46,290 nucleotides of DNA, taken from IMG/VR virus record IMGVR_UViG_3300046516_001159, positions 1-46,290 of that record. One strand, given 5' to 3'. The stretch is from a virus. Below the pieces are notes generated by a model. It saw only the letters and a list, made by a program, of their open reading frames with translations, did no database searches and had not been told where the DNA came from. Made by a program: the position numbers and the translations under genes. Of the stretch, positions 1 through 46,290 are shown piece by piece (the first letter of the stretch is position 1; every line of letters starts with the position of its first letter).

Positions 1-60
1 GATCTGAACCAGAACGAGCGGGACGCGGATGTTGGCGGGGATCAAAGAGAAGGCGGTCAC
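1..60 (-). CDS. Tail sheath protein, N-terminal fragment (edge copy)
   Basis: The first 20 codons of the sheath gene, starting at the GTG at 58..60, run off the left edge. The complete gene is at 44754..46223. The fragment exists only because the window duplicates 127 bases at its ends. An AAGGGAG ribosome-binding site lies about eight bases upstream of the GTG on the minus strand. Confidence 0.9.
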   Translation of the reverse strand, partial: MTAFSLIPANIRVPLVLVQI

Positions 61-127
61 GTGTGGGCTCCCTTAGGTGAGTGCGATCGGCAGCTCGGTT
101 CGAGGTCCTTGATCGCCAGTGTTGATA
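1..127. repeat. Terminal direct repeat, left copy
   Basis: Bases 1..127 are identical to 46164..46290. The right copy completes the sheath gene, which is cut here, and the left copy leads straight into the gene at 73..639. Joining the ends therefore restores a continuous gene order. An exact 127-base overlap is what an assembler working with 127-base words leaves on a circular or circularly permuted molecule, so I read it as an assembly overlap and not a biological terminal repeat. Confidence 0.95.
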
Positions 128-639
128 TTGAGCGTGACGTGCGCAAGAGGAGGCAAGTCCGCCATGTCGATCGACGGCGCCTCCGCGTAGTACGTCACGT
201 CGATCTTGAGCGTGGCCTGACCGATGGGCGCTTCGCCCCCGGTCTGGAAGATGTACGAGGTGCCCGTCTTGCGCAGGCGATCGCACGTGTCGCCCTCGTC
301 GTCGGGGATCGTTTCGTTCGAGCAGAGCCACGTCCACACCTGGTGGACGAAGGGCGCGAGCACGGCGCGCAGCTTCAGCGCGTAGTCCTCGTTGGCATCG
401 GATCCGGGCGACGTCGTCACCTGCAGCACGAGCTCGACGTGCGCGGTGTTCTTGTAGCTGAGCGGCGAGGAGTTGAACTCCTCGGAGTCTTCCTCGCTCG
501 AGCCGATCGAGACGCACGCGAATTTCTGTGGCGTCAGCGGCGTCACGCGATCGATGAAGATCGAGTCGCCGGCGGCCGTCTTGGCTCGCTTCAGGCCCTC
601 TTGCGCGGCCAGCATGATCCGTAGGAGCTCAAGCGCCAT
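73..639 (-). CDS. Probable tail terminator / tail completion protein
   Basis: 188 residues, encoded between the head-tail joining gene (629..985, 11-base overlap) and, across the circle junction, the tail sheath, 12 bases downstream. In contractile-tailed phages this slot is usually held by the tail terminator or completion protein that caps the tube and joins it to the head. The sequence has an alpha-helical N-terminus (MALELLRIMLAAQEG) and alternating strand-like segments, as expected for the gpU-like fold, but no decisive motif is visible. The assignment rests mainly on position and size. A duplicated C-terminal piece appears at 46236..46290. Confidence 0.55.
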   Translation of the reverse strand: MALELLRIMLAAQEGLKRAKTAAGDSIFIDRVTPLTPQKFACVSIGSSEEDSEEFNSSPLSYKNTAHVELVLQVTTSPGSDANEDYALKLRAVLAPFVHQVWTWLCSNETIPDDEGDTCDRLRKTGTSYIFQTGGEAPIGQATLKIDVTYYAEAPSIDMADLPPLAHVTLNINTGDQGPRTELPIALT

Positions 640-985
640 TGTTCAGCTTCATCAGCACGAGCTTCGCGCCGCCCTCGCCGTCGGGATCGACCTTATCGAC
701 GCGGTAGACGACGGTCCCGAGCTGCGCCAGGTGGCCCTCGACCGGGTAGGCCGGCAGCGCGGAGATCTCGACGTCGAGCTCGGGCCTGTAGGTGTCAATC
801 GTGGCACCGGTCTCGATGTCGATGTCCTTGTGGTGCTCGCGATAGATGCCCTCGAGCGGATAGCCCGCGGGCGAGAGCGCCACCCAGTCTCCGCCCTTCC
901 TCAGGGCATAAGAGAACGGCCGCTTGTCGTGGAACGCACCAAAGCATGCGCTCCTCGTGGCGGCCGTCATGTCTTCCCAGCCCAT
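629..985 (-). CDS. Head-tail joining protein, FII-like
   Basis: 118 residues. The pattern is that of small phage head-completion proteins of the gpFII type: a helical N-terminal part (ATRSACFGAFHD), then a beta-rich body with 'RPELDVEISALPAYPVEGH' and 'GTVVYRVDKVDPDGEGGAKLVLMK'. Such proteins bind the portal/connector after packaging and form the surface for tail attachment. The gene lies between the DUF2190 decoration protein and the probable tail terminator, which is its usual place. It overlaps the next gene by 11 bases, suggesting translational coupling. Confidence 0.65.
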   Translation of the reverse strand: MGWEDMTAATRSACFGAFHDKRPFSYALRKGGDWVALSPAGYPLEGIYREHHKDIDIETGATIDTYRPELDVEISALPAYPVEGHLAQLGTVVYRVDKVDPDGEGGAKLVLMKLNNGA

Positions 986-1006
986 GGCGAGGACCCTCGC
1001 CTACGA

Positions 1007-1354
1007 TCAGGTCGGGAGCGGGAGGAGCACGCCGCGCACGGTGAGTGCGGCGCCCGTGGGTTGGGCGGTCTCGCAGAGAGCCACCAGGAGGTTCGCGCCG
1101 CTCGCGGCCGCGCTCGTGATGTAGTGGTTCGTGTCGTCCCAGTACATCTTCGCGCCCTGCGTGAACGTGTCGCCCGACTTCTTGGGCAGCGTGTGCACGC
1201 CGATGCGCACGGCCTCGCCGTTGGTGGCGCCGTTGGCGACCGTCTCCTGGGTGATCCCGAAGAGGAAGCCGATCAGCACGGGATCGCCCGACGTGAGCGC
1301 CCGGGGAGCAGTGAACGTGAAGACGCCGCCGCTCTTGAGTTGGGTTTGTGACAT
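1007..1354 (-). CDS. DUF2190 family capsid decoration protein
   Basis: 115 residues, rich in Gly, Ala, Thr and Val. It follows the DUF2190 pattern: 'GGVFTFTAPRALTSGDPVLIG' at residues 9-29, a central 'GEAVRIGVHTLPKKSG', and a late 'GAKMYWDDTNHYITSAA' segment. Members of this family sit beside capsid genes in many phages and are thought to bind the outside of the shell as cement or decoration. It starts at the ATG at 1352..1354, 78 bases below the capsid stop, and no strong ribosome-binding site is visible. Confidence 0.75.
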   Translation of the reverse strand: MSQTQLKSGGVFTFTAPRALTSGDPVLIGFLFGITQETVANGATNGEAVRIGVHTLPKKSGDTFTQGAKMYWDDTNHYITSAAASGANLLVALCETAQPTGAALTVRGVLLPLPT

Positions 1355-1387
1355 AGCGTTCTCGAGGAGAAGGAGAGTTGGAGAGCT

Positions 1388-1410
1388 GGGGGCGAGCTGA
1401 GCCCGCCCCC
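1388..1410. terminator. GC hairpin between capsid and decoration genes
   Basis: GGGGGCG (1388..1394) pairs with CGCCCCC (1404..1410) around a nine-base loop in the gap between the capsid stop and the decoration gene start. No proper U-tract follows on the minus strand. It is more likely an RNA-processing or messenger-stabilising hairpin, or a weak attenuator, than a full terminator. Confidence 0.3.
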
Positions 1411-1431
1411 GTTCGAATCGTCAGGACAGGA

Positions 1432-3699
1432 TCAGGTGCTGGCGTCGGACTTGAGCATGCCGCGCCAATCGATCGCCTTCGCGCCGAAGTCTTCCACCGC
1501 CTTGATCTCGACGCCCTCGACCTCGAAGCCGATGCGGGTCTCGATGCGCGGGCCCTGCATGCCTTCGAGCCACGCGATCTCGATCATGTCGATTTGGTCG
1601 ATCGAGGCCATCAGGTACCAGTACACGAGGCTCGATGCGTCGAGACGCGGCTCTGCGACGGGCGAGAGCGCGTTCACGAACGGGTTCACGTTGCCGGCTT
1701 GCTGCGGGGTGATCGGCAGCGTGACTTGCTGCGCGGTCATCTCGAGCGCGGTCGGGACCACGAGCGTCTTCGGCGCGATGTTGAGCAGCTCGCCGGCTTG
1801 GCCGGTTTGCTGGCGCATCTTCGCGCGGCCGGTGCCGAGTCCCGTGACGGACAGGGCGGGCGTGACGAGGTTGCCGTGCGTGGCGTGGAAGAGGGCGACG
1901 CCGTCCGCCATGGCCGCGTTGGTCGTGAGGATCGAGTAGACGACCGTCGACTCCATGTTGCGGGCTTGCGACCCGTACATCTCCGGCAGGCGGGTGAAGG
2001 CCTGCATGTCGTCGTTCACGATCGCTTGGCGATTGATCACGAAGCGGCTGCCGTATGTCGAGAGCTGGTACTTCTCGGCCGAGTCGGTGACCTTGCCGAT
2101 TTCGATTTCGCCCGAAGGGTTGACCTTCAGGAGCTGCGGCGCCGAACCGAAGTTGACGCGGCTGGCGAGCTTGAAGTCGGGCAGCGTGCCCGAGCGGCAG
2201 AACGACATGAACGTCTGCGGCGCTTGGTCGTAGGCACGGCGCAGCGTCTTGGTCGCGATGTTCTCGAGCGTCGCGGCGAAGTCCGTCACGCCGGCCATGC
2301 CCGCGGACCGCTCGTAGCCGATCGCGATGCCCGCCATGCGCATGATGTCCATGCCGTTGGTCTTGATGCGCTGCTTGGCGAGGGAGAGCCGCGCCACTTC
2401 GCGCAGGGTGAGGCCCACGTACTCGCGGCCCGGCGAATCGGGCTTGAGCGGGTAGCGGCCCATGTCGTAGCGGAAGAGCAACGCGTCCGCGATCGCCATG
2501 CGGTTGGTGTCGCTCTCGGTTCGGACGATCTCCACGCGCTGACCTCCTCCGATTGCCGGCCCGGCCGTCGTGCGCGCGTGCTCGTCGATGATCAGGCCGC
2601 GCGCGCGGCCGAGGTCGACGCCCTTGCGGACGAGGTTCTCGGCGAAGCGCCGCGAGACCTTGGCCTTGCGCGCTGCGTCGAGGATGCCAGCCGAACGCCG
2701 GCGTTCCTTCTCGAGCGCGTTCTTCATCTCGACGCGCGACAGCTTGCGCGGCTCGCCACGGTCGGAGCGCGAACCGGTGGAAGCGGGCGCATCGTCGTCC
2801 TCGGTCTCGACGTCGTCGTCATCCTCGAGGTCGGGCTCGTCGTCGTCCTCGGCGCCGCGCTGGCCCTCGCCCTCTTCGCCGTCCTCGGCGTCTTCGCCTT
2901 CGACGTCGCCTTCGAGCTCGGGCTCGTCGTCGTCCTCAGCGCCGCGCGCGAGCTCGTCGACCTCGATCTCGTCCACGTCGTCGTCCGGATTCGGCTCTTG
3001 ACGCTTGGCGGGCTTCTTGGGAGTCGGCTTCGGGCGCTGCGCGCTGCGCTTGAGGGACCGCTTGCCGTTCTTCTTGGTCGTGACTTTGGCCATGGTTCGG
3101 TTTCCTGCTCCCGCGTTGTTCGTGCGTCGCACGATCTCGTAGCGGTGTACGTTGTCCGTTGCGCTTCGCTGCTGAGCGCCGGCGTCCGCGCCGACGCAAA
3201 TAAAGCTGATCTCCTTCGGCTCCCAGTCGACCGCGCGCAGCGTGCGCACCTGGTCGCCTTGCTTGGTCACGTCCTCGAAGCGGAAGACGTCGTAGGTGAT
3301 GGAGACCTGATTGATGATCCCGTCGATGATGTCGCCGACGATGCCGGCGACGTCCTCGCGCTTGGACAGGCGGATGAGCGCGTAGCCTTTGCCGTCGCGG
3401 ATCCACGCCTTCTCGACGACGCCCAGGGTGTTGTCGATCGACTCGCGCGCGTGGTCGCGCAGGACGGCGCCCTTGTTGTTCAGGCGCCCCATGCGCACGT
3501 GCGCCGGGTTGAGCGAGAGCTGCTCGTCGAAGTCGGTGCCGCGCTCGGTTTGGCGACGCACGGATGCGCCGGTAGACCACACGACCTCGATCGTGTTCCG
3601 GACCTTGTCGTAGCTGTTGGCGACGACGTCGGCGCGCATCAGGCTCGACGGCATCGAGCCGCGCTCGAGTCGGCGCCAGCGCTTGGAGAGCACCACCAT
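1432..3699 (-). CDS. Prohead protease / scaffold / major capsid fusion protein
   Basis: 755 residues from the ATG at 3697..3699. The frame is open to a TTG at 3738, but that would place the start inside a repeated promoter-like motif. Residues about 1-190 match the U35 prohead protease family, with the expected His in 'VLRDHARES' and Ser in 'NQVSITYDV'. Residues about 200-320 form a charged linker: a Lys/Arg-rich stretch, then a long Asp/Glu-rich stretch, as in scaffold segments. The remaining roughly 430 residues are an HK97-type major capsid protein ('NMESTVVYSILTTN', 'LFHATHGNL'). An internal ATG at 3091..3093, preceded by AGGAAA, could give a separate scaffold-capsid product. The protease is expected to cleave the linker during head maturation. 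The domain reading is firm; the start and the separate product are inference. Confidence 0.88.
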   Translation of the reverse strand: MVVLSKRWRRLERGSMPSSLMRADVVANSYDKVRNTIEVVWSTGASVRRQTERGTDFDEQLSLNPAHVRMGRLNNKGAVLRDHARESIDNTLGVVEKAWIRDGKGYALIRLSKREDVAGIVGDIIDGIINQVSITYDVFRFEDVTKQGDQVRTLRAVDWEPKEISFICVGADAGAQQRSATDNVHRYEIVRRTNNAGAGNRTMAKVTTKKNGKRSLKRSAQRPKPTPKKPAKRQEPNPDDDVDEIEVDELARGAEDDDEPELEGDVEGEDAEDGEEGEGQRGAEDDDEPDLEDDDDVETEDDDAPASTGSRSDRGEPRKLSRVEMKNALEKERRRSAGILDAARKAKVSRRFAENLVRKGVDLGRARGLIIDEHARTTAGPAIGGGQRVEIVRTESDTNRMAIADALLFRYDMGRYPLKPDSPGREYVGLTLREVARLSLAKQRIKTNGMDIMRMAGIAIGYERSAGMAGVTDFAATLENIATKTLRRAYDQAPQTFMSFCRSGTLPDFKLASRVNFGSAPQLLKVNPSGEIEIGKVTDSAEKYQLSTYGSRFVINRQAIVNDDMQAFTRLPEMYGSQARNMESTVVYSILTTNAAMADGVALFHATHGNLVTPALSVTGLGTGRAKMRQQTGQAGELLNIAPKTLVVPTALEMTAQQVTLPITPQQAGNVNPFVNALSPVAEPRLDASSLVYWYLMASIDQIDMIEIAWLEGMQGPRIETRIGFEVEGVEIKAVEDFGAKAIDWRGMLKSDAST

Positions 3700-3720
3700 G
3701 TCGCCCGCAATCTGTCGAGT

Positions 3721-3739
3721 CGGGAATTCCCGACACAAG
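3721..3739 (-). promoter_or_regulatory. CTTGTG-YCSGGA motif upstream of capsid gene
   Basis: On the minus strand this reads CTTGTGTCGGGAATTCCCG. It lies in the gap between the portal stop and the capsid start, 21 bases before the ATG, and contains the palindrome CGGGAATTCCCG. The identical 19 bases recur at 16777..16795, with related copies at 17254..17273 and 37661..37676. It may be a late promoter or operator element; the function is inferred only from its placement. Confidence 0.45.
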
Positions 3740-3761
3740 AGCGAGCCCGCGCGTTTTTCGC

Positions 3762-5372
3762 TCAGCTCTTCTTCGCGAGCTGCTTCGGCTTCGGCTTAGA
3801 TTTCCCGTTGCTTCCCGACTGCTGCGGGTCCACAGCGTCGGTCGTCTCCGAGTTTCCGGGCCCTTGCTCGGCCTTCGCACCGCCGGCGAGCGGCACGCGC
3901 GCGTCGCTCTCGATCGTGAGGCCCATGTCGTCGAGCCGTTTCATGTCAGCCTCGAGCTCTTCGAAGTGCTCTTCGGGGTTGTCGCCGTTCTCACGGATCG
4001 TTTCCGACATCGTCTTCAGGCCCGAGCGGATGGCGTCGCGCGCGGCTGCGATGTCGTTCGCCGGGTCGAGCATCGCGCGGCGAGGAGTCGTCCACGAGAA
4101 CGTGATGCCTTCGATGTTCTCGCCCATCAGCTCGCACGCCTGGAGGAACCACTTCGCCACGGGATCGCAGAAGCGCGGGATCACCGTGCGCCATCGAACC
4201 TTGTCGATGTTGTTGCGCATGAAGATCACGCCCAGGCGCCCGCTCGCGAAGTTGACGCGGCGCCAGTCTCCGGTCAGAGCCTCGTAGCTGATCCCCCACG
4301 CCTTGGCCTGTGCACGGAGCTGGACCGTCGAGAAGTCGTCGTAATCCGAGACCGTGGGCGGGTTGGGGAACTCGATCGTCTTGCCGGGCGGAAGCGTCTC
4401 GATCGTGCCGGGCTCGATGAACTCGAGCAGCCGGTCCTTGTGCCCAGTCGGCAGCGCATCGGGCATCTCGATGTCGTGAATGAAGCCCGCGAACGCGGCC
4501 GAGACGTTCTGCTTCTGCAGCGTCGAGTCCTCGTACTCGCTGAACACGCGAGCGCGGATCACGCCCGAGAAGGGCCACGGAACGTCGGTCACCTGGCCCG
4601 GGCGCGCGCGCTTGAAGACGTGCAGCACCTCGGACGCGGGGATGAACTGCGAAGCCCAGGGCTGCCACACGTACATGTCGCCCGGGTGGTAGGGGAAGAG
4701 CCAATAGCCCGTGCGGCGCTTGATCTGATCGAACGCGATACCGCCGATCACGCGCGTGCCGTCGTTGTGCATCAGGTCGCGCGACATGTCGAGGTGATCG
4801 GGCTCGAGCAGCTCGAGCTGCAGCGGCACGGGCAGCTTGTCGGCCATGAAGCGCGGCCGGCGGCGGACGAGCACAGAGCCCGACTCGGCCATGGTGCGCA
4901 CGACGGCTGCCTGCAGGTCGTAGAAGTCTGACTGGCCGTCCGCGTCGCACGCGGAGCTCTCGGCCCATGCCTTCCACAGCTCCTTGATGCGGTCGACGCG
5001 GCGCTTGTTCGGGCCGGAGATCGTGGCGACGATGCCCGTGCCGACGACCTCGGTCTCGACGACTTCGAGCCCGGCCTTCATCCACGCATCGTTGCGGCAG
5101 AGGTCGCGCACGCGATCGCGCATCACCTTGAGCGTCCACGTGACCGCCGCATTGCCGCTCGAGCTCGGAACGTGCCAGCCCTCGGTGCGCCAGGTCTTCG
5201 AAGCGGCGTCGTAGCCCATCGAGCGCGCGATCCACGCGGCCTTCGCGCGCGAGACCATGCGCTTGAGGCCCATGGTGGGCGCGACGAACGCGATAGCGCG
5301 GTCGAGCATGTTGGCCGGCGCGTCCCGACGCTCCTGCGGTTCGTGGCGATCGCTGAAGGTGCCGAAGCTCAT
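3762..5372 (-). CDS. Portal protein, lambda gpB family
   Basis: 536 residues from the ATG at 5370..5372, which overlaps the gpW stop as ATGA (an in-frame start five codons earlier is less likely). The protein fits the lambda-type portal family in length and sequence: an N-terminal 'RSMGYDAASKTWRTEGW' region, then 'MRDRVRDLCRNDAWMKAGLEVV', a central 'YEALTGDWRRVNFASGR', and a late 'SFSW/FSWTTPRRAMLDP'-type segment preceding the C-terminal helices. The portal forms the ring at one capsid vertex through which the terminase drives DNA and to which the tail connector binds. The C-terminus is Lys/Gln-rich. It lies between gpW and the protease-capsid gene, as in lambda. Confidence 0.92.
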   Translation of the reverse strand: MSFGTFSDRHEPQERRDAPANMLDRAIAFVAPTMGLKRMVSRAKAAWIARSMGYDAASKTWRTEGWHVPSSSGNAAVTWTLKVMRDRVRDLCRNDAWMKAGLEVVETEVVGTGIVATISGPNKRRVDRIKELWKAWAESSACDADGQSDFYDLQAAVVRTMAESGSVLVRRRPRFMADKLPVPLQLELLEPDHLDMSRDLMHNDGTRVIGGIAFDQIKRRTGYWLFPYHPGDMYVWQPWASQFIPASEVLHVFKRARPGQVTDVPWPFSGVIRARVFSEYEDSTLQKQNVSAAFAGFIHDIEMPDALPTGHKDRLLEFIEPGTIETLPPGKTIEFPNPPTVSDYDDFSTVQLRAQAKAWGISYEALTGDWRRVNFASGRLGVIFMRNNIDKVRWRTVIPRFCDPVAKWFLQACELMGENIEGITFSWTTPRRAMLDPANDIAAARDAIRSGLKTMSETIRENGDNPEEHFEELEADMKRLDDMGLTIESDARVPLAGGAKAEQGPGNSETTDAVDPQQSGSNGKSKPKPKQLAKKS

Positions 5373-5596
5373 TGCGCGGGCCTGCATCCGCCGTCGGCCA
5401 GGCCCTTGCTCGTCACCGCTTGCTTGCGGAAGGGACCCTTGGCGCGCAGCCCGAGCTCGGTCTCGATCAGGTCGCGGGTCTGGAGCATCTCCGCCAGCGA
5501 GCGGTACGTCACCCTCCGGTCCTCGTACTGAACCGACGACGCACCGGTGGCGATCGCGCGCTTCAGGTCATCTAGGTCCTTCGTGGTCCACGCCAT
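5369..5596 (-). CDS. gpW-like head-tail connector protein
   Basis: 75 residues, matching the small gpW family in size and in the pattern 'LDDLKRAIATGASSVQYEDRRVTYRSLAEML'. The two helices flank a beta-hairpin carrying 'VQYEDRRVTYRS', the hallmark of gpW. gpW binds under the portal and is needed to retain packaged DNA and attach the tail. The gene overlaps the end of the large terminase by 25 bases and shares an ATGA overlap with the portal start. This terminase-gpW-portal order is that of lambda. Confidence 0.9.
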   Translation of the reverse strand: MAWTTKDLDDLKRAIATGASSVQYEDRRVTYRSLAEMLQTRDLIETELGLRAKGPFRKQAVTSKGLADGGCRPAQ

Positions 5597-7518
5597 TTCC
5601 AGAACGACTCCCGTCGAGCAGGCGGCCGTGCGGTGGGTTGGTCCGCGCGCGGCTGCTCGGCCGGAGTTTGCACGGGCTCACTTCCCGGGGCAATCCCCAT
5701 GCTCTCCTCCATCGTGGCCCACGCGTCGTCGTCGTAGCGGTCGATGCCGAGCAGCGCGGCCGCCGCGCGCGCGTAGACGCGGCAGTCGAGTACTTCGTTC
5801 CGACGCCCGGCGCGCAGCTGCCATTGGGTCTTGCGGTAGCCGCGCACGATGTGCGTGACGAGCTCCTCGGCCGTGAGCTGGAGGAAGTACTCCTTGCCGT
5901 ATTCGGGGAAGTGGCACCAGCCCGCGGGGAACGGGTCGTTCTTCTCGAGCGGCGGCGGGAGCCGCAGCCGCGCGTACAGCTCGCTCTTGGCCGTGCCCAC
6001 GCCAACGGGCCACAGCCGGCATCCGCGCCGAGCTCGCCGCGCGCGCTGGGTCACGTCGACCTTCGTCGGAAGCCCGAGGATGGTGGGCATCGTGTCGAAG
6101 CCCTTGACCACCATCGTGCGATCGCTCGGGCGCAGTCGAGCCCAGTTGTAGACCTTCTGCGTGTTGTAGCCCGAGTCGACGGCCAGCATTCGGATCGGCA
6201 TCTCGACGCCCGATGCGCTCGGCCACGTGCGCTCGTACAGCGCGGTGAGCTGCTCCCACGTCGACTCCTCGTCGCTCGAGCCCTCCAGCACGATGTACTC
6301 GATCGACCACGACTCGAGCCCGCGGCCCCACGCCACGATCTCGACCTCGATCCGGTCGACCTGCACGTCGGCGCCGGCGGTGATGAGGATCCCGCCCTTG
6401 GGCACCGTGCCCATCTCGTAGCTCTCGCGTCGCGAGTAGATCCGCTCCCACTCGGGCGCGTCGCCGCGCTCGACCCACGTCTCGCCCAGCACGGTGTTGA
6501 TGAACGTGCGCAGCTCGTCGGGCTTGATGTACGGCGTGTGCGCAGACTCCCACGCGCGAACGGCGTCAGCCCAGCCGTACCATCCGAGCGGCGAGTAGAG
6601 CGCCGAGAGGTGGTAGCCGCGAATCGTCGGGTCGCACTCGCCGTGCGCTTCCCACACGCCGGCAGGCAGCATCGTCTCCTTGTGGCGCTCCTCGATCCCG
6701 CGCTGGCACTTCGCGCAGACGTAGACCACGCCGTCGGGAACGCCCTTCTTCCATTGCAGCCCGGTGCCCTCCTTCGACCAATGCAGCGGCTGGAAATGGC
6801 CGCAGTACGGGCATGGCACGTGGAAGTAGCGCTGGTCCGTGCCGTCGAACGCGCGTTTGATGCGCGAGCGGCCCTCGATCGTGGGCGTGGAGATCAGGCC
6901 AATCTTCGCGCGGTGGGCGAACGTGCGCGTGCGCGCTCGAGCGAGCTCGACGGGATCACCTTCGCCCTCGACGTCGCCCGGGTAGGCGTCGACCTCGTCG
7001 AGCATCAGGATCTTCACCGCCATCGAGCGCAGGCCTGCGGCGCTGTTCGCACCGGTGAGCACGAGCGGCCCGCCCGGGAAGTCCTTCGAGAACGTCGTGT
7101 TGCCAGAGTCGCGCGATCGCGGCGCGTGCACCTTGGCGCTGAGCCTCGGACACTCCGCAATCATCGGGTCGAGCTTCTGCTTCGAGTAGCGCCGCGCGAG
7201 CTCGACCGTGGGCTGAACGATCATCACCGGGCCCGGCGAGCGATCGATCACGTAGCCCAGCACGTTGTTGATGCCCTCCGTGCCTCCGATCTGCGCGCCC
7301 TTCATCAGCACCATGAACTCGACCGGCGATCGCGCCGAGAAACAGTCCATGATTTCGCGCATGTACGGCGTGCGGGACGTGCGCCATTGGCCGTGCTCGG
7401 CGTTCTTGCTGCTCACCTGGCGGTACTTATCCGCCCACTGCGAGACCGTCTCGTCCGTCTCCGGCCGCAGCCCTTCGAAGAACGAGCGTGCGTAGCTGCT
7501 GATCGCTTGCATCACCAT
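5572..7518 (-). CDS. Terminase large subunit, GpA family
   Basis: 648 residues. The ATPase domain carries a Walker A-like 'KGAQIGGTE' at about 73-81 and a Walker B 'MLDEVDAYP' at about 172-180. A zinc-binding pair follows: CPYCG near 236 and CAKC near 268, typical of GpA-type terminases. The nuclease domain has acidic candidates in 'TAGADVQVDRIEVE' (about 379-393) and 'AVDSGYNT' (about 446-453). The protein cuts concatemeric DNA and powers packaging through the portal. The small subunit is immediately upstream and gpW downstream. Lambda GpA cuts at cos sites, so cos packaging is plausible but not shown. Confidence 0.95.
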   Translation of the reverse strand: MVMQAISSYARSFFEGLRPETDETVSQWADKYRQVSSKNAEHGQWRTSRTPYMREIMDCFSARSPVEFMVLMKGAQIGGTEGINNVLGYVIDRSPGPVMIVQPTVELARRYSKQKLDPMIAECPRLSAKVHAPRSRDSGNTTFSKDFPGGPLVLTGANSAAGLRSMAVKILMLDEVDAYPGDVEGEGDPVELARARTRTFAHRAKIGLISTPTIEGRSRIKRAFDGTDQRYFHVPCPYCGHFQPLHWSKEGTGLQWKKGVPDGVVYVCAKCQRGIEERHKETMLPAGVWEAHGECDPTIRGYHLSALYSPLGWYGWADAVRAWESAHTPYIKPDELRTFINTVLGETWVERGDAPEWERIYSRRESYEMGTVPKGGILITAGADVQVDRIEVEIVAWGRGLESWSIEYIVLEGSSDEESTWEQLTALYERTWPSASGVEMPIRMLAVDSGYNTQKVYNWARLRPSDRTMVVKGFDTMPTILGLPTKVDVTQRARRARRGCRLWPVGVGTAKSELYARLRLPPPLEKNDPFPAGWCHFPEYGKEYFLQLTAEELVTHIVRGYRKTQWQLRAGRRNEVLDCRVYARAAAALLGIDRYDDDAWATMEESMGIAPGSEPVQTPAEQPRADQPTARPPARRESFWKWRGPRRT

Positions 7519-7568
7519 GGGAGTGCGCTCCTGGCGCTGTAGCTGGCGCCGTAGTTTTATGCCCGATT

Positions 7569-8153
7569 TTATTCGCCGTCGTCGAACCGGCCCTGCGTGG
7601 CGATCTTCTCGAGCGCCTGGGTGATCTCCTCGCGCAGCCGCTCCTCGATTGCGCGCGGCTTGCGCTCAGCCGCGAGCGCGGCCGCGATGCGAGGCGGAAT
7701 GGCGAGCAGCGCGTCGCGCACGCCGCGCGCGACCCTGAAGGCCTCCGCGTGCACGGCGTCGGCCTCGAGGAGGCGGCCAGCGTCGCGCTCATAGCGCATC
7801 TTCGCCTGCTGCGCGCCGTAGTACTCGCGCGACGTGCGCGCGGTGAGGAACGCCTGCGCCACGCCAGGCTGCACCACGGACTTGCCGTTGCCCGCGGAGT
7901 CCTTGAAGAGGTGCTGCTGCCCGGCGATCGGGTTCGGCGGCTGCATGCCCGGGTCGCGGCGCTGCCCGGGGTCGCTGTTCTTCTCCCACTCGACGTCCGC
8001 GAGCTCGGCGTCGATGCGCTTCTGCCCGCGCTCGTCTGCGGAGATGGATTCGGAGAGCCGGCCGGTGCGAATGGCCTTCTGAACCGCGGCGTGCGTGACG
8101 CCTCTGCGCTTTGCGTACGCGCGGATCCCGAGCAGGATCCGTTCTGCTGACAT
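7569..8153 (-). CDS. Terminase small subunit, Nu1-like
   Basis: 194 residues. The N-terminal 'GIRAYAKRRGVTHAAVQKAIRTGRL' is a winged-helix DNA-binding motif of the Nu1 type. The middle carries 'SREYYGAQQAKMRYERDAGRLLEADAV', the helix seen in many phage Nu1 homologues, and the C-terminal half is helical and would contact the large subunit. The small subunit binds the packaging start site and recruits the large subunit. It is 50 bases upstream of the large terminase gene and just downstream of the methyltransferase stop. Confidence 0.85.
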   Translation of the reverse strand: MSAERILLGIRAYAKRRGVTHAAVQKAIRTGRLSESISADERGQKRIDAELADVEWEKNSDPGQRRDPGMQPPNPIAGQQHLFKDSAGNGKSVVQPGVAQAFLTARTSREYYGAQQAKMRYERDAGRLLEADAVHAEAFRVARGVRDALLAIPPRIAAALAAERKPRAIEERLREEITQALEKIATQGRFDDGE

Positions 8154-8156
8154 GGG

Positions 8157-8972
8157 TTACTTGGTGCGGGTCTTCCCGACCTCAGCGAAGGTCGGCCCGA
8201 GCTGGCCCTTCTCGTCGACCAGGCGGGCTTCGTTCTTGGTGGCGTTCTGCCAGCGCACGACAGCGACGTCGACGAACGCGGGCGAGATCTCGATTGCGTA
8301 GCAGCGCCGGTGCAGCTCCTCGGCGGCCATGATCTGCGTGCCCGATCCGCTGAACGGCTCGAGGCAGATTTCGCCCGGCAGCGTGCTCCACTCCATCACG
8401 CGGCGGAAGAGCTCGACGGGCTTCTGCGTCGGGTGGATGCCATCCGATTGGCCCTTCTGATCGACCTGCCACACATTGCTCATGTTGCACGGCGGGCGGC
8501 GGCGTTTGGTGGGCATCTTGCCGACCGGCCAACCGTAGAAGCACGGCTCGAACTGGAACATGAAGTGGTTGCGCGTGAGCACCGCGCGCGCCTTCACCCA
8601 GATGATCGTCTGGTGCACGAGCAGCTCGTTGGCGAGCCAGCCCGCTTCGACCACGCCCTGCCGGCGCGACGCGTGCCATTGGTACACGGGCACGCGCTCG
8701 ACGCAGAACGGCAGAGCTTCCTTCAGGAAGACGGTGAAGAGCGAGTCCTCGACCGCCATCTCGTGGTAGTCGTCCCAGTGCTTGTCCTTGACGTCGGCCT
8801 TGTTCGCCCAGCTCTGCGGATGGTTGCCGCCCTGGTAGTTGACCTGATACGGCGGGTCCGTCTGAAGGAGCTGCGCCTTCTCCTTCCCGAGCAGGCGGCC
8901 GTACGTCTCGCCCTTGGTCGAGTCGCCGCAGATGATCCGATGCTCGCCGAGCGCCCACAGTACCCCCCCCCC
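8157..8972 (-). pseudogene. DNA methyltransferase half of a ParB-methylase fusion, out of frame
   Basis: This frame encodes an N4/N6-type DNA methyltransferase: 'LWALGEHRIICGDST' just after the G tract, the catalytic TDPPY at about 8858..8872, and the AdoMet-binding 'EPFSGSGT' near the C-terminus with 'HPTQKP' before it. The fold order (DPPY before FxGxG) is that of beta-class enzymes. No ATG, GTG or TTG opens this frame before 8759, which is already past the DPPY motif. A working enzyme therefore needs the upstream ParB-like half to be read into this frame. A tract of nine instead of ten G residues at 8963..8972 would do that. Phase variation, ribosomal slippage or a sequence error are all possible. 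Confidence 0.85.
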
Positions 8973-9492
8973 GTGTAACGGGATTGTTTGGCGGCTGCGG
9001 TGCGTCCTCGTCCTCCGTCGTTGACGCAGGTTCGGTGCTCTTCAAGAGTGCGCCGAGCTCCGCAGCCGTCCAGCCGATCGCGTCGAGATTGAACGCGGCC
9101 GTGCGCGAGAGCTCCTCGAGCTCGGTGCGCAGCATGTCCTCGTCCCACGTCGCGAGCTCTGCGAGTCTGTTGTCCGCGAGCCGGTACGCGTTCGCGCTCT
9201 GGTCGTCGAGGTGCTCGAGCGTGATCACGGGCACGGTCTTGATGCCCAACGACTTCGCAGCCTCGAGGCGGCCGTGGCCGGCGATGATGTCACCCGCCTT
9301 GGTGATCAGGATCGGCGCGTTGAACCCGAAGCGCGCGATCGATGCGGCGAGACGCTGCACCTGCTCTGCCGAGTGCAGCCGCGCGTTGCGCGCGTAGGGC
9401 TTCAGCGATTCGATCGCGCGCCGCTCGAGCGCGTGCTTCTCTTCGCCAGCGACGGGCTTCGGCGCGAGCTTCTTCGACTTGGTGGTAGCCAC
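8182..9492 (-). CDS. ParB-like N-terminal half of ParB-methyltransferase fusion (phase-OFF reading)
   Basis: The GTG at 9490..9492 directly follows the TAG of the upstream gene. Residues about 28-130 are a ParB/Srx-type domain: 'ESLKPYARNARLHSAEQVQRL', 'FGFNAPILITKAGDIIAGHGR' and 'AYRLADNRLAELATWDEDML'. At residue about 174 the reading frame enters the ten-G tract. In the present sequence it continues out of frame through low-complexity Arg/Ala-rich sequence to 8182. Only about 519 bases (8974..9492) are therefore meaningful coding. ParB-domain/DNA methylase fusions are common in phages and modify phage DNA against host restriction. The domain calls are clear; the reason for the frameshift is not. 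Confidence 0.8.
   Translation of the reverse strand: MATTKSKKLAPKPVAGEEKHALERRAIESLKPYARNARLHSAEQVQRLAASIARFGFNAPILITKAGDIIAGHGRLEAAKSLGIKTVPVITLEHLDDQSANAYRLADNRLAELATWDEDMLRTELEELSRTAAFNLDAIGWTAAELGALLKSTEPASTTEDEDAPQPPNNPVTRGGGTVGARRASDHLRRLDQGRDVRPPAREGEGAAPSDGPAVSGQLPGRQPSAELGEQGRRQGQALGRLPRDGGRGLALHRLPEGSSAVLRRARARVPMARVAPAGRGRSGLARQRAARAPDDHLGEGARGAHAQPLHVPVRAVLLRLAGRQDAHQTPPPAVQHEQCVAGRSEGPIGWHPPDAEARRALPPRDGVEHAAGRNLPRAVQRIGHADHGRRGAAPALLRNRDLARVRRRRCRALAERHQERSPPGRREGPARADLR
8963..8972 (-). repeat. Ten-G homopolymer tract inside the methyltransferase gene
   Basis: Ten C residues on the plus strand (ten G in the coding sense) lie exactly at the junction of the ParB-like and methyltransferase domains. 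Counting codons, 9 or 12 G residues would join the two halves, while 10 or 11 would not. Such tracts vary in length by slippage and switch genes on and off in many bacteria and some phages. Confidence 0.9.
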
Positions 9493-9933
9493 CTACTCGG
9501 GCCTGCCGAGAACCTGCGCGAACTGGCGCGACTCCGAGCCGTTGCGCTCGACCGTCATCGCCGTCCCGGCCGGGATGCCGTTCTGCTTGTCGTAGCCCGC
9601 CTTGAGCTCGACGAGCATGTCCTCGAGGTCGACCCAGGACGTTGCCTGGACCTCGATGATGATCCGTTTGGCCGGGAACCATTGCAGGACGTTGATCGCG
9701 GGCGCGATCGTGCCGCATCCCACGGCGTCCATGGGGCTTGCGCTCGCCTCGGCGGGCGCGCTGGCGGCCGCTCCGCTGGCATGCACGACCATCGGGCCCG
9801 CGTGCTCTGCATCGAGCTCCGCGTCGAGATCCTCGGGCTCGGGCAGGGCGGTCGTCTCGTCGAGCGGAAGGGCGGGCGCGTCGGCGACCTCGTCCGACCC
9901 GGATGCACCTGAATCGTCCTGTTCGTTCCTCAT
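9493..9933 (-). CDS. Acidic hypothetical protein
   Basis: 146 residues from the ATG at 9931..9933. The N-terminal 70 residues are acidic and Ala/Pro-rich ('ALPEPEDLDAELDAEHAG') and probably disordered. The C-terminal 75 residues look folded, with 'ITPAINVLQWFPAKRIIIEVQ'-like strand segments and 'WVDLEDMLVELKAGYDKQNGIPAG'. I do not recognise a family. Its stop abuts the GTG of the ParB-methyltransferase gene, so the two are probably co-transcribed. A 15-base palindrome and a C9 tract lie upstream. Confidence 0.65.
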   Translation of the reverse strand: MRNEQDDSGASGSDEVADAPALPLDETTALPEPEDLDAELDAEHAGPMVVHASGAAASAPAEASASPMDAVGCGTIAPAINVLQWFPAKRIIIEVQATSWVDLEDMLVELKAGYDKQNGIPAGTAMTVERNGSESRQFAQVLGRPE

Positions 9934-9980
9934 GGCTCCCGAAGCTACCCGACTTTGCCCGACCGTGGCAACCCTGGGGT

Positions 9981-9995
9981 GGCTACCCGGTAGCC
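9981..9995. promoter_or_regulatory. Palindromic operator-like site
   Basis: GGCTACC-C-GGTAGCC is a perfect 7+1+7 palindrome, 48 bases upstream of the gene starting at 9933 and therefore of the methyltransferase operon. Nearby (10051..10059) is a second small palindrome, GGTAGTACC. It is a candidate repressor-binding site; no protein can be assigned. Confidence 0.4.
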
Positions 9996-10064
9996 GCCCA
10001 CCGGCTAGAGGCTTTCGGCGCTGCGCGTCACCCGCTTGCCCTCTGGGCGAGGTAGTACCTATCG

Positions 10065-10073
10065 CCCCCCCCC
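10065..10073. repeat. Nine-C homopolymer tract in intergenic region
   Basis: A run of nine C residues lies in the 199-base gap (9934..10132) between the Clp-N protein and the acidic protein. This and the tract at 8963..8972 are the only runs of nine or more I see in the window, and both belong to the same minus-strand gene group. Length change here could alter promoter spacing. The rest of the gap holds the palindromes noted separately and no gene. Confidence 0.7.
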
Positions 10074-10132
10074 TCCCTCGGGCCGCCGTGCGCGCGCGGG
10101 CTGCGCCGTGTTGGGGCCTCGCGCGCCGCGCG

Positions 10133-10621
10133 CTACGCGGGCTGTGCGAGCCGTTCCAACGTGTGCGCGCGCAGCGCGTCAGGGCGGATGCCGAGCAGCA
10201 CGGCCATCTGCACCGCGAGGCATTGATCGTCCTCGAGCAGGGCCAACACGAGGTGGTCAGGCTGCACCATCTCGTGCCCGAGCTCGTGCGCGACGCGATG
10301 CGAAGCACGCAGCGCACGCTCACCACGTTCGCTGGGTGGCAAGTAGGGCAGCTCCTTCGGATGTGCGTCGGCCAGCGGTGCACGCGTGCTGCGGATCAGC
10401 GTACGCATTGCAGGCAACACCTTGAGGATTGGCACTGGGGTGTTGGCCAGCGCGAGCTGCTCTTCTCCGAACCATGTGACCAGCAGGCCCGTCAGCATGT
10501 CCTGCGTGCCCACGTGGCTATGGCCTTCGCGCAAGGCGATCTCGTGTGCGTTGTGCAGGGCTTCGATCAGCTGCGGAGACTGGCGCTTGGCGAATGCTTC
10601 GGGCGGGGGTTGGGTGCTCAT
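10133..10621 (-). CDS. Stand-alone Clp N-domain protein
   Basis: 162 residues. Two Clp_N-type repeats are visible. The first is 'AHEIALREGHSHVGTQDMLTGLL' (about 24-48). The second is 'ASHRVAHELGHEMVQPDHLVLALLED' (about 105-132). Both show the A...A...lGH..v...HLL.gLL pattern of the ClpC/ClpA N-terminal domain. There is no AAA+ ATPase module and the gene ends cleanly after the second repeat. In bacteria this domain binds adaptors and substrates for Clp proteolysis, so a free phage copy could act as a decoy or adaptor for the host protease; that is inference. It starts 37 bases below a strong minus-strand terminator. Confidence 0.8.
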   Translation of the reverse strand: MSTQPPPEAFAKRQSPQLIEALHNAHEIALREGHSHVGTQDMLTGLLVTWFGEEQLALANTPVPILKVLPAMRTLIRSTRAPLADAHPKELPYLPPSERGERALRASHRVAHELGHEMVQPDHLVLALLEDDQCLAVQMAVLLGIRPDALRAHTLERLAQPA

Positions 10622-10657
10622 GGGTGCAGGGTAGTAACGGGAAGTCTGCCGAGCGCG

Positions 10658-10687
10658 AAAAAATCGCCGAGGGCCTGACGGCCCTCG
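10658..10687 (-). terminator. Intrinsic terminator, minus strand
   Basis: On the minus strand CGAGGGCC-GTCA-GGCCCTCG (10668..10687) forms a perfect 8-bp stem with a four-base loop, followed by GCGATTTTTT. It would stop leftward transcripts that come through the plus-strand cargo genes from the 12-16 kb tail block. It insulates the Clp-N gene, which then needs its own promoter in the remaining 36 bases or read-through. On the plus strand the hairpin is followed by GCTCAG, so it is one-directional. Confidence 0.8.
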
Positions 10688-10819
10688 CTCAGAGCTGCCG
10701 TCGTGCAGCTTGCCTCACGCACGCAACGCACATGGAGCTCTCTGCTTCAGCATTGTTCCGCGGCGCGGCCGTTTCTACGCTCGCGACGTCTTTCCCAAAC
10801 AACACACAAGGAGATCTCT

Positions 10820-11515
10820 ATGTCCCTGCGATCCGGTTTTCTCGCCCTCGTCGGTGCCCTCGCTGCTGCCATCTGTCTCGGTTCGATGATGTCCGCTCGA
10901 GCGGGAAGCCCGCCCCAAGCCAATGCCCCGCTCGCCACGATCACGGTCGAGAAGAACTTCGACGTGCCCAATGGCAACGACACTCCCGGTGGCAACCAGA
11001 CGTTCCGCATCCGAGGCTGGAACGTGGCGCTCGGCACGCTCGACGAGGTGCATATCGATCTGACCGCCACGGCCGACATCGTCGACTGCGTCGAGAATCA
11101 GAACCCGTTCAGCCCGTGCTGCGCTTACGCCGGCGAGCAGATCTGCACTCAACCTACCAGCGGCACGCCCAACACGGTGATCCTCAAGCTGTACGACCGC
11201 ACGCCGACGTTGCTCGGGCGACAGGACACGACTTGCGCGTCGCTGAACATCAACCTCGGCATTTACGACGGCGTCGACGACTTCGCAGGCACGAGCGGCG
11301 GGTGCATGGCGCAGACCGACACGAGTACTCGCGTCGATGCTCTGGTGTACGACCACTCGAACCAGGCGATGCTCGACTACTTCACCGGCGACAGCGTCCA
11401 GCTCCAGTACTTCCGCGAGACGCACAACCAGGCTGGCGCCGCCTGCGGCATCACGCACTACGGGCTCTCGGCGCACATGAGCGGGCACATGCACTTCACG
11501 TTCATCGGGCATTGA
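10820..11515 (+). CDS. Exported choice-of-anchor E-like protein (cargo gene)
   Basis: 231 residues from the ATG at 10820, chosen because AAGGAG lies about eight bases upstream and the next residues form a clear Sec signal peptide: MSLRSGF, a hydrophobic core 'LALVGALAAAICLGSMM', and a likely cut after SARAG. The mature part is beta-rich with 'FRIRGWNVALGTLDEVHIDLTA', resembling the choice-of-anchor E domain of bacterial exported proteins. It carries seven cysteines, suggesting disulphides outside the cytoplasm. No C-terminal anchor is seen. Its plus orientation among minus-strand genes marks it as an independently expressed cargo gene. A role in altering the host surface is possible but unproven. 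Confidence 0.75.
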   Translation: MSLRSGFLALVGALAAAICLGSMMSARAGSPPQANAPLATITVEKNFDVPNGNDTPGGNQTFRIRGWNVALGTLDEVHIDLTATADIVDCVENQNPFSPCCAYAGEQICTQPTSGTPNTVILKLYDRTPTLLGRQDTTCASLNINLGIYDGVDDFAGTSGGCMAQTDTSTRVDALVYDHSNQAMLDYFTGDSVQLQYFRETHNQAGAACGITHYGLSAHMSGHMHFTFIGH

Positions 11516-11522
11516 GTCAGCC

Positions 11523-11915
11523 ATGCGCGTGCTGGCTCCGATTCGTCACACTGAACAGCCCGAGGTCGAGCAGTACCTGTTCTTCTGCCCGGGTTGTCAG
11601 TGTGGGCACGCTGTGACGGTGAGCGCGCCGCCCGAATGGGGTGGCGGCCGCGCTCGCTGGACATTCGACCGCAACATGGAAGCGCCGACATTCGGCCCTT
11701 CCGTCCTGCATCCGGGCGTCAAGCCCGCGGGCGAATGGCGCGGACAACCTCGCTGCCACCTGTACGTGAAGGCTGGGCAGCTCGAATTCCTAGGCGACTG
11801 CGAGCACGCTCTCGCTGGTAAGACGGTGCCGATGGTGGATCTCGAAGCACCACTGCCAGCCAACGAGGACGATGTCCTGACTGACGTGGTGCTCCGAGGC
11901 CCGCGGCGCTCCTAG
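11523..11915 (+). CDS. DUF6527 family protein
   Basis: 130 residues. The family signature is clear: 'FFCPGCQCGHAVTV' near residue 20, 'RWTFDRNMEAPTFGPSVL' near 45-62, and 'CHLYVKAGQLEFLGDCEHALAGKTVPM' near 78-104. The Cys/His pattern suggests a metal site. Proteins of this family are common in phages and prophages, and their function is unknown. It lies seven bases after the exported-protein gene on the same strand and overlaps the convergent tail gene by four bases at 11912..11915. Confidence 0.85.
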   Translation: MRVLAPIRHTEQPEVEQYLFFCPGCQCGHAVTVSAPPEWGGGRARWTFDRNMEAPTFGPSVLHPGVKPAGEWRGQPRCHLYVKAGQLEFLGDCEHALAGKTVPMVDLEAPLPANEDDVLTDVVLRGPRRS

Positions 11916-12139
11916 GTGCCCGGAGGAATCACGGGCGGCGTCGCCGGCGGCGTGCTGCCCGAGCCGTCGGTCTGAGCAATCAGGAGCTGCGCGATCTGCG
12001 CGTTGAGCGCATCGATCGCGTTGTTGAGTGTCGTGACGTCGGAAGCCGAAAGGCCACCGGGCGGCGTCGAGGACGCGAGCTGTTGGACTTGGGCGCTGAC
12101 GGCTGCGACCTTGCCGAGAAGGACGGTGAGGGTGGACAT
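11912..12139 (-). CDS. Small coiled-coil tail-associated protein
   Basis: 75 residues from the ATG at 12137..12139. A GTG at 12188..12190 would add 17 residues ('FNRNILRKIHQQNEQI') that continue the helix and look genuine. The body is heptad-like ('VSAQVQQLASS', 'LNNAIDALNAQIAQLL') and the end is Pro/Gly/Thr-rich. Small proteins with 'ILRKIHQQ..IM' followed by a coiled coil are frequent beside phage tail genes; the function is unknown. It converges with the DUF6527 gene with no terminator between. Confidence 0.6.
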   Translation of the reverse strand: MSTLTVLLGKVAAVSAQVQQLASSTPPGGLSASDVTTLNNAIDALNAQIAQLLIAQTDGSGSTPPATPPVIPPGT

Positions 12140-12228
12140 GATCTGCTCGTTCTGCTGGTGGATCTTGCGGAGGATGTTGCGGTTGAACACGCAGAGCGGG
12201 ATATCACACTGCCCGAGCCCGGGCAAGC

Positions 12229-12951
12229 TCAGCGCTTCTTGACCTTCGGCTCGAGCGCGATCTTCAACGACTCCAGGAACACCGGCCCGTACTCGCGCCC
12301 GACGAGAGCGCGGACCGTGTCGGTGAAGTGGAATCGGCGCTCGACGCGCGCGGTCTGCCGGAAGATGTACAGCACCTGCAGCGGCGTTCGTTCCTTGCCC
12401 TTGCGGCGCAGGATGGCGAGCTTGCCCGCGCTCGGGCCCGACTTGAGTGTCTGAATGAACACGCCGGGGCGCTGCAGCACGCGCTTCGGCCGTTCGCCCA
12501 GGGGGATCAGGCCTTTGCCTCCTTCGCGCACGTTGGCGCTCGGGATCGCTAGCGACGCACCGCCGAGCTTCGCGGCCGCTTTCTTGAGCCGCACCGCGCG
12601 GATGCCCTTGGGCGCTGCCGGCACCTTGCCCGAGGCCACGCGCCCGGCTCCGCCCTTCGGCTTCTTGATGCCACCGAGCTCCTGCAGCGCCATGAAGTAG
12701 TCGCGCGAGCCAACCACCGCCTTGGCGCTGGGGAAGTCTTGCTTGCGCGCTGGCTTGATGAGGATGCCCTTTGCGACCCACGGCCGGCGGATGTGGAAGT
12801 GCGACGGGAGGTCTGTGATCACCTTGCCCTGCGAGGACTTCGCGAGCTTGGTGAGCGCGCGCGCTTCGGCGAACGCGAGCTGGCTGTGGGTGGCCTTGGA
12901 GATCCACTCGTGGAAGGCACGCAGGTCGACCTTGCCACCGATCGTGATCAC
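12229..12951 (-). CDS. Phage minor structural protein of unknown role
   Basis: 240 residues from the GTG at 12949..12951, which overlaps the upstream stop as GTGA. The frame is open further upstream but that part is antisense-like Arg/Pro sequence. The N-terminal 'FAEARALTKLAKSSQGKVITDL' followed by 'HIRRPWVAKGILIKPARKQD' matches a widespread unnamed phage family found near tail genes. The rest is very basic, with 'GKERTPLQVLYIF' and a C-terminal 'YGPVFLESLKIALEPKVKKR'. Net charge is strongly positive. I assign no function beyond probable tail or head accessory protein. Confidence 0.65.
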   Translation of the reverse strand: MITIGGKVDLRAFHEWISKATHSQLAFAEARALTKLAKSSQGKVITDLPSHFHIRRPWVAKGILIKPARKQDFPSAKAVVGSRDYFMALQELGGIKKPKGGAGRVASGKVPAAPKGIRAVRLKKAAAKLGGASLAIPSANVREGGKGLIPLGERPKRVLQRPGVFIQTLKSGPSAGKLAILRRKGKERTPLQVLYIFRQTARVERRFHFTDTVRALVGREYGPVFLESLKIALEPKVKKR

Positions 12952-13334
12952 GGTCCGACGTTCAGCCCGCTGACCAGCGCACGCATCTCGAGCACCACCG
13001 GCGTGGGGCAGATCACGATCGGCGGAGGCACGAGGTTGAAGTCGACATAGAACGGCTTCCGCTGGGAGTAGAACGTGCGGCCGAGCTGGAACGAGACGAG
13101 GGCTTGGACCCACCATTTGCCCCACTCGCTGAGGTCGCCCGGCGCGGAGATGTACTGCGCGGTGCCGTCCTTCTCCGGCCCTTTGACCGCAGCTTGGCGA
13201 ATGAACGTCTTGCCGCTCGCCATCTCGAAAATGAACGACACGCCCGTGTTGCCGGCGAGGTCCAGCGCCTTGTCGCGATCGGTGATCGGGATCTCGATCG
13301 CGTATCCGACGTCGTTCTGCTGGATGCGTTCCAT
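12948..13334 (-). CDS. Tail fibre/baseplate N-domain protein (BppU-like) with repeat-like tail
   Basis: 128 residues. 'YAIEIPITDRDKALDLAGNTG', 'VSFIFEMASGKTFIRQAAVKG' and 'GTAQYISAPGDLSEWGKWWVQALVSF' follow the pattern of the immunoglobulin-like BppU N-terminal domain, which attaches receptor-binding proteins to the baseplate. The last 25 residues, 'PPPIVICPTPVVLEMRALVS', resemble one unit of the repeat that fills the next protein upstream (13347..15338). It is translationally coupled to the following gene by a GTGA overlap. Confidence 0.65.
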   Translation of the reverse strand: MERIQQNDVGYAIEIPITDRDKALDLAGNTGVSFIFEMASGKTFIRQAAVKGPEKDGTAQYISAPGDLSEWGKWWVQALVSFQLGRTFYSQRKPFYVDFNLVPPPIVICPTPVVLEMRALVSGLNVGP

Positions 13335-13346
13335 GGCGTGTGCAGT

Positions 13347-15338
13347 CTAGCCCAGGGTTATGGCGGGCGCCGTGAGCTGGATCGACACGGGGCTCGGCAG
13401 GATGAGGATCGTCGCCGGCGGCGGGCCCGTGTGCTCCGAAAGCGACGCGGGGCTCGAGTCCTGCGTGTTCATCTCGACAGCCACGGTGATCACGTTGCCG
13501 TCGATCACGCGCGCGACGACGACGTCTGGCGCGCGCATCTGAACCACGGCCGGGCCGGGCGTGAGGACGAGCGTGCCCTCTGCCGTGCGCACGATCGCAG
13601 GCACAGCCAACGCGATCGCAGTCGGCTGCGGCGTGAGGATGATGTTGGCGCCCACGACCACGGCCGGCGCCTGCATGGCGATCGCGGCCGCGCTGGGCGT
13701 CAGCGTGAGCGTGCCCGGGTTGAGCGCAATCGCAGGTGCTGCGAGCGCGATCGCGACGGCGCCGGGCGTGAGCACGATGGCGCCCTTGTCGATTGCGATC
13801 GCGGGCACGGCGAGCTGAACCACGACCGGATCCGGCCGCGAGATCAGCGTGCCCATGTACATGCCGTGCGCCGGCGAGGAGAGCACGACGGACACTGGCG
13901 TGGGCGTGAGCAGCAACGTTCCGCGATCGATGCCGATGCCCGGCACTGTCACGAAGACCGCGGACGGATCCGGCAGCAGCACGAGGTTGCCGAGGCTGCT
14001 GCCGATCGTCGGCGCGATGAGTGCGATCCGCGCCGGCGACGGCGTGAGGATCGTGGCGCCCGCGGCCGTGGTGATCGCGGGCGCACTCATGGACACCGTC
14101 GCCGGCGTCGGGCGAATCACCAGCGTGCCGAGGTCAACGGCGATGATGTTCGCGCGCAGGATGACCCGCGTCGCCGGCGGGAAGAGCGTCGTCGCGCCGG
14201 CAGGGATCGAGATGTCGGGCGCGGAGAGCGCGATCGCGGTCGGTCCGGGCGTGAGCAGGAGCTCGACGCTGACCTGCATCGACGGCGCGACGAGCGCGAG
14301 CACAGCCGGGCTCGGCGTGAGGATCATCGACGTCGAGATAGTGATCGGCAGGAGCAGGATCTGCAGCGTCACGACCACGGGCGTTGGGCGCAGCGTCGCG
14401 GTGCCGAACGCATGGGCCTGGTTGTCGGGTGCGGCCAACGTCAGCGCGGTGGGGTTCGGCCGAATCACGAGCGCACCGTTGATGGACGGATCCGGCACGA
14501 CGAGCAGGAGCGCGGTGCGCTGCGGCGTGAGGATCAGCGTGCGATCGACCACGGGCGCCGGCGCGACGAGCAGCACGGCCGTGCGGTCGGGCAGCAGCAC
14601 GAGCTCGCGGAAGACCACCGGCGCGGGCACGGCCAGCGTGATGACGGTCGGATCAGGAACCAGGCGCAGATCGCCCATGTCGACGGTGATCGACGGAGCG
14701 ACGAGCGGCGATGCGGTCACAGCAGGCGCCATGCGCAGGTCGCGGTTGACCGTCGGGCTTGGAACGGCCAGCGTGATCGCGGTCGCTCCGGGCGTCAGAT
14801 TGAGCTCGAGGTCGAGCGTGATAGACGGCGCAGCCAGCGTGAGCGCCGTCGCGTTCGGGCGCAGGATGCTGGTGAAGTCGAGGGTGATGCTCGGAACGGC
14901 CAGCAGCACTGCCGTTCGATCGGGCAGCAGGGTGAGCGTGCCCGGGTCGACCGTGACGCTCGGCGTGGCCAGAACGATCGCCGTCGCTCCTGGAGTCAGC
15001 GTCAGCGTCCGGTCGACGGTGATCGACGGAACCAGGAGCGGGATCGCCACGGCGCTCGGCGAGAGCGTGAGCGTGCGGTCGATCGTGATCGACGGAACCG
15101 CCAGCGTGAGCACCGCAGAGTCGGGCAGCGCCGTGGTGAACGACAGATTGATGTCGGTCGGGAAGAAGCCCGTGGGCGGGTAGACCGGAACGTAGAGCCC
15201 AGCGCCGACGTTCGGGTCGTCCGCGATCTCCCACACGCCCGCGCTGGCGTCAGTGACCTCGAGCCGGTTGTTGACGTTGACCGGGCATTCCCAGAGCGTC
15301 CCGGCCTGGTCCTCGACGCTGAACGTGTATTGGCTCAC
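13347..15338 (-). CDS. Giant repeat tail protein (about 25 LTPxPTAI-type repeats)
   Basis: 663 residues from the GTG at 15336..15338. Residues 1-65 form a small N-terminal domain ('FSVEDQAGTLWECPVNVNNR'). From about 68 to the end there are about 25 tandem units of 22-24 residues with the consensus GTLxLTPxPTAIALAAPAIxVD. Pro, Ala, Leu, Ile and Val dominate, aromatics are almost absent, and each unit should give two short strands. Only the loop near residues 590-625 breaks the register. A continuous beta-solenoid or fibre shaft is the likely fold. It sits between the BppU-like protein and another tail protein, so a long tail fibre is the likely role. I know no named family for it. Confidence 0.7.
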   Translation of the reverse strand: MSQYTFSVEDQAGTLWECPVNVNNRLEVTDASAGVWEIADDPNVGAGLYVPVYPPTGFFPTDINLSFTTALPDSAVLTLAVPSITIDRTLTLSPSAVAIPLLVPSITVDRTLTLTPGATAIVLATPSVTVDPGTLTLLPDRTAVLLAVPSITLDFTSILRPNATALTLAAPSITLDLELNLTPGATAITLAVPSPTVNRDLRMAPAVTASPLVAPSITVDMGDLRLVPDPTVITLAVPAPVVFRELVLLPDRTAVLLVAPAPVVDRTLILTPQRTALLLVVPDPSINGALVIRPNPTALTLAAPDNQAHAFGTATLRPTPVVVTLQILLLPITISTSMILTPSPAVLALVAPSMQVSVELLLTPGPTAIALSAPDISIPAGATTLFPPATRVILRANIIAVDLGTLVIRPTPATVSMSAPAITTAAGATILTPSPARIALIAPTIGSSLGNLVLLPDPSAVFVTVPGIGIDRGTLLLTPTPVSVVLSSPAHGMYMGTLISRPDPVVVQLAVPAIAIDKGAIVLTPGAVAIALAAPAIALNPGTLTLTPSAAAIAMQAPAVVVGANIILTPQPTAIALAVPAIVRTAEGTLVLTPGPAVVQMRAPDVVVARVIDGNVITVAVEMNTQDSSPASLSEHTGPPPATILILPSPVSIQLTAPAITLG

Positions 15339-15348
15339 GGGGAGCCTT

Positions 15349-16173
15349 CTACGCGGCGAGCAGCGTGACTTGGCCTACGTGCAGGCCGCGAGCACTGGCG
15401 CTGCGTGCGATCACGCGGGCACCAAAGCCAAGGTTGGTGGTCGATCCGGGGAGGTGCGTCGTGTGGCTAAAGACGAGCGCGTCGTTGATGTAGAAGTCGA
15501 CCGCGGCTGCCTTGAGCATCAGGCGCAGCGTGTATGCCGTCGCCGTAGCGATCGCGCAGCCCGCGCCGGTGTTCGTCGTCGGCGTCGTGCCGTCACACGT
15601 CACCGTGCTCCACTGGCCCGTGGTGTCGAGGCCCGTGTCGTAGCGAAAGAGCGCGCAGTGTTGCGTGCTGGGCGCGACGACGAGTGCGTCGATGTTCTGA
15701 TCGAAGAGGCCGACCAGGAAGCATGCGGACGTGATCGCGGTGTGCGTGCGCACCGTGCACACCCATTCCGGGTTCCATTGGCGTTGCGTGTAGTCGAACG
15801 ACGCGGTGATGAGCCCCTGCGCGTTGCCGCTGACCGCCGATGTGTCGAAGCGGCAGAGCTGCCCGATCGGGTCGTTGTTCTTGCTGACAAACGTGCCACC
15901 GTTCGAACTCAGCGTCGGCGCCGCCTTGAAGCCGACGTTGGTCCACGTCGTGGCGTTGGCGTCGTTGTAGTAGCTCTGGACGCGCTTCGACCAATGCTTG
16001 TCGTAGCTCTTGTTGGTCGGGTCCGAGAGGTCCTTGTTCGTCGGCGCGGCCGTGCCTGTCAGCGTGAGGAGGGACGCATCCAGGTTCGACGCGGCGATCG
16101 TGTCGGTGGCGGCAAACTCCTTGACCTTCGGCGTGCCACCGGTGACGAGCTTGAGCGGGACCTGGGTCGTCAT
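15349..16173 (-). CDS. Probable tail appendage protein with lectin-like domain
   Basis: 274 residues. After an N-terminal 'PLKLVTGGTPKVKEFAATDTI' segment typical of phage fibre/appendage proteins, the remainder is beta-rich: 'WVCTVRTHTAITSACFLVGLF', 'CALFRYDTGLDTTGQWSTVT' and 'AYTLRLMLKAAAVDFYINDAL'. The pattern of a strand, then 'vdFYINDALVFSHTTHLPGS', recalls concanavalin-like jelly-roll domains that bind sugars. The gene stands between two other tail-type genes in the accessory tail block. The function is inferred from fold pattern and position. Confidence 0.55.
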   Translation of the reverse strand: MTTQVPLKLVTGGTPKVKEFAATDTIAASNLDASLLTLTGTAAPTNKDLSDPTNKSYDKHWSKRVQSYYNDANATTWTNVGFKAAPTLSSNGGTFVSKNNDPIGQLCRFDTSAVSGNAQGLITASFDYTQRQWNPEWVCTVRTHTAITSACFLVGLFDQNIDALVVAPSTQHCALFRYDTGLDTTGQWSTVTCDGTTPTTNTGAGCAIATATAYTLRLMLKAAAVDFYINDALVFSHTTHLPGSTTNLGFGARVIARSASARGLHVGQVTLLAA

Positions 16174-16257
16174 GGTTCAGCTTCCGGGCGCGGTGGAAGG
16201 GGGCGCCCACTGAGCCGCACGCTCAGCAAGCGCCCGCACCCCCGCACTGCTCGTGAA

Positions 16258-16707
16258 CTAGGAGATCTGGACGATGCCCGACGCGTTCCACTGCAACGTG
16301 ACGTTCGATCCGTTGCCAGTGAAGGGGAAGCCGCCCGTGTCGATGTACACGAAGGGGATCCCGGTCGAGAACGTGCCCGTGCTCTTGTAGATGACCGCGG
16401 CTTGCGCTTGGCGCGCGCCGGCGGCCAGCGTGGTGAACGTGACGTTCGCCGCGAGCCACTCCGAGCGGTTCTGCGAGTTGTTCTGGGTCAGGCTCTGGCT
16501 CGTGAGCGTGATGCCGCCCGAGGTGTAGCCCGACGCGACGAACTCGTCGAGCGTGGCGAAGCCGCCGATCGTCGAGGAGTTGTGATCCGAGCCGCAGGTC
16601 GTGTTCGTCATCACGAGGATCACCGCGAACGTGTCGCCCGACACGCGCAGGTCCATCGCCTTGGAACCGAGATTCTGCTTCGAGATGTTGTAGATGAAGT
16701 TGGACAA
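16258..16707 (-). CDS. Phage tail-associated protein, Gp80-like family
   Basis: 149 residues from the TTG at 16705..16707 (a GGGGG run precedes it). The pattern is that of a common phage protein: 'FATLDEFVASGYTSGGITLTSQ' in the middle, then 'AQAAVIYKSTGTFS', 'FVYIDTGGFPFTGNGSNVTLQW' and a terminal 'GIVQIS'. These proteins lie near fibres and are probably structural. It is the first gene of the accessory tail block and lies just below the motif at 16777..16795. Confidence 0.65.
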   Translation of the reverse strand: MSNFIYNISKQNLGSKAMDLRVSGDTFAVILVMTNTTCGSDHNSSTIGGFATLDEFVASGYTSGGITLTSQSLTQNNSQNRSEWLAANVTFTTLAAGARQAQAAVIYKSTGTFSTGIPFVYIDTGGFPFTGNGSNVTLQWNASGIVQIS

Positions 16708-16776
16708 GGTCGCCCCCGTGGTCGCCGTGCGCGGTGGGCCGCGCGTTGGTCAAGAACGAGGCGGACGCTAGCAGCG

Positions 16777-16795
16777 CGGGAATTCCCGACACAAG
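16777..16795 (-). promoter_or_regulatory. CTTGTG-YCSGGA motif upstream of accessory tail block
   Basis: CTTGTGTCGGGAATTCCCG on the minus strand, identical over 19 bases to 3721..3739. It lies between the terminator at 16901..16934 and the first gene of the accessory tail block (start 16707), where a new promoter is needed. The gap 16708..16943 holds this motif, the terminator and no gene that I can see. Confidence 0.5.
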
Positions 16796-16900
16796 GGGCA
16801 CGCGGGCCCGATACGATCGCGACGCGAGCCCGGTAGTCTGCCTGTCGGGCGCGCAATCCCTCCCGGTTTCCTGAACCGGACCGATTCGTGGATGTGAAAG

Positions 16901-16934
16901 GAGCGGGCCGCGGACGTCAGTCTGCGGCCCGCTC
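16901..16934. terminator. Hairpin terminator after the RMF-like gene
   Basis: GAGCGGGCCGC (16901..16911) pairs with GCGGCCCGCTC (16924..16934), an 11-bp stem. On the minus strand it lies 10 bases after the stop at 16944 and is followed by CTTTCAC, and on the plus strand by TCTTTC. It should end the leftward operon that begins at 20535. The U-tract is weak, so efficiency is uncertain. Confidence 0.6.
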
Positions 16935-16943
16935 TCTTTCGCT

Positions 16944-17237
16944 TCAGCCGACCTTGATGCCGTAGTACAGGTCGGCGCGCATCCTCAGGTAGAGCGCGTT
17001 CAGCGGCGTGCGCTGCGGCTCATCCGCGAGCTTCATCGAGAAGGGTGCGTTCCCATAGATCGCGGCGTTGGCCTCGGCGATCGCCTCGAGGCACCTGTCT
17101 TCCCAGCCCGCATCCCAGTCCTGCGCTGCGACGCGCTGGTGGTTCCAGAACGCGAACGGGTTCGCGCTGCGCGGCAGCCCGTCGACCTGGTCCTGCGCGC
17201 CCAGCCGGTAGGCCGGTGATTGGAGCTCGGGCTTCAC
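16944..17237 (-). CDS. Small protein with RMF/CrpP-like motif
   Basis: 97 residues from the GTG at 17235..17237. A GTG at 17270 also opens the frame but lies inside the repeated CTTGTG motif. 'NPFAFWNHQRVAAQDWDAGW' matches the NPF...W..GW core of ribosome modulation factor and of phage-borne CrpP-like proteins. The C-terminal 40 residues ('NALYLRMRADLYYGIKV') are unrelated to it. RMF dimerises ribosomes in stationary phase; whether this protein touches ribosomes is unknown. It is the last gene before the terminator at 16901..16934. Confidence 0.55.
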   Translation of the reverse strand: MKPELQSPAYRLGAQDQVDGLPRSANPFAFWNHQRVAAQDWDAGWEDRCLEAIAEANAAIYGNAPFSMKLADEPQRTPLNALYLRMRADLYYGIKVG

Positions 17238-17253
17238 GCCGGGAAGAATAACC

Positions 17254-17273
17254 CCGGGCAATCCGGGCACAAG
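17254..17273 (-). promoter_or_regulatory. Variant CTTGTG-YCSGGA motif
   Basis: Minus strand CTTGTGCCCGGATTGCCCGG, 16 bases before the GTG at 17237 and in the gap after the ASCH gene. It keeps the CTTGTG block and the inverted CCGG/CCGG flanks of the exact copies at 3721 and 16777. It is a weaker member of the same set. Confidence 0.35.
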
Positions 17274-17280
17274 CGGGAAG

Positions 17281-17865
17281 TCAGAACGTGGGGTCGATCA
17301 CGTGCGCGCGAATCGCAGAAACGACATCGTCGGGCACGTTCCACAGTGCTTGGCGCCCGCGGCAGGGGATGTCCGAGTGCATCACGACCACGCGCGAGAG
17401 CTGCCACGCCCAGCGCCCCATCGAGAGGTCGCCGAACGCGAACTCGTTCCGCACGCTGCGGCTCGTGCCGTCTCCCAGCGCGATCGCGCCGCGCGGCCGC
17501 GTCTTGCCCTGCTTCCATGCGTAGCCCAGCAGCGAGCTCGTCTGCTGTACGACGCGCTTGTCGGGGATCTCGAGCCCGGTATGGCTCTCCTCCATGTGCA
17601 TCGACGTGAAGCCGTCGATCTCGAGCACGCCATCGAGATGCGCGACGGCGAGGACCGAACCCGCGCGGAGCGTGCACGCGCCCACGGTCTCGCGCGCGAG
17701 CTCCTCGTTCTTCGGATCGACGAACAGATCCCAGCGCGGCTTACCCGCGGCCGCGTGGATGGCGAGCTCGCCCTTGTACGGCGTGCCCCACGATCGCGTC
17801 TCGAGCGTCTTGAAACCCCACGCGACGAGAAACGCCCAGGGTTGGTAGAGGGTTATTGCCTTCAC
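17281..17865 (-). CDS. ASCH domain protein
   Basis: 194 residues from the GTG at 17863..17865, with AAAGGA about ten bases upstream. The N-terminal 'MKAITLYQPWAFLVAWGFK', then 'ETRSWGTPYKGELAIHAAAGK', is the ASCH domain: Q-P-W motif, Thr-Arg-S-W and a lysine-bearing strand. Near 70 'GSVLAVAHLDGVLEI' gives another core strand. ASCH proteins have a PUA-like fold and bind RNA or nucleosides; some hydrolyse modified cytidines. The C-terminal half carries 'ALGDGTSRSVRNEFAFGDLSMGRWAWQL', also usual in phage ASCH proteins. It overlaps the 3' end of the upstream frame by 125 bases. Confidence 0.85.
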   Translation of the reverse strand: MKAITLYQPWAFLVAWGFKTLETRSWGTPYKGELAIHAAAGKPRWDLFVDPKNEELARETVGACTLRAGSVLAVAHLDGVLEIDGFTSMHMEESHTGLEIPDKRVVQQTSSLLGYAWKQGKTRPRGAIALGDGTSRSVRNEFAFGDLSMGRWAWQLSRVVVMHSDIPCRGRQALWNVPDDVVSAIRAHVIDPTF

Positions 17866-18307
17866 GGTTCTGAATCCTTTCAGCGAGCTTCACGAGCGTG
17901 AGCCCGAATGCGTGCGCGCCGTCGTAGGGTCTGACCCAGCGTGGGCCGATCGGGAGCTCGAAGATGCACCACCCGTCGACCATCACCAGAGCTGTGCCAG
18001 GGCTACCGATGTGGTGATCGCCGAAGTACGGGCATTCGCCGTCGAGCGTGCGCCGGAGCCCGGGAGCGCATGGGCTGCTCACGTAGTCGACGTGCCCGTA
18101 GCCGTGCATGAACATCTTGTTCTCGCCCTGGGAGAGGATGCGGACGACGCGCAACGCGGGGAGGACCTCGACGCGAGCTCGCACGCGGCCGCGCGCGCAC
18201 TCGCGCGTCGACGGCAGCTCGCAGACGCGGAGCGTCATGTCGAACCGCCTGTTGTGCACGAGTGCCGGTCCTAGCCAGACCGTGGGGTGAACGACCCAGA
18301 GCGTCAC
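17741..18307 (-). CDS. Hypothetical protein overlapping the ASCH gene
   Basis: 188 residues from the GTG at 18305..18307, which shares GTGA with the preceding stop. 'RILSQGENKMFMHGYGHVDYV', 'DGECPYFGDHHIGSPGTALVMVDGWCIFEL' and 'GAHAFGLTLVKLAERI' look like a genuine folded protein up to about residue 145. The final 41 residues are read in another frame across the start of the ASCH gene and look antisense-like and Arg-rich. The true stop may have been lost, or the overlap is tolerated. I recognise no family. Confidence 0.55.
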   Translation of the reverse strand: MTLWVVHPTVWLGPALVHNRRFDMTLRVCELPSTRECARGRVRARVEVLPALRVVRILSQGENKMFMHGYGHVDYVSSPCAPGLRRTLDGECPYFGDHHIGSPGTALVMVDGWCIFELPIGPRWVRPYDGAHAFGLTLVKLAERIQNREGNNPLPTLGVSRRVGFQDARDAIVGHAVQGRARHPRGRG

Positions 18308-18567
18308 TGGAAGCAGCCTCGCATGCGCACGTCGTTCACGTGCGCGGCGTTGAGCGCGAGCAACCCGTTCACGGCGTGCATCTCCGCCTCGGTCGAGTCC
18401 TCGCGCAGGAGCGACATGCAGTCGACGATGCGCGCGGACAGCAGCTCGAGCGTGTGGTCCTCCTTGCGCAGCCCGGGCGAGATCGAAGCGATGGAGAGCC
18501 ACGTGTCGCGCACGTTCAGCATGTCCGAGATGCGGTGCGAGATAAGCCCTGCTTGGGTGCTGTTCAA
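18304..18567 (-). CDS. Small hypothetical protein, paralogue 3 of a tandem trio
   Basis: 87 residues from the TTG at 18565..18567. AGGAG lies eight bases upstream and the TTG overlaps the preceding TGA. The core 'VRDTWLSIASISPGLR....LELLSARIVDCMSLL' matches the pattern 'LRDxxL....LSxxIVxxxxx' in the next two genes upstream (18564..18980 and 18970..19491). The three therefore look like diverged duplicates. It is all-helical and the role is unknown. Confidence 0.6.
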   Translation of the reverse strand: MNSTQAGLISHRISDMLNVRDTWLSIASISPGLRKEDHTLELLSARIVDCMSLLREDSTEAEMHAVNGLLALNAAHVNDVRMRGCFQ

Positions 18568-18980
18568 CCGGTTCGCTCCTCGTCGTAGTCGGGGTGCTTC
18601 GCCCACGGAAGGTGCGCGGCGCGGGTGTCCGCGATCGCGCGCAGCGTGGTGAGGATGTGGCCCTCGGAGCGATGGTCGCGGCTCCAATTGGCCATGTCGA
18701 TGACCGTCGTCGACGGCTGCTGCAGGGCCATGCCCGAGACGATGCGGTCCGACATCACGGTCAGCGCGAGCTCGTCGACGATGTCGAAGCGCGGCCCGCG
18801 CTGCACGAGCAGGAGGAAAGCGTCGCGCACGGCCACCAGGTCGTTCATCACGATCAGGAGCCCGCTCATCTCGAGGTACTCGAGCGCTTCGTCGCCGAGC
18901 ACGCACGCCGAGAGCATGACTTCCTCGTGAGCTTGCGCTGCCTTGTGTGCCGGGTCGAAGTGAGGCGGATTAGTGGCCAT
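18564..18980 (-). CDS. Hypothetical protein, paralogue 2 of a tandem trio
   Basis: 138 residues, helical. 'LVAVRDAFLLLVQRGPRFDIV' followed by 'LTVMSDRIVSGMALQQPST' aligns with the core of its two neighbours. The N-terminus holds 'AHEEVMLSACVLGDEALEYLEMSG'. It overlaps the upstream gene by 11 bases and the downstream TTG by four. No known family is apparent. Confidence 0.6.
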   Translation of the reverse strand: MATNPPHFDPAHKAAQAHEEVMLSACVLGDEALEYLEMSGLLIVMNDLVAVRDAFLLLVQRGPRFDIVDELALTVMSDRIVSGMALQQPSTTVIDMANWSRDHRSEGHILTTLRAIADTRAAHLPWAKHPDYDEERTG

Positions 18981-19491
18981 GGCGGTCCTCCTTGCACTCT
19001 CGGTAGGAGCGTGCCTGGTCCTGTACGTTGGTTTCGAGCAGATCGCGGACGACGTCGGTGCGGACCACGTTCGCTGCAGCGAATCGATCGAGCTCCGTCG
19101 CGGTGACGCCCGAGCGGAACATGGTCGAGCCCTCGACGATCTGCGCCGAGAGGATGCCTAGCGCCGCGCGCTCGAGGCCGCTGAGCGGCAGACCGAAGCC
19201 GCGCGCGGTGAGGATGTAGTCGCGGAGGACGCTCAGCTCGCCTATGTGCTCGTGGAGCGCGTGCAGCGTGATTGGGCTCGGTCTGTCCTCGAAGTCCTCG
19301 AACTCATCGCCCTCGATCCAGCCGTTCCGCTTCCACTTGCGCACGTCCTCGGCCATCTGAGCTCGGGCCGCGGCTGGCGTGAGGTCTCCGCCGAGCAGCG
19401 GCTTGTACTCGAGGTCTTTCGGCCGCTCGACGCTCTCGCTGTGCAGCCGGTCGAAGGGGAAGCGCTGGTAGCCGTGCTTGGGTGTCGTCAT
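18970..19491 (-). CDS. Hypothetical protein, paralogue 1 of a tandem trio
   Basis: 173 residues. The N-terminal 90 residues are charged ('MAEDVRKWKRNGWIEGDEFE'). The C-terminal part holds 'ELSVLRDYILTARGFGLPLSG' and 'ALGILSAQIVEGSTMFRSG', the same core as in the next two genes. It starts at the ATG at 19489..19491, 12 bases below the stop of the winged-HTH gene, so it is probably in that operon. Confidence 0.6.
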   Translation of the reverse strand: MTTPKHGYQRFPFDRLHSESVERPKDLEYKPLLGGDLTPAAARAQMAEDVRKWKRNGWIEGDEFEDFEDRPSPITLHALHEHIGELSVLRDYILTARGFGLPLSGLERAALGILSAQIVEGSTMFRSGVTATELDRFAAANVVRTDVVRDLLETNVQDQARSYRECKEDRHGH

Positions 19492-19503
19492 GGCGTGCAG
19501 AGC

Positions 19504-20535
19504 CTAGCAGTCGGGAAGTATTGGGAACAGGTCGGGCGTCAGATCGAGGAGCCAACGCAGCGCCCGCGGCGAGCGCGTGCGGGCCGGATGTATAGAAGTA
19601 CGCACATTCGTACCAAGCCGCTCCACGCGAGCCGCGTGTTCCTGTTTTGCCCTCTCGGATGAGGTCGAAGAAGCGGAAGCGACATCGGCAAGAACACCCG
19701 GCTGGCGGGGTCGCCCGTGCTGGTTTTTGAAACGATCGCCCTGGTTTCCCCACCCGGCCGCCGCCCCTGCCTGGTTGATCGTCGGAGCTGCGACGAGCGG
19801 ACGTGGCGCGCCCGCTGCGAGCACGGCCGCGGCGATGCGCTGAGCGTAGGACTTGATCGCTCCGAACGATACGCGCGCCAGGCGGTCGCCCTGGAAGCGC
19901 TGCGCGTTGTGCGTGACGACGCGCGAGAGGTAGCGCATCGCGTGCTCGAGCCCTGCTGCGCGAGCGATGGCGTCCATGTACTCGATGGCTCGTGGCCAAG
20001 TATTCAAAGCCAAGCCCAGGCTGCGCAGGAAGCGCGCACGCAGGTGCTTGTAGGCTGCGAGCTCGGAGTCGGACGCGACGAGCTCGTGGGGAAGGACAGC
20101 GAGCGGAGCGGCTCCGCGAGCTTCGGGACCCTTGACGGTTACAGGAGAGGGAATACTTAACGGCGGGCCTGAATCCGAACGCGTGGGCGCAGGCGCGCGT
20201 GATCCATTACTGCGTTCCACAAAAGCGGCCCGCGAAAGTGTGGAACGGGAGGTCCGATCCACACTTTCGAGGCGCAAGGCGGGGATCGCAGGCAGCGCGA
20301 GCGCGCGGCTCTGGTTCTGACGACGTTGCACACAGCGAGCCAAGCCCGCGGCTTCGAGCTCGTGTTCCCAGCGCCGTATCGTCTCCTCGGAGCGGCCCAG
20401 CTCGCGAGCAAGCTCGGAGCGCGAGGCGGAGACCCAGCCGTTTCTGGCACGCGCACGCAGCGCTGCTAGAAAACCGGGAAGTCTCGCACTCCCCGACGGC
20501 ACACTCTTGGCATACTGACTTTCAGCTTTTCCCAT
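19504..20535 (-). CDS. Winged-HTH DNA-binding protein, candidate replication initiator
   Basis: 343 residues from the ATG at 20533..20535. The frame is open 61 codons further up, through the DnaA-box region, which I regard as non-coding. Residues about 20-70 contain a winged helix: 'SASRSELARELGRSEETIRRWEHELEAAGLA'. A Ser/Pro-rich linker follows, then a helical domain ('LRARFLRSLGLALNTWPRAIEY', 'YLSRVVTHNAQRFQGDRLA'). A winged N-terminus with a helical C-terminal part fits phage replication proteins of the O/DnaD type, and the adjacent inverted DnaA boxes support that. A regulator cannot be excluded. Confidence 0.6.
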   Translation of the reverse strand: MGKAESQYAKSVPSGSARLPGFLAALRARARNGWVSASRSELARELGRSEETIRRWEHELEAAGLARCVQRRQNQSRALALPAIPALRLESVDRTSRSTLSRAAFVERSNGSRAPAPTRSDSGPPLSIPSPVTVKGPEARGAAPLAVLPHELVASDSELAAYKHLRARFLRSLGLALNTWPRAIEYMDAIARAAGLEHAMRYLSRVVTHNAQRFQGDRLARVSFGAIKSYAQRIAAAVLAAGAPRPLVAAPTINQAGAAAGWGNQGDRFKNQHGRPRQPGVLADVASASSTSSERAKQEHAARVERLGTNVRTSIHPARTRSPRALRWLLDLTPDLFPILPDC

Positions 20536-20660
20536 AAGAGCCAACGTGCCGCACTGCCCGCTCGAGGCGCAAGTCTCAGCCAGCAGGGCGGCCGTTTTTT
20601 CTGCAAAGCGGAGTGCACGTTCTGCACTTTGCCGTCCCAGGCTCGGGAAGCATCGGGAAG

Positions 20661-20694
20661 TTATCCACAGCTCTCCACAATCCGGTGTGGATAA
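20661..20694. promoter_or_regulatory. Inverted DnaA boxes, candidate replication origin
   Basis: TTATCCACA at 20661..20669 and TGTGGATAA at 20686..20694 both match the strict DnaA box, facing each other 16 bases apart. A weaker half-site (CTCCACA) lies between, and CCACA/TGTGG can also form a hairpin. The region 20536..20737 is the divergent spacer between the leftward winged-HTH gene and the rightward AlpA-like gene. It also holds GTGCA-CGTTC-TGCAC near 20613 and no gene. Confidence 0.7.
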
Positions 20695-20737
20695 CTCGGC
20701 CCGTGCGCCTGCGGGCAACGATGGGTAGCTTTGGGAT

Positions 20738-20968
20738 ATGAAAACCGCCGCATCTGCCAGTAAGGCACCCGCCGCTGAGTACCTGTCCGTCCGCGATCTC
20801 TCGCGTCGCTGGGGAGGCAGCCCGAGCCCGAAGACGCTCTACAATTGGCGATCGATGACGCCTCCGCGCGGTCCGGTCGGCACGCGTTTCGGGCGCGAGA
20901 TCAAGTACAAGCTCGCGGACGTCGTCGCCTACGAGGCGAGGCGCACGGCCAACGGCGCCGAAGTGTAG
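20738..20968 (+). CDS. AlpA/excisionase-like HTH protein
   Basis: 76 residues. 'YLSVRDLSRRWGGSPSPKTLYNWR' followed by 'GTRFGREIKYKLADVVAYEARR' is the MerR-like winged helix of the AlpA/Xis/HTH_17 group. These bind DNA as transcription regulators or recombination directionality factors. No integrase is present, so a regulatory role is more likely. It is the first rightward gene, next to the DnaA boxes, and probably the start of the early transcript. Confidence 0.8.
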   Translation: MKTAASASKAPAAEYLSVRDLSRRWGGSPSPKTLYNWRSMTPPRGPVGTRFGREIKYKLADVVAYEARRTANGAEV

Positions 20969-20976
20969 GCGTCTGC

Positions 20977-21012
20977 ACTTCCCGACATTTCCCGAGCACA
21001 CTGCCCGACAGG
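20977..21012. promoter_or_regulatory. Clustered CCCGACA-type motifs
   Basis: In the 120-base gap 20969..21088 the sequence shows ACTTCCCGACA, TTTCCCGAGCA and CTGCCCGACA in a row, roughly 10-14 bases apart. Similar CTTCCCGA words flank the start of the winged-HTH gene and the acidic-protein gene. This could be an operator array for the early operon; no protein partner is known. Confidence 0.35.
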
Positions 21013-21088
21013 ATGCGTAGGATCTGGCTCGCCCAGGACGATTGGGCCCTGGCGAGCGCGGCCAACGAGCCGCTGAAAGACGAGTCTC

Positions 21089-21328
21089 ATGGGAAAGCAC
21101 ACGTTCGCGGATCCGGTCCGCACTCTGCGTGAAGTCGACGCAGCAAGCTCGTTCGTCGCGCAAGCGCTCAAGGCGGGCGTTTGGATCGGGCGCAAGATCA
21201 AGCACGCGGGGATCGACTGCGAGATCGAGCATCTCGATCGCGACATCTCGAACCACTTGCTCGTCGCTGCGCGTGGCGTCGACGGCAAGCTCTATCACTT
21301 CCGCTCGATCAAGGAGCTGAAGTCATGA
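21089..21328 (+). CDS. Small hypothetical protein
   Basis: 79 residues. 'ASSFVAQALKAGVWIGRKIKHA' is followed by 'CEIEHLDRDISNHLLVAARGVDGKLYHFRSI', a beta-rich end. No family is recognised. The stop overlaps the next ATG as ATGA, so it belongs to the early operon. Confidence 0.6.
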   Translation: MGKHTFADPVRTLREVDAASSFVAQALKAGVWIGRKIKHAGIDCEIEHLDRDISNHLLVAARGVDGKLYHFRSIKELKS

Positions 21329-21591
21329 GCGCCAAGAACCTCGATCAGCAAGCGAAGAGCGAACAGACGGCTGCTGCTGCCCTTCGTTCCGTGGCGCTCC
21401 CCGACATCTGCCAGGTCCACGACCTTGCGCTGCTGACCGGCATCCCAGCACCGGAGCTCGAGCGCGCGTTCGAACGAGGCGAGCTCCCTGGACGGAAGCT
21501 CGCGGGACGCTGGATGGTGGCGCGCCCTGCGCTGCTGGAATTCTTCTCGGAATGGCCGAGCCGACGCCCGACGCTCCGGGACCTTCCATGA
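21325..21591 (+). CDS. Small HTH excisionase-like protein
   Basis: 88 residues from the ATG at 21325 (ATGA overlap). 'ICQVHDLALLTGIPAPELERA' then 'GELPGRKLAGRWMVARPALLEFF' matches the compact HTH_17/excisionase DNA-binding pattern, with the typical 'LPGRKLAGRW' turn. It probably binds DNA as an early regulator. It is the second such protein in this operon and is unlike the one at 20738 outside the motif. Confidence 0.65.
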   Translation: MSAKNLDQQAKSEQTAAAALRSVALPDICQVHDLALLTGIPAPELERAFERGELPGRKLAGRWMVARPALLEFFSEWPSRRPTLRDLP

Positions 21592-21842
21592 CCGCGGTCG
21601 ACGCGAAGCAGCGCCGGCTCGCGATCGTGAACGAGCGCACGGGCGAGATCGTCCACTTCTCGAGCGACGCCGGCGCCGTTCACCCGCCGTGGGTTCACAA
21701 GCAGATCTGCACCACGGGCGAGCCCGATCTACGGAGCGTGCTGGCAGCCTACAGCTCGCTCGTTTTCCATCGCGAGGGCGTCGCTGGAGCTGACGCACTC
21801 GGCATCTTCATCGACACGATCAAACCAGGAGACCGCTCATGA
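21588..21842 (+). CDS. Small hypothetical protein
   Basis: 84 residues from the ATG at 21588, chosen for the ATGA overlap with the preceding stop (an ATG at 21552 is in frame but overlaps more). It contains 'RLAIVNERTGEIVHFSSDAG' and 'SVLAAYSSLVFHREGVAGAD'. The family is unknown. The stop overlaps the next start. Confidence 0.55.
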   Translation: MTAVDAKQRRLAIVNERTGEIVHFSSDAGAVHPPWVHKQICTTGEPDLRSVLAAYSSLVFHREGVAGADALGIFIDTIKPGDRS

Positions 21843-22375
21843 GCAACCCCACCGCAGTAGTCAGGACCGACAAGACAGACGGCTGGTGCGCAGCCATCCC
21901 GCTCAAATCCGTGCACGCGCTCTGCCCGAAGTGCTCGCATCGACACGTCGAGGCCTCGAAGCGCGAGACGTACGTCGATCAGCAATACCTCGCGCGGCTC
22001 GAGCTCGACGGCGGAGCGTCCTTCGAGCTGCCCGAGAGCGACTCGAACCTCGAGGATCCGCTCTCGTGCAGCGAATGCCGCACGATCGCGCTGAACCCGC
22101 TTGCCCTGCCCGGCGAGCGCAAGACCGAATGGGTGGGCTCGGTCGAGATCGAGGCGTTGAGCGTGAGCTGGGAGCTCGCGGAATGGGCCGAGGGTGAGCT
22201 CGTCAAGACGCACGGCAACGGCCGCCACGAGATCGCGACCATGGCGCAGAAGCGCGTCGCGATCTACGCCGGCATCTCGACATTGATCCGCACCGCGTTC
22301 GACGGCTTCGAGGCTCCCTCGCTCGAGATCGTGACGCCCGACTTCCGGCTGTTCGTGCGGCGGGAGCCCAAATGA
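21839..22375 (+). CDS. Hypothetical protein with two Cys pairs
   Basis: 178 residues. 'HALCPKCSHRH' near 30 and 'LSCSECRTIAL' near 80 give two CxxC pairs, probably one zinc site. The rest is acidic with 'WVGSVEIEALSVSWELAEWAEGELV'. Start and stop both overlap neighbours by four bases. The function is unknown. Confidence 0.65.
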   Translation: MSNPTAVVRTDKTDGWCAAIPLKSVHALCPKCSHRHVEASKRETYVDQQYLARLELDGGASFELPESDSNLEDPLSCSECRTIALNPLALPGERKTEWVGSVEIEALSVSWELAEWAEGELVKTHGNGRHEIATMAQKRVAIYAGISTLIRTAFDGFEAPSLEIVTPDFRLFVRREPK

Positions 22376-22776
22376 ACGGCATCGTCTTCACGCGGCCCGA
22401 GCTCGAAGCGATCGCGCGCTTGATCGCCCACGCGATGCACGGCCCGGAGTACGGCTCGCGTGCGCTCGGCACGGCCACGCACAAGCTCGCTGCGGAGCTT
22501 GGCTACATCATCCACGCCAACAAGCCCGAGCCGCCCGAGGAATGGCTCGTGCGCGTGCACGAGCGCACGGTCGAACGCGCCACGATGACGCACGAAGCCA
22601 TCCTCGGCGCTGGCGGCATGGTTGGAGTACTCGCTGGCACGCACGACGGCGCCGGCGGCGTCGAGGGCGAGCTCGTGGGCAAGCTGTACGCGACGGAAGC
22701 CCAGGTTATCAGCGCCATGCGCACGCTCGCGGAGAAGGGCATCGCAGCTCGCTTCGCGCGCGCGCCGATCGCGTGA
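22372..22776 (+). CDS. Hypothetical protein
   Basis: 134 residues, helical N-terminal half ('RPELEAIARLIAHAMHGPEYG', 'THKLAAELGYIIHANK') and a Gly-rich middle 'GAGGMVGVLAGTHDGAGG'. No family is recognised. It is coupled to both neighbours through ATGA/GTGA overlaps in the early operon. Confidence 0.6.
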   Translation: MNGIVFTRPELEAIARLIAHAMHGPEYGSRALGTATHKLAAELGYIIHANKPEPPEEWLVRVHERTVERATMTHEAILGAGGMVGVLAGTHDGAGGVEGELVGKLYATEAQVISAMRTLAEKGIAARFARAPIA

Positions 22777-23195
22777 CCATGCTCGTATCTCCCCACCCCA
22801 CGATCGCGGGCGAGCGCTTCCCGCACATCGAGTTTGCCCTCCCGTCCTGGGTGACGACGCGGCTCACCGCGTTCATCCTCCAGCCCTTGAAGCTCTGCCA
22901 CGAGCATCCAGATCCGCTCTGGCATTGCCCGAGCTCGACGCCCCACCCGGATGCGCAGTGCGCCGAGTGCGCGCGCGAGAACGGCATCGTGCTGTTCTAC
23001 CTGCGCATCGATCTTCTGCCCGAGTCGATCCGCAACATAGGCATCAAGAACCGAGCGGCGCGCGCGGCTGCCGGCATGAATCCAGACCCCGAGACCCTTC
23101 CTCCCGAAGGCCATTGGTTCGCCAACGTCCAGCGCGCCAAGTGGATGCTCCCCGGTGCGTGGGGCGAGACCGTGGCCAACGTCCTCTTCCTCTGA
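22773..23195 (+). CDS. Hypothetical protein with Cys/His cluster
   Basis: 140 residues from the GTG at 22773 (GTGA overlap); an ATG two codons later is equally possible. 'LCHEHPDPLWHCPSSTPHP' then 'QCAECARENG' gives a Cys/His-rich segment that could bind zinc. The end is 'FANVQRAKWMLPGAWGETVAN'. The function is unknown. Confidence 0.6.
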   Translation: MTMLVSPHPTIAGERFPHIEFALPSWVTTRLTAFILQPLKLCHEHPDPLWHCPSSTPHPDAQCAECARENGIVLFYLRIDLLPESIRNIGIKNRAARAAAGMNPDPETLPPEGHWFANVQRAKWMLPGAWGETVANVLFL

Positions 23196-23202
23196 GCCAA
23201 CC

Positions 23203-23619
23203 ATGCCCCAAACGATCCTTCACCCGTTGCTGCCCGACTTCGAGTCGATCGTCGCCCAGCCCGACCTCGTTGTGTTCTCGGTCGGCATCGCCGGCCCGCA
23301 CTGCACGCCGGACGGCCGGAAGATCCTGCCGTACTTCGGCGAATTCAACGTGGAGGGCTACAGCCGCATCCAGGTGCGCGCGCGCCACATCCTGATCGAC
23401 CCGGTTGGCCGCAAGACGATCACGGCGAACCTCGCGTTCGGCCCGTTCCGGCAGGCAGCCGGCGTGCCCACGCACGCGATGATCTTCATCGGCGCCGACG
23501 GCGTCGCGGTGCACGTGTTCGCAGAGCTCGTGCCCGACCCAACGACGAATCCGCATCTCGATTCGTGCATCGCCCGCAATGGCGTCAACCTTCCCGCTGG
23601 CACCCTTTGGTGGAGATAA
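23203..23619 (+). CDS. Hypothetical protein
   Basis: 138 residues from the ATG at 23203. It appears beta-rich: 'DLVVFSVGIAGPHCTPDGRK', 'YSRIQVRARHILIDPVGRK' and 'AMIFIGADGVAVHVFAELV'. I recognise no family. It is followed five bases later by a 36-codon membrane protein. Confidence 0.6.
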   Translation: MPQTILHPLLPDFESIVAQPDLVVFSVGIAGPHCTPDGRKILPYFGEFNVEGYSRIQVRARHILIDPVGRKTITANLAFGPFRQAAGVPTHAMIFIGADGVAVHVFAELVPDPTTNPHLDSCIARNGVNLPAGTLWWR

Positions 23620-23624
23620 CCCTC

Positions 23625-23735
23625 ATGCTCGAGCTCCTGCAACAGATCGAACGGCGACCCTGGATCGTGACCGTCTTCGCCGTCCTCTTCCTCGGTGGCT
23701 ACATCGCCCTGGTCCTAGTCCAGGCGCCGAAGTAG
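23625..23735 (+). CDS. Tiny single-span membrane protein
   Basis: 36 residues, ATG at 23625, TAG at 23733..23735. A basic start (LLQQIERRP) is followed by a hydrophobic segment 'WIVTVFAVLFLGGYIALVLV' that can span the membrane once. It sits between a gene end and a hairpin. It may modulate the membrane or be a short holin-like or superinfection factor; nothing more can be said. Confidence 0.55.
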   Translation: MLELLQQIERRPWIVTVFAVLFLGGYIALVLVQAPK

Positions 23736-23750
23736 CCAGCACCCCCCGAG

Positions 23751-23784
23751 GCGGCTCTGCGGTGATCACAAGCCGCAGGGCCGC
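23751..23784 (+). terminator. Hairpin within the early operon
   Basis: GCGGCTCTGCGG (23751..23762) pairs with CCGCAGGGCCGC (23773..23784), with one G-T pair, around a ten-base loop, followed by TCTTCCTCTTCC. It lies in the 85-base gap after the tiny membrane protein. It may be an early terminator or attenuator that limits expression of the ParB-like block. Confidence 0.5.
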
Positions 23785-23820
23785 TCTTCCTCTTCCGACC
23801 CATTCCGACCGACTCCAACG

Positions 23821-24081
23821 ATGAACACAGCACAGATCGAACACGCGCTAACGAGCCTCGTGAGCGCCAAGACAATGATCCTCGACCAAACCAAGGGGCC
23901 CGAGCTCATCGGCATCATGAACATGCCGCCCGACAACGAGGTCCTGCTCGGCATCCGCATCGGCCCGGTCTGGACGGGCAAGGAGAAGCACGTGGACGCG
24001 TGGAAGCGCTTCGCGGACGCGACGCGGAAGTACCGCGCGGCGGCCGTCGCGTTCGAGAAGGACATCGCCAAGCAAGACTGA
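23821..24081 (+). CDS. Small hypothetical protein
   Basis: 86 residues. 'LTSLVSAKTMILDQTKGPELIG' and 'VLLGIRIGPVWTGKEKHVDAWKRF' suggest a mixed fold with a helical end. No family is recognised. Its TGA overlaps the ATG of the ParB-like gene by one base. Confidence 0.55.
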   Translation: MNTAQIEHALTSLVSAKTMILDQTKGPELIGIMNMPPDNEVLLGIRIGPVWTGKEKHVDAWKRFADATRKYRAAAVAFEKDIAKQD

Positions 24082-26093
24082 TGCGCCTCCCGCTCGATCC
24101 TGACCACCAAGAGATCAAACCAGGCGACGCGCTCTACTGGGACCCGGAGCGCGGCGTCTGCACTACCACATGGGTCCCGCACTGCACCAAGGTCGAGGTG
24201 CTCGCCGCACAAGAGCCCTCACAAACGGTCGTCCGCACACGACCAGGAGAACGAATGGCACGCCCGAAATCCGCACGCACTGTCACCCACGAACGAACGC
24301 CCGAAGCCGACGAGAATGGCCGCCACGTCGGCGCGCCCATGAACGGCGCCGTCGCTGTCGAAGATGAGCCGCACGAGCAACGCCCGGTACCGGTCGCTCC
24401 GCCCGTGCCCGACATCCGCAACATCGCGCCCGGTCTGCTCAACCCGTCGCCCACGAACCCGCGGCGCGCGGCTGGCGACCTGCGCGAGCTCGCAGAGTCG
24501 ATCCGCACCAAGGGCATCCTCCAGCCGCTGCTCGTGCGGCCCGTCGGCGACGCCGGGAACCAGCCAGGTAAGAAGCACTACACGCACGAGATCGTGTTCG
24601 GTCACCGCCGGTACCTGGCGGCGATCGACGTCGGGCTGCAGTCGGTGCCGTGCATGGTGCGCGACATGAACGAGCTCGAAGTACTCGAGGCGCAGATCAT
24701 CGAGAACGTCCAGCGGCTCGACGTGCATCCCATGGACGAGGCGGAGGGCTACGAGCGGCTGATGGCCCTCGGCCGCACAGTCGAGGAGATCGTGGCGCAC
24801 ACAGGCAAGAGCAAGGCGACGATCTACGCGCGGCTCAAGCTGCTCGACCTCTGTAAGAAGGCCCGCGACCTGTTCCTCGAGGGAAAGATCGAGGCCTCAC
24901 ACGCGCTGCTCGCAGCGCGCATTCCGGGCGAGGCGCTGCAGCGCGAATTCCTGAAGGAGATCGGGGTGTGGGGCGAGCGCGGCGTGGTCTCGTTCCGCGA
25001 GGCTCGCGAGATCGCGCATCGCGACTTCATGCTGCGGCTGTCCGAGGCGTCCTTCGACGTCAACGACGCAGAGCTCGTGCCCAAGGCAGGAGCGTGCCAG
25101 ACGTGCCCGAAGCGCACGGGCAACCAGCCGGCGCTCTTCGCGGACGTGAAGGGCGCGGACACGTGCACGGATCCGGCGTGCTTCAAGTCCAAGACGGACG
25201 CGCGGTGGGAGCAGCGCGCGGCCGAGCACAAGGCTGCCGGCGGCGCGGTGCTCTCGAAGAGCGAGACAGCCAAGGTGCTGCCCTACGCGAACGCGGATGC
25301 CACGGCGCAAGGCAGCGGCTACGCGGCGCTCGCCAAGCAGAACTACCAGGACCCGAAGTTTCGCACCAACGGGCAGCTGCTCGGCAAGGCCAAGAAGGAC
25401 GTCCAGATCACGCTCGCACGCACCAAGGACGGGCACGTGGTCGAGCTCGTCGACGAGAAGATCCTGAACAAGAAGCTGCGCGAGCTCGGCGTGATCAAGC
25501 CCAAGCCGAAGCAGCGCTCGAGCGGCGCCAAGAAGAAGAACGCGGCGAAGGACGGTGTCAACGAAGACGAGCTCATGCGCGCCACGATGAAGCAGGCAGG
25601 CAACCTCGTTGCGCTCTCCGGCTTGCCCGAGGCCATCACTCGCACGCCGAGCTTCCAGATCTTCGGGCGTGGCCTGCTCGCGATCGCGCTCGAGGTCATC
25701 GGCCCGTTCTCGCCAGCGGTCGACGACACGATGGAGTCGGTCTTCGGCGTCGTGGCTGACCAGACCGAGCCCGGCACGAAGAAGAAACGGCGCGTGGGCA
25801 CGCGCGCGGACACACGCATCGTTCTCCAGCAAGCGGTCGACGAGAGCCCGCATCTCGCGACCGTCGCTGCCGTGCAGCTCATGCTCCGACACCTGGCAGA
25901 CGATCTGAGCTACTCGCACAAGCCCGGAGAGATCGGCAAGGAAGCGGTCGCGATCTTCAAGCCGTGGGATGTCGACCTCGTCGCGCTGCGCGAGATCCAG
26001 CGCAAGGAGATGAAGGCCAAGCTCGACGCGACGGCCGAGACCAAGCCCGCCAAGGAGAAGAAGGGCAAGCGCTCGAAGGCGAAGAAGCAGTGA
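24081..26093 (+). CDS. Large ParB-like partition/nuclease-domain protein
   Basis: 670 residues from the ATG at 24081. A second start at 24255 with a strong AGGAG six bases upstream would give 612 residues and removes an unrelated N-terminal segment. The ParB N-domain covers about 110-210: 'NPRRAAGDLRELAESIRTKG', 'VFGHRRYLAAIDVGL' and 'EAQIIENVQRLDVHPMDEAEG'. The HTH follows with 'EEIVAHTGKSKATIYARLKLL'. A Cys cluster 'CQTCPKRTGNQPALFAD..CTDPACF' comes next, and the C-terminus is very Lys-rich. Such ParB proteins occur in plasmids and phages. There is no ParA, so it may act in gene control, DNA processing or plasmid-like maintenance. Confidence 0.85.
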   Translation: MRLPLDPDHQEIKPGDALYWDPERGVCTTTWVPHCTKVEVLAAQEPSQTVVRTRPGERMARPKSARTVTHERTPEADENGRHVGAPMNGAVAVEDEPHEQRPVPVAPPVPDIRNIAPGLLNPSPTNPRRAAGDLRELAESIRTKGILQPLLVRPVGDAGNQPGKKHYTHEIVFGHRRYLAAIDVGLQSVPCMVRDMNELEVLEAQIIENVQRLDVHPMDEAEGYERLMALGRTVEEIVAHTGKSKATIYARLKLLDLCKKARDLFLEGKIEASHALLAARIPGEALQREFLKEIGVWGERGVVSFREAREIAHRDFMLRLSEASFDVNDAELVPKAGACQTCPKRTGNQPALFADVKGADTCTDPACFKSKTDARWEQRAAEHKAAGGAVLSKSETAKVLPYANADATAQGSGYAALAKQNYQDPKFRTNGQLLGKAKKDVQITLARTKDGHVVELVDEKILNKKLRELGVIKPKPKQRSSGAKKKNAAKDGVNEDELMRATMKQAGNLVALSGLPEAITRTPSFQIFGRGLLAIALEVIGPFSPAVDDTMESVFGVVADQTEPGTKKKRRVGTRADTRIVLQQAVDESPHLATVAAVQLMLRHLADDLSYSHKPGEIGKEAVAIFKPWDVDLVALREIQRKEMKAKLDATAETKPAKEKKGKRSKAKKQ

Positions 26094-26308
26094 GCACTGC
26101 AGCGCCCGAGCAGCCGCGCGGCGTGTGCCGCGTGTGCGGCTGCACTGACAACCGCGCTTGCCCGGGGGGCTGCTCCTGGGTCGCGCCCGATCTCTGCAGC
26201 GCGTGCGTTACGCCCAAAGCCAAAGCCCCGCTCCGCGCGCATGCGCTGAGCGAGGGCCCACGGCGGGCGCTGCGCAAGCGCCAGCGACGCGCAAGGGGGG
26301 CGAAGTAG
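26090..26308 (+). CDS. Small zinc-ribbon protein
   Basis: 72 residues from the GTG at 26090 (GTGA overlap with the ParB-like stop). 'CRVCGCTDNRACPGGCSWV' followed by 'DLCSAC' carries seven cysteines in a pattern I know from many phage and prophage small proteins. The tail is Arg/Ala-rich and basic and may bind nucleic acid. Confidence 0.75.
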   Translation: MSTAAPEQPRGVCRVCGCTDNRACPGGCSWVAPDLCSACVTPKAKAPLRAHALSEGPRRALRKRQRRARGAK

Positions 26309-26310
26309 CC

Positions 26311-26934
26311 ATGCAAGGTGCTTACCCGCTCGTGTGGCCCGAGGGTTGGCCGCGCGAGCGGCGCCCGCTTCAGAACCATCACTTCAAGACGGGCTTCGAT
26401 CGAGCGCGCGAAACGCTCGGCGACGAGCTCTGCAGGCTGAACGCGGTCTCTGCCGTGCTCTCCTCGAACGTGGCGCTGCGCAACGATGGGTTGCCGCGCG
26501 CGAACCAGCCGCAGCCCGAGGACCGTGGCGTCTCGGTGTGGTTCACGCGCACGGTCAGCGGCTGCGCGGATCAGCGCATCGCTCTGCCCTGCGATCGCTG
26601 GGACCGCGTCGAGCACAACATCCTGGCGATCGCCAAGCACATCGAAGCGATGCGCGGGCAGGTGCGCTGGGGCGTCGGCTCGCTCGAGCGCGCGTTCACG
26701 AGCTACATGGCGCTGCCCGAGAAGGGCGAGTCGAGCATGCGCCCGTGGCGCATCGTGCTCGGTTTCGAGGACACGAGCCGCGTGCTCTCGCCCGAGCTCA
26801 TCCGCGCGCGCTACCGCGATCTCGTTCGGGACCTCCACCCGGACGTGCTCAATGGCAACGAGCTCCCGTTCCGCGAGCTGACCAGGGCCAAGGAGGAGGC
26901 CCTGGCGCTCTTCACCCCAGCACGGCGCCCATAG
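26311..26934 (+). CDS. J-domain-like phage protein
   Basis: 207 residues from the ATG at 26311. The N-terminal 'YPLVWPEGWPRERRP' is typical of a phage family whose C-terminus resembles DnaJ. Here 'PWRIVLGFEDTSRVLSPELI' then 'RARYRDLVRDLHPDVLNGNE' gives the helix II, HPD and helix III pattern of a J domain, with HPD at about residue 176. It may recruit host DnaK. It lies in the middle of the early operon and the real partner is unknown. Confidence 0.75.
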   Translation: MQGAYPLVWPEGWPRERRPLQNHHFKTGFDRARETLGDELCRLNAVSAVLSSNVALRNDGLPRANQPQPEDRGVSVWFTRTVSGCADQRIALPCDRWDRVEHNILAIAKHIEAMRGQVRWGVGSLERAFTSYMALPEKGESSMRPWRIVLGFEDTSRVLSPELIRARYRDLVRDLHPDVLNGNELPFRELTRAKEEALALFTPARRP

Positions 26935-26943
26935 CGCCAGGAG

Positions 26944-27207
26944 ATGACGATGACCAAGACGAAGAAGGGCCCGAAGCCGTCCGAGGCACCCGGCGAGTTT
27001 CACACACCCGACGAGAAGCTCGCAGCGATGCGCGCGCTCGACACCGAGGCGCGCGCCAAGGAGCACACGCTCGACGGCAAGAAGGAGGAGTGCAAAGAGC
27101 TGCAGAAGGAGATCGACGCGTTGATCTCGCGGCTGCGCACGTTCGTGCAGGGCTCGGACCAAGACTTCCTGAACTTCGAAGCCGACCCGGACGCCGACCG
27201 TGAGTGA
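26944..27207 (+). CDS. Small coiled-coil protein
   Basis: 87 residues, Lys/Glu-rich. 'ARAKEHTLDGKKEECKELQK' then 'EIDALISRLRTFVQG' forms a coiled coil of about 40 residues, ending in an acidic tail. No family is recognised. It overlaps the next gene by eight bases. Confidence 0.55.
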   Translation: MTMTKTKKGPKPSEAPGEFHTPDEKLAAMRALDTEARAKEHTLDGKKEECKELQKEIDALISRLRTFVQGSDQDFLNFEADPDADRE

Positions 27208-27649
27208 CAACCTTCCGATGGCTGCGCCGGCGTTCCAGGACAAGGTCAAGGAGCGCCTGCAGGCAACGATCGCGGAGCTGATTCCGCAGGACCAATGGGA
27301 CAAGCTGGTCAGCGGCGCGATCAAGGACTTCATCGAAGGCGGCCGCGATCGCTACGGCACGTCGACGCCACCGGCCATCAATCGTCTGGTGCACGAGGAG
27401 CTGACGCGCCACGCGCTCGCGCGCATACAGGCGATCCTCGCGGACCCGGAAGCGCGCGTGCGTGCGGGTCTGTCCGCGTTCGACACCAAGCTCGAGGGCG
27501 AGCTCGCAGCGCTGTGCGACCAGCGAGTCGTCGAAATCGCCCAGGCTGCGTTCAAGGGCATGCTGGCCGGTCACGCGAGCTACCACGCGAGCCAGATGTC
27601 CTTCATGCTCGATCAGCTCGTCCAGCGGCTGAAGCAAGGAACCCTATGA
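27200..27649 (+). CDS. Hypothetical helical protein
   Basis: 149 residues from the GTG at 27200. It contains 'RLQATIAELIPQDQWDKLVSG' and repeated helical segments ('RLVHEELTRHALARIQAILAD'). No family is recognised. Start and stop overlap neighbours (ATGA at 27646..27649), placing it in the early operon. Confidence 0.6.
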   Translation: MSDNLPMAAPAFQDKVKERLQATIAELIPQDQWDKLVSGAIKDFIEGGRDRYGTSTPPAINRLVHEELTRHALARIQAILADPEARVRAGLSAFDTKLEGELAALCDQRVVEIAQAAFKGMLAGHASYHASQMSFMLDQLVQRLKQGTL

Positions 27650-28131
27650 CGACCTGGCTCGACGTCGCGATCGTGCGCTCTCGCTGCTGGGTCCAATGGT
27701 GGCTCCGCGAGCGCTTGCCGTGGGTCTCTCGCAAGCGGCTCGATGCTGCGCAGCTCACCATCGCGCACCAGAGCCGTGCGCACACCGAGCATGCCAATCG
27801 TGCGTGGGCGCGGGAGAACAAGCTCGACATGGAACTTCGCGCGCTCCAATGGGTGGAGAAGGACCTCGCGAAGCTCGTCGACGCTGCGAACACCGTCCAC
27901 TTCAGGCTGGGCGGTGAGCAGAACTACGCGATCCAGATCACGTTCAGCACCAAGGACCTCGCGAGCGGATGGATGTCGGAGCAAGGGCTCGCGTACCTGG
28001 CGGAGATGCTCGCGGACGACGTCCGACAACGCGTGAGGACGGGCCGCTTCCTCCGCGACGCGAACCAGGCGGCCAAGATGAAGGAGCTCGAGCAATGTCG
28101 CTTGCCTCATGGTCTCGGTGGTTCCTCGTGA
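27646..28131 (+). CDS. Hypothetical protein
   Basis: 161 residues from the ATG at 27646. The N-terminus is Trp/Arg-rich ('RSRCWVQWWLRERLPWVSRK'), possibly membrane-associated. A helical segment follows ('LDMELRALQWVEKDLAKLVDA'), then a beta segment 'NYAIQITFSTKDLASG'. The function is unknown. Its end overlaps the tiny gene at 28095..28202. Confidence 0.6.
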   Translation: MTTWLDVAIVRSRCWVQWWLRERLPWVSRKRLDAAQLTIAHQSRAHTEHANRAWARENKLDMELRALQWVEKDLAKLVDAANTVHFRLGGEQNYAIQITFSTKDLASGWMSEQGLAYLAEMLADDVRQRVRTGRFLRDANQAAKMKELEQCRLPHGLGGSS

Positions 28132-28202
28132 CGCGGCCGGTGCGAAACGCAGTGCGCAAGGTGATCCGAGCCGCCGTTCCGATCCGAAAGGGGAAGCGGT
28201 GA
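28095..28202 (+). CDS. Tiny basic protein
   Basis: 35 residues from the ATG at 28095, with AAGGAG eight bases upstream. Its stop shares GTGA with the next start. 'SWSRWFLVTRPVRNAVRKVI' and a terminal RKGKR make it strongly basic and amphipathic, able to lie on a membrane or bind nucleic acid. The good ribosome-binding site and coupled stop support it being real despite its size. Confidence 0.5.
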   Translation: MSLASWSRWFLVTRPVRNAVRKVIRAAVPIRKGKR

Positions 28203-28483
28203 CGAAGAAGTCAGAGATGCGCGCGGATCTGTTCCGCTTGGAGCACCGGCTCGATGCAGCGCTCCGAGACTGCAGCGTGTGGCGCAAGGCGGCAGACCAG
28301 GCAGCCGCGCTGCTCGTCGAGGAGCGAACGGACCGATTCCTTGCGCTCGAGCGCGACGGGCTAGTGCGCGACATGGGCGTGCGTGCACAGCTCGAGCGCG
28401 AGCTGGCTGAAGCACGGGCGGAAGCCGGACGGTGGCGCGCGGTCGCCAAGGCCATCGAAACGAGAGGCCCCCCGCTGCCGTGA
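28199..28483 (+). CDS. Small coiled-coil protein
   Basis: 94 residues from the GTG at 28199 (GTGA overlap, AAAGGGGA upstream). 'LFRLEHRLDAALRDCSVWRK' and 'AQLERELAEARAEAGRWRAVA' form long helices with heptad spacing. No family is recognised. Confidence 0.55.
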   Translation: MTKKSEMRADLFRLEHRLDAALRDCSVWRKAADQAAALLVEERTDRFLALERDGLVRDMGVRAQLERELAEARAEAGRWRAVAKAIETRGPPLP

Positions 28484-29004
28484 AGCCCATCCCGATCGGA
28501 GACCTGCACAAGTATCTCGCCGGCGTTGGTAAGCCCGGCGAGCTCGACGCGATCGCGGCCGCGGAGCAGCAAGCGCATCCGCCCAAAGCCAAGCCGAAGC
28601 ACCGCGCGGAGCACGGCGTGACCTACCGCAAGGCAACGCTCGAGATGAACAGGACCGAGCAGAAGTACTGGGACGAGCTCGAGACGCTGCGATGGGCGGG
28701 CAAGATCATCTCCGCCCACTTCAAGGCCATCAAACTGCGGCTCGCACCGAGCACGTTCATCGAACCCGACTTCCTCGTGTTCTCGACGCTCGAGCACACG
28801 ATGCAGCTCGGCGGTGGTTCCTCGATGCGCTTCCCCGTCTCGACGATCGAGCTGCACGAGGTCAAGGGCCATTGGGAAGACGACTCGCGCGCCAAATTCA
28901 AGATCGCTGCGGCCATGTACCCTCGCTTCCGCTTCCGGGCATTCAGCCCGCGCAAGATGGAAGTCGACGGCGGCACGCTGTTCCACGAGGAGCGCTGGGA
29001 GTGA
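28480..29004 (+). CDS. DUF1064-like PD-(D/E)XK nuclease-type protein
   Basis: 174 residues from the GTG at 28480 (GTGA overlap). 'MNRTEQKYWDELETLRWAGKI', 'KLRLAPSTFIEPDFLV', 'IELHEVKGHWEDDSRAKFKIAA' and 'YPRFRFRAF' match phage DUF1064 proteins. The active-site signature is visible: PD in 'EPDF' and ExK in 'HEVKG', 25-35 residues apart. The fold is that of small phage endonucleases, perhaps acting on branched DNA during replication. It is the only clear DNA-processing nuclease outside the terminase. Confidence 0.75.
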   Translation: MKPIPIGDLHKYLAGVGKPGELDAIAAAEQQAHPPKAKPKHRAEHGVTYRKATLEMNRTEQKYWDELETLRWAGKIISAHFKAIKLRLAPSTFIEPDFLVFSTLEHTMQLGGGSSMRFPVSTIELHEVKGHWEDDSRAKFKIAAAMYPRFRFRAFSPRKMEVDGGTLFHEERWE

Positions 29005-29420
29005 GAGACTTCGAGCAGATGCGCGGCGAGCTCCTCCGCGAGCTGACAGGCCTGCGCCAGGCGATGGCGTGCTTCGCTGTGCGGTTCGCGCCCGTGTGGT
29101 GCAACACGATCCAGATCAGGAAGGGTCGCGTGATCCGGCGCACGCCCGACATGGAGCTGGTCGTCATGTCGCTGCGCGCGCGCGAGTACAGGCACGCGCG
29201 GCGGCTGATCACGCAGACCAAGGACCACCGCAAGTGGTACGTCGACGGGCTCAGGATCCTCGAGAGCCACGGGCTGCCGACAGACGGCTATCCGACGTTC
29301 GCGGAGATATCGGCCGAGCAGCACTACCCGGAAGACGACATGCACATGGTGACCCTCGTCGACCTACCGTCGAAGCGGTCCATCGGCTGGCCGGCCAAGG
29401 ACGACGAGTCGCCCGTGTAA
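29001..29420 (+). CDS. Hypothetical protein, last early gene
   Basis: 139 residues from the GTG at 29001 (GTGA overlap). It contains 'EQMRGELLRELTGLRQAMACF', a basic middle 'SLRAREYRHARRLITQTKDHR' and 'GYPTFAEISAEQHYPEDDMH'. No family is recognised. It ends six bases before the bidirectional terminator. Confidence 0.6.
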   Translation: MRDFEQMRGELLRELTGLRQAMACFAVRFAPVWCNTIQIRKGRVIRRTPDMELVVMSLRAREYRHARRLITQTKDHRKWYVDGLRILESHGLPTDGYPTFAEISAEQHYPEDDMHMVTLVDLPSKRSIGWPAKDDESPV

Positions 29421-29426
29421 AGAAGT

Positions 29427-29460
29427 GGGCCGGAGCGTGCATCGCGGCACGCTCCGGCCC
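29427..29460. terminator. Bidirectional terminator between early and late blocks
   Basis: GGGCCGGAGCGTGC (29427..29440) and GCACGCTCCGGCCC (29447..29460) form a perfect 14-bp stem with the loop ATCGCG. It lies between the convergent stops at 29420 (plus) and 29480 (minus). TTCGGCTT follows on the plus strand and ACTTCTTT on the minus strand. It should end both the early rightward and the late leftward transcripts. Confidence 0.85.
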
Positions 29461-29479
29461 TTCGGCTTCAAAAAGGGTA

Positions 29480-30004
29480 TTAGGCCGGCGAGAGCTCGGG
29501 CTCGTCCTTCTTCTTGGCAGGGATGAGCTTGCCCAGCAGCTCCTTCAGCGCCGTGGCTGCCAGGATGCCGAGGAGCGGGTTGCCGGTGAACATGCCCACA
29601 ACCCCACCCCCGGCGTCGCCAATGGCGTCCGCGTTCGTGGGCCCCTGGGGCGCGCTGGGCTGCGTTGCGCCCGGGGAGGGCTCGGACGTCGAGGACGGCG
29701 CGCTCGAGCCAGCGGCGGCGGGTTTGGGCGCGCCGGCCGTGGCAGGATCGATTGTCACGTCGCCCACCCCCGGAACGTGCCACGTGGTCTTGGCCGAGGG
29801 CGCCACGGGCATCGTCAGCAGCCCTCCGCCCGGGATCTTGAACGTCACCTGCTCCGCGCCGGTCGAATCCTGCTCCTTGGCACCCTGGCCGGCGGGAGCG
29901 CCCAGCCAGCCGCCCAGGCCAGCACACGCGGTCCCGAGCACAGCCATGGCCAGGATGCAGATCAGGACAGTGACCCAGCTCGAGCGCTCGTTCTGCTGCG
30001 TCAC
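29480..30004 (-). CDS. Membrane-anchored hypothetical protein, lysis-region
   Basis: 174 residues from the GTG at 30002..30004 (GTGA overlap). The N-terminal 'WVTVLICILAMAVLGTACAG' is a membrane span or signal; the Cys suggests a lipoprotein site but the -3 position is Gly, which is poor. A long Ala/Pro/Ser-rich linker follows, then a second hydrophobic stretch 'GNPLLGILAATALKELLGKL'. It is the last gene of the late operon. A spanin or holin-related role is possible from position only. Confidence 0.5.
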   Translation of the reverse strand: MTQQNERSSWVTVLICILAMAVLGTACAGLGGWLGAPAGQGAKEQDSTGAEQVTFKIPGGGLLTMPVAPSAKTTWHVPGVGDVTIDPATAGAPKPAAAGSSAPSSTSEPSPGATQPSAPQGPTNADAIGDAGGGVVGMFTGNPLLGILAATALKELLGKLIPAKKKDEPELSPA

Positions 30005-30276
30005 GCGGCACCGCCCTTGGTGGTCTCGGTGATCGCGGTTCGGTCGTCCGCTTCGACGTGGGTGATGACGGTGGACCGCTTCGCGGCCGTGCGGCCGATG
30101 CGGTAGTCGACAGAGCAGGCAGCTGCGATCAGCATCGCGCCGCCCTGCACGTAAGGGTTGGTCGAATGATGCGCCACCATGAGGGCGGTCGCTGCGACGC
30201 CACCGTGCATCCAGAACTCGGTGGTCTTCTGCCCTGGCTTGTCCGCTGCGGATGCCGTGGGTTGCTTTGCTTCCAT
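30001..30276 (-). CDS. Small membrane protein, holin candidate
   Basis: 91 residues from the ATG at 30274..30276, chosen because GGAGG lies seven bases upstream. Two hydrophobic segments, 'GGVAATALMVAHH' and 'VQGGAMLIAAACSV', are separated by a short loop and followed by a charged tail. Size, topology and the place at the end of the late operon fit a holin, but no holin family is recognised. Confidence 0.5.
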   Translation of the reverse strand: MEAKQPTASAADKPGQKTTEFWMHGGVAATALMVAHHSTNPYVQGGAMLIAAACSVDYRIGRTAAKRSTVITHVEADDRTAITETTKGGAA

Positions 30277-30320
30277 GCGTGTACCTCCGCGAGGAGGAAA
30301 GCACGCCGAGCATGCCCTCG

Positions 30321-30590
30321 TCAACCGCCGCCGGATCGGCGCCTGATGTTCGCTTCCGCCTCGTCGCGCCGCTCGGCTCGTTCCTCGAGTACTTCAAGCC
30401 GACGGCGCAGCTCGACCACCTCAGCCTTGCGGACGAAGGCCTCGTCGATGCTCTTGCCGACGCTCTCCTTGATCTCGCTCGCGGTGTTCTTGACGAAGAG
30501 GCGCAGGTACGCCGTCGCGGCTGCCACGATGATGCTGACGATGGTCAGCGTCGTCAGGATCTGCTCCAGCACGGTTGCGCTCTTGTCCAT
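30321..30590 (-). CDS. Single-span membrane protein with coiled coil
   Basis: 89 residues. A membrane span, 'ILTTLTIVSIIVAAATAYLRLF' without its ends, lies at about 11-31. A coiled coil with 'VVELRRRLEVLEERAERRDE' follows. The layout is that of DUF2730-like or inner-membrane spanin-like proteins of phage lysis cassettes. It precedes the holin candidate. The assignment is from topology. Confidence 0.55.
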   Translation of the reverse strand: MDKSATVLEQILTTLTIVSIIVAAATAYLRLFVKNTASEIKESVGKSIDEAFVRKAEVVELRRRLEVLEERAERRDEAEANIRRRSGGG

Positions 30591-30599
30591 GAAGGACCT

Positions 30600-31109
30600 T
30601 TAGGGCCAGGTGATGCCCGCCAGAATCGCGTCGATCGCAGCTTTACTTCCGGCGGCCATCACTGCGGCCACCTTCACGACCCGCACCGCTTCGATCGCGG
30701 CCAGGCCCGTCTTGAGCGTCTCGAGCTCGGTGCGGACGTTGGTGCCCACCAGCACGAGGCTCGCGCCCGTCGTGCCGATCTCGGCCGCCAGCATCTTGTA
30801 GTGGTCGTTGGTCGGGCTTCCGTCCGTCGCGATCGCGGTGGCCTCCGCGTAGCGCAGCGCGCGCACGAGCATGGCACCCGACTGCCCGCCCTCGACCCAC
30901 TTGCCGCGCTGGCCCTCGGCCGCCGTGTTGACCGTGGCGACGGCGCCGAGCTGGTAGCCGTCGAACGAGATCGCGTAGGCAGCGGTCGGCGTGTTGGGCA
31001 CCGCGAGCCACGCCTGGTATGCCTGCCAGTCGCGGTTGGCGGCGTTGTTCGGGATGTACGTGCCGTCGTCGCGGAGCACGCCACCGGTGGTGAGCTGGTA
31101 GTTGACCAT
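30600..31109 (-). CDS. Tail fibre-associated hypothetical protein
   Basis: 169 residues. The N-terminal 'GVLRDDGTYIPNNAANRDWQ' followed by 'AYQAWLAVPNTP' is a motif seen at the end of fibre proteins and in small proteins next to fibres. The C-terminal half is Ala/Val-rich and helical ('TELETLKTGLAAIEAVRVVK'). A structural or fibre-assembly role is likely, but no named family is certain. Confidence 0.5.
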   Translation of the reverse strand: MVNYQLTTGGVLRDDGTYIPNNAANRDWQAYQAWLAVPNTPTAAYAISFDGYQLGAVATVNTAAEGQRGKWVEGGQSGAMLVRALRYAEATAIATDGSPTNDHYKMLAAEIGTTGASLVLVGTNVRTELETLKTGLAAIEAVRVVKVAAVMAAGSKAAIDAILAGITWP

Positions 31110-31114
31110 GAGGG

Positions 31115-32308
31115 TTAGAGCTCCGCGTCAGCGGCCCACTGGGCCTGGAAACACATGAAGGGACCGTTCACCGGCGCGCCCAGCAGGGGATAGCCCGTGC
31201 TGTTCTCGGTCGTGGACAGGATGCCCGTGACCGCTTGGTTCGTTCCTGCCGGCGTGCCCGAGTTGTCCCACGACACCTGGCCGGCCACGTTCGGCGAAGG
31301 CCCGCCGCCCGACCAGAACGTGATCGCAGGCACGGTCCGCTTGCGCACCTTGAAGGTCGCCTTGATCGCGCGCTGGTCGAAAGACGTGACGACGATCGCG
31401 CCGGCGAGGCCCGCGGTGCCCGCGGCGATCGTGTCCGGTGCGGAGCCTTCGTAGTAGCGCTGCGCCAGCGCGAGCTCGAGACCCGGCGCACGGCGCTCGA
31501 AGGGCGTGCCCGTCGAGCCGTCCTCGACCTGGAACGTCGCGACGTCGAGCGCAAACGTGACCCCGTTGGGGAGGATGAGCTGGACCTGGAGGTTCGAGCC
31601 GGGCCCGATCGTCTTGCCCGCGACGGACGCCGGCGTGAACGTGGCCGTGTACTTCAGCCAGCCCGTTCCGATCGCGCACGGCACCTGAGTGAGCGCCACG
31701 GGGCTCGAGCCGCCCGAGCCGAACTTTTGCGCGACCTCGAGGTTGACGGTGATCGGCGCCGTGGCCTTTGCGTAGAACGAGACCGTGACCGGGCTGCCGC
31801 TGTAGCGGCTCACGTCCTCGATGCGTTGCCCGAAGCGCGGAGCGCCCGCCGTCGAGCTCGCGGTCTGCACGATGTGGCAGTAGTACACGGGCAAACCCGG
31901 CACGGCGGTCTGGCCCGCTGTGAATGCCGTCTGTTGCAGCGTGGCAGCGCCCGTGCCGCCCGTCGTGCCGTCCGACTGATAGAACCAGCGGTCGACCGTG
32001 TAGACCTCGCCCGCGGCGCCGGCGACTGAATAGGAGCCGCCCAGGCCCTTGCGCTGCGAGACCTCGAAGCTGCCGTTGATCAGCAGGTTGCGGAGGCCAG
32101 CGCGGCCGCCGGAGAGCACGGCCAGCGCAGCGACGATCTGCGCGTTGTTGTTCTTGTCGGGAGTGACGCCCGCTGCGCTCAAGATGTTGAGCAGCTCGAG
32201 CATCATCGTGTTCATGAACTGGGCCGGGACGATCGTGCCGTCCACGCCCGCAGCTTGACCGTCCGTGAAGAGCCCGCCGACCGAGGTCGGATTGTCGATT
32301 TGATACAT
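31115..32308 (-). CDS. Tail fibre with carbohydrate-binding module
   Basis: 397 residues. The N-terminus 'GGLFTDGQAAGVDGTIVPAQ' then 'FMNTMMLELLNILSAAGVTP' is typical of tail fibres that attach to Mu-like baseplates. 'LLINGSFEVSQRKG' followed by 'VDRWFYQSDG' begins a carbohydrate-binding jelly-roll that runs to about residue 270 ('ATFQVEDGSTGTPFERR'). The end is a further beta domain. It should recognise the host surface. Confidence 0.75.
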   Translation of the reverse strand: MYQIDNPTSVGGLFTDGQAAGVDGTIVPAQFMNTMMLELLNILSAAGVTPDKNNNAQIVAALAVLSGGRAGLRNLLINGSFEVSQRKGLGGSYSVAGAAGEVYTVDRWFYQSDGTTGGTGAATLQQTAFTAGQTAVPGLPVYYCHIVQTASSTAGAPRFGQRIEDVSRYSGSPVTVSFYAKATAPITVNLEVAQKFGSGGSSPVALTQVPCAIGTGWLKYTATFTPASVAGKTIGPGSNLQVQLILPNGVTFALDVATFQVEDGSTGTPFERRAPGLELALAQRYYEGSAPDTIAAGTAGLAGAIVVTSFDQRAIKATFKVRKRTVPAITFWSGGGPSPNVAGQVSWDNSGTPAGTNQAVTGILSTTENSTGYPLLGAPVNGPFMCFQAQWAADAEL

Positions 32309-32362
32309 GCGCGCCGTCTCCTGTCCTCATCCTCCAGGTTGGGCGTTTGCCCGGTCAATAGG

Positions 32363-35300
32363 TCACACCACGGTGATGGCCGGAGTGTTGAGCGTGACGC
32401 GTGCGGACGGAGGCGTCAGGATCAGGGCTCGGACGACACTCGGAACGAGCAGCGTGACGCGCGCAGGCGTCGGCGAGAGCGTGAGCTGCATCGAGACCGT
32501 TCCGCCCTTCGCGACGAGCTTGATGGCCGTCGGGTCGGGTTGGAGCACGATCGAGTAGATGAACAGCGCGAGCATGTGCGCCGGCTTGGCCCGGTTGATC
32601 GCGCACTCGAGGAGCGCGTTGGAGTAGGTCGCCAGGTTCTCGCCCGTGCGGCCAGCGCCCGTCCTGAAATAGTGCGGCTGGGAGGGTGCCCCAACCACGG
32701 CGAACGCATAAGGCCATCCGGTCGAGTAGCCCAGGTTCTGCCCGGTGCGGCTCTGCCCGCATCGGAACGGAGCGCCCGGGTTGTACATGTGCTGCCCGGT
32801 GCGGCTGTGCCCGCAACGGAACGCGGAGTACTCGACGATGTCGACCGTGAAGCCGAGCGACAGAGCCAGCGCCTTCATGAACGCCGGCGATTGGCCGCCC
32901 TGCTTCGTGAGCCGCGCCACGATCGCAGCGCGGCGCTGCGCGATCGATTGCACGACGTTCGAGCAGTTGTCGGGGAGCCCGAGCGCTGCCTCCCAGTCGG
33001 TCAGCATCTCGTTCGTGGTGCGCGGATCCGCTTCGCGCTTCAGATCGAGCGCGCGCTGCTCGAGCTCGGCGAGCTCGTCGGCGAAGCCCTCGAGGAGATG
33101 CGTGAGCACAGACTCGGGCGCTCTGTTCCACGCGCGGCCGAGCGGCAAGAGCGCTTGCAGCATCGCGAGCGATTGCCCGGGGAGATCTCCATCACCGCCC
33201 TCGTCCGCCGGCGGATAGACGGACGGCCGTGCTACGAAGTCGAACCCGGCGTCGAGCTCGGCGGATGCTGTTGGTGTAGCTTCCGCAGGCGCTTCGAAGT
33301 CGAACCCAGCGTCGAGCTCGGCTTCGGCTTCCACCGTCGCAAACGACACGCTCTGAAAGGGCACCATCAGGCGTACCCCCGCGACACCTGGATGGATGAC
33401 GATATTCCCCGTCGTCGCGGACACTGAAATGGAAGGAGCGGCCACGACGATTGCCGTCGGGCTCGGGAGGAGAGTACGCGTGCTCGTGTCGAGCGTGATG
33501 TCCGGTGTCTTGATCCGAATGCCCGTCACTCCGGGCGTCAGGGTCAGGGTGGGCACGCTGGCGACGGCGTCCTCGGGGATGTAGCCCGTGGCGTCGAAGG
33601 CCATCGCGAACGCGGTCAAGCCCAGCGTGAACTCGCCCTGCGTGTAGGGGTTCGTGTCGAAGCTGATGATCTGCAGGACGCGCGCGGTCAGCGAGAGCAG
33701 CGTCGAGCTCGGCCATTGGTGCGGCGCGATCCCGAGCTGCTTGATCTTGTTGAGATCGCTCGTCTGGCCCGTGAGCCGCCAGAGCATCACGAGCATGTGC
33801 GGCGAGTACGTGATTCCGATTCCGCCGCCCAGGTACCAGCGGTTGTCGAGCACGTTCGGGTTCGCGAGCACGTCGAAGAACGTGAGCACCGTTCCGCCGT
33901 TCGGGATGCCGCTGCCTGGCGGGCCCGTGCACGTGGACGTGTACTTCGCAGGCCCGTGCGCGCGGTCGAGCGGATCCGGCGGCCCGCCGTTCTGCGGCGT
34001 CTGGTACTCGCTCGGCGACCAGCGCAGCGTCACGCCGTCGGCCTTGTAGGGCTTCATGATCTCGCGCAGGAACTTCACCATCGGCGCGCGCGCTTGGCTG
34101 AAGCCGACGTCGCCGGCGAGCTTGAGCTGGCGGCAGATGCAGAAGAGACCGTGCAGGAAGAGGTCCGCTTGGATGTCGGTCGAGAAGACTTCCTCCTCCG
34201 CCGGCGCAGCGTGCGTCGGGTCGCCCGGATCACTGGGCGGCGTCCACGCCTCGGAGTCGATGAAGATGCCCTGCTGCCCGCTCCACGATTGGCGGCCGTG
34301 CGCGCCGCTCGGTGACACGTCCGCGATGTACGTGTCGTGCATCATCTTCAAGCGCGGCAAGAGCCGAGCTCGCGTGGCGGTGTCGCCGAACGCGAACGAG
34401 AGCGCATACGACTCCGCCACCCAGCCCGCCTCGCGCCCGAGCCACACCATGGCCTTCTGCGGGTTCGCTTGGCACAGCGACTTGAAGTCCTTCAGGCTCT
34501 GATAGTTGCCCGGCGGGAAGTAGATGTTCTCGAGCGCGCCGACCTCGCTCCACGCGTAGGCCGCGTTCTCGCACATCATGTGGCAGTCATCGATCGCCAC
34601 GAGGTCGCCGAGCTGGTAGGCGAGGATCTTGATCCGGTTGAGGTGCTGGATGTAGTGCGAGCCCGCGAAGCGCGGCCGCCACTTCTGCAGGTCCTGCTCG
34701 AAGGAGCACGAGCCCGACATCAGCGGCTTGGCGTACGGCACCGGGTCCTGACCCGTGGTGCCCTGCCCGGGGATGGCGTCGGAGAGCCCAGGGATGCCCG
34801 AGCTGTTCGTCCCGGAGTAGCCCTGGACGTTGTAGTGGAACGGCATGCGCCCGGCCGGGTTCGGGTTGCCGTTTTGGAAGTTGTTCTCCGGGCAGATCCC
34901 GTTCGGATTCTGCGGCCACCCGAAGCCGATCGCTGCCTGGCCGAACTCGACCGTCGTCACCGGACGGCCCGTGGTCTTCTGCAAGCACCAGTAGCCCGAG
35001 CCCTCCATCGCGTGGTCGTGGAAGAGCCGCCAGTACAGCATCGCTTTCGTGCCGATCGCCATGCCCGGATCGGGCGCGGTGCCCGTCACACCCGGAGGCA
35101 GCGCGTTCCAATCACCGATCGGACGGAACGGGCCCAGCGGCGCGCGCCAGAAATCGCCGTAGGGCGAGGTGTTGTCCGCGTTCGGATCGAACTGCCCGGT
35201 GTTGCTGCGCGTGAGCAGCGTGTTGTAGGCGTTGCCGAGGTTGGTGTTCAGCCCAGCGAAGCCGCCCGCGTAAGCGCTCGGGTAGTCGAGGTTCGCGGCC

Positions 35301-36133
35301 ATCGAGCCGTGCGCCATGTACGTCTCGGTGTTGAGGTACGAGCGGCCGGAGAGCACGACGCCGTGGCCCTTGAGCACGAGCAAGGCCTGCGCTTCGGCGA
35401 TCGGCGTGGTGTTCGGGTAGATCACGAAGCGGCGCACGTAGCCCATGCGCGGCAGGTGGAGATTGCCGTTGCCGTTCCAGAACGGCCGCTCGAACAGGAC
35501 CGAGTAGCCCGCGGGCAGGTTCAGCGTCGTGCCGTTGAAGTAGATGCGCCCGTAGAAGCTCGAGGGCGAGATGATCGAGTCAGCCGCGCCGTAGTGCGAG
35601 ACGGTGATGCTCGCGTTGGTGACGCGGATCGCGCCCATCATGCAGGGCGTGTCGTCGCGGAACGCGAGGTAGGTGTGCACGCCGTGCACCTTCTGCGGAT
35701 CCCCGAAGAGATCGAGGTCCGCGGCGTTCGACGTGTGCGTCCAGCGGCGCACCTCGCGGAAGCCGGCGCTGTCGCGCAGCACGTCCTCGACTGCCTGGTT
35801 GCCGATCGATGCGACATACGTGGCGCCGGTCTGGCCGGTGACGTTGAGCCGCGCGGAGAGCAGGTTCGGGACCACGCCCGTGTAAGCGACCTCGGCCGTG
35901 GCAGGACCGCCGTAGCCGATGTCCCACGTCACCGTGCCGGCGTTCGCGGCGCCGTTGGTGCGCACCGAGCAGAACCACACGCGATCGTCGATGCGGAAGC
36001 GCGAGACGCGCTGGCCGGTCGCGACGAGCACCCAATCGGTCGTCAGGTCCGAAGGGATGACCGGCTGCACCCACGTGAGCCGGTAGTTTGCGTGCGCGGG
36101 CGCATCGACCGTGACCGTGGAGAGGATCGACAT
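32363..36133 (-). CDS. Depolymerase-like fibre fused to Mu gp48-like baseplate domain
   Basis: 1256 residues, one uninterrupted frame. Residues 1 to about 850 resemble large polysaccharide lyases: a beta-rich N-part and an alpha/alpha-toroid-like part ('WVAESYALSFAFGDTATRAR', 'VKFLREIMKPYKADGVTL'). About 858-930 contains three LTPxPTAI-type repeats. About 950-985 holds two copies of 'AELDAGFDF'. About 990-1190 is a gp48/DUF2313 domain ('MLQALLPLGRAWNRAPESV', and the triple 'FRCGxSRTGQ' motif). Three more repeats end the protein. gp48 normally stands alone between baseplate J and fibre. It follows the baseplate J and Gp80-like genes as expected. Confidence 0.8.
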   Translation of the reverse strand: MSILSTVTVDAPAHANYRLTWVQPVIPSDLTTDWVLVATGQRVSRFRIDDRVWFCSVRTNGAANAGTVTWDIGYGGPATAEVAYTGVVPNLLSARLNVTGQTGATYVASIGNQAVEDVLRDSAGFREVRRWTHTSNAADLDLFGDPQKVHGVHTYLAFRDDTPCMMGAIRVTNASITVSHYGAADSIISPSSFYGRIYFNGTTLNLPAGYSVLFERPFWNGNGNLHLPRMGYVRRFVIYPNTTPIAEAQALLVLKGHGVVLSGRSYLNTETYMAHGSMAANLDYPSAYAGGFAGLNTNLGNAYNTLLTRSNTGQFDPNADNTSPYGDFWRAPLGPFRPIGDWNALPPGVTGTAPDPGMAIGTKAMLYWRLFHDHAMEGSGYWCLQKTTGRPVTTVEFGQAAIGFGWPQNPNGICPENNFQNGNPNPAGRMPFHYNVQGYSGTNSSGIPGLSDAIPGQGTTGQDPVPYAKPLMSGSCSFEQDLQKWRPRFAGSHYIQHLNRIKILAYQLGDLVAIDDCHMMCENAAYAWSEVGALENIYFPPGNYQSLKDFKSLCQANPQKAMVWLGREAGWVAESYALSFAFGDTATRARLLPRLKMMHDTYIADVSPSGAHGRQSWSGQQGIFIDSEAWTPPSDPGDPTHAAPAEEEVFSTDIQADLFLHGLFCICRQLKLAGDVGFSQARAPMVKFLREIMKPYKADGVTLRWSPSEYQTPQNGGPPDPLDRAHGPAKYTSTCTGPPGSGIPNGGTVLTFFDVLANPNVLDNRWYLGGGIGITYSPHMLVMLWRLTGQTSDLNKIKQLGIAPHQWPSSTLLSLTARVLQIISFDTNPYTQGEFTLGLTAFAMAFDATGYIPEDAVASVPTLTLTPGVTGIRIKTPDITLDTSTRTLLPSPTAIVVAAPSISVSATTGNIVIHPGVAGVRLMVPFQSVSFATVEAEAELDAGFDFEAPAEATPTASAELDAGFDFVARPSVYPPADEGGDGDLPGQSLAMLQALLPLGRAWNRAPESVLTHLLEGFADELAELEQRALDLKREADPRTTNEMLTDWEAALGLPDNCSNVVQSIAQRRAAIVARLTKQGGQSPAFMKALALSLGFTVDIVEYSAFRCGHSRTGQHMYNPGAPFRCGQSRTGQNLGYSTGWPYAFAVVGAPSQPHYFRTGAGRTGENLATYSNALLECAINRAKPAHMLALFIYSIVLQPDPTAIKLVAKGGTVSMQLTLSPTPARVTLLVPSVVRALILTPPSARVTLNTPAITVV
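33235..33322. repeat. 28-base direct repeat, 60-base period
   Basis: 33235..33262 and 33295..33322 differ at one base in 28. They encode the duplicated 'AELDAGFDF' peptide in the 1256-residue protein, just before its gp48-like domain. This is a recent in-frame duplication. Confidence 0.8.
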
Positions 36134-36137
36134 AGCT

Positions 36138-36563
36138 TCACACCGTGTTCTTCAGGATGACCGTTCCAGCCTCGAGACGCACGACCCAGCCCGGCGCCGC
36201 GTTGGTGATGGGCGTCACGAAGGGGTACCACCCGGCGAAGCTCGCGGGCGAGAGGTCCGTTTGGTCCCACCAGAACGTGGCGGCGACGAGCGGCACGCTC
36301 GGTGTGCCCCAATCCGCAACGGCAACGACGGGGAAGACGATCGGCAGCGCGTTCACGAGGTACGAGGGCACGTACACGCCCCACACGTTCGGCCCGGTCT
36401 GCACGCGCTGATAGTTGTTGCCGGCGCCGGGTTCCGTGACGTTCGCGGCCGACTTGTCCGGCATCGTCGACGTGAGGCCGATGCTCATCGGCTTGAACGC
36501 CCACTGCGTCTTGCCCGTGCTGTGCTCGAAGATCCGCTGCTCGTGCGTGTAGGAGAAGGGCAT
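36138..36563 (-). CDS. Phage tail fibre-type protein, Gp80-like
   Basis: 141 residues. 'YTHEQRIFEHSTGKTQWAFK' then 'IGLTSTMPDKSAANVTEPGA', 'FPVVAVADWGTPSVPLVAAT' and a C-terminal beta part match a widespread family of small phage tail proteins. It lies between baseplate J and the giant fibre, a usual location. Exact role unknown; probably a baseplate or fibre component. Confidence 0.65.
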   Translation of the reverse strand: MPFSYTHEQRIFEHSTGKTQWAFKPMSIGLTSTMPDKSAANVTEPGAGNNYQRVQTGPNVWGVYVPSYLVNALPIVFPVVAVADWGTPSVPLVAATFWWDQTDLSPASFAGWYPFVTPITNAAPGWVVRLEAGTVILKNTV

Positions 36564-36587
36564 AAGTGGTGCGCAGTTGGTGGCTAG

Positions 36588-37640
36588 TTAGGTCCAGGTG
36601 ATCGTGCCGAGCTGGAGGAGAGTCTTCGCCGGCGCGACGACGTTCGCGGCCGGCACCGCGATCGCGACGTCGACGATACTCGGCGTGGTCGAGATCGCTT
36701 CTTCCATGTGCGAGAGGTAGAGCGTTCCGCCCGGCTGCGCTTCCTGCAGGATGAGATCGGAGAGCGCGGCCGTGACTTCCGTGCGCAGGTCCGCCGTGTC
36801 GGGCGAGATGTGCAGCGTGATGTCGAGCGCCAGCACGAGCGGCGCCAGCACGATCACCGTCGCGCCCAGGGGCCGCACGCTGTCAATGTATGCCTTGACA
36901 GCGTCGACGTCGTCCTGCGTCGGGATCGAGCCGCCCGGTGCATCGTCGGTCGTGAAGATCACGGTCACGAAGCCAATCTCGGGCGTGAGCGGATAGACCC
37001 ACACGCGCGTGACGCCGGCGACCGACAGCGCCCACGCTTTGTAGTCGCCCGCGTTGCCTCCCGCCGGCGGCGAGCTCATGCGCGCGAGCAAGCGCACGCG
37101 CAGCTCGTCGTCCGTCTCCTGGTCGAAGCCGCCCTCGACGCCGGCTGCGGTCACTATCGCGGGGCTCTGCACGCCGAGGATGGGCGAGATCAGCGCGAGG
37201 CCCGCGCCCGCGTCCGTGTTCGCGGCGAGTCCAGCGAGGGCGGACACGATCGGAACCGTGGCGCCGCTTGCGCCGAGTACTGCGTCCGCGAGCGTGGTGA
37301 ACTCGGCCGCGTCGCTGCGGCGCAGCTGCGTGCCGTTGGGAACGGTGGCGCCGTTGGTCCCGGTGAACGTGACCACGCCCGTGGCGTAGGTGGGAGCCTT
37401 GCGCGCGATGTCGTAGAGCGACGCGAGCCCGTCGAGGTCCGTGCCCGACGCGGTGTTCGGGAAGAGCTGCTTCGCGATCGCGTCGAGGTGGCCGTGCTCG
37501 AGATGCGACGCGCCGGCGAGAACCTTGGCGAGGACGTCGAGCGGCCCGCGGCGGATCAGGGTGGTGAGCCCCATCCGGCTTGCGATCTCGGCCTTGGTGC
37601 GTGACAGGAGCTCGTCGAGAGTCGGGCGCGCGAAGGGCAT
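36588..37640 (-). CDS. Baseplate J-like protein (Mu gp47 homologue)
   Basis: 350 residues. 'PTLDELLSRTKAEIASRMG' opens the protein. 'GTDLDGLASLYDIARKAPTYATG', 'GVEGGFDQETDDELRVRLLARM' and 'GDYKAWALSVAGVTRVWVYP' are the hallmarks of the baseplate J/gp47 family. It forms the wedge arms of the contractile baseplate. It follows gp46, and a CTTGTG motif lies 20 bases before its ATG. Confidence 0.92.
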   Translation of the reverse strand: MPFARPTLDELLSRTKAEIASRMGLTTLIRRGPLDVLAKVLAGASHLEHGHLDAIAKQLFPNTASGTDLDGLASLYDIARKAPTYATGVVTFTGTNGATVPNGTQLRRSDAAEFTTLADAVLGASGATVPIVSALAGLAANTDAGAGLALISPILGVQSPAIVTAAGVEGGFDQETDDELRVRLLARMSSPPAGGNAGDYKAWALSVAGVTRVWVYPLTPEIGFVTVIFTTDDAPGGSIPTQDDVDAVKAYIDSVRPLGATVIVLAPLVLALDITLHISPDTADLRTEVTAALSDLILQEAQPGGTLYLSHMEEAISTTPSIVDVAIAVPAANVVAPAKTLLQLGTITWT

Positions 37641-37660
37641 GGCGCTACTTCAACGCGCCG

Positions 37661-37676
37661 CACTTCCCGGCACAAG
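37661..37676 (-). promoter_or_regulatory. Variant CTTGTG-YCSGGA motif upstream of baseplate J
   Basis: Minus strand CTTGTGCCGGGAAGTG, 20 bases before the ATG at 37640 in the short gap after gp46. It shares CTTGTG-CGGGAA with 3721..3739 and has the same distance to the start codon. Confidence 0.4.
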
Positions 37677-37686
37677 CCGGCGCCGC

Positions 37687-38157
37687 TCAGGTGAACGCGA
37701 GCTCGAGCGCGACGTCGCCGGCGACGAGATGCACGTCCGAGCTCGCGCGCCACAGCGCGGACCACCGCCGAGCTGTGCCGCGCTCGATCGAGACCGAGAC
37801 CTGCATCCGGCCCGGCGCCGAGTACACGGCCGTGGTCGTGATCTTCTTCGCGATGCCTTCATCGATGAGCCACGCGAGGCCCTGCTCGAACGCAGCTCGT
37901 GCCGTTCCCAGGGCCGCCGTGGTCGCTTTGGCTCGTCCGAGCGTCCACACCAGCGACCCATAGGGCTCATCGATGTCGGCCCACCAGCCGCGCCGATCCT
38001 GTTCGGTGATCGGCCGCTCGGGGTTCTCCGGGCCGAGCCCGTCCGTGAACACGGATGCGAGGCACGCGGTGGCGAGGCCTTCGTCGACACGGAGATCTCC
38101 GTTCTGGAGATCGAGGTCGCCTCCTTCGAGGCCCCAGCGCAGGGCAACGTCGCTCAC
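37687..38157 (-). CDS. Mu gp46-like baseplate protein
   Basis: 156 residues. 'MSDVALRWGLEGGDLDLQNG', 'LATACLASVFTDGLGPENPE' and 'RRGWWADIDEPYGSLVWTLGR' are diagnostic of the phage GP46 family, which takes the place of gp25-like wedge proteins. It is translationally coupled to its upstream neighbour and precedes gp47. Confidence 0.9.
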   Translation of the reverse strand: MSDVALRWGLEGGDLDLQNGDLRVDEGLATACLASVFTDGLGPENPERPITEQDRRGWWADIDEPYGSLVWTLGRAKATTAALGTARAAFEQGLAWLIDEGIAKKITTTAVYSAPGRMQVSVSIERGTARRWSALWRASSDVHLVAGDVALELAFT

Positions 38158-38480
38158 TTAATCTGCTCCCGTTTCTTGGTCGCGACCTTGGCGGATCCCG
38201 GCCCCTGCACGCCATCGACCCACCCGTCGAGGTAGCCAAACACGTGAAAGCGACACGTAGTCTTGGATGCGCCAACCGATTGAGAGTGCGCGACCGAAGC
38301 GGACATCATTCCGTCCGCTTCGATCGTGTGGTTCAACGGCGAACCAAGGATCTCGCCGCACGCGCAGCGCACGTAGACCAAACCGTCCTCGTCGATCAGC
38401 CACGCTGGCGCGATCGCACCCTCTCGCTTGGCAACCTTGAAGAGCGGGTCGAAGTCGAAGCACACACCGCTGATCGTCAT
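38154..38480 (-). CDS. Small hypothetical protein
   Basis: 108 residues from the ATG at 38478..38480 (ATGA overlap). 'DEDGLVYVRCACGEILGSPL' contains CxC and 'TTCRFHVFGYLDGWVDGV' is near the end, suggesting a zinc-stabilised fold. The family is unknown. It sits within the baseplate gene run but need not be structural. Confidence 0.6.
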   Translation of the reverse strand: MTISGVCFDFDPLFKVAKREGAIAPAWLIDEDGLVYVRCACGEILGSPLNHTIEADGMMSASVAHSQSVGASKTTCRFHVFGYLDGWVDGVQGPGSAKVATKKREQIK

Positions 38481-38746
38481 TGCTTTTTCTTCTTCTTGCG
38501 GAAGCGCGAGGCCTTCGGGCAGTCGGCGAAGTGCGACTCCATGTAGCGCTCGCCGTCCTGCACCACGGTAGACGCGATGCTCAGCGGCTGCCAGCGGTTG
38601 TTCTTGGTCGAGAGGATCCACGCGACCTCGGCACCGCACGCGGTGCACTTCGACTCGCGCGAGCCGCGCGGGCAATGGAAGTCGATGCGCTTGTGCTGGC
38701 GCGGCGGCTGGACGACTTCGGCGGTGGGCTGCTGATTCTCTTCCAT
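38477..38746 (-). CDS. Small zinc-ribbon protein
   Basis: 89 residues. 'CTACGAEVAWILSTKNNRWQ' and 'ESHFADCPKASRFRKKKKKQ' supply Cys/His ligands for one zinc and a very basic tail. It matches small phage proteins usually of unknown role. It lies ten bases after gp45 and overlaps the next gene by four. Confidence 0.65.
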   Translation of the reverse strand: MEENQQPTAEVVQPPRQHKRIDFHCPRGSRESKCTACGAEVAWILSTKNNRWQPLSIASTVVQDGERYMESHFADCPKASRFRKKKKKQ

Positions 38747-38755
38747 GTGCGGCTC

Positions 38756-39298
38756 CTACATTTCGGGCAGCGGCGGCCCCGTGGAGGGTCCGTCGTGCTC
38801 CTCGTGGACGTGAAGGTCGTAGATGGTCCGGATCTGGTCCATCGATCCGGCATTGTCCGCGACACTTCCCGACACTGCAAGATTTCCCGACATGGTCACG
38901 AGCGGCGCATCGATCTCGAGCTTGGTCGCGGCCGCCACGCGGATCACACCGCCGCGCTTTAGGTGCACCACGCTACCGAGATCGTCGTAGACCGCGACCT
39001 CGCCCGGCGCGAGGCTCTTCAGCCTGTAGCGGCGGTCGTCGACGACGAGCACGATGCCGTGGTCGCGATTGCCGCCGAGGAAGCACGCCAGAGCTTCGGC
39101 ACCCGGATGCGGGTTCGACGTCAGCCCGTACTCCTGGAAGCGCTCGACGTCGGAGCGCACCTCGCCCTTCAGGATCTGGAGCTGCAGGAGCTGCACGCGG
39201 CCCTCGTCGTTCACTTGCGCGACCACAGCTCGAGCGAGCGCGTTGAGGATCCGCTGCTGCAAGGGGCGCAGCATCGTGGCGACGTCGCTGAGCTTCAC
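38756..39298 (-). CDS. Mu gp45-like baseplate spike protein
   Basis: 180 residues from the GTG at 39296..39298 (GTGA overlap with gp44). 'LQQRILNALARAVVAQVNDE' leads into an OB-like domain ('GAEALACFLGGNRDHGIVLVV', 'DRRYRLKSLAPGEVAVYDDL'). A short beta-helix-like stem ends the protein ('KLEIDAPLVTMSGNLAVSGS'), which closes with a His-rich 'YDLHVHEEHDGPS'. This is the gpV/gp45 spike that pierces the outer membrane; the HxH motif can bind an iron at the tip. Confidence 0.88.
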   Translation of the reverse strand: MKLSDVATMLRPLQQRILNALARAVVAQVNDEGRVQLLQLQILKGEVRSDVERFQEYGLTSNPHPGAEALACFLGGNRDHGIVLVVDDRRYRLKSLAPGEVAVYDDLGSVVHLKRGGVIRVAAATKLEIDAPLVTMSGNLAVSGSVADNAGSMDQIRTIYDLHVHEEHDGPSTGPPLPEM

Positions 39299-40353
39299 CG
39301 TTCCACCAGCCCGCCGAAGTTGGCCGGGTCGTCGACTGCCTTCAGCACAGGCACGGGCTTGTACGCATCCGGCCGCACGAGACAGAGCTCGGTCTGCTGC
39401 CCGTCGTCGATGCCAAGCGTGAACACGACCGACTGCACGAGCAGCTCGCCGTCGAACTCGAGCGCGGGCAGGCTCGCGTGCGTGAGGATGCCAGGCGTCC
39501 ACAGCCCGCCGTTCGGACCCTGGCGCCAGCCCGGGAGCGTGACCTCGAGCTTCGACGCGCGCGCGGCTCGGACGCTGGCTTCCCATTCGGCCCGGCGATC
39601 GCATGCGTCGTCGTCCGCGATGCCCTCGGCCATGATCACGAGCGATCGCCCGAAGCGAGCGGATAGGTCCTGCGCGTTGCCCTCGGGCCCGGCGCAATCC
39701 TCGGCGCTCTGGTCGTCGTCGGGGTTGGGCTGCTGCGCGCGCACGAAGTAGTCGTGGAAGATCGCGGAGCGGTCGAACGAAAGGTTTGCTGCACTGACAT
39801 TGACGCCCTGCTCGAGCGAGACCGTCGCGCGCTCGAGCCCGGGGCGGGTGAGCAAGAGCGAGCCGTCGGGCTGTGCCTGCGGCAGCACGCCGCGCAGCCT
39901 GCACGCGCGCTCGATCGCGGCGAACACCGTCTCGCCAGGTTGCACGGCGTAACGATCGAAGAACGGGCCCGTGTCGATGTTGGTCGCGACCTTGATACCG
40001 AGCGGGAGCGCGAGCTCGTGGACGATGCGCTCGAGCGGCAGGTCGTACCACTCGCCCGGAGTCATCGCGGCCGAGCAGTCGACCAGGTCGCACGTCGCGT
40101 CGCGGCCGCGCACGGTGATCGTGTGGGAGACGTCGTCGAAGTGCTTGTTGACGCTGTCGACGAAGCCCGAGATGACGAGCTCGATGCCGGCGCGCAGCTC
40201 GCACTTGGCATCGGACGCGATCGGCCACACGCGCGAGTTGGCGACGGTCAGATCGAAGCTGCCGGCGACGGCTTCGATCGAGCGGCAGATCCGAACTCGC
40301 TCCCAGCCGCTGTAGGAGAAGCCCCCCACGAAGAGGTGGATGTCATCAGCCAT
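39295..40353 (-). CDS. Mu gp44-like baseplate hub protein
   Basis: 352 residues. 'LFVGGFSYSGWERVRICRSIEA' and 'FDLTVANSRVWPI' open the protein, followed by 'GFVDSVNKHFDDVSHTITVRGRDATCDLVDCSA', the pattern of the gp44/gpP hub family. The later 'GETVFAAIERACRLRGVLPQ' matches the second hub domain. It links the tube to the spike. It overlaps the preceding gene by eight bases. Confidence 0.9.
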   Translation of the reverse strand: MADDIHLFVGGFSYSGWERVRICRSIEAVAGSFDLTVANSRVWPIASDAKCELRAGIELVISGFVDSVNKHFDDVSHTITVRGRDATCDLVDCSAAMTPGEWYDLPLERIVHELALPLGIKVATNIDTGPFFDRYAVQPGETVFAAIERACRLRGVLPQAQPDGSLLLTRPGLERATVSLEQGVNVSAANLSFDRSAIFHDYFVRAQQPNPDDDQSAEDCAGPEGNAQDLSARFGRSLVIMAEGIADDDACDRRAEWEASVRAARASKLEVTLPGWRQGPNGGLWTPGILTHASLPALEFDGELLVQSVVFTLGIDDGQQTELCLVRPDAYKPVPVLKAVDDPANFGGLVER

Positions 40354-41542
40354 CGACCAGGATCTCCAGCGGCACGCCCTGCGGGATCAGCCCGGGGTTC
40401 TTGATCTTGTTGCGCGTCACGATCTCGTCCGCTCGGCGCGCGTCGGCGTAGATCATCTGCGCCAGCACGAGCGAGGGCAGCGACGCCCGCGGCGTGTACT
40501 GATCGAGCACCGGCAGCTTCTCGGGATCGGGCGGCACGGCTTCGACGATGCGCTGGCGCAGCGCGCCGAGCTCGAGCGAGACGTCGTCCTCGACCTTGTC
40601 GGCCAGGTCGTCGAGCTCGTCCTCCATCAGCCGGCGCAGCGCGAGCGCATCCTCGAGGCTGTCGAACGTGAGCTCGGACGCGATCACAACCGCAAACGCG
40701 AGTGCGTTACAGCGCGCGAGCACGATCGGGCAGCGGCCGTTGGTGTATGCGTCCTTCTGGTTCTTGCCCGTCCCGAACGGCGGCGGCACGGGGAAGCCGA
40801 AGAACGACGCGTAGAAGTAGAACGCCTGCAGCTTGGACGCGGCAGCCGCTTGCACGCCGAGAAACGCCGCGTTGAGCGCGGACGCGGCGATGACCGGCGC
40901 GGCGATCACGCTCACGACTTCGTCGCCGATGTTGCGGATCTGCTTCTCGAGCGTGGCGAGCGCTTGGACCGGCCCGGTGAGCCCGTTCGCGGAGAGCTTC
41001 TTCCACACGCTCGCCCACGCGTCCTCGGCTGCCTTCTGCACGAAGTCGGGCGCACCCTTGGTGACGAGCGTCGTCGCGAACGATGACGCGGCCGCTTCGG
41101 TCAACGCGGCAGCCTGCGTCTTGGCAGCTCCCACCGGGTTCGGCGAGGAGATGGGGAGCGTCGTGGCGCCGGCTTCGATGAACGTGATCGAGAACCGCGC
41201 CATTCCGCCGGCGTCGGTCTGCTCGTTCACTCCGAAGCCCAGCACGACCACCTCGAGCGTCCCGTGATAGGGGTGCACGAGCGTGCCCGGGCCCGGAGTC
41301 TTGAGCGCGTCGACGAGCGCGCGGCGTGCGGGGAAGTAGTCGCGGCCGAGGACGAATGCCTCGATCTGGAAGCGGTCCTCGCGACGGCCGAGCGGCTCGA
41401 TCAGCGGCGGGCGGAAGGACGCGTCGCCGGGAGACGGAAAGCGGTGGATCGCGATGTTCTGCCCGCTCTCGGCGTTGGACACGGCAACGTTGAACGGGAC
41501 CCCTCGAAACGACGCGTCGCGGTAGTCTTCTCTCCAGCCCAT
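40346..41542 (-). CDS. Mu gp43-like DNA circularisation/baseplate protein
   Basis: 398 residues. 'WREDYRDASFRGVPFNV' followed by 'GRREDRFQIEAFVLG' and 'RRALVDALKTPGPGTLVHPYHG' is the DNA_circ_N domain of Mu gpN. 'FGVNEQTDAGGMARFSITF' continues it. The C-terminal half is helical and Ala-rich. The family acts at the baseplate hub and its 'DNA circularisation' name comes from phage P22-like studies of Mu-type proteins. It follows the tape measure as usual. Confidence 0.88.
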   Translation of the reverse strand: MGWREDYRDASFRGVPFNVAVSNAESGQNIAIHRFPSPGDASFRPPLIEPLGRREDRFQIEAFVLGRDYFPARRALVDALKTPGPGTLVHPYHGTLEVVVLGFGVNEQTDAGGMARFSITFIEAGATTLPISSPNPVGAAKTQAAALTEAAASSFATTLVTKGAPDFVQKAAEDAWASVWKKLSANGLTGPVQALATLEKQIRNIGDEVVSVIAAPVIAASALNAAFLGVQAAAASKLQAFYFYASFFGFPVPPPFGTGKNQKDAYTNGRCPIVLARCNALAFAVVIASELTFDSLEDALALRRLMEDELDDLADKVEDDVSLELGALRQRIVEAVPPDPEKLPVLDQYTPRASLPSLVLAQMIYADARRADEIVTRNKIKNPGLIPQGVPLEILVDG

Positions 41543-41579
41543 GCACGCGAGCTTAGCCCTTGGTGGGGGGCTCGAACAC

Positions 41580-43361
41580 TCACGGGCCGACGAGGCTCCA
41601 GCCCTGCGAGAGGTCGATGTCGACGCCCGTGTTGCGCTCGGTGCTCACGCTGGCGCTGCGCGGCATGTTCTCGAAGCTGACCTTCAGCTCGGCCTTGGGG
41701 GTCTTGCCAGCGAGCTGCGCGCCGCCAATGGGCGCTCCGCTCGGTGCGTTGTCGCCGCCGAAGAGCGAGTCCGCGAGCTTGGGCACGGCTTCGGTGAAGC
41801 CCAGCTTGTCGAGCAGCCACGTGCTCGTCGGGGAGATCGTGCGCAGCGCCGCGAACTCCGCGCGCAGCGCACCGCCCAGCGACGCGTGCTTGATGTCGTC
41901 GCCGATGCCCGACACGAGGCCCTTCACCCAGTCGCGGAACTCGGTGAACTCGCCCTTGAGCCAATCGCGGATCTTGATCCACTTGCCGTTGACGATGAGC
42001 TGGAACTCGTCCCAGTTGTCCGCAACGAGGTGGAGCGGGATAAAGATCGGGTTCCAGTCGTAGTTGAGCCGGAGCTGCAGCGCGATCCAGCCCTCGCCGA
42101 TCTCGGACCACGTCAGCTTCGCGTCCTCGCGCAGACTCTTGAGCTGCAATGCGACCTTCGTCCACACGGCGACGTCGGCACTTGCGAGCAGGATAGTCCA
42201 GCCCGCGGCCGTGGTCGTGAGCGCTCGCCCGAGCTCGAACAGCGCGGGAATGAGCTTGGTGAAGATCGCGACTGTGAGCTCGCGCCCGATCGTCGCGGCC
42301 CACAGGAGCATCAGCGTGTTGGCCACGCCGATCTTGTCCGTCAGCCACACGACGCCGTTGCCCAGGCGCACCGCGTACGGATAGAGCTCCTCGGACGCCT
42401 TCAAGATTCGCTCGAGCCCAACCGGGATGTCGTCGCCGAGCTGCTTCGCAAACTTCTTGAGCTCGCCTTGGTGCGCGACCTGCCAGTCGGTGAACTTCTC
42501 GAGCGCGGTGGTGATGCCGGGGATCAGCTCGCCGGCGATCGCGTTCCTCGAGCCGCGCAGCGCACCCTGGACGTCCTTCCATTGCTCCTCGAACTTCTCG
42601 GCACCCTCGAGCGCTTCTCCGCTCAGAACGATGCCCAGGCGGTCCGCGCGCTTCATCAGCTCCTCGATGCCCTTCGATCCCTTGTCGAGCAGCGGGATGA
42701 TCTCGGCGCCGCCTTTCCCGAAGATCTGCCGGACGAGGTCCTGCTTGCGCCCGGGATCGACGAGGTGGTTGAGCTTGTCCGCGATCTCGGGCAGAAGCTT
42801 GTCGATCGTGCGCAGCTTGCCGGCGTTGTCGAAGAGCCTCACGCCAAGCCCGAACAGCGCTGCACCAGCGGTGCCAGATCCGCGCCGGGCCGCGCCGAGG
42901 TTGATCGTGAACTTCTGCAGCGCGCTGTCGAGGGAGTCCGTTGCAACCTCGCTGCGTTCGGCCGCGTAGTGGATTCGCTGCAACCATTCGGCTCCTACCC
43001 CCAGCTTCTTCGACGCGCGGACGACGCTGACTGCGCCCTCCGCATACGAATGCACGAGCTCGAAGACGGCGAGCGCTCCAGCAGCAACGACGAGCGTCGT
43101 CTCGACGATCGCGTGCTTGGCCCCCTTCCACGTCTCAGCGACTCCGTGGCCCACCCTCGCGAGCGCGTGACCGAGCACGGGCAGCCCGAGCGGTCCGACG
43201 AGCAGCTCGCGGCCGAGCGCGGCCACGGCGTTGATCTCGCCCAGGCGGTGCTTGAAAGGCAGGAGCGCTTTGTCGACCTGGCGCTGCATCTTCACGATCG
43301 GAGCCGCGAGGCGATCGATCGCGGCGAGCGTGACTGAGATGGGGAAGTCGACACCGCTCAT
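41580..43361 (-). CDS. Tail tape measure protein
   Basis: 593 residues. Hydrophobic stretches ('IVETTLVVAAGALAVFELVH', 'WTILLASADVAVWTKVALQL') alternate with long amphipathic helices. 'WLQRIHYAAERSEVATDSLD' and 'IFGKGGAEIIPLLDKGSKG' are typical of Mu/lambda-type tape measures. At about 1.5 angstroms per residue the tail would be near 90 nm (inference). The gene follows the chaperone pair and a terminator-like hairpin. Confidence 0.9.
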   Translation of the reverse strand: MSGVDFPISVTLAAIDRLAAPIVKMQRQVDKALLPFKHRLGEINAVAALGRELLVGPLGLPVLGHALARVGHGVAETWKGAKHAIVETTLVVAAGALAVFELVHSYAEGAVSVVRASKKLGVGAEWLQRIHYAAERSEVATDSLDSALQKFTINLGAARRGSGTAGAALFGLGVRLFDNAGKLRTIDKLLPEIADKLNHLVDPGRKQDLVRQIFGKGGAEIIPLLDKGSKGIEELMKRADRLGIVLSGEALEGAEKFEEQWKDVQGALRGSRNAIAGELIPGITTALEKFTDWQVAHQGELKKFAKQLGDDIPVGLERILKASEELYPYAVRLGNGVVWLTDKIGVANTLMLLWAATIGRELTVAIFTKLIPALFELGRALTTTAAGWTILLASADVAVWTKVALQLKSLREDAKLTWSEIGEGWIALQLRLNYDWNPIFIPLHLVADNWDEFQLIVNGKWIKIRDWLKGEFTEFRDWVKGLVSGIGDDIKHASLGGALRAEFAALRTISPTSTWLLDKLGFTEAVPKLADSLFGGDNAPSGAPIGGAQLAGKTPKAELKVSFENMPRSASVSTERNTGVDIDLSQGWSLVGP

Positions 43362-43387
43362 GCGGGCCGGAGTCTATCTCTCGCTCG

Positions 43388-43436
43388 AGCAAGAAAGAAC
43401 CGGGCTCGCGGCACGTGGAACGTGCAACGAGCCCGG
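43388..43436 (-). terminator. Attenuator-like hairpin before the tape measure gene
   Basis: CCGGGCTCG (43400..43408) pairs with CGAGCCCGG (43428..43436), and inside it GCACG pairs with CGTGC. On the minus strand TTCTTTCTTG follows. The hairpin lies in the 122-base gap between the chaperone stop and the tape measure start. It may lower or regulate transcription of the downstream baseplate genes. Confidence 0.6.
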
Positions 43437-43483
43437 CGCCTCATGAATCTGAAACAGTCGTACCCGAGGAGAGAGCCCGGAGT

Positions 43484-43965
43484 CTAGCGGGCAGCCTTGC
43501 GCTCCGCATCAGCGATCTCTTTCGCGCGCGACATCCAGAACTCGAGCTCGTCCTGGTCGAGCCCGAGCAGGACGGCTGGGCTCCACTTGAAGCGATCCCC
43601 GAGGACAGCTACTGCGGTCTTCCAGTCGGCGGGGAAGCGTCGAAAAAATAGAGAGCCACCCGCACGCAATTCATCGCGTCCTTGATGTCGAGCGAGTCGA
43701 TGAAGCTCGGCGGGCGTCCGGTGATCTTGCCGGCGAGCAGCAAGAGCGAGTCGTTGCGCTTGGCGTCGCTCATGTCGGCAGCGCGGATCATGGCGCCCTT
43801 CGGACGCACGAAGCGCAGCTCGGTCACGGGCTCCTCGCCCTTGCCCCACGGGACAGGCACCACGAGCTGCAAGAGCACGGTGCCGTCCGGGTTGAGGCTC
43901 GCTTCGTCGGGGAGGGCGGTTTCCTTGGTCGGGTCGACGTCGGGATTCAGTTTCGGGTCGCTCAT
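43484..43965 (-). CDS. Frameshifted tail assembly chaperone (long form)
   Basis: Product of a -1 ribosomal frameshift from the gene at 43609..43965. The slippery heptamer T_TTT_TTC lies at 43642..43648, exactly where the zero frame reads TAT TTT TTC. After the shift the protein continues 'FFRRFPADWKTAVAVLGDRF' and 'LDQDELEFWMSRAKEIADAE', a folded-looking C-terminal domain. The fusion would have about 160 residues. Short and frameshifted chaperones before the tape measure are conserved in lambda and Mu. Confidence 0.85.
43609..43965 (-). CDS. Tail assembly chaperone (short form, Mu gp41-like)
   Basis: 118 residues. An acidic N-terminus ('LNPDVDPTKETALPDEASLN') precedes 'VTELRFVRPKGAMIRAAD' and 'NDSLLLLAGKITGRPPSFIDSLDIKDAM', the pattern of Mu gp41-type tail chaperones. 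It coats the tape measure during tail assembly. The ATG overlaps the tube gene stop. Confidence 0.88.
   Translation of the reverse strand: MSDPKLNPDVDPTKETALPDEASLNPDGTVLLQLVVPVPWGKGEEPVTELRFVRPKGAMIRAADMSDAKRNDSLLLLAGKITGRPPSFIDSLDIKDAMNCVRVALYFFDASPPTGRPQ
43642..43648 (-). other. Slippery sequence for -1 frameshift
   Basis: T_TTT_TTC on the minus strand fits the X_XXY_YYZ heptamer in the correct register, and the -1 frame stays open for about 53 codons to 43484. Confidence 0.85.
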
Positions 43966-44339
43966 GCGGCCAGGATCTCATCCGCCGTCTTCGACTCGAA
44001 ACGAATTGCCGACTCTCCCTCTTCGGTTTCGATCGTGCCCGGGCCCGCGTACCAGGCGTTGTGCCAGGCGCAGACCTTGCCGTTGGCTGCCTCGAGCGTG
44101 ATCTCGTCGCCGTCTGCGAGCTGGAGCTCCTTCATGTCGAGGTCGCCCTTGTCTGTGATGGCGCCCTCGATGTAGGCGACCTGGGCTTTCTCGCTGTAGC
44201 CCGCGGCCTCGCTCGCGCCGAGGACCGTGTCGCGCTTGGGCACGCCGAGGTGGTACTCGAATTTGCCCTTGGCCTGCAGGAGCTTGCCGTTGCGGCGGAT
44301 GTAGATCGTGCCGCCCACCCGGTTCGGATTCGTTGCCAT
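43962..44339 (-). CDS. Tail tube protein (Mu gpM-like)
   Basis: 125 residues. 'NRVGGTIYIRRNGKLLQAKG' and 'FEYHLGVPKRDTVLGASEAAGY' followed by 'VAYIEGAITDKGDLDMKELQ' match the Mu-type tube family. 'NAWYAGPGTIETEEGESAIRF' completes the fold. It polymerises as stacked rings inside the sheath. It lies between the zinc-ribbon protein and the chaperones. Confidence 0.92.
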   Translation of the reverse strand: MATNPNRVGGTIYIRRNGKLLQAKGKFEYHLGVPKRDTVLGASEAAGYSEKAQVAYIEGAITDKGDLDMKELQLADGDEITLEAANGKVCAWHNAWYAGPGTIETEEGESAIRFESKTADEILAA

Positions 44340-44373
44340 CGTTTTCTCTTCCTGGCGGCGTCGCCGCGCTGGT

Positions 44374-44745
44374 TTACGTTTGCGGGGTCTCGGCCGCGCC
44401 CGTTGCGCCCGCTTGGCTCGCGGCTGCCGTGTCCGACGCCGTGCTCGTGTCTTCGCCGGGCCCGTCCTGCGCGCCCGTGGGCGGCTGGGCGCCAGATTGG
44501 CCCTCCTGGCCCTGCTCGGCTGCCTTTCTGGCCGCTTCCTCGGCGTCCTTGGCAGCTTGGGCGGCCCGGGCTTCCTCGTCGAGCCGGGCGGTGCGCGCGT
44601 CCTGCTCGGCTTGCCGCTGCCGCTCGCGATCGGCGGCAGCGTCGCCCCAGGCCTTCTCCTCGTTCGGGGTGCCGCACTGGATGCAGCGCTCGGCGACCAG
44701 CTCGTACTGGTGGCCGCACTTCTCGCATTGGGTGTATTTGATCAC
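44374..44745 (-). CDS. Zinc-ribbon protein with charged coil
   Basis: 123 residues from the GTG at 44743..44745. 'CEKCGHQYELVAERCIQCG' gives CxxC...CxxC at residues 7, 10, 21 and 24. A long Glu/Arg/Ala helix follows ('EEARAAQAAKDAEEAARKAA') and then a Thr/Ala/Ser-rich, probably disordered end. No function is known. It lies between sheath and tube genes. Confidence 0.65.
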   Translation of the reverse strand: MIKYTQCEKCGHQYELVAERCIQCGTPNEEKAWGDAAADRERQRQAEQDARTARLDEEARAAQAAKDAEEAARKAAEQGQEGQSGAQPPTGAQDGPGEDTSTASDTAAASQAGATGAAETPQT

Positions 44746-44753
44746 GGGTTGCC

Positions 44754-46223
44754 TCAGGAGAATTGCAGCTCGGCCGCGAGGACGCCCAGACCGTTCACGA
44801 GCTTCGGCGTGATGATGATGTCGAGCCGCGAGCGGTCGAGCGCGTTGATGTGCGCGTCGAGGTTGGATTGGAAGTCGGCGGCGTCCTCGACCCAGCCGTT
44901 GCGCTCCCAAATGCGCCAGAGCGCCATCATCTCGCCCTTGGCGATGTTGGGGGTGATGATCGACTGGCCCGATCCGACACGCGTCGCGTCCTCCATCAGC
45001 TTCGAGCGCGAGTACTTCGAGAAGTACACGCGGAAGTCGTAGCGCAGCCGGTCTGTCAGCAGCGGCTTCGTGGCGTCGAAGAAGGACGGATCCGCGACTC
45101 CGCTCGTGTTCGTCTTGTACGTCGTGATCGCGCGCAGGATGCGTTGCACGCCGCCGTTGTCGGTCGAGGTGACGGACACGCCGGCGAGCAGCAGCGCGTT
45201 CATCTGCGCGACCGTGAAGCGGTCCTGCGTGAGCGGCGGCAGCGTGCCGAGCAGCGGCAGGTCCTTGAAGGGCAGCGCCGGGTCGCCCTCGGCGGACGCG
45301 GCCATTTGGATGGCCGCGCTCGCGGCCTTCTCCCACGTCGGCATGGGCTCGGCCGCGTTGGTGTAGAGGACCACGTGCGCGGAATTGCGCGACTGCCCGA
45401 GCGCGAGCACGTTCGCGTAGGCGGAGCCGCCGCCGGCGATGCCGCTCGCGCAGGTGATGCCGAGGCCCGCGTTGTTGCGGATCGGCCCGAAGCGGTCCTG
45501 GAGCTCGGCTTCGAGGGCCGTGAGGTTGGTCGCGTCGGTCACCGGTGCGCAGATCACGTTGTACTGCGTGTCGGAGAGCTTCGCCCACGCGTTCGCGAGG
45601 ACGATGTCGCCCGCACCGTTGGCCATGGCGGAGATGGCGACTGCCAAGCCCGTGGGGATGGTCTCGCCCACGTTGTAGCTGTGGCGGAGGTCGATCTCGT
45701 TGCCGATCGTGCCCGCGTTCTTCGCAGTGATCGTGACCGTGCCGGCGTTGGCGGTCGCGTTCGCCGGCGCGCTCGAGTCAGCCTGCACGAGGTTGACCAG
45801 CGCGGACGCGACGGAGGTCGGCGTCGACGCCGTCGAGACCGTCACCGGATAGCGACGCCCAGCCACGTAGAACGCGAGCGTTCCGCTGGCAGTCGGCGTG
45901 CCCGTGAGGGTGTACGTTCCCGTGGCTTGGATCGCGCCGCCCGGATCCGCGAAGGGGAATGCCCACGTCTCGAGGAACTGATCGGAGTTGAAGACGATCG
46001 CGGCCATCGCGGCGAGCTCGGAGCCAGCGCCAAAGGCGGCGATCGCTTCGGCGAGCGTGGTGAGCCGCACCGGGATCATCGCCGCGGCCGCGCCCGTGAC
46101 GAGCTTCTGCCCGATCAGGAGGAGCTTGAAGGGTTGCAGCCCGAGCGTGCCTTGCGCCGCGTCGATCTGAACCAGAACGAGCGGGACGCGGATGTTGGCG
46201 GGGATCAAAGAGAAGGCGGTCAC
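44754..46223 (-). CDS. Tail sheath protein (Mu gpL-like)
   Basis: 489 residues from the GTG at 46221..46223. 'FSLIPANIRVPLVLVQIDAA' is the typical sheath N-terminus of Mu-like phages. 'GERTYTLTGTPTASGTLAFY'-type Ig strands, 'AYANVLALGQSRNSAHVVLYT' and the C-terminal 'RLRYDFRVYFSKYSRSKLM' with 'IITPNIAKGEMMALWRIWER' confirm the family. It forms the contractile outer tube. Its 5' end is repeated at 1..60. Confidence 0.95.
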   Translation of the reverse strand: MTAFSLIPANIRVPLVLVQIDAAQGTLGLQPFKLLLIGQKLVTGAAAAMIPVRLTTLAEAIAAFGAGSELAAMAAIVFNSDQFLETWAFPFADPGGAIQATGTYTLTGTPTASGTLAFYVAGRRYPVTVSTASTPTSVASALVNLVQADSSAPANATANAGTVTITAKNAGTIGNEIDLRHSYNVGETIPTGLAVAISAMANGAGDIVLANAWAKLSDTQYNVICAPVTDATNLTALEAELQDRFGPIRNNAGLGITCASGIAGGGSAYANVLALGQSRNSAHVVLYTNAAEPMPTWEKAASAAIQMAASAEGDPALPFKDLPLLGTLPPLTQDRFTVAQMNALLLAGVSVTSTDNGGVQRILRAITTYKTNTSGVADPSFFDATKPLLTDRLRYDFRVYFSKYSRSKLMEDATRVGSGQSIITPNIAKGEMMALWRIWERNGWVEDAADFQSNLDAHINALDRSRLDIIITPKLVNGLGVLAAELQFS

Positions 46224-46290
46224 GTGTGGGCTCCCTTAGGTGAGTGCGATCGGCAGCTCGGTTCGAGGTCCTTGATCGCCAGTGTTGATA
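46164..46290. repeat. Terminal direct repeat, right copy
   Basis: Identical to 1..127. The copy spans the sheath start and the following gene's C-terminus. See the left copy for interpretation. Confidence 0.95.
46236..46290 (-). CDS. Tail terminator-like protein, C-terminal fragment (edge copy)
   Basis: The last codons and stop of the gene at 73..639, duplicated by the end overlap and cut by the right edge. Confidence 0.85.
   Translation of the reverse strand, partial: INTGDQGPRTELPIALT

Follow-up and report, generated by a model that had tools for sequence, protein, structure and literature searches.

A tract of ten guanines was found to join a ParB-like domain to a beta-class DNA methyltransferase in a phage genome, and this tract is probably a mutational on/off switch of the methyltransferase rather than a plain defect. 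The window, i.e., the whole stretch of DNA that was analyzed, consists of 46,290 nucleotides of the IMG/VR record IMGVR_UViG_3300046516_001159. Comparison of related sequences suggests that phase variation is well supported across the phage ParB-methyltransferase class, and for the phage of the window it is considered probable by analogy to these relatives. The explanation as a whole, in which a ParB-methyltransferase fusion is switched by a slipped-strand G tract and the record represents the off state, is one that we favor and rate as fairly likely to be correct.

Architecture of the ParB-methyltransferase junction

The tract reads C10 on the plus strand (8963-8972) and G10 on the coding strand. 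The ParB frame starts with GTG at 9492 and the methyltransferase frame ends at the stop at 8157, both on the minus strand. The two frames join exactly at the ten G residues, as had been claimed in the earlier note, and one base is surplus to a single frame: from V172 of ParB to residue 2 of the enzyme fragment, 10 bases are present in the window compared to 9 in L003, L005, L008, L021 and L022. By profile search, phrog_498 matched ParB residues 20-176 with its positions 33-193 and the enzyme half with its positions 193 to 443, and a single phrog_498 match (20-441, 403 bits, E 3.9e-120) was obtained when one four-base step was made at the tract. The one-base offset and the continuity of phrog_498 indicate that both halves are one gene. 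Third-position GC (GC3) was high in the respective frame on each side and switched frame around the tract; with GC3 strong in both halves and the catalytic motifs complete, no gene decay is visible.

The domain order was that of the fusion family, with PF02195 (ParB_N) at E 4.9e-7 and PF01555 (N6_N4 methylase) at E 2.9e-19. The single continuous frame of the phrog_498 family was absent, and the window thus holds an out-of-frame copy of this family and not an intact member. Within the ParB motif, G72 was invariant and R75 nearly invariant across 40 sequences. The enzyme was assigned to the beta class based on DPPY preceding FxGxG, a complete set of motifs and a fold that matches CcrM and M1.HpyAVI, and the predicted methyltransferase product is probably of the N6-adenine type. 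Structure prediction gave the expected domains and placed the tract in an ordered stretch rather than in the flexible linker at residues 153-160, with residues 171-180 predicted to be ordered at a mean pLDDT of 98.

The gene resembles phase-variable genes based on simple sequence repeats (SSR) in that a long mononucleotide tract lies within the frame and its length sets the frame. Tract lengths of G9 and G12 were found to give products of 444 and 445 amino acids with TDPPY, and lengths of G10 and G11 gave products of 436 and 256 amino acids without this motif. Thus, the earlier prediction that 9 or 12 G restore one protein and that 10 or 11 do not was confirmed. Likewise, the enzyme frame was found to have no ATG, GTG or TTG 5' of TDPPY, as had been stated, with only CTG and ATC codons present there; its first ATG (at 8759) lies after the motif.

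Table 1. Coordinates of features at the junction and in its surroundings within the window.
Feature	Position	Strand	Basis
G10 tract at the ParB/methyltransferase junction	8963..8972	-	sequence
ORF of the ParB frame at G10 (436 aa), with the ParB domain at residues ~20-173 and out-of-frame sequence past the tract	8182..9492	-	ORF and profile matches
ParB motif GHGR, residues 72-75	9268..9279	-	conserved columns
Beta-class N6/N4 DNA methyltransferase frame, open to stop 8157	8157..8962	-	PF01555, E 2.9e-19
Catalytic motif TDPPY	8847..8861	-	conserved columns
HPTQKP motif	8418..8435	-	conserved columns
SAM-binding motif FSGSGT	8337..8354	-	conserved columns
First standard start (ATG) in the enzyme frame, 3' of TDPPY	8757..8759	-	codon scan
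G9, the other long G tract, in the gap flanked by predicted genes 9493-9933 and 10133-10621	10065..10073	-	sequence
Terminase small subunit, directly downstream of the methyltransferase	7569..8153	-	homology
Terminase large subunit (TerL)	5572..7518	-	homology

Rarity of the tract and genomic setting

Markov models of the window gave an expectation of 0-0.22 G/C runs of at least 10 per 46 kb, and related viral DNA (698 kb) contained no such run. Apart from the G10 tract, a single G/C run of at least 7 is present in the window, namely C9 on the plus strand, 1.1 kb from the first tract (Table 1); by Markov models, runs of 9 or more are expected 0-0.7 times per window.

The nearest GenBank phages by TerL were Wolbachia phage WO and Rhodobacter phage RcKemmy (approximately 48-51%). 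The syntenic RcKemmy has, upstream of its terminase genes, a ParB of 233 aa that stands alone (41% identity over 133 residues); the off form of the window may thus still supply ParB. No cognate restriction gene was found to adjoin the methyltransferase; of the neighboring genes, one encodes the terminase small subunit and the other two lack restriction domains. A small protein encoded two genes upstream of the ParB-methyltransferase (10133-10621, minus strand) matched Clp_N (E 8.7e-10). The opposite strand encodes another ParB protein (24339-26093, plus strand), in which ParB_N and HTH_ParB domains are present.

Relatives not selected for a tract

The comparison set comprised 91 family members in IMG/VR, 83 of which had the junction motif. 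Among these 83, G runs reached 5 at most in the stretch inspected, which comprised the Trp codon, the codon that follows it and the 30 preceding bases. A single frame was kept in 78 of the 80 relatives having both halves; the two frame-split members were L162, with a frameshift in the linker, and L004. In L004 (900-3100), ParB and methyltransferase lie in different frames, the enzyme frame has its own zinc-ribbon-like start with CxxC pairs where the two meet, and the methyltransferase is followed by another, incomplete copy. The nearest relatives of the window (L003 and L149) were free of the tract, as were nine annotated GenBank phages with a related fusion gene. When an exact-flank pattern was used, no other record of the window phage was detected; the matches were chance-like and confined to short contigs, and the one inspected was unrelated.

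Asp was found two residues before the conserved Trp in 83 of 89 relatives, the rest having N, Q or E. Val, which the G9 form of the window has at this position, was found in none. Given this D-to-V change in a stretch that is predicted to be ordered, the G9 on form may not be fully active.

Tract-bearing relatives

IMG/VR was searched for G8 or more within 33 bases of CGDxT. By this looser pattern 31 contigs were recovered, 24 of which were methyltransferases with DPPY and a tract of G8-G11 at the ParB junction. These tract-bearers (including L234, L236/L239/L255 and L243/L245/L259) share with the window the gene family, the junction, the range of tract lengths and the occurrence in and out of frame; they differ in belonging to other phage lineages and, for the most part, in having the tract a few codons later (LGG-HRL compared to GD-LW in the window). 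A strict pattern (G8 then TGG..WxLGxxH) had detected no tract-bearer in IMG/VR (none in 84,980 genomes), a result that was at first taken against phase variation and then withdrawn for IMG/VR, as the strict pattern covered one codon context only and the looser one found 24. Thus, the same tract, which the earlier note had proposed to seek in related phages, is missing from close kin (L003 and L149) but present in the wider gene family.

An upstream ParB match was detected in 23 of the 24 tract-bearers (L259 is cut short upstream), with 10 in frame and 13 out of frame. This out-of-frame share (13/23) was compared to that of the relatives not chosen for a tract (2/80) and found to differ (Fisher p 9e-9). 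An off copy was present in 11 of 15 sequence clusters of tract-bearers, as grouped by the analyst (p 1e-9). The argument rests on these frame states and on length differences rather than on the count of tracts. All off copies were found to keep a long open enzyme frame past the tract (172-284 codons to the stop or contig end). In most off copies of other phages, a start codon follows the tract and precedes DPPY, and a shortened enzyme could possibly be made from it; the window has no such codon. One base too many, rather than two, was found in 12 of 14 off copies, the window included. This bias could reflect the G8 threshold, below which any G7 on-forms would fall, mutational bias or recoding.

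It is unlikely that the record represents a one-off loss of function, in which one-base slippage occurred in a chance G run, the methyltransferase is defunct or drifting without selected switching, and ParB alone may suffice. A G run that arose by chance in a dispensable gene and then slipped would give a similar picture, and the tract-free nearest relatives, the lone ParB upstream of the RcKemmy terminase and the D-to-V change in the G9 form agree with such a loss, as do broken family members such as L162 and the met2 gene of the wAu prophage, which is frameshifted by 2 bp (PMC3089641). By contrast, motifs and frame are intact on both sides of the tract, the tract site recurs in several lineages, and the enzyme frames of the off copies remain open, all of which argue against such a loss.

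Length differences between near-identical DNAs

Contigs L236 (G10, off) and L255 (G9, on) were found to be identical over 5,896 bp save for the tract base. When L239 was compared to L255, 16 mismatches were detected over 6,469 bases with the tract as the sole indel. Similarly, L243, L245 and L259 carried G10, G9 and G8, respectively, and the tract was the sole indel in each comparison. The compared contigs stem from different metagenome records, and A or T homopolymers of 7-8 in the same stretches were without differences among the compared pairs. Tract-length differences were thus seen in two other phages, the tract of the window being known from one assembled copy. Taken together, the length differences and the out-of-frame share are the expected sign of slipped-strand phase variation. 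The suggestion in the earlier note of a phase-variable phage modification gene is strengthened by the recurrence of the tract, the frequency of off copies and the varying lengths in other phages, but weakened by nearest kin that are free of the tract.

It appears improbable that the phage really has G9 and an intact gene, with the tenth G introduced in error at assembly or base calling. Long G runs are error-prone sites, and a single assembled copy spans the tract. The window, however, has an exact direct end repeat of 127 bp (1-127 and 46164-46290), and a contig from sample 3300049445 (L231), which stops short of the tract, is identical over both window ends and joins them. From these ends we infer a short-read graph assembly with k=127 that closed into a circle of 46,163 bp, which makes a base-calling error less likely. 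In addition, the TerL, portal, head, sheath and tape-measure genes of the window are unbroken reading frames, and related pairs differ at the G tract and not at the A/T runs.

Even less credible is that G10 is the working length and that a minor fusion, beside ParB alone, results from a ribosomal shift of +1 or -2 or from slippage in transcription. The tail genes of phage Mu are known to use a -2 shift at a G run, and 12 of the 14 off copies would all need one and the same shift (a bias that the G8 threshold could itself cause). However, no stimulatory RNA structure was found 3' of the tract, the post-tract RNA folding no better than shuffled sequence (z 0.07); furthermore, tract length varies between otherwise identical DNAs, in-frame copies exist, and the zero frame of the window is without a stop near the tract.

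Origins of the tract

When a quick ML tree was built from the enzyme domain, the tract-bearing rows formed 9 clades and at least 5 changes were forced by well-supported branches, numbers to be taken as approximate for the count of origins as the tree has long branches and rows picked by tract. The window grouped with the tract-free L003 and L149 in a lineage separate from the other tract-bearers. The tract thus appears to have arisen several times. As a control, coding G/C runs of at least 8 elsewhere in the viral DNA examined were inspected, and all five clear cases were in frame; this control is small and was classified by eye from open-frame lengths. A broader proposition, to which we give even odds, is that poly-G switches at the ParB-methyltransferase junction evolved repeatedly and that many phages keep their own phase-variable methylation, some with a second tract in a neighboring Dam-type gene.

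Other features of the tract-bearing contigs were observed. A second G tract is present in L252 (position 2145, G12) and L264 (position 3295, G9). In each contig it follows the junction tract by 952 bases and lies just before CNPPYG in a neighboring gene that resembles a phage Dam-type methyltransferase; the two contigs are 95% identical around the first tract. More G tracts occur in methyltransferase-like sequence of putative families in L254 (8672, C8) and L245 (4233, C9), and the frame of L254 appears to change at the C8 tract. In L243 (11692-12939), together with L245 and L259, most in-frame TGA codons were found to coincide with conserved glycines, of which one is invariant. In these three contigs TGA probably encodes Gly, as it does in Absconditabacteria/Gracilibacteria (code 25), and this gives a hint as to the hosts of these phages.

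Proposed mechanism and implications

In the model that we favor, the gene encodes a ParB N-terminal domain fused to a beta-class DNA methyltransferase and is positioned just upstream of the terminase genes. The G tract that joins the two parts would gain or lose bases by slipped-strand mispairing at replication. With 9 or 12 G the fusion would be made, and the DNA of the phage, and possibly of its host, would be methylated. With 10 or 11 G the enzyme frame would be left, with a ParB domain and a nonsense tail produced but no working methyltransferase; the assembled record would have caught this off state. Modified and unmodified genomes would then coexist in a mixed phage population, and the benefit may be bet-hedging, either against restriction by the host or against hosts by which methylated DNA is attacked. 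The architecture, the single extra base, the lack of a start codon and the tract-length changes in ParB-methyltransferases of other phages were observed directly, and the switching in the window phage, the enzyme activity and the benefit are inferred.

If this model is correct, a phage clone would always hold both modified and unmodified genomes, a virus-side form of bet-hedging in restriction-modification. Phage DNA methylation is usually seen as a fixed counter to host restriction, and random switching by a G tract would alter this view. The contigs listed here make the phase-variation reading testable at once.

Comparison to known systems

Bacteria are well known to have phase-variable methyltransferases. 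In the open-access literature, to which the search was confined, none was found to be phage-borne.

The bacterial enzymes, which include type III Mod, the type IIG enzyme of C. jejuni (PMC4889913) and phasevarions, are similar to the window in that an in-frame simple repeat toggles methylation. They are, however, chromosomal restriction-modification genes, whereas the gene of the window belongs to a phage, is fused to ParB and adjoins the terminase genes, and a restriction gene was not found next to it.

Fusions of a ParB-like N-terminal domain to an adenine methylase have been described, in passages of PMC3089641 and PMC5512222, for met1/met2 of Wolbachia prophages and BCE_0392 of B. cereus, respectively. 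These are ParB-methylase fusions like that of the window, and frameshifted copies occur in Wolbachia. The frameshift of wAu met2 is a 2-bp GC deletion, and a homopolymer switch was not found in these passages.

Poly-G phase variation has been published for receptor-binding proteins of Campylobacter phages (Sorensen et al. 2021, as cited in PMC11868660). Thus, the statement of the earlier note that phase-variable restriction and methylation genes are rarely described in phage genomes calls for a qualification, as a phage poly-G switch in another kind of gene is already in print. The Campylobacter phage system is similar to the window in that a hypermutable G tract in a phage gene switches the frame. 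It differs in that a receptor-binding protein is affected and switching was demonstrated by experiment, whereas in the window the gene encodes a DNA methyltransferase and switching is deduced from sequence.
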